35,086 nt of DNA from Cytophagales bacterium (lineage in GTDB: Bacteria; Bacteroidota; Bacteroidia; Cytophagales; Spirosomataceae). Under the pieces are notes generated by a model. It made no database searches, was not told where the DNA came from, and saw only the letters and a list, made by a program, of their open reading frames with translations. The DNA is taken from positions 1-35,086 of the forward strand of contig JAAFKE010000040.1 in NCBI GenBank assembly GCA_013298215.1, given 5' to 3'. A program made the translations under genes and the position numbers. Of this stretch, positions 1 to 35,086 are shown in pieces. Every line of letters starts with the position of its first letter. Position 1 is the stretch's first letter.

Positions 1-792
1 GTCGCTACTACCCGTTTGAAGCGGCATATCCAAGTACTTGCAAATGTTTTCGCGTTGGTGCATCACATCCAGCACATCCAACGGAAAACCCGACGGGTAG
101 GCATACTGCAGCCGAATCCAGTCAATCCCTGGCACGTCGGCCAAGTGGTTGAGCAGGTCGGCCAGTTGGCGTTTTTTGTAAATATCCAACCCATAATAAG
201 TCAAATCTTGGGCAATCAAAATAAGTTCTTTTGTGCCGCGCCGCGCCAGAGACTTGGCCTCGGCCACGAGCTCTTCGATGGTCTTAGAAACGTGGCCGCC
301 CCGCATGAGCGGAATGGCGCAAAAGCTGCACGGGCGGTCGCACCCTTCGGCAATTTTTTGGTAGGCGTAGTGCACTGGGGTCGTCAGCAGGCGTTCGCCA
401 ACGAGCTCGTGTTTGTAGTCGGCTTTGAGGGTTTTGAGCAAGCGAGGCAGCTCGTTTGTGCCAAACCAGGCATCGACTGTTGGTATTTCGAGGGCGAGTT
501 CGTCTTTATAACGGTGCGACAAACAACCAGTTACGTATATTTTATCAACAATGCCAGCCTCTTTTGCGTCGGCGTAGCGCAGTATCGTGTCGATCGATTC
601 TTGCTTGGCGTTGTCAATAAAACCGCACGTATTAATGACCACAATGCTGGCATCGTCGCGTTGAGCCTCGTGGGTCACGTCGAGTTTGTTGCCACGTAGT
701 TGGGTAAACAGCACCTCAGAATCTACAATATTTTTGGAGCATCCGAGCGTAACGATGTTGATTTTGCTTTTTTTTATTCCTTTGGTTTTCAT
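1..792 (-). CDS. rimO: Ribosomal protein S12 methylthiotransferase RimO, 5' part (cut by window edge)
   Basis: Reading the minus strand from the ATG at 792 gives 264 residues in frame up to the window edge; the C-terminal part, about 170 residues in normal RimO, lies outside. Visible are the N-terminal UPF0004 cluster cysteines (C18 in LGCSKN, C56 in NTCGF, C90 in TGC) and the radical-SAM motif CDRPCSFC (C151, C155, C158). LGCSKN and YLDMPLQ favour RimO over MiaB. RimO uses two Fe-S clusters and SAM to methylthiolate an aspartate of ribosomal protein S12. The ATG overlaps the TGA of the upstream DUF6702 gene (ATGA), suggesting translational coupling in the rseP operon. The family call is firm; RimO rather than another methylthiotransferase is very likely. 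Confidence 0.93.
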   Translation of the reverse strand, partial: MKTKGIKKSKINIVTLGCSKNIVDSEVLFTQLRGNKLDVTHEAQRDDASIVVINTCGFIDNAKQESIDTILRYADAKEAGIVDKIYVTGCLSHRYKDELALEIPTVDAWFGTNELPRLLKTLKADYKHELVGERLLTTPVHYAYQKIAEGCDRPCSFCAIPLMRGGHVSKTIEELVAEAKSLARRGTKELILIAQDLTYYGLDIYKKRQLADLLNHLADVPGIDWIRLQYAYPSGFPLDVLDVMHQRENICKYLDMPLQTGSSD

Positions 793-1280
793 AATTCGAT
801 GCGCTGTATTTTAGCGTTCGGCTTAAAGACGAGCGTTTTTTTTGAACCTAAATAGGTCAGATTTAATAAATTAGTTTGGTCGTCGAACAAGTCCATCAGC
901 ACGTCGTTTTGCACCGAAAACCCCCGTATGTCTTCGGCGCAGGGTACTTCGAGATACACCCACGTGCCGTCGGCTTCGTTTTCTTTGCCCACGTAACTAC
1001 ACGGTTTTTTCTGATTTTTGGGGCTTGTCAGGCCAAAGTGCTTGCGCACGTAACGCTCCACGGCGGCGTCGTTTTTGTCTTTGTTGATGACCGTAAATTT
1101 CTGCCCGCCGTTGTCTTTTCCGAGGGCGCGTTCGAGGTCGTCGGTAAAAACCCGTACACTCACCTCGAAACTTTTGGCGGGCGCGTTGTATTGCATTTGG
1201 GTAATACTGGTGTGGAAGTCGTGCTGGCAGCCAACGAGCATTCCCCAAAAAGCCAACGCCTGAAAAACGAACACTGGCAT
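789..1280 (-). CDS. DUF6702 family protein (exported, unknown function)
   Basis: A 163-residue protein with a hydrophobic N-terminus (residues 3-17) followed by Cys18, so it is either a lipoprotein or has a cleaved signal. The block beginning HDFHTSITQMQYN and the stretch VRVFTDDLERAL are how I recognise the Bacteroidota DUF6702 family, whose function is not known. Its ATG overlaps the rseP stop by one base (TAATG) and its stop overlaps the rimO start by four bases, so the three genes almost certainly share one transcript. The envelope location fits being made with RseP, but no direct functional link can be read from the sequence. Confidence 0.8.
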   Translation of the reverse strand: MPVFVFQALAFWGMLVGCQHDFHTSITQMQYNAPAKSFEVSVRVFTDDLERALGKDNGGQKFTVINKDKNDAAVERYVRKHFGLTSPKNQKKPCSYVGKENEADGTWVYLEVPCAEDIRGFSVQNDVLMDLFDDQTNLLNLTYLGSKKTLVFKPNAKIQRIEL

Positions 1281-2593
1281 TACAAAAATAGCTTCATAAT
1301 GTCATTTCCAAACGCAAATACCATCAGTCCCAGCAAGATAACCATGCCCACCTTTTGGGCGTTCTCCAAAAACGTGTCCGACGGTTTGCGCCCCGTTATC
1401 ATTTCAAATAACAAAAAAACCGTGTGGCCGCCGTCTAAGGCTGGTATGGGCAGTAGGTTCATGAAAGCAAGCACCATCGAAAGCATTCCTGTGAGCGACC
1501 AAAACTTGACCCAGTCGAACACGTTGCCGTAGGCTTTGCCGATAGTCACGAAACTTCCCAGTGATTTTTGGGCCGAAATCTCGCCCCTAAAAATTTTTCC
1601 AAACGCTTTTATCTGGTCATAGACCGTCGAGAAGGCCATCGAAGTGCCCATAACTATCGACTGGCCGATGCCGTAATCGACGTGCGACGGTTTGAGGAGT
1701 GTTTGGGCAAAAAAGCCCACCGAGCCGTCGGGGTTCACCGTCAGGTCGATGCTCGTTGGCTGGTTGTTGCGCACCAAACCCAGCACCACCGGCTTGCCCG
1801 CATTGGCGTTGGCAAGTTCTTTAAACTGGTGGTAGAACGCAATGGGCGTTTGGTTGATGCTCACAATTTTGTCGCCCGCTTTGAGGCCCGCTTTTTGGGC
1901 CGTTGTGCCAGCGGGAACCTCGCCCACCAAAAACGGGGTGATGGGTTCTACGAAGGGTTTGCCCTCGTTTTTTTTGTCGGATAGTTTCTCGATAAAATCA
2001 TTTGGAATTTCTACGTCCATCTCTTTGCCGTTGCGCACCACGCTGTAATAGCTGTTCGACTCGAGGAATATTTTGCGTATTTCGTTGAAGTCATCGAACG
2101 GTTTTCCGTTGATCTTTACGATCTTGTCGCCCGTTTTGAGACCCATTTCTTGGGCCATTTCGCCCGCCACAATGCCGTATTTAGCGTCATTGACCGAGTA
2201 ATAGTTCTTACCGTTCACAAAGGTAAGGGCCACAAATATCACGATGCCCGTCAGCACGTTCACTACAATGCCACCGAGCATCACAATGAGGCGTTGCCAG
2301 GCGGGCTTGGCCCTAAATTCCCAGGGTTCGGGCTGGGCCGACATATTTTTGGTGTCCAAAGATTCGTCGATCATTCCCGATATTTTTACGAAACCACCCA
2401 GCGGAATAGCACCGATTCCGTACTCAGTTTCGCCTTTTTGGATGCTCCAAATTTTTGGCGGAAAACCGATGTAGTATTTTTCTACGCGCATTCCGAACAT
2501 CTTGGCCGTCAGCAGGTGCCCAAGTTCGTGCAGACCCACCAAAATCGACAGTCCCAGAATCAACTGCCCTGCCATAATTAATATATCAATCAT
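1280..2593 (-). CDS. rseP: RIP metalloprotease RseP (site-2 protease, M50)
   Basis: A 437-residue inner-membrane zinc protease. The first membrane segment carries the metal-binding HELGH (residues 22-26), and the third ligand is in LDGGH (386-390), preceded by NLLPIPA. Two PDZ domains lie at about 130-200 and 220-290, each with a GLK(T/A)GDKIV motif. Site-2 proteases cut transmembrane segments of anti-sigma factors and signal-peptide remnants. Length and architecture match RseP of Bacteroidota. It is first in an overlapping operon with the DUF6702 gene and rimO. No anti-sigma factor gene is in view, so the substrate cannot be inferred. Confidence 0.95.
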   Translation of the reverse strand: MIDILIMAGQLILGLSILVGLHELGHLLTAKMFGMRVEKYYIGFPPKIWSIQKGETEYGIGAIPLGGFVKISGMIDESLDTKNMSAQPEPWEFRAKPAWQRLIVMLGGIVVNVLTGIVIFVALTFVNGKNYYSVNDAKYGIVAGEMAQEMGLKTGDKIVKINGKPFDDFNEIRKIFLESNSYYSVVRNGKEMDVEIPNDFIEKLSDKKNEGKPFVEPITPFLVGEVPAGTTAQKAGLKAGDKIVSINQTPIAFYHQFKELANANAGKPVVLGLVRNNQPTSIDLTVNPDGSVGFFAQTLLKPSHVDYGIGQSIVMGTSMAFSTVYDQIKAFGKIFRGEISAQKSLGSFVTIGKAYGNVFDWVKFWSLTGMLSMVLAFMNLLPIPALDGGHTVFLLFEMITGRKPSDTFLENAQKVGMVILLGLMVFAFGNDIMKLFL

Positions 2594-2669
2594 ATTGTAT
2601 AAGTTAGGTTTTTGCCTCCCGCACGGTTGTTCGCAGGGTGCGGGTCATTTTTAATTTTAAACCGATCAA

Positions 2670-2677
2670 CAAAATTA
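2670..2677 (-). promoter_or_regulatory. Candidate -7 element for the rseP operon
   Basis: The minus strand reads TAATTTTG, an exact match to the Bacteroidota -7 consensus TAnnTTTG, 77 bases upstream of the rseP ATG. I see no TTTG at the usual 19-base spacing, so this is a weak call. A 7-bp inverted repeat (CCCGCAC / GTGCGGG, about 2619-2645) lies between it and the gene and would be in the leader RNA. Confidence 0.35.
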
Positions 2678-2849
2678 ACGTATTTTGGCCAACAAAATTC
2701 GATTGGGGTGTTTTTTCAAAAGCCATAATACCGATATTTGCACTCAGTCAATAAAAAATATGGTTCTGTGGCAGCTTTCTAAAAAAAATAGTTTGCCACA
2801 TTGGGCGATAAACCTGTATCAGACTCCACACCTTCTAAACCCGTAATTT

Positions 2850-5291
2850 ATGAAATACACCCGTGCCGCGTCGAGCCTACTTTTGGTGGTGGGTCTTACC
2901 TACTTGTTGAACCGCCCGCTGGGGGTTGTGCCCGCGCTGGGGCCGTTTTTGAGTCCGTTCGAGGGGTTTTGGCAAAATGGCGAAGCCGCCGCCAAGAACC
3001 CGTTTCGTCAGCTCACGCTCGACGGCCTCAAAGCACAGGTCAATATTGAGCTCGACGACAACATGGTGCCGCATATTTTTGCCCAAAACAACCACGATCT
3101 GTACCTTGCCCAGGGCTACATGACGGCCTACCACCGCCTGTGGCAGATGGAGTTTTATGCCCGCGCGGCGGGCGGGCGGCTGTCGGAGGTGCTGGGGGCG
3201 CGAACGGTGGAGTATGACCGCTACAACCGCCGCATGGGGATGGTGTACGGCGCCGAAAAATCGCTGGCGGCTATGATGGCCGATCCCGTTCTGAAAGAAA
3301 TTTTGGAGGCGTATGCCGAAGGTGTGAACGCCTTCATTGACCAAAACCACGCGCGCGACTTGCCCGTGGAGTATAAGCTGTTGGGCTACAAACCCGAACA
3401 CTGGACTCCATTGCACTCCATGTTGATGTTTAAGAACATGACGGCCATGCTGGCGGGCGGCTCCGACGATTGGGCCATGACGCAGATCAAACAAAAGTAC
3501 GGGCAGGAAGTGGTCAATGACCTGTTTCCCAACTACCCGACCCGCGAGAGCCCCATTATTCCAGCGGGAACAAAGTGGGATTTTACGCCCTTGAAGCCCA
3601 TTACGCTGGCCAGCGCGGTGGCTCCCAAAGTGGCTGGGCGGTTTGAGTTAGACGAAAAACCCGAGGGCATCGGCTCAAACAACTGGGCGGTGAGCGGCTC
3701 AAAATCGTCGTCGGGCTACCCCATTTTGGCCAACGACCCCCACCTGCAACTCACGCTGCCGTCGATCTGGTACCAAATCCAACTCCACGGCCCCGACGTG
3801 AACGCTTGCGGGGTGTCGCTGCCAGGTGTGCCTGGGGTCACGATTGGTTTTAATCAGGACGTGGCTTGGGGGGTGACCAACGTAGATGCCGATGTGATGG
3901 ATTTTTACCAAATCAAGTTCAAAGACCCCTCAATGGCCGAATATCAACACGGTGGGCAGTGGAAAAAGACAACCTCCCGCGTTGAGACCATCAAAATAAA
4001 AGGGAAAGCAGATTTGATCGACACCGTTTTTTATACCCACCACGGGCCAGTTGTATATAACGAGGGGCAGAAACCGTTTAAAAAACAAGTACCCAACGGC
4101 TACGCCATGCGCTGGATAGGCCACGATGCGTACAGAGATTTGTATACATTTCATTTGCTGAACCGGGCCAAAAACCACGCCGATTACCGCAAAGCACTTT
4201 CGTTTTATGGCGCACCAGCCCAAAACTTTATCTACGCCGACCGCCACCGCGACATTGCTATTTCGGCAAATGGTAGGTATCCGCTCAAAGCCAAAGAGCA
4301 AGGTAAGTTTGTGATGGATGGCACCGACCCCGCCAACGACTGGAACGGCTGGGTGCCCGCCGAGCACAACCCGCACGTGAAAAACCCGCCGCGTGGTTTT
4401 GTGAGTTCGGCCAACCAATCATCGACCGACCCAACGTATCCGTACTACATAAATTGGCGTTTTGCGCCCGCCGAACGCGGAATACGAATAAACCAGCGGC
4501 TGGCCAATATGCAAGGTGCTACACTCGACAGCCTCCGTATTCTGCAAAACGACAATTATAACGTGGCGGCAGAGTATATTTTGCCCACGCTACTGCGGAG
4601 CGTGAACATAAAAGACCTACGCGGCGACCAATTGTTGGCCTACAATGCCGTTGAAACCTGGAACTACGACAACGGGATTAACGCCGTGGGAGCATCTATT
4701 TTTGAAAATTGGCTCGACTTGCTCGGAGCCGCAGTTTGGGAGGATGAGTTTGCCCGAGATGGCGATAAAAATTCGCTGCGCTACCCAACCCGCGACCGCC
4801 TCTACACCATGATGCTCAAGCAACCCACCGCCAAATGGTTTGATAACGTAGCCACCAAAGATAAAATCGAAACCATGAGCGACGACGTGACGCTGAGTTT
4901 CAAGAACACCATCGACAGCCTAACGAAGTGGCAAGGGCCTTTTGACGCAAAAACGTGGGCGTGGAACAAAACCAAAAGCACCGACATAAAGCACCTGGCG
5001 CAGCTGCCCGCATTTAGCCGAATGAACATCGTGAACGGCGGCGGGCGCGGCTGCATAAACGCCACCACCCAGCAAAATGGGCCGTCGTGGCGCATGGTGG
5101 TGGCTCTGGGCGAGAACGTGAAAGCCTACGGCCTGTACCCAGGCGGGCAGTCGGGCAATCCGTCGAGCAAATATTACGACAACATGATAAACAAATGGGC
5201 AAAGGGAGAGCTCAACGAGTTGATCTACATGAAAACCAAAGACGACAAAAGTGCCAAGATAATTGGTAGTTGGAAATTGGTAAATAAGTAG
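2850..5291 (+). CDS. Penicillin acylase family protein (Ntn hydrolase, S45)
   Basis: An 813-residue precursor with an N-terminal hydrophobic signal/anchor (residues about 8-27). In S45 enzymes the chain cleaves itself before a serine that becomes the N-terminal nucleophile; here that is Ser276 in GSNNWAVSG, followed by the conserved ANDPHL and the PGVPGVTIGFN block. Residues 28-275 would be the alpha chain plus linker and 276-813 the beta chain. These enzymes hydrolyse amide bonds of beta-lactams, acyl-homoserine lactones or other N-acyl compounds; substrate cannot be told from sequence. The enzyme is probably periplasmic. The start was chosen at MKYT because the hydrophobic segment follows directly. 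A small membrane-protein gene follows after 66 bases. Confidence 0.93.
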   Translation: MKYTRAASSLLLVVGLTYLLNRPLGVVPALGPFLSPFEGFWQNGEAAAKNPFRQLTLDGLKAQVNIELDDNMVPHIFAQNNHDLYLAQGYMTAYHRLWQMEFYARAAGGRLSEVLGARTVEYDRYNRRMGMVYGAEKSLAAMMADPVLKEILEAYAEGVNAFIDQNHARDLPVEYKLLGYKPEHWTPLHSMLMFKNMTAMLAGGSDDWAMTQIKQKYGQEVVNDLFPNYPTRESPIIPAGTKWDFTPLKPITLASAVAPKVAGRFELDEKPEGIGSNNWAVSGSKSSSGYPILANDPHLQLTLPSIWYQIQLHGPDVNACGVSLPGVPGVTIGFNQDVAWGVTNVDADVMDFYQIKFKDPSMAEYQHGGQWKKTTSRVETIKIKGKADLIDTVFYTHHGPVVYNEGQKPFKKQVPNGYAMRWIGHDAYRDLYTFHLLNRAKNHADYRKALSFYGAPAQNFIYADRHRDIAISANGRYPLKAKEQGKFVMDGTDPANDWNGWVPAEHNPHVKNPPRGFVSSANQSSTDPTYPYYINWRFAPAERGIRINQRLANMQGATLDSLRILQNDNYNVAAEYILPTLLRSVNIKDLRGDQLLAYNAVETWNYDNGINAVGASIFENWLDLLGAAVWEDEFARDGDKNSLRYPTRDRLYTMMLKQPTAKWFDNVATKDKIETMSDDVTLSFKNTIDSLTKWQGPFDAKTWAWNKTKSTDIKHLAQLPAFSRMNIVNGGGRGCINATTQQNGPSWRMVVALGENVKAYGLYPGGQSGNPSSKYYDNMINKWAKGELNELIYMKTKDDKSAKIIGSWKLVNK

Positions 5292-5357
5292 AAAGCCGTT
5301 GGTTGTGAGCCAGTTGGTTGTTTTTAAGTAGGTATTGACTTTTTAAATATTCGTAAA

Positions 5358-5711
5358 ATGCTATACGTTTTGATTCTGATAGTTGGGGCGGTGGCCCAGT
5401 ATTTTTTGCCCTGGTGGAGCATGCCACTGGTTTGTTTTGGGCTAAGTGCGTGGCTGGCAAACGGTGGTAAGACCGCCTTTTGGGCGGCGGCGGCGGGCAT
5501 CGCTACGCTCTGGTTGGCCTACGCCATGTACCTACACACGGTAACAGACGGGGTGATGACCCAAAAAATAGCCCAAGTTTTTGTTGAAAAATACCCTTAT
5601 CCAGCGCTTATGTTTGTGCTCACGGCCGTAGTGGGGGGGCTGGTGGCTGGTTGCGCGGGTATGGCGGGCTTTTTTGTGCGGCAGGCGTTTGCAAAACCAG
5701 AAGTGGCGTAA
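5358..5711 (+). CDS. Small integral membrane protein, unknown function
   Basis: 117 residues, almost entirely hydrophobic, with three or four probable membrane segments (about 1-17, 20-36, 40-60 and 82-108). I recognise no family. It lies 66 bases after the penicillin-acylase gene on the same strand and may be co-transcribed. Its stop is 15 bases from the convergent stop of the SDR gene. Codon use and base composition look like the neighbours, which supports a real gene. Confidence 0.7.
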   Translation: MLYVLILIVGAVAQYFLPWWSMPLVCFGLSAWLANGGKTAFWAAAAGIATLWLAYAMYLHTVTDGVMTQKIAQVFVEKYPYPALMFVLTAVVGGLVAGCAGMAGFFVRQAFAKPEVA

Positions 5712-5726
5712 TTTACTAAGCTGGGT

Positions 5727-6500
5727 CTACGTGTTGAGCCGAATAAAACCGCCGTCGATGGGGTAATCTACACCCGTTACAAAACTGGCCTCGTCCGAAC
5801 ACAGGTACAACGCCAGCGCACCGATTTCGGCGGGCTCGGCCATGCGGCCAATGGGCTGCGTTTTGGCCAACCGCTCAAACGTTTCGACCTCTTGGCCTGG
5901 GTAATTTTTGGCAATAAAACCATCTACGAAGGGCGTGTGCACCCGCGCTGGCGATATGCAAACGCACCGGATGCGGTCTTTTATGTAGTCTTTGGCCACC
6001 GAAAGCGTCATAGAAAGCACCGCCCCTTTGCTCATCGAGTACGCAAAGCGGTCGGCCAGGCCCACCGTGGCGGCAATAGATGCCACGTTCAGGATCACGC
6101 CGCCACCCGCCTTTTTGAGATGCTCAACAACACCAAACATACAGTTGTAGTAGCCTTTCACATTGACGTTATAGATGCGGTCAAAATCCGACTCGGAGGT
6201 AGTGTCTAAGCGGCCCACGTGCGCCACCCCCGCATTATTGACCAAAATATGAATGGCCCCGCTGGCCGCTATGCCGTCTATAACGGCCAGCACGTTGGCC
6301 TGGTTCGACACGTCCACGGCGTGGGCTTGTGCTTGGCCGCCTTCGGCCACAATCTGGGCAACTATCTGCTCGGCAACTGCCAAGTTGAGTTCTAAAATAT
6401 GAACGAATGCCCCGCGTTGGGCAAAAGTCTGCGAGATGGCCAAGCCTATTCCGCTGGCACCTCCAGTGACCAAAGCCGTTTTTCCAGTTAAATCAAACAT
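5727..6500 (-). CDS. SDR family NAD(P)-dependent oxidoreductase
   Basis: A 257-residue classical short-chain dehydrogenase: cofactor motif TGGASGIG at 12-19, NNAG at 88-91, catalytic Ser141, Tyr154 and Lys158 (YSMSK), and a C-terminal DYPIDGG block. Glu37 after the second beta strand (ILELN) suggests a preference for NAD over NADP. The C-terminal half (ARVHTPFVDGF, PIGRMAEPAEI) resembles sugar-acid or 2-keto-3-deoxy-sugar dehydrogenases of Bacteroidota, but the substrate is not determined. It sits 114 bases downstream of lysS on the same strand, separated by a palindromic element, and is probably its own unit. Confidence 0.92.
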   Translation of the reverse strand: MFDLTGKTALVTGGASGIGLAISQTFAQRGAFVHILELNLAVAEQIVAQIVAEGGQAQAHAVDVSNQANVLAVIDGIAASGAIHILVNNAGVAHVGRLDTTSESDFDRIYNVNVKGYYNCMFGVVEHLKKAGGGVILNVASIAATVGLADRFAYSMSKGAVLSMTLSVAKDYIKDRIRCVCISPARVHTPFVDGFIAKNYPGQEVETFERLAKTQPIGRMAEPAEIGALALYLCSDEASFVTGVDYPIDGGFIRLNT

Positions 6501-6562
6501 AGTTTTAGCGCTTTTACAATTTGGTTTGATGGATAAAAAAGCCGCTGCCTGTGTGCTCCGCC

Positions 6563-6601
6563 GTTGTCAGTGTCCTCACTGACAACCATACCACTGACAA
6601 C
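6563..6601. repeat. REP-like palindrome with a third repeat arm
   Basis: GTTGTCAGTG (6563-6572), a TCCT loop, and its exact reverse complement CACTGACAAC (6577-6586) form a perfect 10-bp hairpin; the right arm is repeated directly at 6592-6601. There is no T-tract on either side, so it is not a canonical intrinsic terminator, although it lies just downstream of lysS. It may be a REP-type element. Confidence 0.7.
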
Positions 6602-6614
6602 ACAGCGTTCAATA

Positions 6615-6845
6615 TTATTGCGTTGTCCAGTTGGTTATTTCGTCTAAGGTGGGCATTTTTTCTTCTATTTTAAGTTTTTTACGTAGGCCGCCCAAGTCAT
6701 TGAACACCTTGTTGGGGGCGGCTGCTTTTAGGGCTTCGATGGTGAGAATGTTCATTTTTTGGAGGGCGGCAACCCACACCAATGGCACGCCAGCCGCCTG
6801 GTAGTCGGCATCGGTGGCCATTTCTACCACCTTTTCGGGGCGCAT
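6615..6845 (-). pseudogene. Detached native 3' end of lysS
   Basis: This open stretch contains one copy of the duplicated segment followed by the original LysRS C-terminus, 34 residues from APNKVFND to the stop at 6615. The lysS reading frame no longer reaches it, because the 127-bp duplication shifts the frame. Deleting one 127-bp copy joins it to lysS in frame and gives a 575-residue enzyme, showing that it is the displaced gene end and not an independent gene. An internal ATG (MRPEK) exists, but nothing suggests it is translated. Confidence 0.8.
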
Positions 6846-8469
6846 CTGCGGCTTTTAGGGCTTCGATGGTGAGAATGTTCATTTTTTGGAGGGCGGCAAC
6901 CCACACCAATGGCACGCCAGCCGCCTGGTAGTCGGCATCGGTGGCCATTTCTACCACCTTTTCGGGGCGCATCTGCGGAAAAAACAGTACCTCCTGAATC
7001 GACACGTTGTTGGTTAGCAGCATCGTGAGGCGGTCTATGCCAATGCCGATGCCCGCCGTCGGAGGCATTCCGTACTCGAGGGCGCGGATAAAATCCTCGT
7101 CCATGGCCATGGCTTCGTCGTCGCCGCGCTCGGCCAACCGCATCTGCTCCTCGAACCGCTCACGCTGGTCGATGGGGTCGTTGAGCTCGGAGTAGGCGTT
7201 GGCAATTTCTTTGCCGTTCACAAACAACTCGAACCGCTCCACCAAACCTGCCTTGCTGCGGTGTTTTTTGGTGAGCGGCGACATCTCTACGGGGTAGTCG
7301 ATGATAAAAGTTGGTTGGATGAGGTTCGCTTCGACTTTCGCGCCAAAAATTTCGTCGATCAGTTTGCCTTTGCCCATCGAGTCGTCTACGTCAATGCCCT
7401 GCGCTTTGCACCACGCCTGCAAAGAAGCCACGCTTTCCATTTCGACGTTTATACCCGTGTATTTTTCGATGGCCTCCCCAATGCTCAACCGTCCAAATGG
7501 CCCCGCAAATTCGATGGTGTTTTGCCCCACCACCACTTGCGTTTGGCCGTTGGTGGCCACGGCCACGGCTTCAAACAGTTGCTCGGTCATGGCCATCATC
7601 CAGTAATAATCTTTGTAGGCCACATAAAACTCCAACGACGTGAACTCTGGGTTGTGGGTGCGGTCCATGCCCTCGTTTCTAAACATTTTGCCAAACTCAT
7701 ACACGCCCTCAAAGCCGCCCACAATGAGGCGTTTGAGGTACAATTCGTTGGCAATGCGCATAAAAAGCGGCATATCGAGCGTGTTGTGGTGCGTCTTGAA
7801 AGGCCGCGCTGCCGCCCCGCCGTGAATGGGCTGCAAGATGGGCGTTTCTACCTCGAGCCAGCCTTTGTCGTCAAAAATGCGGCGCATCGTACTGATTATC
7901 CGGGCGCGTTTCACAAAAACCTCCCGCACCTGCGGGTTCACAACCAAGTCCACGTAGCGTTGGCGGTAGCGTTGCTCGGGGTCAGTAAAACCGTCATACA
8001 CCTTGCCGTCGGCTTCTTTGACCACCGGCAGCGGCCGCAAAGACTTGTTTAGGACCGTAAAATCAGTTACGTGAACCGACGTTTCGCCAGTTTGGGTGCT
8101 GAAAACGAACCCTTTAATGCCCAAAATATCGCCAATGTCCAACAGTTTTTTGAAGACCGTATTGTAGCGTGTTTTGTCGTCGTGGGGGCACAGATCGTCG
8201 CGTCTAAAATACAACTGAACCCGCCCCGTGCTGTCTTGTAGTTCGGCAAAAGAAGCACTGCCCATGATCCTAAACCCCATGATTCGCCCCGCAATAGACA
8301 CGTTTTTGTAAACCGAGTCGTCGGTTTGGGGGGCTGTTGGGTCGTAGTTTTTGAGAATATCGGCCGCATTGGTGTTCACCTCAAACAAGTCGGCGGGGTA
8401 GGGGTCGATTCCCAAATTGATTAAGTCTTGCCGCTTTTGGCGGCGTAGGAGTTCTTGTTCACTCAACAT
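6697..8469 (-). CDS. lysS: Lysyl-tRNA synthetase, class II, with frameshifted C-terminus
   Basis: Class II LysRS charges tRNA-Lys with lysine. The N-terminal OB-fold anticodon-binding domain (about 50-170) is followed by the catalytic domain with motif 2 (FRNEGMDRTHNPEF) and motif 3 (GIGIGIDRLTMLL). As it stands the frame gives 590 residues. Residues 1-541 are native, but 542-590 come from an out-of-frame reading of the first copy of a 127-bp tandem repeat. Removing one copy restores a 575-residue protein with a normal ending. The well-studied E. coli enzyme ends shortly after motif 3, so the altered tail lies outside the catalytic core and activity may survive. The minus strand reads TAATTTTG at 8522-8529, a candidate -7 element 53 bases upstream of the ATG. 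An assembly error is the main alternative. Confidence 0.93.
   Translation of the reverse strand: MLSEQELLRRQKRQDLINLGIDPYPADLFEVNTNAADILKNYDPTAPQTDDSVYKNVSIAGRIMGFRIMGSASFAELQDSTGRVQLYFRRDDLCPHDDKTRYNTVFKKLLDIGDILGIKGFVFSTQTGETSVHVTDFTVLNKSLRPLPVVKEADGKVYDGFTDPEQRYRQRYVDLVVNPQVREVFVKRARIISTMRRIFDDKGWLEVETPILQPIHGGAAARPFKTHHNTLDMPLFMRIANELYLKRLIVGGFEGVYEFGKMFRNEGMDRTHNPEFTSLEFYVAYKDYYWMMAMTEQLFEAVAVATNGQTQVVVGQNTIEFAGPFGRLSIGEAIEKYTGINVEMESVASLQAWCKAQGIDVDDSMGKGKLIDEIFGAKVEANLIQPTFIIDYPVEMSPLTKKHRSKAGLVERFELFVNGKEIANAYSELNDPIDQRERFEEQMRLAERGDDEAMAMDEDFIRALEYGMPPTAGIGIGIDRLTMLLTNNVSIQEVLFFPQMRPEKVVEMATDADYQAAGVPLVWVAALQKMNILTIEALKAADAPRKGGRNGHRCRLPGGWRAIGVGCRPPKNEHSHHRSPKSSRPQQGVQ
6724..6978. 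repeat. 127-bp perfect tandem duplication inside lysS
   Basis: Copy 1 is 6724-6850 and copy 2 is 6851-6977; both begin GCTTTTAGGGCTTCG and end GCGCATCTGCG, with one further shared G at the junction. I see no mismatches. Because 127 is not a multiple of three, the duplication shifts the lysS frame. The lack of divergence means a very recent event, ongoing phase variation, or an assembly artefact. Confidence 0.95.
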
Positions 8470-8649
8470 TACGTATCTTTTATTGGTATTTTGTGCGGTT
8501 ATTATTGCAAAAGGCTTTCCGCAAAATTAAGGAAAAGAATCAACAACAGAATTTAAAAAATGAGCAATAAGTTGTGCGACGGATAGCATGGCAGCTAAAC
8601 TTTTAAGCCCCCAATGCGGTTAGTGATGTACAATAAACTCAAATAGGTA

Positions 8650-11064
8650 GTGCTTTATCCACAAAATTTAGAACAAAAATTAGGTTTCGACCGCATCCGC
8701 GAACTCCTCAAAGACGCTTGCATCAGTTCGTTAGGGCAGATTTACGTGGACAAAATGAGGTTCTCCGATAATTTTTCGCTCATCGAAAAACTCGTGCGCC
8801 AAACCGCCGAAATGAAGCAGATTGTGGAGTATGCCACTGAGTTTCCGACCACCAACTACTTAGACGTGACCGAGCACCTCCAAAAGGCGCGTATCGAAGG
8901 CACGCTGCTCACGCAGGAGGAGTTCTACGGCCTAAAACTGTCGTTGCGCACGATTCAGGAGTGTCTGCGCTTTTTTGAAAAACAAGAACCCGATGCCTAC
9001 CCGTACCTTCGGGAGCTGTCGGGAGGGGTAAAGTTTGAGCGCAACATTGTGGCCAACATCGACCGGGTGATCGACGACCGAGGCGTGGTGCGCGACAACG
9101 CCTCGCCCGAACTGGCCGACATTCGCCGCCGCATGATTACGGAACTGGCGGGGCTGCGCAAAAAATTGGACTCGCTCCTGCGCAACGCCAAGGCGCAGGG
9201 TTGGGCCGCCGACGATGTGTCGCTTACCATCCGCGACGGGCGCATGGTGATTCCGATCGCTGCCGAACACAAACGCAAGCTCAAAGGGTTCGTACACGAC
9301 GAATCATCGACGGGTCAGACGCTTTTTATCGAACCCGCCGAGGTGCTTGATGCCAACAACGAGATTCGTGAACTTGAATACGAAGAACGCCGAGAAATAA
9401 ACCGTATTTTGACCCGCCTAACCGACCAGCTACGTCCCTACGTGGCTGATTTACAGCGCGCTTACCATTTTTTGGGAATGATCGATTTTTTGCGTGCCAA
9501 GGCAAAGCTGGGCAGCTCGATCAACGCCATAAACCCGCATTTCGAGAACCGAACCGAAATCGATTGGCGGCAGGTGAGGCATCCGCTGCTGTATTTATCG
9601 TTTCAGAAACAGGGCAAAAAGGTAGAGCCGCTGTCGGTGAATTTAGACCACAAAAACCGAATCCTACTCGTGTCGGGACCCAACGCGGGGGGCAAATCGG
9701 TAGCCCTCAAAACCCTCGGCCTGGTGCAATACATGTACCAGTGCGGTATGCTGGTGCCAATGGCCGAGGGGTCTAAAATGGGCGTGTTTCAAAATATATT
9801 TATCGACATCGGCGACGAACAGTCGCTCGAAAACGACCTTAGCACCTACAGCAGCCACCTGACGAACATGAAGTTTTTTTTGAGCATGGCGCACAAAAAA
9901 ACGTTGTTTCTCATCGACGAGTTTGGCACTGGCACTGAGCCAAGTTTGGGCGGGGCAGTGGCCGAGGCCATTCTCGAAGACCTGGCAAAGTCGGGAGCGT
10001 TTGGGGTTATTAATACCCACTACACCAACCTAAAACTGTTTGCCGACAAAACCGACGGCCTCGTAAACGGAGCCATGCGCTTCGACGGAGCGAACCTGGA
10101 GCCACTCTACCAACTCGAAATCGGGAAACCTGGGAGTTCGTTTGCCTTCGAGATTGCCTCCAAAATAGGGCTGCCCGTGGCGGTGGTGGCACGTGCCAAA
10201 GAAAAATTGGGGACGCAGCAGGTCAATTTTGAGAAATTGTTGAAGGAATTGGACATTGAAAAGCGTGCTTTTGCCGACCAAAATCTGTCACTGAGGCTCA
10301 AAGACCGCAAATTGTCGGAGACGCTGGCCGAATACACTGCCCTCAAAACAAGGTTGGACAACGAGCAAAAGCGGATGCTCAACGAGGCCAAACAAAAGGC
10401 TAAGGCGTTGTTTGTCAATGCCAACCAACAGATAGAACGCACCATTCGAGAGATTAGAGAAAACCAAGCCGAGCGCGATGTTACCAAGCAGGCGCGGCAG
10501 GAATTGGAACGCTTCGAGAAAATTGACCTAAAACCAGAACCCGTTTATGACGAGCCGCTCAAAGAACCAGAAGAAGAGTACGAAAACGAAGGCGGAGATA
10601 TTGCCGTGGGGAGTTTTGTCAGGATCATGGGGCAGAATACCATTGGCGAGGTAATTGCACTGCGCGGAAAAGATGTTGAGATCAGGATCGGTGAGTTGAA
10701 GTCTAATCTCAAACTAAACCGCTTGGAGAAGGTGTCGCGGAAGGCTTATAAACAAGCCACTGGCGACAAAACACCCGCGCCCAGAATCAGCGGCATTGAC
10801 ATGAACGAAAAAATGATGAATTTTAGTTTCAGTCTTGACATTCGGGGCAAGCGGGGCGAGGAGACCATTTTGCTGCTCGACAATTTTATGAACGATGCCC
10901 TCATGCTCGACTACTCCGAACTGCGCATTATTCACGGCAAAGGCGATGGTATTTTGCGAAACCTCGTCAGGACTCACCTGCGCACCTACAAGCAAGTGGC
11001 CAAAATGCGCGACGAACACGCCGACCGTGGCGGGGCGGGCGTAACGCTGGTGACGATGAAGTGA
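8650..11064 (+). CDS. mutS2: Endonuclease MutS2
   Basis: An 804-residue MutS2 protein. After the core/lever region comes the ABC-type ATPase with Walker A GPNAGGKS (343-350) and Walker B LIDEFGTGTEPSLGG. A charged coiled coil follows (about 510-630), and a C-terminal Smr nuclease domain holds LDIRGKRGEE and HGKGDGIL. It lacks the MutS mismatch-recognition domain. MutS2 acts on branched DNA and, in some bacteria, on collided ribosomes. The start is GTG at 8650: an in-frame TAG lies two codons upstream and the encoded LYPQNLEQKLGFD is the normal N-terminus. It converges on murF with 29 bases between stops. Confidence 0.96.
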   Translation: MLYPQNLEQKLGFDRIRELLKDACISSLGQIYVDKMRFSDNFSLIEKLVRQTAEMKQIVEYATEFPTTNYLDVTEHLQKARIEGTLLTQEEFYGLKLSLRTIQECLRFFEKQEPDAYPYLRELSGGVKFERNIVANIDRVIDDRGVVRDNASPELADIRRRMITELAGLRKKLDSLLRNAKAQGWAADDVSLTIRDGRMVIPIAAEHKRKLKGFVHDESSTGQTLFIEPAEVLDANNEIRELEYEERREINRILTRLTDQLRPYVADLQRAYHFLGMIDFLRAKAKLGSSINAINPHFENRTEIDWRQVRHPLLYLSFQKQGKKVEPLSVNLDHKNRILLVSGPNAGGKSVALKTLGLVQYMYQCGMLVPMAEGSKMGVFQNIFIDIGDEQSLENDLSTYSSHLTNMKFFLSMAHKKTLFLIDEFGTGTEPSLGGAVAEAILEDLAKSGAFGVINTHYTNLKLFADKTDGLVNGAMRFDGANLEPLYQLEIGKPGSSFAFEIASKIGLPVAVVARAKEKLGTQQVNFEKLLKELDIEKRAFADQNLSLRLKDRKLSETLAEYTALKTRLDNEQKRMLNEAKQKAKALFVNANQQIERTIREIRENQAERDVTKQARQELERFEKIDLKPEPVYDEPLKEPEEEYENEGGDIAVGSFVRIMGQNTIGEVIALRGKDVEIRIGELKSNLKLNRLEKVSRKAYKQATGDKTPAPRISGIDMNEKMMNFSFSLDIRGKRGEETILLLDNFMNDALMLDYSELRIIHGKGDGILRNLVRTHLRTYKQVAKMRDEHADRGGAGVTLVTMK

Positions 11065-11093
11065 TTTTGGGCTTCGTCGGCGGTGCTTACGCG

Positions 11094-12389
11094 CTACAAA
11101 AACGGCACAACGGTTTCTAAACTCATGCCCCGCGAGCCTTTGATGAGCACGTGCGTGTTGGCCTGGGGGTTGTCGCTGATCCAATTGTGGAGCGAAAATT
11201 TATCAGTAAAATAGTATGCCTTTGGCAGGGCGGGCAGGGCATCGGCCATGAGCTTGCCCGCCAAAATAACCACGTCGAAACCGCCCGTTGCTACCAACTG
11301 GCCGAGTGCCAGGTGTTCGCTGGGGGCATCGGTGCCGAGTTCGAGCATATCGCCCAAAATAACCATTTTTCGGGGTGCTGGGCGTTTTATAAAGCTCTCA
11401 ATGGCCACGGCCATCGACGATGGATTGGCGTTGTAGGCATCCAAAATAATGGTGTTCGTGCCTTTCTCAATCACCTGCGACCGATTATTGTCAGGATCGT
11501 AAGCCGCCACGGCATCGTCGGCGGCGCGGGCATCGACCCCAAAATATTGGCCCACGCAGAGTGCCGCCGCTATGTTTTCAAAGTTGTATTGCCCCGCCAA
11601 ATGTGACCTCACCGTGGTGCCGTAGGGGGTTTTGTACAAAATACTGGGCGAGTCTGCGATGAGTTCGGCGCGGGGGCTGGTGGTGTTTGTCAGATAAAAA
11701 ATAGTTTCTTTGAACGTTCGCTCGCCGTGCATGGCCGCCAGCGTTTGGTCTTGGGCGTTTACGAAGACCGTACCGCCGCTTTGTGCCAAGTAGTCGTAGA
11801 GTTCGCCTTTGCCTTTACGCACGCCTTCGAGGCCGCCAAAACCCTCCAAGTGGGCTTTCCCTACGTTGGTAATGAGGCCGTGGGTAGGCTGGCAAATGGC
11901 CGACAGCAACTCGATTTCGCGCTGGTGGTTGGCTCCCATTTCTATGACCGCTATTTCGTAGGTGGCATCGATGGCCAGCACCGTGAGCGGCACACCGATG
12001 TGGTTGTTGAAGTTGCCAAGGGTGGCGTAAGTTCTCAATTTTTTGCTTAAAACCGCCGCGAGAAGCTCCTTGGTGGTTGTTTTTCCGTTGGAGCCCGTTA
12101 GCCCCACCACTGGGATTTTAAGCGTCTGGCGGTGCAAAACAGCCAAGGCTTGCAAGGCTGATAGACTGTCTTTGACCAATAAAAAACGCGGGTCGGTGGC
12201 TACCTCTGGATCATCTACGAGGGCATATTTGGCACCAGCTTCGAGGGCTTTTTGGGCAAAGCGGTTTCCATCAAACTTATCGCCCCGGAGTGCGATAAAT
12301 AGGCAGTTAGGGGCAATTTTTCGGGTGTCGGTCGAAACCCCCGAACATTCTTTGAAACGATTATAAAGGTCTGGAATCGAAATAAACAT
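11094..12389 (-). CDS. murF: UDP-N-acetylmuramoyl-tripeptide--D-Ala-D-Ala ligase MurF
   Basis: A 431-residue Mur ligase that adds D-Ala-D-Ala to complete the cytoplasmic peptidoglycan precursor. The N-terminal substrate domain has GVSTDTRKI and LFIALRGDKFDG. The ATP-binding loop GSNGKTTT is at 99-106, followed by NFNNHIGVPLT, which distinguishes MurF from other Mur ligases. The third domain has ILDAYNANPSSM and ILGDMLELG. The gene stands alone, not in a dcw-type cluster; it has its own well-matched promoter at 12455-12485. Confidence 0.96.
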   Translation of the reverse strand: MFISIPDLYNRFKECSGVSTDTRKIAPNCLFIALRGDKFDGNRFAQKALEAGAKYALVDDPEVATDPRFLLVKDSLSALQALAVLHRQTLKIPVVGLTGSNGKTTTKELLAAVLSKKLRTYATLGNFNNHIGVPLTVLAIDATYEIAVIEMGANHQREIELLSAICQPTHGLITNVGKAHLEGFGGLEGVRKGKGELYDYLAQSGGTVFVNAQDQTLAAMHGERTFKETIFYLTNTTSPRAELIADSPSILYKTPYGTTVRSHLAGQYNFENIAAALCVGQYFGVDARAADDAVAAYDPDNNRSQVIEKGTNTIILDAYNANPSSMAVAIESFIKRPAPRKMVILGDMLELGTDAPSEHLALGQLVATGGFDVVILAGKLMADALPALPKAYYFTDKFSLHNWISDNPQANTHVLIKGSRGMSLETVVPFL

Positions 12390-12454
12390 GGCGGAGGGTA
12401 GTCAAGAAAAAGCTAATTTGGTAGTTATCGAAAAGTATTGAACGCTTAGGGTTA

Positions 12455-12485
12455 CAAAAATAGAAAAATGTCCTTGTTGTTCAAG
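12455..12485 (-). promoter_or_regulatory. Bacteroidota-type promoter for murF
   Basis: The minus strand has a CTTG -33 element (12482-12485), a spacer of exactly 19 bases, and TATTTTTG (12455-12462). This matches the consensus TTTG-N19-TAnnTTTG at all but one base. The predicted start is about 60 bases upstream of the murF ATG. Confidence 0.6.
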
Positions 12486-12713
12486 TGAAAATATTGGGGT
12501 CGTGCTCCTAATCGCATATTCTTGCACGATTTTGAAGCTGTTTGGATACTTAGGAATGAGTTTTGAATTATTGAATTATTGAGTGGTTGAATAACGCTTG
12601 ATAATCAGCTATTTATATGTCAAAATCCAACTACTTATTTATTTTATGTTCCTTATTCAAAGAAAAACATGTTTGTAGCGTCTCTCCGTGCGATTGATGC
12701 TGCTATTAATCAA

Positions 12714-12746
12714 CAAGGGGCGAGATCAATTTGATCTCGCCCCTTG
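12714..12746 (-). terminator. Hairpin terminator after gldN
   Basis: CAAGGGGCGAGATCAA and its exact reverse complement are separated by a single base, giving a GC-rich stem of at least 13 bp. It starts 26 bases beyond the gldN stop. The minus strand continues TTGTTGATTAAT, a weak U-tract. It most likely ends the gld operon transcript. Confidence 0.65.
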
Positions 12747-12771
12747 GATTAACGCCCAGAATAAACCTTGG

Positions 12772-13836
12772 TTAGTGTTCCCACAAACTGTGTTCATACT
12801 CCATCAATTCGTGTTCAAATTGAATCGATTTCAAAAGTCCCTCCTTTTCGCCTTTGTAAATATTGACGATGTCCTGATCCAACGGGTTAGAATACTTGGT
12901 CAAGCGCCCGTTGAAGAGCCTTAGATCGAAAGCGTCAGCTAAGTTTTTGTGTTGCGCCGTGTTTTTTTCGTTGTACCAAATAAATTTCTTGGGGTCAGAT
13001 CTAAACAACTTATCCAAATCTTTGAACTTAAACGCGGCCAGTGGTATTTCTAATCCCGCAGGATTTTTGTCAGCTGGTATAAAAATAGTAATCGTCTGAA
13101 TGTCGTTGTAATTTCGCGATCTTTTCTTGTCGAAAATCCAGTCTTCTCTCACCTCCATCACATACAAGTCCGTCGGAAAGTACTCATCACCTGCGGGCAT
13201 GGCGGCGGCCTTGGTTCTGGCCATTTCTGCCTTTATCGCTGTCGAATCTACTGTTGGTTTTTGTTGTACCAGTTCGGTTTTTGCACCTTTCTTGGTTTTT
13301 TTGCCTCCTTTTTTCTTAGGTGCTCCCCACGGGTCGTCCTCTACTACTGCCGTCTTTTTTTCGTTTTTGGCGGTAGTTCCCCAAGGGTCGTCCGCTTTGG
13401 GGGTTGTTTTTTTGTCCGCAGGTTTCTTGTCGTCCCACGCACCGCCCGCTGTGTTCTCGGTGGCAAAGCCAGCGGCGATTTCCTCAGCGGTTAGTCCCGT
13501 GGTTTGGTTGGGCATAATAAGTTTCCGCTGGAAGTCGTCGAGCGTAAGCTTTTTGGAGAGCGAGTCGTTAGAGTACGCATCCAGCAAACCCGCTTTCACG
13601 GCATCGATCAAATAACGGCTGATCTCGTTATTCTTAGAAAACATGGGTTGATTTATCTTCTCACGCAGGTCCACGCGCCGCCATATCGTGAGCTTTTTCA
13701 TGATGTCGGCATCGTTAATATCACGAACCGACAGTGGATTGATCCCGTTATTGGTCCGCTCTTGGGCCACTGCTCCCGATATCACCAAGGCCGTGGCGAT
13801 CATCGAACCAAATATTGTTTTTGTTACTTTTTTCAT
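12772..13836 (-). CDS. gldN: Gliding motility / T9SS protein GldN (PorN)
   Basis: A 354-residue secreted protein with a signal peptide ending near AVAQ (residue 25). GldN forms the periplasmic ring of the type IX secretion system together with the GldK lipoprotein. The N-terminal half (INPLSVRDINDADIMKKLTIWRRVDLREKINQP) and the C-terminal block (EVREDWIFDKKRS, FIWYNEKN, GEKEGLLKSIQFEHELMEYEH) are typical. Residues about 132-190 form a Lys/Asp-rich low-complexity insert with two ADDPWG/EDDPWG motifs between these parts, a lineage-specific linker. It is last in the gld cluster, 54 bases after gldM. Confidence 0.95.
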   Translation of the reverse strand: MKKVTKTIFGSMIATALVISGAVAQERTNNGINPLSVRDINDADIMKKLTIWRRVDLREKINQPMFSKNNEISRYLIDAVKAGLLDAYSNDSLSKKLTLDDFQRKLIMPNQTTGLTAEEIAAGFATENTAGGAWDDKKPADKKTTPKADDPWGTTAKNEKKTAVVEDDPWGAPKKKGGKKTKKGAKTELVQQKPTVDSTAIKAEMARTKAAAMPAGDEYFPTDLYVMEVREDWIFDKKRSRNYNDIQTITIFIPADKNPAGLEIPLAAFKFKDLDKLFRSDPKKFIWYNEKNTAQHKNLADAFDLRLFNGRLTKYSNPLDQDIVNIYKGEKEGLLKSIQFEHELMEYEHSLWEH

Positions 13837-13890
13837 TTCCTAAACCTGTTTCCGTTTGACTTATAACGAGCTGATGGGTAAATTATTGGA

Positions 13891-15495
13891 TCAATACAGG
13901 GTTATGATCTTAACTGGGCTGCCCACACCCGCATCGCTGATGTCGCCCTTGAAGTTGCGCCGCTGTACCGTGCCGATCTCGATAACGTATCGGTCTCCAG
14001 GTTGCGCCTGCTGTGCCAGCGATGCCACCGATCCACTGCCGTTTGAGATCGTAATCGGTGAGCCCACGGGGCGGTTGCCGCGCGCCAACCGAATAGTGGC
14101 TTCGGCTACGCGGTAGTTGGCGTCGTCTGGTGAGTAGTTTTTGAAGCTCTCATCAGGAATAACCCGAATAGAGATACTACGAACTTGCGACGCGGGCATT
14201 CCACGGCGTTCGTCCACCACCTGTCCACCCGCCAAAATCTCGAGTGCTGGTTTTGGTACTTTATTGACCCTAAACAAGTTATCTCCCAATTTATTGCCTT
14301 GGTTGAAAACGTTTATTGTCACAGTGCGCGAGTTTGGGACAACCGTAATTTTCCCACGTCCTCCCGAATTGATAACCTCGCCACCGTCGGCACTAAAATT
14401 TGGGTTCCAGAGTGCGCCCAATTGTGGGCTAACAATGCTCAGTTTGTTGGCACAACCCAGGTACAACGGAGGCGACGTGGCCGACTCGATCTCGTAAGAT
14501 GGCTTGGCTACGAAATACTCCTGTTCCATTCGCACGGTTGTGTCGCGACCGCTGGGGGTCGAAAACGAAATTGACCCCGTGAGTACCCTACGGGCTAACC
14601 CCATTTTATCAAATCCGCCGCCCTGTGCCGTGAACTCTATTTGGCCTTTACCGTCTCTGACTGCCAATGAAGAGCCGTTCAGGCTCATGCGAGGTACCAG
14701 CGACGACGACGACGCAGCGATGAACATTTCGCCTTTGTACTTTGTTCCCGCCACTACCACCTTCGACTCGGCGCTAATCATAGCCAGGATTTTGTCGAAT
14801 TTAATGTCTTTTGCACCTACTTTTGAGGCCAAAAAGTCAAGCGTTTCGGCCTCAATTCTACGAATGTCCGACTGCTTCTGGCTCAACACGGCCAGTGCAG
14901 CTGGCACTGGTGTTTGGGCAAAGTTCAGTTCTGCGAAATTTTTACTCCGCTGATCTGGATCTTTGCTGGTCATGGGGTCTTCTGCGGCGTCTAAGCCCAA
15001 CTTATTAAACTTGGCTCCGCCAGCGTACTTGCCCATTTGGTCGGCGTATCCATTCAATTTGTCTTTGAGTGCAAATGCTTTTCCGTTGTTACCTGCACCT
15101 ATCATGATGGAGGCTACTTTGTCTTCTTCGTTGGGGTTTTTGACACTTCCACTTCCGTTTTCATCCAGACCACCGCCTGCTTCGTCAATAATTTGCTGTT
15201 TTATAACATCAATGTCGGCAATGAGTGCCGATGTTGATTTGCGCACCTCGTCGGCTTGTTTCACCACGTTCATGTCTTCGGCGCGGTTGCCTGCCTTCTC
15301 GACCTGTGCTTTTATACTTTCGATAGTCTTTTGGTTAGATTTATTGGCTGTATTTGCCGAAAACTCCAAACTATTATTCAACAATTGAAACTTCTGTAAA
15401 AGCGACGAACTCACCTGCAGTGCCAACATGGCGGTAAGCACCAAATACATCATTCCAATCATCTTTTGACGGGGTGTTTCTTTTCCTCCGGCCAT
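13891..15495 (-). CDS. gldM: Gliding motility / T9SS motor protein GldM (PorM)
   Basis: A 534-residue protein with one N-terminal membrane helix (about 12-29) after MAGGKETPRQK and a long periplasmic part that in known structures forms four domains (D1-D4) as a dimeric shaft. GldM and GldL make the proton-driven motor, and the GldM C-terminus contacts the GldK/GldN ring. The opening motif and the coiled D1 region (residues 35-120) are typical. It lies between gldL (55 bases) and gldN (54 bases). Confidence 0.96.
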   Translation of the reverse strand: MAGGKETPRQKMIGMMYLVLTAMLALQVSSSLLQKFQLLNNSLEFSANTANKSNQKTIESIKAQVEKAGNRAEDMNVVKQADEVRKSTSALIADIDVIKQQIIDEAGGGLDENGSGSVKNPNEEDKVASIMIGAGNNGKAFALKDKLNGYADQMGKYAGGAKFNKLGLDAAEDPMTSKDPDQRSKNFAELNFAQTPVPAALAVLSQKQSDIRRIEAETLDFLASKVGAKDIKFDKILAMISAESKVVVAGTKYKGEMFIAASSSSLVPRMSLNGSSLAVRDGKGQIEFTAQGGGFDKMGLARRVLTGSISFSTPSGRDTTVRMEQEYFVAKPSYEIESATSPPLYLGCANKLSIVSPQLGALWNPNFSADGGEVINSGGRGKITVVPNSRTVTINVFNQGNKLGDNLFRVNKVPKPALEILAGGQVVDERRGMPASQVRSISIRVIPDESFKNYSPDDANYRVAEATIRLARGNRPVGSPITISNGSGSVASLAQQAQPGDRYVIEIGTVQRRNFKGDISDAGVGSPVKIITLY

Positions 15496-15550
15496 TTTAT
15501 ATCCTTTATAATTTTATAATTATGAATGTAGAGATTGTGGAATCACAATA

Positions 15551-16339
15551 TTAGCCCCGCATGGCGGTGAGCATATTGCCGTAAACACTGTTGAGGGAGG
15601 TGATATTGCCAGTGAGTTTCGACATTTCGGTCTTGAACTGCTGCGATTCTTTGGTGGCGTCGGCCATGTTTGCCATCGCGGTGGTAAGATTGCCGTAGAA
15701 AGCGTTCATTGCTTTCAGGTGCTTTGAGGTGTCTTGCAGCTCGAGTTCGTAAACCGCGTTGAGTGCACCCAAATTTTTGGTCACCGCCGAGAACTGGTCT
15801 TTGTACTGGCTGGCATCTTTGGTGGCATCGGCCATGGAGGTCATAGCCGTAATGGCCACTCCGTAAGACTTGTTCATTTCGGTGATCGACGTTGCGGCCA
15901 CTTTCACGTTCTTAGAGTAGTCGTTGGTGGCAATGGTAGCGTCGGTAATGTCGCCCAGCCGACCAACTGTGTCGGTCAAACTCTTGAATCCTTTACCTAA
16001 ATTGTCAAAAATAGAGGGAGAAATATTGGCATCTGATAGCATCTTGTCCATATTTGCAGTCAATCCTTGGCCTTTTGGTGCGCCTTTTGCTACTGGTGCG
16101 GCATCGTCGCCCAACTCTGGATATACCTTTTCCCAGTCGTAATCGACCGTTGGCCGCGAGAAACTTTGCACTGCATACAACAAAAATATGACTGCCTCGG
16201 CCAAAAGCCCGACCGTCAAAAATACACCTGCGCCTTCAATGTGCATGATCTTTGCCCACGCACCCACAATTACAACTGCTGCACCTACACTATAAAACGT
16301 TGGAACGATACGATCCCAAAACATACTTTTCTGCGCCAT
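15551..16339 (-). CDS. gldL: Gliding motility / T9SS motor protein GldL (PorL)
   Basis: A 262-residue inner-membrane protein with two transmembrane helices (about 11-30 and 39-59) and a cytoplasmic C-terminal domain. Five GldL subunits surround a GldM dimer to form the rotary motor powered by proton flow. Lys30 at the end of helix 1 and Glu48 within helix 2 (LLAEAVIF) are the expected intramembrane charged residues. The C-terminal domain contains related repeats, each with (T/N)MADATK followed by a stretch ending LN(A/S)VY, probably helical. It lies between gldK and gldM. Confidence 0.96.
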   Translation of the reverse strand: MAQKSMFWDRIVPTFYSVGAAVVIVGAWAKIMHIEGAGVFLTVGLLAEAVIFLLYAVQSFSRPTVDYDWEKVYPELGDDAAPVAKGAPKGQGLTANMDKMLSDANISPSIFDNLGKGFKSLTDTVGRLGDITDATIATNDYSKNVKVAATSITEMNKSYGVAITAMTSMADATKDASQYKDQFSAVTKNLGALNAVYELELQDTSKHLKAMNAFYGNLTTAMANMADATKESQQFKTEMSKLTGNITSLNSVYGNMLTAMRG

Positions 16340-16457
16340 TTTACTATTTTTTAAGTTAAGAAGTTACAAGTTTTTTTTAATACTGGTACTGTGCTTCGAC
16401 GAGTTTTGCGAGCCGTCCAACAGGATGGCCGTGGAACCCGGTCACAAATGATTGAAT

Positions 16458-17546
16458 TTAACGCTTACTTTTGCTGGCTGTGCGTCCGTATATGTTATCA
16501 ACAACGCACCTGAAGCCGATGTATGAGCGCTTCTGGTTTTCGTTTTCCCATGAGCGGGTGCCAGTTTCGAGAAAATAGGAGATGTCTTTCCACGAGCCAC
16601 CCCTCACAATCTTACGGGGTTCGTCGCCATTGTCATTCACGGGGTTCATGTCCCAAACTATGGCGGTGGCGTTTTCAGCGTAAGCATCTAAGCACCACTC
16701 GGCTACGTTTCCAGCCATATTATAAAGACTGTAATCGTTGGGGTTGAACTGGTTGGCGGGTGCGGTGTAGGGGTACCCGTCGGCATCGAAATTACCGCGC
16801 TGGGGTTTGAAGTTTGCTAAGTAGCAACCTAAGCCGTTGGAAACGTAGGGGTTGCCCCAAGGATATTTGGCCGATGATCTCCCTCCGCGCGCTGCCCACT
16901 CCCATTCTGCCTCCGATGGCAATCGAAATTTAGGCGATCGGAACAGCTTTTCTTTGGTACGGTAGTCGTTGTAAAGGTTCGACCGCCACTCGCAGAAATA
17001 CCGGGCGGCTTTCCAGCTCACGCCCACCACTGGGTAGGTGTCGAAAGCCGGATGCGAGAAGTAATACTCCAGCATTGGGTCGCCGTTGTGGTAGGTAAAG
17101 TCCTTTTTCCAGACCGTCGTGTCTGGGTGAAACTTAGACATAATTTCTTCTTCACCCAATACCGACAGCGAGTCGGTCATCAGGGCGTTCACAAACTGGC
17201 GGTACTCGTGGTTGGTTATCTCGGTGTCGTCCATGTAGAACGAACTGATCGTGACCCGCCGGTTGAGATTTATTTGGGTTGCCGCAACGTCTTCGTCGGC
17301 CTGTCCCATCATAAAGGACCCCGACGGCACCAGTACCATTCCGAAGGGAGTGGTCTGTTTGTCGCCTTTTCGGCCAGTTGCCACAACCTCTCCGTTGTTT
17401 ACGCCGGGCTCTGCTTTGTCTTTTTTACTGCTACCTTTTCCTTTTCCGAGTTTACTTTTTACGAAATTACAGCTGTCCAAAAAAACGATTGGAGCCAGCA
17501 CGAGTAAACCACGAAGGGCAATTTTTACTATTCTTTGTCTGTTCAT
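16458..17546 (-). CDS. gldK: Gliding motility / T9SS lipoprotein GldK (PorK)
   Basis: A 362-residue lipoprotein: hydrophobic signal and lipobox FLDSC with Cys26. The rest is a formylglycine-generating-enzyme (sulfatase-modifying factor) fold: MVLVPSGSFMMGQ, FYMDDTEITNHEYRQF, PVVGVSWKAARYFCEW, RLPSEAEWEWAARGG, YNMAGNVAEW and RKIVRGGSW. In the T9SS this fold is structural: GldK forms the ring with GldN under the outer membrane. A basic/acidic linker (28-50) follows the lipid anchor. It is separated from gldL by 118 bases and from porP by about 200. Confidence 0.95.
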   Translation of the reverse strand: MNRQRIVKIALRGLLVLAPIVFLDSCNFVKSKLGKGKGSSKKDKAEPGVNNGEVVATGRKGDKQTTPFGMVLVPSGSFMMGQADEDVAATQINLNRRVTISSFYMDDTEITNHEYRQFVNALMTDSLSVLGEEEIMSKFHPDTTVWKKDFTYHNGDPMLEYYFSHPAFDTYPVVGVSWKAARYFCEWRSNLYNDYRTKEKLFRSPKFRLPSEAEWEWAARGGRSSAKYPWGNPYVSNGLGCYLANFKPQRGNFDADGYPYTAPANQFNPNDYSLYNMAGNVAEWCLDAYAENATAIVWDMNPVNDNGDEPRKIVRGGSWKDISYFLETGTRSWENENQKRSYIGFRCVVDNIYGRTASKSKR

Positions 17547-17681
17547 GACGATGAACTATTAAACTTTTGTTAAACCAGTTAAGAAACGAATTTTACTAAT
17601 TTTATTGTATAAACAACTGGTATTAGTAAAAAAAGTATTAGCTTTTCAAGTACTGCCTGCGCGGTTTTCGCTAAAACGGAG

Positions 17682-17689
17682 CAAAATTA
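17682..17689 (-). promoter_or_regulatory. Candidate -7 element upstream of gldK
   Basis: TAATTTTG on the minus strand matches TAnnTTTG, 136 bases upstream of the gldK ATG, in the 206-base gap after porP. No convincing -33 element is at the usual spacing. It could give gldKLMN a promoter separate from porP. Confidence 0.3.
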
Positions 17690-17752
17690 CCACATTTACG
17701 TTGCAACAGCTAACAAAAATTGCGCCACACTGTTATTTTTCCCATTTTTTAA

Positions 17753-18703
17753 TTAATATCTGAAGCGTGGTGTGCGCACAATGCTCTTTTTGCCAAACCT
17801 GGGGGCGTTAAAGTTATAGCCGATCATAAACTCGAACGATTGCGGTGTTTTGACCTCTTTGGGTTGTACAAAATCGTAAGCCGCGCTTATTTTGAGCCGG
17901 TTGTCCAATAAATTTACACCCGCTATTGCCACCACGGCATCTTGGAGGCGGTAGGTTGCTCCGGCAAAAATCTTGTTCTCAAAAAACGATGCCAAAACCC
18001 CAGCATCGAAGGTAACTGTTTTTAAATTGTTGGGCAAAAACCGCACCAACGCCACCGGTTGTAGCTGAATGTTGTAAGAAATGTCGTAAAAGTACCCAAA
18101 TTGTAGGTACGCATTAGGCCTAAACAGCGACCCAGTTTCAAAACGTGGCTGGTTCAAATTGCTCACCGATGCGCCGATGTAGTAGTTGTCGGTGTCATAA
18201 AACACCCCCAAACCTATGGTTGGCTTTGTTTCAGTTACGCGGCCTGTTCGTCCTACCAAGAGAGGGTCGTCTTTGTCGTTGTACCTAAAATTATAGTCTA
18301 ACGACAATTCTGTTAGCCCCACGCGGGCACCAAAATTAAGATTCCCTCGGTTTAAAACTGTTTTATAGGCATAAGAAAGCTGGTACTGACGCAGGCCTGA
18401 CGGCCCAATTCGGTCGTTGAGGATGTGCAGTCCGAGGCCACCTCTGATAGACGCAAGCGGTACATCAACGGCTATGAGTTGGGTGGTGGCCGCGCCTCCG
18501 TCGTCGAAACTCGCCTGATAACCAGCGTACTGCGTCCTGTACATGAGCTGCGTGCGGGTCATGTCGGCGGTTCCAGCGGCGGCGGGGTTATTGAACAACG
18601 GGTTGAACATGAACAAACTCCACTGCGGGTCTTGCTGTTGGGCGTTGGTGGCGGTGCGGGTGAGCGTAAAAAAAAGCAGCAGGTATAAAATGGGGTGTTT
18701 CAT
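17753..18703 (-). CDS. porP: PorP/SprF family type IX secretion outer-membrane protein
   Basis: I place the start at the ATG at 18703 because it directly opens a clean signal peptide (LYLLLFFTL, cleavage near NAQQ); an in-frame ATG at 18724 would add seven polar residues. The mature protein shows the PorP_SprF pattern: DPQWSLFMFNPLFNNPAAAG at the N-terminus, a beta-barrel with alternating residues, and the C-terminal FEFMIGYNF followed by a basic tail. PorP/SprF proteins act at the outer membrane with the T9SS and are usually encoded next to porK/gldK, as here. Confidence 0.92.
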   Translation of the reverse strand: MKHPILYLLLFFTLTRTATNAQQQDPQWSLFMFNPLFNNPAAAGTADMTRTQLMYRTQYAGYQASFDDGGAATTQLIAVDVPLASIRGGLGLHILNDRIGPSGLRQYQLSYAYKTVLNRGNLNFGARVGLTELSLDYNFRYNDKDDPLLVGRTGRVTETKPTIGLGVFYDTDNYYIGASVSNLNQPRFETGSLFRPNAYLQFGYFYDISYNIQLQPVALVRFLPNNLKTVTFDAGVLASFFENKIFAGATYRLQDAVVAIAGVNLLDNRLKISAAYDFVQPKEVKTPQSFEFMIGYNFNAPRFGKKSIVRTPRFRY

Positions 18704-18794
18704 GCGCGTCTTATTCGGTGCCATTGAGAACTTAAATTTGGGGTGTTAATGCTCAAACTGCGTTAGGATTTACAAGTAGCAAAAAATATCAGAC

Positions 18795-18826
18795 AAAAAA
18801 AAATAGACCAGAACATCTGGTCTATT
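18795..18826 (-). terminator. Intrinsic terminator after hemD
   Basis: Arms AATAGACCAGA (18802-18812) and TCTGGTCTATT (18816-18826) form a perfect 11-bp stem with a 3-base loop, followed on the minus strand by a run of T. It begins 20 bases past the hemD stop and separates the DUF4271-hemD pair from porP. Confidence 0.9.
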
Positions 18827-18845
18827 TCATAACGCGCCAACACCC

Positions 18846-19625
18846 CTAAATGTTGTTGGCTTTTTTGATATAGAGTTCCAACGCACCCGTCATGGAGGGC
18901 GCACTGGGGTGGGGAGCCTGAATGTCTAAAATTAGACCAGCTTCTAATACGGCTTTGGCGGTTGTAGGCCCAAAAGCAGCGATCCGGGTTTTGTTTTGTT
19001 GGTACCCAGGGAAGTTTGCTACCAGTGATTTGATGCCCGACGGGCTAAAAAAACAGATTATGTCGTAAAAAACGTTGGTTAGGTCGGACAGATCTGACGA
19101 TACTGTCTCGTACATAACCGCCTCGGTAAGTTGCAGCTCGTTAGACCCCATAAACTCGGGAATGTCGCTGCGACGTTTGTCTGAACACGGAAAAAGAAAT
19201 TTTTCGGTCTTGTGCTTTTTAATTAACTCCAGCAGATCGGCGGCTGTTTTTTGACCCGTAAATATTTTCCTTTTTCGGATCACAATGTACTTCTGAAGGT
19301 AGTTGGAGGTTTGCTCGGTGATACAAAAGTACTTCATGTCGGCGGGCATTTCCATTCGTGCTTCTTTGCAAATACGGAAAAAGTGGTCTACCGCGTTGCG
19401 GCTGGTAAAAATAATGGCGGTGTGTTCCATTATGTTCACTTTTTGCTTTCGTATGTCGCGCAGTGCCAAACCCTGTACCTCTATAAATGGCCTAAAATCT
19501 ACTTTCAGGTTGTACCTGTCGGCAAGTTCGGTGTATGGTTTGTCGTCTGATGGGCGTGCCTGAGTAACTAAAATGCTTTCGACTTTATTAAGCCGTTCAG
19601 CTTCATTGGTAATACTTTGACTCAT
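18846..19625 (-). CDS. hemD: Uroporphyrinogen-III synthase family protein (HemD)
   Basis: A 259-residue HemD-fold protein with two alternating domains. Typical elements are ILVTQ near the N-terminus, AIIFTSRNAVDHFF, the second-domain FFSPSGIKSLV and the C-terminal RIAAFGPTTAKAVLEAGL. HemD cyclises hydroxymethylbilane to uroporphyrinogen III, a haem precursor. The family is poorly conserved and no other haem gene is in the window, so the catalytic role rests on fold recognition. It follows the DUF4271 gene after 35 bases and ends at a strong terminator, so these two genes form a transcript of their own. Confidence 0.88.
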   Translation of the reverse strand: MSQSITNEAERLNKVESILVTQARPSDDKPYTELADRYNLKVDFRPFIEVQGLALRDIRKQKVNIMEHTAIIFTSRNAVDHFFRICKEARMEMPADMKYFCITEQTSNYLQKYIVIRKRKIFTGQKTAADLLELIKKHKTEKFLFPCSDKRRSDIPEFMGSNELQLTEAVMYETVSSDLSDLTNVFYDIICFFSPSGIKSLVANFPGYQQNKTRIAAFGPTTAKAVLEAGLILDIQAPHPSAPSMTGALELYIKKANNI

Positions 19626-19660
19626 TGAACAGATTAAAAAGTGAAAAAACGGACGCTAAA

Positions 19661-20821
19661 TCAGGTTATTATTCTTACCGCCACGATGAGTGGAATCAGT
19701 TCTGCGATGCAAAGGTACGCAATTAGAAACATATTTTTTACGGTCGCGGTGCTATTTATGGTAAAGTACAGCAAAAGGGTGCGACCCAAATAAAACAATG
19801 AAAACGACCAAACAACGAAGCTCAAAGGAGTAGATTGCCAATTTTGAAAGTAAAGCCCTCCCGAAAAAAGTACGATTGCGTAGGCAGAAAAGAAAATGAG
19901 GGAAGTCTGGACAATTTTGCAGTAGTGCACGTTCACTATTTTGTCTAACCTAAAAAGACCACTCAGTGCGGTCAATAGCACATATTTAGCAATGAATAAA
20001 CCAAAAACTATACCAACTACCAACAAGTATTGTCCTGCCACGGTGACTATACTTTGGTCTTGGGAGGTAATAAACTTGAAGTAAAAGAAGGATTCGTTTT
20101 TGGATTGATAATACACATAAATGTATGCAATTAGTGCGCTCAACAACGTTAAAAATAACAGGTTATTTCGGCTCAATGGGCGATTTACTAGGAATGATTC
20201 TTCGCGCTGGGTGGTATTAAGGAGGTCGAAAATACTGAAGAATCGTTCGAATCCTCGGCGAGAAACATTGGACAAATAAGCGGCGTAAAACAGCACGATG
20301 AGCAGCCCCAATATTAGAAAGTTGCCAGAGGCTGCAATAAATCTGGGTTTAACGGTGAGTAGTTCGTCGGCGGGTAATACCTCAGCAATTGGATTAACGT
20401 TTTTGGCGTGGGCAATGTAGGCGCGTTTGGTGGTTATGCCTGGTGTGCCAAAAACCGATAAAAAAAGTTGGGGTTGGGCGTATTTTTTGAATAGACTGTC
20501 GATGTCTAAAACCAACCAATCGTCGGCTGGCAACGCCTGCTGGAAGGTGGCGTTTATGAACAACGAGTTGCCCTTATCTATTCTCAGCAGCAGTTTGTAG
20601 TGGCGGTTGCTCTCGAGGTCGATCGGTAAACTAAGGGCCGTAAAATTGCGGTGTTGTTCCTCCACAAATGGCACGTAGGCTTTGTACTTGGGGTCGAACA
20701 CCGACCATTCGCTTTGGAGGTCGGCCACTAAAAAATAGCTATTGTTGGGTCCTGTGGCTTGTTGAGCTACCGACTGGAAGGCAATTAGCAAGCAAACCAA
20801 GCTGTAATTAACGCGCTTCAT
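19661..20821 (-). CDS. DUF4271 family membrane protein
   Basis: The ATG at 20821 is preferred: it opens a signal peptide (MKRVNYSLVCLLIAFQSVAQQ), whereas the longer open frame runs back through the sucD terminator. The 386-residue protein has a soluble N-terminal part (about 22-165) and then a C-terminal block of about seven membrane helices with RPLSRNNLLF between, which I recognise as DUF4271. The function is unknown. It is co-directional with hemD 35 bases downstream and lies close to the T9SS cluster. Confidence 0.8.
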   Translation of the reverse strand: MKRVNYSLVCLLIAFQSVAQQATGPNNSYFLVADLQSEWSVFDPKYKAYVPFVEEQHRNFTALSLPIDLESNRHYKLLLRIDKGNSLFINATFQQALPADDWLVLDIDSLFKKYAQPQLFLSVFGTPGITTKRAYIAHAKNVNPIAEVLPADELLTVKPRFIAASGNFLILGLLIVLFYAAYLSNVSRRGFERFFSIFDLLNTTQREESFLVNRPLSRNNLLFLTLLSALIAYIYVYYQSKNESFFYFKFITSQDQSIVTVAGQYLLVVGIVFGLFIAKYVLLTALSGLFRLDKIVNVHYCKIVQTSLIFFSAYAIVLFSGGLYFQNWQSTPLSFVVWSFSLFYLGRTLLLYFTINSTATVKNMFLIAYLCIAELIPLIVAVRIIT

Positions 20822-20865
20822 GTAGGTTGGTTTTCTGCTTTGGTTTTTATGTGTTGGGTACGAAA

Positions 20866-20903
20866 CAAAAAATCCCTGCCAGAAAGCCTGCGGGGATTTT
20901 TTG
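20866..20903 (-). terminator. Intrinsic terminator after sucD
   Basis: CAAAAAATCCC (20866-20876) pairs with GGGATTTTTTG (20893-20903), extended by three inner pairs. On the minus strand the stem is followed by a T-run within the arm itself. It starts 15 bases past the sucD stop. Confidence 0.85.
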
Positions 20904-20917
20904 TAGTCGTGCTGCAC

Positions 20918-21796
20918 CTACGCGCGGCCTAATGCTTTGAGCATGGTTTCGCCGATGAGAGCGGGCGACTCTACGACAAAAATGCCACATTCGGCCATAA
21001 TTCTCATCTTTGCGGCGGCGGTGTCGTCGGCACCGCCAATAATTGCACCAGCGTGGCCCATGCGGCGACCTTTGGGTGCGGTTTGGCCAGCAATAAAACC
21101 AACGACGGGTTTTTTGTTGCCAGTGGCCTTAATCCAGCGAGCTGCGTCGGGTTCCATGGTGCCGCCAATCTCCCCAATCATCACGATGGCTTCGGTGTCG
21201 GGGTCGTTCATGAGTAGTTCTACGGCCTCCTTGGTGGTTGTGCCTATGATGGGGTCTCCGCCGATGCCGATGGCCGTGGTCTGGCCCAGACCTGCGCGAG
21301 TGAGCTGATCGACGGCCTCGTAGGTGAGCGTACCAGATTTGGAGACGATCCCGATAGTGCCCTTCTTGAATATAAAACCAGGCATAATGCCTACTTTACA
21401 CTCACCAGCGGTCATCACACCAGGGCAGTTTGGCCCAATGAGGCGGCAGTCGCGGTTTTCCAAATAGTTTTTCACCATCATCATGTCTTTCACTGGAATA
21501 CCCTCGGTGATACAAATAATGACTTTGATACCTCCATCGGCTGCTTCCATGATGGCATCGGCGGCGAAGGCTGGTGGTACAAAAATAATAGACACGTCGG
21601 CACCCGCTTTGGTTACTGCGTCCTCTACGGTATTGAAAACGGGGCGGTCTAAGTGGGTTTGCCCGCCTTTGCCTGGGGTCACGCCGCCAACCACGTTGGT
21701 ACCGTACTCGATCATTTGTTGCGCATGAAACGAGCCTTCGGTGCCCGTAAAGCCCTGTACAATTATCTTTGAATCTTTGTTAATTAAAACGCTCAT
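20918..21796 (-). CDS. sucD: Succinate--CoA ligase (ADP-forming) alpha subunit
   Basis: A 292-residue subunit that binds CoA and carries the phosphohistidine of the TCA-cycle enzyme interconverting succinyl-CoA and succinate. Visible are the N-terminal [26 protein letters not shown], the GPNCPGV block, KSGTLTYE and GHAGAIIGG with the phosphorylated His248. The start is the ATG at 21796 ([10 protein letters not shown]); the open frame extends 38 residues further, but that part does not look like SucD and overlaps the promoter. The partner sucB/sucC is not in the window. Confidence 0.97.
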
Positions 21797-21880
21797 TGGA
21801 GAATATTGATGAATGTTGGAATGAATTTGACTAAGTGAGTGTACGGCCGACGGTATCCGCCATGCGAACTCATCCAGCGG

Positions 21881-21911
21881 TAAAAGTAGAGCGAAAATAC
21901 CAAAGCGCAAA
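21881..21911 (-). promoter_or_regulatory. Bacteroidota-type promoter for sucD
   Basis: On the minus strand TTTG (21908-21911) is followed by exactly 19 bases and then TACTTTTA (21881-21888), one mismatch from TTTG-N19-TAnnTTTG. It lies about 85 bases upstream of the chosen sucD ATG and supports that start over the longer frame. Confidence 0.6.
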
Positions 21912-21941
21912 ACCGATTTTCGGGCCCGACTTGGTTTTAGG

Positions 21942-22604
21942 CTACTGCACGGGACAAAACAACTTAAAAAAGGTGTAACTGAGCGTAACAGAGGTGTAGT
22001 AATAGAGGTCGCTCTGGGCGGGATCGCTCTGCTGAAGGCGCTGGCGCAGGGGCGAGTCGCCGCCGATGTTATCTAAGTAGTCCGAGAAAGGTTGGCGCGT
22101 GCCAAACTCAACCCCCAAACTCCACGGCCTGCTGATTTCCCACTTTATACCCGCGCCAAACGGTATGCACAGGCCGCTGGTTTTGTAGCTACCCGTTCGG
22201 GGCGATGGGCTAGAAAAGTAGTAGCCCACTCCGCCAAACAAGTAAGGAGTCCAGTTGTTGTATCCTTTTTTAAAATTATATTTTCTGAAATTGTATTCCA
22301 TCAATGCGTTAATCTCGCCGATGCGGGTTTTGAAGGAAGCGTTGCGGGCGCGTTGGAAAGGGTCTTTCGATTTGGCATCGGATGCGCCGATGCTACCTCC
22401 CAGTACCTCAGCGCGAAACGAAACAGCCTTGCCCGTATTGTAGCGAAAAAAGAGATTTGCTGCTGGTTGGTAAAAGCGGTAATCGAACGTCGGTGAGATG
22501 TCTCCTTTGTAGTTCATACCGCCAAGACCGCCCCCGATTTCGATTTTTTGGCCGTGGCAGAACCCGCCCAGCAGTACGGCAGCCCCCAAAAATAGTTGCT
22601 TCAT
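21942..22604 (-). CDS. DUF6089-type outer-membrane beta-barrel protein (1)
   Basis: 220 residues with a signal peptide (cleavage near CHGQ, residue 19). A beta-rich barrel follows, with [18 protein letters not shown] at the start, [12 protein letters not shown] and [12 protein letters not shown] in the middle, and the C-terminal strand [15 protein letters not shown]. This is the DUF6089 pattern, a Bacteroidota outer-membrane family of unknown function. It follows its paralogue at 22612 after 7 bases, so the two are co-transcribed. Confidence 0.82.
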
Positions 22605-22611
22605 TTGTGTT

Positions 22612-23613
22612 TTATCTAATAACGGGGCAACTCAAATTGCTCCTGCCGCGCAAAACGTAGCTAAAGGTAATTGTGCCGAGCAAGTACGTGTCGTTGCGCC
22701 CCGAACTGCCGCGCGGGTCGCCAGCGGTTTGGCCTTCTATGGGGTTAGTTAGGGGGTTTAGGCGGCTGTCGTTGGGAAAAAGTTGTTGGCTCACCAAATA
22801 CTGGCGCACCAGATCGGTGCGGTCGCCCTCCAACTTTCTGGCGGCAATTACCTCCTGCGACCGGTTAGCCATGGCTTTGGCCAGTACGCTACTCAGCACG
22901 TTGGGGTCGGCATAAGTACCACTCACGTCGTCTAAGAAGTCGGTGTTTGTAAACCTAAAACCCAACTCTGCGCCTATGTTCATACGGTCATTTATTTTAT
23001 ACCTAACGCCCACCCCAAACGGAATGGCCACGCCAAATAACGAGTACGGGTTGGCATAGCCTGGTTGCCCTTGGCCTTCGGTGCCCAGTGGTTGTAGGGC
23101 TATCCATTTGTTGCCGTATATTTCTTGGAGGTTTTCGGGTACTCTGGCTACAGGGTTGTGCGCAAACGCCGCAATGCCCGCAAATAAATAGGGGTTAAAC
23201 TTCGCCCGCTGCTCCGATGAACGACCATCGGCTTTCAAAAAATACATTCCAACCAGGCTAAACTCTTTTATATCGTTTCTGAAATGAAGGTTTCTCAGAA
23301 ACCGAATGTTGGGTTGGCCCGAGTTGAAGGTGTAGTCGTCGCCACTAATACGCGCCCACGTGAAGCCCACTCTGGCGGCAAAGTGCGGCGACACTTGCCG
23401 CGTGTAGGTGCCACCTACGTTCCAGCGCATCATTTTAAAAACCGTTGCAATGGGCGTGCTGTAGCCAGCCAACTCGCCCACGTAGCTCGACGTGCCCACG
23501 CCCAAACCGACTGTAGAGTAGGGGCGGAAGGCATTGCCCCGCTTTTGGGTAAATGCGGCCAAATGGACAACCGTCAAAAGCGCGCCGAACAGTACTAATC
23601 TATGTCTTTTCAT
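22612..23613 (-). CDS. DUF6089-type outer-membrane beta-barrel protein (2)
   Basis: The ATG at 23613 opens the signal peptide (MKRHRLVLFGALLTVVHLAAF); the open frame extends nine residues further but crosses the promoter region. The 333-residue protein shares the fold and key blocks of its downstream neighbour: STVGLGVGTSSYVGELAGYSTP, FNPYLFAGIAAF, IPFGVGVRYKI, GAELGFRFTNTDFLDDV, and a last strand ending NLSCPVIR. It is longer because of an extra loop region near residues 225-305. Function is unknown. Candidate -7 element CAAAGTTA (minus TAACTTTG) is at 23638-23645, leaving a leader of about 18 bases. Confidence 0.82.
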   Translation of the reverse strand: MKRHRLVLFGALLTVVHLAAFTQKRGNAFRPYSTVGLGVGTSSYVGELAGYSTPIATVFKMMRWNVGGTYTRQVSPHFAARVGFTWARISGDDYTFNSGQPNIRFLRNLHFRNDIKEFSLVGMYFLKADGRSSEQRAKFNPYLFAGIAAFAHNPVARVPENLQEIYGNKWIALQPLGTEGQGQPGYANPYSLFGVAIPFGVGVRYKINDRMNIGAELGFRFTNTDFLDDVSGTYADPNVLSSVLAKAMANRSQEVIAARKLEGDRTDLVRQYLVSQQLFPNDSRLNPLTNPIEGQTAGDPRGSSGRNDTYLLGTITFSYVLRGRSNLSCPVIR

Positions 23614-23934
23614 GTACTTAATCACTAAATGAACGGGCAAAGTTAAACAAAACCATTGGAATCAATTTTAGTTTCTTCTACTGGAACGGTACACCCGTTT
23701 TTTTATTTCAATGCAACCTAAAAATCACACTCACCTGGCTGTTTTTTGCGGGAAACTCGCGCTACACACCACTTTCCGTTTAATAAGTTTTTGCGCTCAA
23801 ATGGTATTATCGGGCATATTTTTATTTTATTTGCACCATGGCAGATTTCCGAATCTATCGGAAACAAAATCTGCTATAATTATGGGCAATTTATTGGTAA
23901 ACGGTTGTCGAACTACGGCAGCCGTTTCTTTTGT
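23614..23934. other. Gene-free region between the protease and DUF6089 genes
   Basis: It holds the -7 element of the DUF6089/sucD-side genes (23638-23645) and two hairpins: GCAGATTT/AAATCTGC with an inner CCGA/TCGG pairing (23841-23874), and a 12-bp stem at 23899-23927. Short open frames on the plus strand here do not resemble proteins. Confidence 0.6.
23899..23927 (-). terminator. Candidate terminator hairpin after the protease gene
   Basis: AAACGGTTGTCG and CGGCAGCCGTTT pair over 12 bp (two G-T pairs) around a 5-base loop, 8 bases past the protease stop. The minus strand lacks a U-tract; the plus strand has TTTCTTTTGTTT, so the orientation is uncertain. Confidence 0.45.
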
Positions 23935-24813
23935 TTATGCCTGGTGGTATTTTATTTGGCAGTTGTCTAAAAATGTTTTTATAACCTGGGCATGTACGCA
24001 CTGCCCCACGTTCATAAACTGGTAATCAGTCACTTTGGTTGTTCGCCCGTTGAGTGTTATCTCCTCGCCGATCAGGTCAAAGCCAAGGTGAAGGTGCTTG
24101 GTCGAGCTCTGCATTCCGTAGACAAGTCCCGATGTGTCGAAAAGCGGGCCGCCACTCTGGCCGCGCAGGCCAGGGGTACTCAGTTCTATGCCAGTTATGT
24201 GTCCATCTGCATTTGCAATGTGGCGCGTCACCATGCCGTCCATCGGAAAAATAGGCGTAGCAATCTGCCCTTCGGCAGTCCATTCAATGTCGTCGGTCGA
24301 TGTTGAGTTTTGGTAATTAGTAAACTCTGGAAAAGGAAAACCCAACCTACACAGCGATTTACCCTGCTTGATGGCCTGCGTTTCTTTCAAAAAAACGGCG
24401 TGCCCAGTGTAGTATTTGTTTTTGAAATCCTTGAACTGCAATACGGCCAGGTCTTCGGTAGGGTGCAGGGCATAGTCGTATTGGCTGCTATCTACTCCGC
24501 TCACAAACGAGTGGCGAATGGCCGTGAGGGTTTCTGAATTGATGCCAAACTTACTTTTTAGGCGGGGTAAATGTTGTTTTTCAAAATACGGAAGCTTCTG
24601 AGCCGCCAGCACTTCGGCCTTGAATGTAAGGTAGTTTTGGGTGTTGCTCAAAAGTAGCTCTACCACGTGCCGGCAGGTAACGGCCGCGCCAGTTTCGTTT
24701 ACAAAAAAAAGCGTGGCGCAACCCTTACGTATGTCCGACGAGCCGTACTGTTTGTATATAGAGTGAACCGCCCGGGTGTAGGCGCTCACCTGCTCAACTG
24801 CCTGAACGAACAT
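23935..24813 (-). CDS. Trypsin-like serine peptidase
   Basis: A 292-residue protein with the chymotrypsin-fold triad: His49 in TCRHVV, Asp121 in DLAVL and Ser220 in GQSGGPL, with RLGFP before the second barrel. This is the arrangement of trypsin_2/S1-type bacterial proteases. No signal peptide or membrane segment is visible and no PDZ domain follows, unlike DegP/HtrA, so a cytoplasmic location is implied. The target is unknown. It is last in a minus-strand run behind the thioredoxin-fold gene, 30 bases away. Confidence 0.82.
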   Translation of the reverse strand: MFVQAVEQVSAYTRAVHSIYKQYGSSDIRKGCATLFFVNETGAAVTCRHVVELLLSNTQNYLTFKAEVLAAQKLPYFEKQHLPRLKSKFGINSETLTAIRHSFVSGVDSSQYDYALHPTEDLAVLQFKDFKNKYYTGHAVFLKETQAIKQGKSLCRLGFPFPEFTNYQNSTSTDDIEWTAEGQIATPIFPMDGMVTRHIANADGHITGIELSTPGLRGQSGGPLFDTSGLVYGMQSSTKHLHLGFDLIGEEITLNGRTTKVTDYQFMNVGQCVHAQVIKTFLDNCQIKYHQA

Positions 24814-24843
24814 TGAAGAACGATGGTAAGGAGAAAAAGATAG

Positions 24844-25491
24844 TTAAGCGTCCTTCCAGCGGATGGCGCATCCCACCGCTTTGGTAGAGGTGGTCACTAC
24901 GGGTTTGCCGCCCAACAAATTAGAAACGGCGTCTTCTACGTAGCGCTTTGTAACTCCAGCGGGGTCTTGGGCGTTGTCGTCAATGGTGCCAGTATATTCT
25001 AAATTAAATTTACCACTGTTGTTTTTAAGTATAAAAACGTGGGGCGTTCTGGCCGCGCCGAAGGCTTTGGCCACGGTTTGCTTGTCGTCTATCATGTACG
25101 GAAAAGTATATCCTTTTTCTTTGGCGCGTACTTTCATGCGCTCAAAAGAGTCTTCCTCGTAGGCCACGGGGTCGTTGGGCTGAACGGCCAAAACTGGGTA
25201 CCCGAGCGGCGCATATTTTTTGTCTAACTCCATAATGCGGTCTTCGTAGGCTTTGGCAAAGGGGCAGTGGTTGCAGGTAAAAACCACAATCGCACCCTTT
25301 TTGTCCTTGTAGTCCGACAACGAAACACTGTTGCCATCCACATTTTTGAGCTTAAAATCGGCTACGGTGGCACCAATTTCGTAGCCAGTTGCGGCCGAGG
25401 TAGCCACGGCGGCGGGGTCTTTGAGGTACAGCGTGGCGGCAGTACTCGACAGCACCAAGGCACCAATTGCGAACCAAAATCTCTTTTTCAT
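24844..25491 (-). CDS. Thioredoxin-fold peroxiredoxin-like protein (AhpC/TSA type)
   Basis: The ATG at 25491 is chosen because it opens the basic start of a signal/anchor (MKKRFWFAIGALVLSST). The 215-residue protein has a periplasmic thioredoxin fold: EIGATVADFKLKNVDG, then FTCNHCPFA with Cys73 and Cys76, a TPHVFILK cis-proline loop, and a C-terminal VGCAIRW containing a third conserved cysteine. This matches the PRX-like1 thioredoxin proteins common in Bacteroidota; it probably acts in extracytoplasmic thiol or peroxide chemistry. It lies between the epimerase (97 bases) and protease genes. Confidence 0.88.
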   Translation of the reverse strand: MKKRFWFAIGALVLSSTAATLYLKDPAAVATSAATGYEIGATVADFKLKNVDGNSVSLSDYKDKKGAIVVFTCNHCPFAKAYEDRIMELDKKYAPLGYPVLAVQPNDPVAYEEDSFERMKVRAKEKGYTFPYMIDDKQTVAKAFGAARTPHVFILKNNSGKFNLEYTGTIDDNAQDPAGVTKRYVEDAVSNLLGGKPVVTTSTKAVGCAIRWKDA

Positions 25492-25552
25492 TTTCGTAAA
25501 ATTATTGTTTAACACCACTATAACAGTAAAACGATAGTTTTCATTTTAATTG

Positions 25553-25574
25553 TCAGGCATTTTTTTTGGCCTGA
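25553..25574 (-). terminator. Weak hairpin after the epimerase gene
   Basis: TCAGGC (25553-25558) and GCCTGA (25569-25574) pair around a loop containing eight T on the plus strand. No U-tract follows on the minus strand, so it may be only a partial terminator or a processing site between the epimerase and thioredoxin genes. Confidence 0.35.
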
Positions 25575-25588
25575 GCCACACCCGTTTA

Positions 25589-26650
25589 CTACCGCAAAAT
25601 TCCTGCCAAGTCTGTTTCGTTGGCTTTTATCCAGGCCGTTATTTCTTCTACAATTTGCGGCACCCCAATTTTGGGCTCCCAGCCAGTGAGCTGGGTCACT
25701 TTGGTGTTGTCGGTTATGTACAGTCTGATGTCGGCGGTGCGGGTTTCGGCCACGCTCGTAATGGGGATGGTATTGCGGGTAACTTCCTGACAAATTTGGG
25801 TGAGCTCTTGCAGCGATGCACTGCTGCCGAGGCCACCGCCTGCGTTGAGTATCTCGCCGTTGATGAGGTCTATGTGGTGCAACTGCCAGTCTATCAGCGC
25901 ATAAAGGTCGTCTATGTGGAGCATATCTCGGGTTTGTTTGCCCGTGCCTCCGTAGCCAAAGTAGCCCAGTTGCTGCTTCCAGTAGTGCTTGGCAACCCAC
26001 AGAACCATCACCCCCTGGTCGATTTTTCCCATTTGCCACGGCCCAGTTATCACGCCGCAACGGTTTATGACGGTTTTTAAACCATAAAACTCTTGGTACT
26101 CTTGGATCAGCAGTTCAGAGGCCAACTTGGTGGTTCCGTACAACGACCGTGCGCCCGCCAGCGGAAAATCTTCGGCAATGCCCCGCGCCGACACCCCGCC
26201 AACGGGCTGGTCGTTGGCCAGTGCAAAGCGGGTTGGTTGCTCCAAATAAGTAAGTTTTTCGATTGTCTTAATCGGATAAACCCTGCTCGTAGACAGAAAA
26301 ATAAAGTTGGCGCGGTGTTTCAGGGCGTAGTTGAGGCAATTGACGGTCCCAAAGAGATTGGTGTTGATGAGGTAGTCGGGCGTGCCGTCCAGACCTGCCA
26401 AAACCGATGGTTCGGCGGAGGCTTCGATGACGGTATCCACGGCGGGCAGTGCGTCGAAATCCTCGCGGCTGCGAATATCGCCGTGCACAAATGTTACGCC
26501 GGCGGCCTTCAAACGGGCAAGGTTCAACTCCGAGCCGCGCCGTTTGAGGTTATCCAGACAATAAATTTGGTAGGCGGGATAGTTCTTTTTGAGCGCAATG
26601 GCCAGCGACGACCCCACAAAACCCGCGCCGCCCGTAATAAGTATCTTCAT
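25589..26650 (-). CDS. NAD-dependent epimerase, CDP-paratose 2-epimerase-like
   Basis: A 353-residue extended SDR: GGAGFVG at 7-13 binds NAD, the catalytic pair is Tyr171/Lys175 (YGTTKLASELL), and FLSTSRVYP, NRCGVITGPWQMGKIDQG and GGTGKQTRDMLH follow. NLKRRGSELNLARL and the C-terminal TADIRLYITDN are features I associate with CDP-paratose 2-epimerase, which makes CDP-tyvelose for surface polysaccharides. No other CDP-sugar gene is nearby, so the real substrate could differ. Its ATG directly follows the kup stop (TAAATG), implying translation from the same mRNA. Confidence 0.87.
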   Translation of the reverse strand: MKILITGGAGFVGSSLAIALKKNYPAYQIYCLDNLKRRGSELNLARLKAAGVTFVHGDIRSREDFDALPAVDTVIEASAEPSVLAGLDGTPDYLINTNLFGTVNCLNYALKHRANFIFLSTSRVYPIKTIEKLTYLEQPTRFALANDQPVGGVSARGIAEDFPLAGARSLYGTTKLASELLIQEYQEFYGLKTVINRCGVITGPWQMGKIDQGVMVLWVAKHYWKQQLGYFGYGGTGKQTRDMLHIDDLYALIDWQLHHIDLINGEILNAGGGLGSSASLQELTQICQEVTRNTIPITSVAETRTADIRLYITDNTKVTQLTGWEPKIGVPQIVEEITAWIKANETDLAGILR

Positions 26651-28603
26651 TTAACTGTAAGTTCGTTTGAGTTTGACGTTTTCGGCGGGGCGAATGACGA
26701 GCGGAACTTTTTCGACCTTCACCGCGCTGCTATCGAGGCCAAACCATTTGTCTTCGGAATTGGTAAACTGCTTGATAAAAAAGTATGCCTCCATCACGAG
26801 TCGCTCGAACATGGGCAGGTCGTTGTCGTAGGACAAGAATTTTTCTAAAACCACGAACCTAAAATCGCCGATCACATTGTTGCGGTTGAGTGATTCGTAG
26901 CGGCTCGTTATATCAACTTCTTTGTTTTTTACCATGTCTTCGACCACGCGCCGGAAGTACATATTTATTTTTTGTTCGACCCTAAAGCCCAGCCTGAAAT
27001 TGACCTTTACGATGTCGTCGGGCTCGATCACGTTCACTTTATATTCCATTGTGTAGGGATCGTCGGTGGTATCTACGTGCACAAACCAGTAAATGTCGGC
27101 GCGTTTGGGGCGTTTTTGGAGAATCGAATAAATGACCTTCGATTCGATTTCGGACATCCGCGAGGCGTTGGACATAAAAATGAGGTGCGTGGCGTACTTC
27201 GGAATACTAATATCGCGGCTTAGTTCTTTGAGCGAATCGATGTAGCGGTCGAGTTTTACGTACTCGGTGAGGCGGGTTTTTACCAAAAAGGCACGGTACC
27301 AGATGACCATCACCGACCCAATGGCCATTGCAATGAAGATCGTCACGTAGCCACCGTGCGTAAATTTAAGCAAGTTTGCCACCAAGAAAGACCCCTCAAT
27401 GGCGGTATAAACCACCAAAAAGAGTACTACAAACCACATCGGATACTTTTTGGCGTACATATAATACGACATCAAGATGGTGGTCATCAGCATGGTGAGC
27501 GTAATGGCCAGGCCGTAGGCTGCTTGCATGGCTTCTTCTTTTTTGAAATAGAGCACCACGCCAATGCAGCCCATCCAGAGCAAAATATTAACACTCGGCA
27601 CGTACAACTGGCCTTTCTGCAAACTTGGGTAAACGAGCCGTACTTTTGGCCAAAAGTTGAGCCGAATGGCCTCGCTAATGAGCGTAAACGACCCGCTGAT
27701 GAGCGCTTGGCTGGCAATAACGGTGGCGGCGGTGGCAATGGTAATTCCAGGAATCAAAAACCAGTCGGGCATGACGGCGTAAAATGGCTTGAGCGTGCCG
27801 AGGGTTTTGCCGTTGAGGTTGGCAATGAGCCACGCGCCCTGCCCAAAATAGTTGAGCAACAGACATATTTTAACAAAAATCCAACTCATTCTAATGTTCC
27901 CACGGCCGCAGTGGCCCAGGTCAGAGTACAGTGCCTCGGCCCCCGTGGTACACAAAAACACCGACCCCAGCAACCAAAAGCCCTCTTTGGTCTCGAACAG
28001 CAGGCGGTAGGCGTAGTACGGGTTGAAAGCCTTCCAGACCAGTGGCGACAGCGGAATATTGACCAACCCCAGCACCGCCAGCATGGCAAACCAAATGAAC
28101 ATGACTGGGCCGAAGCCCTTGCCAACAATGTTGGTGCCGAAAATTTGAATCAGAAAAATACCCGAAATAATGGCAATAACGATCGGGATGGTTTGAAGGT
28201 CGGGGTACAAAATCTGAAGCCCCTCAATGGCCGACGAAATTGAAATGGGCGGCGTAATGATGCCGTCGGCCAGCAGGGTAGAACCCCCAATAATGGCTGG
28301 GATGGTGAGCCATTTTTTATGGCGCCGAACCAGCGCAAAGAGCGCAAAGATACCTCCCTCGCCCCGGTTGTCGGCCCGCAAAATCAAGATCACGTATTTG
28401 AGGGATGTTTGGAGGGTGAGCGTCCAAAAAACGCACGACAACGCCCCCAGAATAACGTCGGTTTCAATGGGCCGGTTTGAGCCCGTAATCGCACTCATTA
28501 CATAAAGCGGCGACGTACCGATGTCGCCGTAAATAATTCCCATGGCAATCAAAAGCCCGGCGGCGCTTACTTTGTCAATGTTGTGGTTGTGACCGTTTTC
28601 CAT
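26651..28603 (-). CDS. kup: KUP/HAK/KT family potassium transporter
   Basis: A 650-residue potassium:proton symporter with about 12 membrane helices (roughly residues 12-435) and a cytoplasmic C-terminal domain. The signature YGDIGTSPLYV is at 24-34, followed by GALSCVFWTLTLQ, RADNRGEGGIFAL and TTGAEALYSDLGH. The C-terminal domain has NASRMSEIESKVIYSILQKRPKRA. The gene is transcribed away from leuS; its upstream region contains a -7 match and a perfect 14-bp palindrome. Confidence 0.96.
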   Translation of the reverse strand: MENGHNHNIDKVSAAGLLIAMGIIYGDIGTSPLYVMSAITGSNRPIETDVILGALSCVFWTLTLQTSLKYVILILRADNRGEGGIFALFALVRRHKKWLTIPAIIGGSTLLADGIITPPISISSAIEGLQILYPDLQTIPIVIAIISGIFLIQIFGTNIVGKGFGPVMFIWFAMLAVLGLVNIPLSPLVWKAFNPYYAYRLLFETKEGFWLLGSVFLCTTGAEALYSDLGHCGRGNIRMSWIFVKICLLLNYFGQGAWLIANLNGKTLGTLKPFYAVMPDWFLIPGITIATAATVIASQALISGSFTLISEAIRLNFWPKVRLVYPSLQKGQLYVPSVNILLWMGCIGVVLYFKKEEAMQAAYGLAITLTMLMTTILMSYYMYAKKYPMWFVVLFLVVYTAIEGSFLVANLLKFTHGGYVTIFIAMAIGSVMVIWYRAFLVKTRLTEYVKLDRYIDSLKELSRDISIPKYATHLIFMSNASRMSEIESKVIYSILQKRPKRADIYWFVHVDTTDDPYTMEYKVNVIEPDDIVKVNFRLGFRVEQKINMYFRRVVEDMVKNKEVDITSRYESLNRNNVIGDFRFVVLEKFLSYDNDLPMFERLVMEAYFFIKQFTNSEDKWFGLDSSAVKVEKVPLVIRPAENVKLKRTYS

Positions 28604-28640
28604 GTAATGGAGTTTACTGGGTTGTTTTATTTACTGCCGC

Positions 28641-28665
28641 CAAAGATAGACGCAAAACGTTTTGC
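28641..28665 (-). promoter_or_regulatory. kup promoter -7 element with adjacent palindrome
   Basis: The minus strand reads TATCTTTG (28641-28648), an exact TAnnTTTG, 38 bases upstream of the kup ATG. Just upstream at 28652-28665 is the perfect palindrome GCAAAACGTTTTGC, which would sit between the -7 and -33 positions, where a repressor would block polymerase. No clear -33 element is seen. Confidence 0.45.
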
Positions 28666-28759
28666 TTGTTTCTGAATTGCTAAAAATGTTGGTCTGAACG
28701 CCTACAAGCCGCGCCAAAACAACTATTTTTACGCTTTGATTCAAAAATAAACGACTGAA

Positions 28760-31609
28760 ATGGAATACAAGCACCGCGAAATTGAGCAAAATTGGCAGCA
28801 TTTTTGGGAACAAAACCAGACCTATCGGGTCGAGATCGACCACAGTCGCCCCAAATATTACGTCTTAGATATGTTTCCGTATCCGTCGGGTGCGGGCCTG
28901 CACGTGGGGCATCCGCTGGGCTACATTGCCTCCGATATTATCTCGCGCTACAAACGGCTGAAAGGGTTCAATGTGTTGCACCCCATGGGCTTCGACAGTT
29001 TTGGACTTCCCGCCGAACAATACGCCATTCAGACGGGGCAACACCCCGCCATAACGACCCAAGAGAACATAAAAACGTTTGTTGGACAGCTCAAAAACAT
29101 GGGTTTTAGTTACGATTGGAGCCGAGAAGTACGCACCTCTGACCCCAATTATTATAAGTGGACGCAGTGGATTTTTAGGCAGTTGTTTGAGCATTACTAC
29201 GACAAAACCGCCGATAAAGCCCTGCCCATCGCCCACCTGATTGCCCAGTTTAACGAAGGTGGGTCGGGGGCGGTAAATGCCGCTTGCGACGACGATACGC
29301 CCGTTTTCGATGCCCAAACTTGGCGCACCATGGGTGAGTTTGAACAACAAAAAATGTTGCTAAAATACCGCTTCACGTTTCCCGAGGAGAGCCACGTGAA
29401 CTGGTGCGCTGGTTTGGGCACGGTGCTTTCCAACGACGAAGTAAAAGACGGTGTTTCTGAACGCGGCGGTTTTGCCGTGGAGCGAAAACTAATGAAACAG
29501 TGGGCCATGCGAATAACCGCCTACGCCGACCGCCTGATTTCGGGCTTAGACACCGTAGATTGGCCCGAACCACTCAAAGAACAACAACGAAACTGGATTG
29601 GGCGAAGCGTGGGCGCGAGCGTTAGGTTCTCGCTTTCAAACGCTTCAACTCCCCCGCTGGGGGTTGGGGGGCTCGAGGTTTTCACCACGCGCGTCGATAC
29701 TATTTATGGTGTGAGTTTTATGGTGCTCGCTCCCGAACACGATTTGGTGCAGGCGCTCACTACGCCCCAACAAAAAGACGAGGTAGCTGCCTACCAAACT
29801 TGGGCCGCCAACCGCAGTGAGGTAGACAGAATGGCCGAAAGAAAGGTGTCGGGGGCTTTTACGGGGAGCTATTGCGTCAATCCGCTCAACGACCAGCCGG
29901 TGCCGATCTACATTGCCGACTACGTGCTGGCGGGCTACGGCACTGGCGCGGTGATGGGCGTGCCGTCGGGCGACCAGCGAGACTGGAATTTTGCCAAGCA
30001 CTTTGGTTTGCCGATTGTTTCTATTTTAGACGCTCAAAAAGGCATTGACCAACAGGCCGATGCCACAAAAGAGGGCCGCTACATAAACTCGGGGATCATA
30101 AACGGCCTAACCTACAAAGAAGCCACCGATAGGCTCATAAAGTGGCTGGAAGCCAACAACGTGGGCAAGGGCAAGGTGCAGTACCGCCTGCGAAACGCTG
30201 TTTTTAGCCGCCAACGCTACTGGGGCGAACCCGTGCCAGTGTATTTTAAAGACTACGGCAACGGCCAGCCAATGCCCTGTTTGATAGACGAGGCCGAGCT
30301 GCCCTTGGAGTTGCCCAAAATCGACAAATACCTGCCCACCCAAACGGGCGAGCCACCGCTGGGCCGCGCCCAAAATTGGAAATACCACCAGCAATACGAC
30401 TACGAACTCTCGACGATGCCTGGCTGGGCGGGGTCGTCGTGGTATTGGTATCGGTACATGGATCCGCAAAACAGCGAGGTATTTGCCGACAAGACAGCGA
30501 TAGACTACTGGCAGCGCGTCGATTTTTACATTGGCGGCTCCGAACACGCCACGGGGCATTTGTTGTACAGCCGTTTTTGGAATAAATTTTTGAAAGATTT
30601 AGGACTCGTACCGCACGAAGAATACGCCGCCAAACTGATAAACCAAGGCATGATTCAGGGGCGGAGCAATTTTGTTTACCGAGTTAAAAACCAAACCCCC
30701 GCCGACGCAGATGCCAACGATGCGCCTGCTGGTGGCGGCGGTACTTTTGTTTCTTTTGGCCTAAAAGACCAGTACGAAACCACCAAGTTGCACGTGGACG
30801 TGAACATCGTAGAAAACGACTTTTTAGACCTCGATGCCTTCAAAAAATGGCGCGCCGATTTTGCCGATGCCACCTTTATATTAGAAGATGGCAAGTATCT
30901 GTGCGGAGTTGAGGTGGAGAAAATGTCGAAGTCTAAGTTTAATGTTGTGAACCCCGACACCATCGTGGAAAGATACGGGGCCGACACCCTGCGCCTGTAC
31001 GAAATGTTTTTGGGGCCGCTCACCGATGCCAAGCCCTGGAACATGAACGGCATAAGCGGTACGTATAATTTTTTGCGCAAGATATGGCGGCTCTTCTTCG
31101 ACGACCAGACCGACCAGCCCAAGTGGGACAATGCCCAACCCACCGCCCAAGAGCTGAAGGTGCTGCACCGCACCATTAAGCGCATCGAAGAGGACATTGA
31201 GCGGTATTCTTTCAACACGGTAGTGAGCACGCTGATGATTGCGGCAAACGAACTTACTGAATTGAAGTGCCACAAAAAAGCCATTTTAGAGCCACTCGTC
31301 GTGCTGTTGTCGCCCTACGCGCCCCACATAGCCGAAGAACTATGGGCAAAATTGGGCAACAAATCAGGCAGTATTTCAGCGGCTACGTTCCCCGTTTTTG
31401 ACCCCCAGTATTTGGTCGAAAACACCTTCGAGTACCCCGTTCAGATCAACGGCAAGGTGCGCGTTAGCTTGGTGTTTGCCGCCGATGCGCCCCCCGCCGA
31501 TATTGAGCGGGCGGTTCTCGAAAACGAAACCGTCATCAAATGGATGGAGGGTAAGCAACCCAAAAAAGTGATTGTGGTGCCGCGCCGCATTGTGAACGTG
31601 GTACTTTAA
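28760..31609 (+). CDS. leuS: Leucyl-tRNA synthetase
   Basis: A 949-residue class I synthetase that charges tRNA-Leu. The catalytic HIGH-type motif is HVGH (48-51) and the KMSKS loop is exact at 721-725. The CP1 editing domain begins after WIGRS and contains FTTRVDTIYG and later GTGAVMGVPSGDQRD; the WGEPVPV and DYELSTMPGWAGSSWYW blocks follow, and the anticodon-binding and C-terminal domains are intact. Just before the editing motif there is an unusual insert, STPPLGVGG, encoded by a G/C palindrome at 29647-29676. The substrate tRNA-Leu(UAA) is encoded about 300 bases downstream. Confidence 0.97.
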   Translation: MEYKHREIEQNWQHFWEQNQTYRVEIDHSRPKYYVLDMFPYPSGAGLHVGHPLGYIASDIISRYKRLKGFNVLHPMGFDSFGLPAEQYAIQTGQHPAITTQENIKTFVGQLKNMGFSYDWSREVRTSDPNYYKWTQWIFRQLFEHYYDKTADKALPIAHLIAQFNEGGSGAVNAACDDDTPVFDAQTWRTMGEFEQQKMLLKYRFTFPEESHVNWCAGLGTVLSNDEVKDGVSERGGFAVERKLMKQWAMRITAYADRLISGLDTVDWPEPLKEQQRNWIGRSVGASVRFSLSNASTPPLGVGGLEVFTTRVDTIYGVSFMVLAPEHDLVQALTTPQQKDEVAAYQTWAANRSEVDRMAERKVSGAFTGSYCVNPLNDQPVPIYIADYVLAGYGTGAVMGVPSGDQRDWNFAKHFGLPIVSILDAQKGIDQQADATKEGRYINSGIINGLTYKEATDRLIKWLEANNVGKGKVQYRLRNAVFSRQRYWGEPVPVYFKDYGNGQPMPCLIDEAELPLELPKIDKYLPTQTGEPPLGRAQNWKYHQQYDYELSTMPGWAGSSWYWYRYMDPQNSEVFADKTAIDYWQRVDFYIGGSEHATGHLLYSRFWNKFLKDLGLVPHEEYAAKLINQGMIQGRSNFVYRVKNQTPADADANDAPAGGGGTFVSFGLKDQYETTKLHVDVNIVENDFLDLDAFKKWRADFADATFILEDGKYLCGVEVEKMSKSKFNVVNPDTIVERYGADTLRLYEMFLGPLTDAKPWNMNGISGTYNFLRKIWRLFFDDQTDQPKWDNAQPTAQELKVLHRTIKRIEEDIERYSFNTVVSTLMIAANELTELKCHKKAILEPLVVLLSPYAPHIAEELWAKLGNKSGSISAATFPVFDPQYLVENTFEYPVQINGKVRVSLVFAADAPPADIERAVLENETVIKWMEGKQPKKVIVVPRRIVNVVL
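29647..29676. repeat. G/C palindromic insert within leuS
   Basis: AACTCCCCCGCTGGGGGTTG begins the element, which ends with a G-run and GCTCGAG; the core CCCCC-GCT-GGGGG is a perfect hairpin. It stays in frame and encodes STPPLGVGG at the entry to the editing domain. From memory, similar C-run/G-run segments recur in Bacteroidota genomes, so a dispersed repeat is likely; only one copy is in this window. Confidence 0.5.
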
Positions 31610-31667
31610 ACACCGATTTTGGGGATAATGTTGTTTTTGTATCTCCCTGAAAATCAATAATATGGTA

Positions 31668-31706
31668 GTTTTAGCGCAAAATAATTTCTTTTTTTTGCGC
31701 TAAAAC
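31668..31706. promoter_or_regulatory. Perfect 14-bp inverted repeat upstream of tRNA-Gly
   Basis: GTTTTAGCGCAAAA (31668-31681) and its exact reverse complement (31693-31706) flank an 11-base spacer. The right arm ends one base before the TTG of the tRNA promoter. It may be a leuS terminator without a trailing U-tract, or an operator. Confidence 0.5.
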
Positions 31707-31737
31707 TTGCGTAAAGCACACGAAAGTTTTACTTTTG
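31707..31737 (+). promoter_or_regulatory. Promoter of tRNA-Gly
   Basis: TTG at 31707-31709, a 20-base spacer and TACTTTTG (31730-31737), an exact -7 match to TAnnTTTG. The predicted transcript start is about 40 bases before the tRNA. Confidence 0.6.
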
Positions 31738-31784
31738 CATCTCGAAACACAACAGAACGTTGTTATCGAAAATTAAAAGTAAAC

Positions 31785-31857
31785 GCAAAAGTAGCTCAGC
31801 TGGTAGAGCGCGACCTTGCCAAGGTCGAGGTCGCGGGTTCGAACCCCGTCTTTTGCT
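31785..31857 (+). tRNA. tRNA-Gly (GCC)
   Basis: A 73-base cloverleaf. The acceptor GCAAAAG pairs with CTTTTGC. The D arm is GCTC...GAGC and the anticodon arm is CGACC-TTGCCAA-GGTCG, with anticodon GCC at 31818-31820. The T arm is GCGGG-TTCGAAC-CCCGT, with T as discriminator. CCA is not encoded. It reads GGC/GGU glycine codons. Confidence 0.97.
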
Positions 31858-31861
31858 CGAA

Positions 31862-31888
31862 AAAGCACCGCAGCGGTGCTTTTTTTTT
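31862..31888 (+). terminator. Intrinsic terminator between the two tRNAs
   Basis: AGCACCG and CGGTGCT (31864-31870, 31874-31880) form a stem with a CAG loop, followed by nine or more T. It lies 6 bases after tRNA-Gly, so tRNA-Leu must depend on readthrough or its own start signals. Confidence 0.85.
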
Positions 31889-31907
31889 GAGGTTAGTTAT
31901 TTGAATT

Positions 31908-32223
31908 GCTGGGATGGCGGAATAGGTAGACGCGCAGGACTTAGTTCGATGTTTAAAAAATTTGAGTGCTCTTGGGGAAATCCAAGATGTAGAACTTCTC
32001 AAAGTCGGTGAAGCCTTTAAAATGGTAATACCGAGCCAAGCCCCAAAGAAACTTGGGGAAGGTGTAGAGACTAAACGGGAGGTACCTAAAATTCGGTAAC
32101 GAATCATGGTAAAGATATAGTCCAGACCACAAATCCCGATTTTCGGGAGCAACGAAAGTTGTAGTAGGTACGAAAATCCTGTGAGCAGTAATGTTCGTGC
32201 GGGTTCGATTCCCGCTCTCAGTA
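31908..32223 (+). tRNA. tRNA-Leu (UAA), interrupted by a group I intron
   Basis: Exon 1 is 31908-31942 and exon 2 is 32173-32223; joined they give an 86-base class II tRNA. The acceptor GCTGGGA pairs with TCTCAGT, starting with a G-U pair as in E. coli tRNA-Leu(UAA). The anticodon arm becomes CAGGA-CTTAAAA-TCCTG, with anticodon TAA. A long variable arm (GAGCAGTAATGTTCGT) and the T arm CGGG-TTCGATT-CCCG follow. The intron splits the anticodon after its first base (U34 | A35). CCA is not encoded. The mature tRNA reads UUA (and UUG) codons, so splicing is needed for leucine decoding unless another copy exists. A terminator follows at 32259. Confidence 0.93.
31943..32172 (+). ncRNA. Group I intron (tRNA-Leu IC3 type), 230 nt, no ORF
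   Basis: The intron follows exon U34 and ends in G (32172), as group I introns do. GAGT at about 31963 can pair with exon ACTT, placing a U-G pair at the splice site (P1). The core contains CCGAGCCAAGCC (Q region), the P7 strand GTAGAGACTAAACGG (R) and AAGATATAGTCC (S), where GACTA pairs with TAGTC. P6a is CCCCAA-AGAAAC-TTGGGG. Late hairpins are ATTCG-GTAA-CGAAT (P8 region), CCCGATTTTCGGG and CAAC-GAAA-GTTG (P9 region), the last with a GNRA-type GAAA loop. Length, site and core words match the cyanobacterial tRNA-Leu(UAA) introns. It lacks a homing endonuclease, and self-splicing is expected from the intact core but not proven. Confidence 0.92.
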
Positions 32224-32258
32224 CGTAGTGTGCAAAAAAGAGAGTAAAAAGAGTAAGC

Positions 32259-32304
32259 AAAAAGGGTATAAGTAGCTAATTAACAGCCATTTATACCCTT
32301 TTTT
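32259..32304 (+). terminator. Intrinsic terminator after tRNA-Leu
   Basis: AAAAAGGGTATAA (32259-32271) pairs with TTATACCCTTTTT (from 32291), ending in a T-run on the plus strand. It lies 36 bases past the tRNA 3' end. The A/T-rich outer arms could also stop transcription from the right. Confidence 0.85.
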
Positions 32305-32349
32305 GTTTTTTATGCTTATTTCTTGTTTAGCTATTGCTTTATTAAAAAG

Positions 32350-32393
32350 TGTCAGAAAAGTGTCAGAATTTTGTCAGAAAAAAACTGTCAGAA
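32350..32393 (+). repeat. Four iteron-like TGTCAGAA repeats
   Basis: TGTCAGAA occurs at 32350, 32361, 32372 and 32386, spaced 11, 11 and 14 bases, close to one helical turn for the first three; an inverted ACTGAC follows at 32398-32403. It lies between the tRNA-Leu terminator and the accessory genes. The half-site TGTCA is shared with the two 15-bp palindromes further right. Confidence 0.75.
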
Positions 32394-32414
32394 TTTTACT
32401 GACTTCATAGACAC

Positions 32415-32441
32415 AAAAAAAACCGTGCATCATACACGGTT
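32415..32441 (-). terminator. Intrinsic terminator of the accessory block
   Basis: AACCGTG (32421-32427) and CACGGTT (32435-32441) form a 7-bp stem with a 7-base loop, followed on the minus strand by eight T. It ends 38 bases past the stop of the 200-residue gene. Confidence 0.85.
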
Positions 32442-32478
32442 CACACTAAAAAATAACCTAAATCTCTAAGACATCCTA

Positions 32479-33081
32479 TTAAAGAAACGGTTCATATTTT
32501 TCTGAAAGAACGTCATCACATAGCAATTCATATTTAAACCATCTTTTATATGCGGCATCTCTCAGCGTGGCTCTATTAGTCGGGTGTCCTTTGTAAGTAC
32601 TGTACTCTCGTTTGATTTGTAGGGCTTTATACCTTTCTTCACTTTGAAACCGTCTATGAAAAATAACACCCACTTTTGAACAACTTTGGGACTCATAATA
32701 AATCCTATGCTGATAAGCCTCTCTCGACGTGAATCTCTCATAACCATCAGCCATGTATAAAACCTTACACGCCCGACCGCTCACGGGGCAAACAAAATAC
32801 AGCACCCGCCCACGCCCTAAATTACTCGGTATTGAGGTAAAAAAGATTTTATAGTCATAATCAGTAACCTCGCCCGTGTGTTGCTTGGTTACTTTGTAGA
32901 ATACCCTCAAATATCCATTGTTATCATGCAGTTTACTTTCAAAAGAAATCTTAGCATCATTATTCCATCTAATTACTCCACCCACATCTGAGTTTTTAAC
33001 AATTAGCCCTTTTTGCACCAACTGACTAATATTAAGCCTCATCACGCTTTCTGTTGTCTGACTTGTACCATATCTACCCAT
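32479..33081 (-). CDS. Hypothetical protein of a Bacteroidota accessory family
   Basis: 200 residues, basic, with no signal or membrane segment. The N-terminus MGRYGTSQTTESVMRLNISQL and the centre VLYFVCPVSGRACKVLYM, followed by FTSREAYQHRIYYESQ, remind me of a hypothetical family scattered through Bacteroidota genomes, often near mobile genes. The two cysteines of CPVSGRAC look like part of a metal knuckle, but a second cysteine pair is not evident. Function is not known. A 15-bp palindrome identical to the one before the replication gene lies 20 bases upstream of its ATG, and a strong terminator follows. Confidence 0.72.
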   Translation of the reverse strand: MGRYGTSQTTESVMRLNISQLVQKGLIVKNSDVGGVIRWNNDAKISFESKLHDNNGYLRVFYKVTKQHTGEVTDYDYKIFFTSIPSNLGRGRVLYFVCPVSGRACKVLYMADGYERFTSREAYQHRIYYESQSCSKVGVIFHRRFQSEERYKALQIKREYSTYKGHPTNRATLRDAAYKRWFKYELLCDDVLSEKYEPFL

Positions 33082-33100
33082 GTTGTTTGATTTAATGATT

Positions 33101-33115
33101 TGACATTTTTTGTCA
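33101..33115. promoter_or_regulatory. Operator-like palindrome, copy 1
   Basis: TGACATTTTTTGTCA: 5-bp arms TGACA/TGTCA around five T. It lies 20 bases upstream of the 200-residue gene and is identical over all 15 bases to 34063-34077. Confidence 0.6.
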
Positions 33116-33150
33116 TAAGAAACACCTTATTATAGACAACCCTCAAAACC

Positions 33151-34068
33151 TCATCTATAATACCGTTGAACACTCTTAACCTTTTGGTCGAGTTCTGCCA
33201 TTAGTTCGCTCGGCTCGGTTAGCTGAGGCATGGTACAAATCTCTTTTATCATGGCTTTGGTTCGGCTTGCATATTCTGGCCTCTCAAATTGCCCCCGTTT
33301 TCTGGCCTCCTCTACCATCTCAAAAACCGCCCCTTGCCCCATTGTCATAACCGCTTGCAAAAGCAACTGGTCTAAAAAGTCTTTGGGTTTTAGTTGTGCG
33401 TTGTCTTTGAATGCCATTTTTTTAAGTTTGTTTATACTGTGATACTCATGTACCCATCTATCACAAAAACCCATGTAAAAGCCCTCATCGTACAGTTGTC
33501 GGGCTGTCAGTTCGGTTATGTTGAATAGCTTACTGAGGCGGTGCAAATACCTCAGTTCAAACCTTAGTACATTTTGTTCCTTAAAGATAGCATGAATACC
33601 AACGCCCTTTGCCCTACATTCTGCAATTTTATCATAAAACAACTTGGTACGATTTGCCCCATTATAATAGAGGCTCGTTTGCTGTTGGGTTCTACTAAAA
33701 TGCTGGCAATCGCCCAAATATGGATAATAAATTGAGGGCGGGTGTTTCACCAAAAAGTTATTAGCCATATCAGCCCGCTTCACTACTGCCTCAGCTACTT
33801 TTATTTTGAGTGTGTCAGATAGTGCCTCTATTGCCCGCTCGGTGTCGCCTCTCGTTATTGTTTGCAAATTGTCATCTAAATACCATTTGGCCAAACTGCC
33901 TTTGATACTCACGCCCCTATCGCTCAAAATTAAATTTAGGTTTTTCAAGTCGCCCGTGATATAATAACTCTCGCCCCGCTGGTGTTCGGCCACTCGGCTC
34001 AGTAAGGGGGCAAGTTCTAAACCCGCCCCCTCTTTCCACAAATGTATGCTATCGTACATAATTGACAT
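33151..34068 (-). CDS. Phage/plasmid replication protein, filamentous-phage gpII/CRI-like
   Basis: A 305-residue protein resembling the gene II/CRI replication initiators of filamentous phages and small plasmids. An N-terminal half has GVSIKGSLAKWYLDDN and VVKRADMANNFLV. A central TSLYYNGANRTKLFYDKIAE is followed by VLRFELRYLHRLSKLF, the same order as the TVTW...R...AYLKHVE and LVRFEARIKLRYL segments of M13 gpII. Such proteins nick DNA to start rolling-circle replication. It is shorter than M13 gpII (about 410) and I could not place the catalytic tyrosine with certainty. The first ATG (34068) lies inside a palindrome; the next in-frame ATG at 34059 is an equally good start. The gene starts 18 bases after its upstream neighbour. 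Confidence 0.68.
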   Translation of the reverse strand: MSIMYDSIHLWKEGAGLELAPLLSRVAEHQRGESYYITGDLKNLNLILSDRGVSIKGSLAKWYLDDNLQTITRGDTERAIEALSDTLKIKVAEAVVKRADMANNFLVKHPPSIYYPYLGDCQHFSRTQQQTSLYYNGANRTKLFYDKIAECRAKGVGIHAIFKEQNVLRFELRYLHRLSKLFNITELTARQLYDEGFYMGFCDRWVHEYHSINKLKKMAFKDNAQLKPKDFLDQLLLQAVMTMGQGAVFEMVEEARKRGQFERPEYASRTKAMIKEICTMPQLTEPSELMAELDQKVKSVQRYYR

Positions 34069-34077
34069 TTTTTGTCA
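34063..34077. promoter_or_regulatory. Operator-like palindrome, copy 2
   Basis: Exact second copy of TGACATTTTTTGTCA, lying in the short gap between the 155-residue gene and the replication gene and overlapping the first possible ATG of the latter. A protein bound here could block transcription or initiation of the replication gene. Confidence 0.6.
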
Positions 34078-34086
34078 AAAATTGCC

Positions 34087-34554
34087 TCAATAGTTAAAAA
34101 ATGGCCGTGCCGTTGCCCTGAGTCGCTCAATTTCAGCATCAAAGCCCCCATCAATAAACCTATCAAATTGGCTTTCAACTATTCGGGCGGTGTTTGCCAA
34201 TACAAAGCACTCAATTTGAGTGTAGTCGTTATTGACCAAAAACAAAAGCCCATCGCTGGCATAGTCGCCCCATGCAAAATTGAATAATTCTTGATTTGAA
34301 AAATCTTGAAACAAAGACGTGATATTATTGCCGTTGGTCAAACAAACCTCAGCACGCCTTTTGGGATTCGACCTCACCACCTCTCGGCATGGACTTGGAT
34401 AAACAGCCAAATGTCCTTTGGTATTTTTTAGCCGTTCAATGTTTGTACTATTGCCCGCATACCCAATACAGTCTAAACGTGCCGCTGACCTAATTTTGTG
34501 AGCCATTCTTAACCCATCGCTGAGGCGTTCAAATTTAAAATAAGCCGTTATCAT
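34087..34554 (-). CDS. Hypothetical protein in the accessory operon
   Basis: 155 residues with no membrane segment, signal or family that I recognise. The start overlaps the stop of the HTH gene by four bases (ATGA) and its stop is 18 bases before the replication gene, so the three form one operon. In small replicons this position often holds a replication accessory or copy-control protein, but nothing in the sequence shows this. The N-terminal ITAYFKFERLSDGLRMAHKIRSAARLDC is basic; the C-terminal part is acidic to neutral. Confidence 0.6.
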   Translation of the reverse strand: MITAYFKFERLSDGLRMAHKIRSAARLDCIGYAGNSTNIERLKNTKGHLAVYPSPCREVVRSNPKRRAEVCLTNGNNITSLFQDFSNQELFNFAWGDYASDGLLFLVNNDYTQIECFVLANTARIVESQFDRFIDGGFDAEIERLRATARPFFNY

Positions 34555-34820
34555 ACCCTTGCCCCTCCCTTAACTTCTTTTTTAAGTTGTAAAGCCGTTT
34601 TGACAGGGTTCTGCAAAAGCCATGAATCAACCTGAGACCTCTCAAAAAACAACGTTTTGCCGTTGGGGCAAGAATGAGGCACCGCCCGCCCGCTCGTTAG
34701 TTTGTAGCCATAACTTTTTGAGATACCCACGTACCTACAAAAGTCATCAAAGTTTAATACTGTTTTTTGGGCAAGTAAGCCCGCCTCGATTCTATCGAGT
34801 TGTTCTTTTACTGTTTCCAT
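34551..34820 (-). CDS. Helix-turn-helix (excisionase-type) DNA-binding protein
   Basis: 89 residues. An N-terminal short coiled helix (METVKEQLDRIEAGL) is followed by a MerR-like/HTH_17 domain: LNFDDFCRYVGISKSYGYKLTSGRAVPHSCPNG, then TLFFERSQVDSWLLQN. This is the usual HTH protein opening Bacteroidota mobile-element operons, where it acts as excision or transcription factor. It heads the accessory operon, and its upstream region carries several palindromes, consistent with autoregulation. Confidence 0.82.
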   Translation of the reverse strand: METVKEQLDRIEAGLLAQKTVLNFDDFCRYVGISKSYGYKLTSGRAVPHSCPNGKTLFFERSQVDSWLLQNPVKTALQLKKEVKGGARV

Positions 34821-34824
34821 TTTA

Positions 34825-34889
34825 AAAACGTTTTAAGTTAAATAAAATGGCTTGCAAGCCGTTTGGCGTTAATTAACGATGCAAAATTA
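34825..34889 (-). promoter_or_regulatory. Promoter and palindromes of the accessory operon
   Basis: The minus strand reads TAATTTTG (34882-34889), an exact -7 element. Between it and the HTH gene lie three perfect palindromes: CGTTAATTAACG (34867-34878, at the expected transcript start), GGCTTGCAAGCC (34849-34860) and AAAACGTTTT (34825-34834). They are plausible operators; I cannot tell which protein binds. Confidence 0.5.
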
Positions 34890-34912
34890 GAAAGCAAGAA
34901 GTAAGCAAAAGA

Positions 34913-34946
34913 AATCTTAAAATCTTAATAAGATTCAATTAAGATT
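34913..34946. repeat. Nested AATCTTA inverted repeats
   Basis: AATCTTA at 34913 and 34921 is followed by its inverse TAAGATT at 34929 and 34940, giving the arrangement forward-forward-reverse-reverse; the inner pair forms the palindrome AATCTTA-A-TAAGATT. It lies directly beside the predicted end of the insertion sequence. Confidence 0.65.
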
Positions 34947-34951
34947 AACAA

Positions 34952-35086
34952 TGATAGTTTTTGTCCTCCCCCCTTATGCCGCAACCACTATTGACTGGAG
35001 ATACTCTTGATTCTTATAGACCATTTGTGGGGTCTTACCTTTGAGAGCCGAATGGGGTCTGTCAAAGTTATAGGAGTTCCACCATA
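34952..35086 (-). mobile_element. IS3-family insertion sequence, one end (cut by window edge)
   Basis: The partial transposase plus 22 bases beyond its stop make up one end of an IS3-family element. The likely terminal inverted repeat begins TGATAGTTTTTGTCC at 34952, with the TG ends typical of the family. The other end and any target duplication are outside the window. Confidence 0.75.
34974..35086 (-). CDS. IS3-family transposase (OrfB), C-terminal fragment
   Basis: The last 36 residues and the TAA stop of a DDE transposase; the rest lies beyond the window. The sequence YNFDRPHSALKGKTP is the conserved end of the rve integrase domain of IS3-family OrfB proteins, following the catalytic glutamate region, which is not seen here. 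The fragment shows no internal damage, so the copy may be intact outside the window. Confidence 0.88.
   Translation of the reverse strand, partial: WWNSYNFDRPHSALKGKTPQMVYKNQEYLQSIVVAA

Follow-up and report, generated by a model that had tools for sequence, protein, structure and literature searches.

An apparently self-splicing group I intron in the tRNA-Leu(UAA) gene of a gliding Bacteroidota bacterium and its relatives in bacteria and phages

In the gliding bacterium studied here, the only gene that we found for the tRNA reading the leucine codon UUA is split by an apparent self-splicing intron. This raises the questions of what kind of intron it is, how far the cell relies on its removal, and how it came to lie in this genome. 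We analysed the stretch of 35,086 nucleotides that carries the gene (hereafter the window) together with genomes of the host family, of its order and phylum, and of other bacteria and phages. The explanation that fits best, and that we hold with high confidence, is a self-splicing group I intron of tRNA-Leu(UAA) that is mobile in the host family and of which the window carries an endonuclease-free copy.

The split gene and the anatomy of its intron

The tRNA-Leu(UAA) gene lies at window positions 31908-32223 on the plus strand and is interrupted at U34|A35 by a group I intron of 230 nt (31943-32172). Infernal (cmscan) matched the Rfam model Intron_gpI (RF00028) at 31945-32147 with 66.8 bits (gathering score 50, E = 5e-15), and the alignment spans the entire model (positions 1-253). 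ARAGORN, when introns are allowed, gives a tRNA-Leu(taa) whose 230-nt intron follows base 35 of the gene and so lies between U34 and A35; with its default settings, without introns, it misses the tRNA-Leu(UAA) gene. The joined exons form a cloverleaf with a long variable arm in the ARAGORN drawing, with which the minimum-energy fold agrees. We took the isotype from the exons; the ARAGORN labels shift when the program moves the boundary. The original prediction of a group I intron splitting this gene is confirmed: the intron class is borne out by the Rfam search that it had proposed, by ARAGORN with introns and by a covarying core, and the insertion site and exon boundaries by the sequence, ARAGORN and the fold. 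U34|A35 is the insertion site of the known trnL group I introns, which are familiar mainly from cyanobacteria and plastids and belong to subgroup IC3; those of cyanobacteria occupy the same anticodon site and are small, like the intron of the window.

The exons, the intron and its structural elements are as follows, with the names of P9.0, P9 and the GAAA-capped hairpin given by analogy:

31908-31942 (+), 5' exon of tRNA-Leu(UAA), ending at U34 (sequence, ARAGORN)
31943-32172 (+), group I intron of 230 nt, terminal G (G32172), longest frame 51 aa (RF00028, ARAGORN with introns)
32173-32223 (+), 3' exon of tRNA-Leu(UAA), starting at A35, discriminator A at 32223, CCA not encoded
31939-31967 (+), P1, exon ACUU (31939-31942) with GAGU (31964-31967), U34.G wobble (U31942.G31964) at the 5' splice site, loop 31943-31963
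31961-31967 (+), putative internal guide sequence UUUGAGU, read from the sequence, in which UUU (31961-31963) can pair with AAA of the 3' exon (32173-32175) as P10
31970-31975 with 31982-31987 (+), P2 hairpin (structure drawing, covariation)
31994-32000 with 32077-32083 (+), P3, pseudoknotted with P7, outermost pair kept in 11 of 57 introns
32005-32010 with 32029-32034 (+), P4 (covariation alignment)
32013-32015 with 32024-32026 (+), P5, outer pair kept in 20 of 57
32035-32037 with 32061-32063 (+), P6 (covariation alignment)
32041-32046 with 32053-32058 (+), P6a (covariation alignment)
32069-32073 with 32118-32122 (+), P7, guanosine site, GACUA with UAGUC, 100% paired in 57 rows
32084-32086 with 32108-32110 and 32091-32095 with 32100-32104 (+), P8, GUAA loop
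32126-32128 with 32167-32169 (+), P9.0
32134-32139 with 32143-32148 (+), P9
32149-32162 (+), GAAA-capped hairpin

The two P7 words named from the sequence at the outset are thus correct, and both the pairing of P1 with the exon and the terminal G are present. The position of GAGU in P1 is GAGU or GAGC in 115 of 119 core rows, which had themselves been trimmed at a G(A/G)G(U/C) motif.

We assessed the predicted structure in an alignment of 57 related introns (out of 63 representatives picked at <84% identity, six viral rows being excluded). Standard pairs are formed in 92.1% of the cells, and 44 of the 58 core pairs changed on both sides, a value reached in none of 500 shuffles. The paired fraction falls to 29-44% when the pairing partners are slid, a comparison in which the drawn structure is favoured because it was drawn from the window sequence. 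All seven pairs of P3 changed on both sides, as did one of the five pairs of P7, of which the other four are invariant; the variable pair, the last one, covaries (A-U in 36 rows, U-A in 20, G-C in 1). The outermost pair of P3 and the outer pair of P5 lack support in this alignment. The comparison across the 57 introns backs a predicted core from P3 to P8 with the P3/P7 pseudoknot. Taken in isolation, and folded without the pseudoknot, the window intron has a z-score of -4.05 relative to 200 shuffles. We rejected a chance match on the RF00028 score, the covariation in the 57 introns and this z-score.

From this anatomy one can propose how the tRNA would be made. In the precursor, exon ACUU and intron GAGU would form P1, and a free guanosine bound in P7 would attack after U34. 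The freed U34 would then attack after the terminal G, guided by P10, and the exons would be joined into a working tRNA.

The tRNA locus in the genome and in the host family

Since a working tRNA would require the ribozyme to join the exons, reading of UUA would depend on it unless the genome encodes another tRNA-Leu(UAA). The draft assembly (3.55 Mb in 65 contigs, 99.97% complete, estimated contamination 0.08%) contains 32 uninterrupted tRNAs, with a leucine set of UAG, CAA, CAG, and GAG. No second UAA tRNA was found among these 32 or by the exact-pattern search of the draft genome, one of the checks suggested at the start: the UAA 5'-exon pattern occurs once, at the window locus, and the uninterrupted gene does not occur. 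The claim of a sole UAA tRNA therefore holds within the assembly. tRNA-Ile(GAU) and tRNA-Ala(UGC) are likewise absent from the list, so the assembly probably lacks rRNA operons or other repeats, and collapsed repeats could hide genes. TTA makes up 74 of the 853 leucine codons and is present in 22 of the 23 window ORFs taken as genes, and under standard wobble rules UUA needs tRNA-Leu(UAA). For decoding UUA, this bacterium appears to rely on the ribozyme.

The contig of the window carries gldKLMN, as had been noted from the sequence: GldK, GldL, GldM, and GldN all match their NCBIfam equivalogs above cut-off. Two genes upstream of the split gene place it in its locus:

28760-31609 (+), leuS, leucyl-tRNA synthetase, upstream of the tRNAs (Pfam PF13603, E = 2.1e-56)
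31785-31858 (+), tRNA-Gly(GCC), the other tRNA gene of the conserved pair (ARAGORN)

We searched for this locus in 150 genomes of the host family, which is probably Spirosomataceae (GTDB), four pairs of introns being identical between its genomes and named records. The UAA 5'-exon pattern is found in 141 of them: 122 have an uninterrupted tRNA-Leu(UAA) and 19, including the window genome, have it only in split form, with an RF00028 match at that place in all 19. Several genera contain both intron-bearing and intron-free genomes. tRNA-Gly(GCC) is upstream in 16 of the 19 interrupted loci (the remaining three stretches end too early to show it) and in 19 of 20 uninterrupted loci sampled from the 122 genomes, the exception being a second copy in one genome (G417). 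The order of the two tRNAs is kept in both states, and the site is therefore orthologous: it is the intron that varies, not the gene. With such an intron in 19 of 141 family genomes, the window intron is not an isolated oddity.

Some observations concern neighbouring elements and other group I introns. The genome with the exceptional locus carries tRNA-Leu(UAA) twice, both copies uninterrupted and separated by 26 kb (L252, L253), with only one of them adjoining tRNA-Gly, perhaps as the result of an integrated element that duplicated the gene. Directly after the tRNA of the window, and before the contig ends at 35086, there are three ORFs on the minus strand (32479-34554). The ORF at 33151-34068 matches Phage_CRI (G2P replication protein, E = 3.9e-19) and the other two have no match in Pfam or PHROGs; the region is perhaps an inovirus-like element beside the 3' end of the tRNA. 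Other tRNA group I introns of Bacteroidota have exons that read as fMet, Ile(CAU), and Arg(UCU), some of them mislabelled by ARAGORN (L045-L046, L048-L049, L051, L053-L055, L060, L064, L069, L072, L076-L078, L080-L084, L094, L098-L100, L102-L105, L111, L116, L120, L122). Six further RF00028 matches (L047, L065-L068, L107) have flanks that look like 23S rRNA and not like tRNA.

Endonuclease-bearing forms, wider spread, and origin of the window copy

Eight of the 19 family introns are 728-745 nt long and have an HNH frame within the loop of P1. This frame extends into P2 and P3 in seven of them, so that protein and ribozyme overlap. The one frame tested matches PHROG 14736 (HNH endonuclease, E = 1.7e-32), two of the proteins give weak matches, close to the cut-offs, to two Pfam HNH models, and two of the eight frames (L112, L113) are short and appear disrupted. 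The window intron lacks an endonuclease frame, and a search for a homologue elsewhere in its genome, made without a positive control, was empty. Its first five bases, AGTTC, are common to only 10 of 148 introns: the window copy, the eight endonuclease-bearing family introns, and a remnant-like family intron of 275 nt (L118). As a sign of endonuclease loss this shared start is suggestive only; a local alignment of the window P1 loop with the endonuclease-bearing loops is not significant (score 18, shuffled median 17). Reading movement from presence and absence across genomes, the family intron may be a mobile passenger of the conserved tRNA-Gly/tRNA-Leu locus, with the window copy as an endonuclease-free form and a putative HNH homing endonuclease in the P1 loops of some relatives.

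The original prediction of a much wider spread of this intron class proved right. RF00028 matches occur in 36 of the 150 family genomes (28 over the cut-off), in 21 of 291 genomes drawn from the order and in 30 of 395 drawn from the phylum; these draws overlap one another, and some matches lie outside tRNAs. A search of named genomes with a 3'-splice pattern gave at least 118 stretches. Among the 80 listed (81 matches), 74 matches were joined to a tRNA with an intron, six stop 21-235 nt short of the splice site, and one (L162) looks like chance; no cyanobacterium is named among these 80. Same-site tRNA-Leu(UAA) introns are present in at least six phyla besides Bacteroidota (at least seven in total), as well as in phages. 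By title or taxonomy the carriers include Pseudomonadota, Acidobacteriota, Bacteroidota, Planctomycetota, Armatimonadota, and Binatota, to which we add Litorilinea, a member of Chloroflexota; many of the records are metagenome bins, and several phyla are represented by bins only. A plasmid of Bradyrhizobium also carries the intron. A genome of the same phylum (L052) and a bin named Robiginitomaculum (L194) have identical intron cores, which reflects either a recent transfer or a mis-binned contig.

In viral contigs the pattern matched 53 times, 47 of them joined to a tRNA and six not. We examined three of the four best-covered matches in the phage collection, leaving out one (H22) of the same length and place as another (H21). 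The best phage match to the window intron is in a 735-kb huge-phage record (72.2% identity over 98% of the query, E = 1e-37). The tRNA-Leu(taa) introns are 205 nt long in this record, 700 nt in a 595-kb huge-phage record, and 278 nt in Agrobacterium phage Atu_ph07, a cultured phage without an annotated tRNA at the position of the intron. In one virus contig (L315) the intron lies within a tRNA cluster and has an HNH frame in P1 like that of the family. The HNH frame of the 595-kb record (L263) seems to be located not in P1 but in the P6 region, as though the endonuclease had moved between intron loops.

Where the window copy came from can be approached with two trees. The first holds 119 of the 148 introns, 29 having been dropped for lack of a recognised core start or for an insert inside the core; the second holds 107 rows, 12 having been removed after the first tree was seen, with a rough bootstrap. 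That the stretch is itself a contaminant, for instance cyanobacterial, as the original prediction had considered, is very improbable. The assembly is a draft of 65 contigs, but the same contig carries gldKLMN and leuS and the estimated contamination is minimal. Contamination is unlikely because the tRNA gene stands behind leuS and tRNA-Gly(GCC), and this tRNA pair, in an order kept across the family, is the family's own locus. An intron old in the family, inherited vertically with its tRNA gene, with many losses and little movement between genomes, would account for the same site in the same tRNA-Gly/tRNA-Leu locus throughout. It also agrees with the 119-row tree, where, the window aside, the 22 family rows (from 18 genomes, four represented twice) all group together with one virus row (81/98), and the AU test does not reject a family clade including the window (p = 0.237). 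Yet presence is mixed within genera (19 genomes with the intron against 122 without), an HNH frame is found in 8 of the 19, and phages have copies, one of which (L315) is on a long branch inside the family group. We consider such an old, largely immobile intron unlikely.

A separate gain of the window copy from a phage, from other Bacteroidota or from other bacteria, and not by endonuclease loss from the family form, seems to us nearly an even prospect. The variable P7 pair is A-U in the window, against 17 U-A and one G-C in the other 18 family introns. In the 107-row tree the window joins two further Bacteroidota rows, which by path are L146 and L126, in a starred trio (95/93). The best bacterial BLAST matches are alphaproteobacterial, from Sphingomonas and Rhodobacteraceae (L150, L151), with a family intron (L119) third; the highest identity, 76%, is to a Rhodobacteraceae intron, and the best phage match covers nearly the whole query. 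Against a separate gain stand the AGTTC start common only to the window and to the endonuclease-bearing or remnant-like family introns, the unplaced position of the window in the 119-row tree, and AU tests that reject none of the options tried, whether family with window (see above), family and L315 with window (p = 0.503), or window with phage L262 (p = 0.27). The window copy may thus have arisen either by a separate gain or by loss of the endonuclease. More tentatively, and with somewhat less conviction than for a separate gain, phages with their own intron-split tRNA-Leu(UAA), some HNH-armed, may be a reservoir from which the intron is seeded into the tRNA-Leu genes of bacteria in different phyla; the window copy would then be an endonuclease-free settler.

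Relation to known introns and meaning

Introns of this kind are already known; their spread, the HNH-armed form, and the copies in phage tRNA genes are less expected. Two known hosts of tRNA-Leu introns, Thiomargarita and Maribeggiatoa, are Gammaproteobacteria. Candidatus Thiomargarita nelsonii and Maribeggiatoa have tRNA-Leu-TAA introns called putative group I, which resemble the window case as interruptions of tRNA-Leu(UAA) outside cyanobacteria, and for which the accessible text gives no evidence on structure or mobility (PMC4853749). A 2014 review places tRNA group I introns in cyanobacteria, alpha- and betaproteobacteria (PMC4033280). The cyanobacterial tRNA-Leu introns are in the same tRNA and of the same class as that of the window (PMC4033280). 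Unlike them, going by their description only, the window intron has a Bacteroidota host, is patchy in its family and has relatives with HNH in P1.

Group I introns have also been described in fMet and Ile2 tRNAs, the fMet case at the anticodon loop (PMC8450103), in an Arg-TCT tRNA (PMC4853749), and in some tRNAs of circularized, mostly CPR genomes, where tRNAs are called particularly prone to them (PMC8172020). These are likewise tRNA group I introns, but in other tRNAs or hosts, and given the CPR cases a wide bacterial spread is not wholly unsaid (PMC8172020). For phages, a 2014 review of bacterial group I introns states that all phage introns then known were in protein genes, and finds scarce evidence for horizontal movement of bacterial introns (PMC3984707). 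In the parts consulted, papers on crAss-like phages likewise describe introns of protein-coding genes. The huge-phage paper does not use the word intron in its main text, and its tRNAs were called with tRNAscan-SE (PMC7162821), which was not designed to detect group I introns (PMC8450103). No group I intron of a Bacteroidota tRNA or of a tRNA gene in a phage came up in the literature covered, which left most subscription papers outside.

The intron-split phage tRNA genes run against the placing of phage introns in protein genes, as stated in the 2014 review (PMC3984707). The host family provides more than 100 orthologous loci, of which some lack the intron, others have it and several of the latter also encode an endonuclease, so that its gain, homing, and loss are directly testable.
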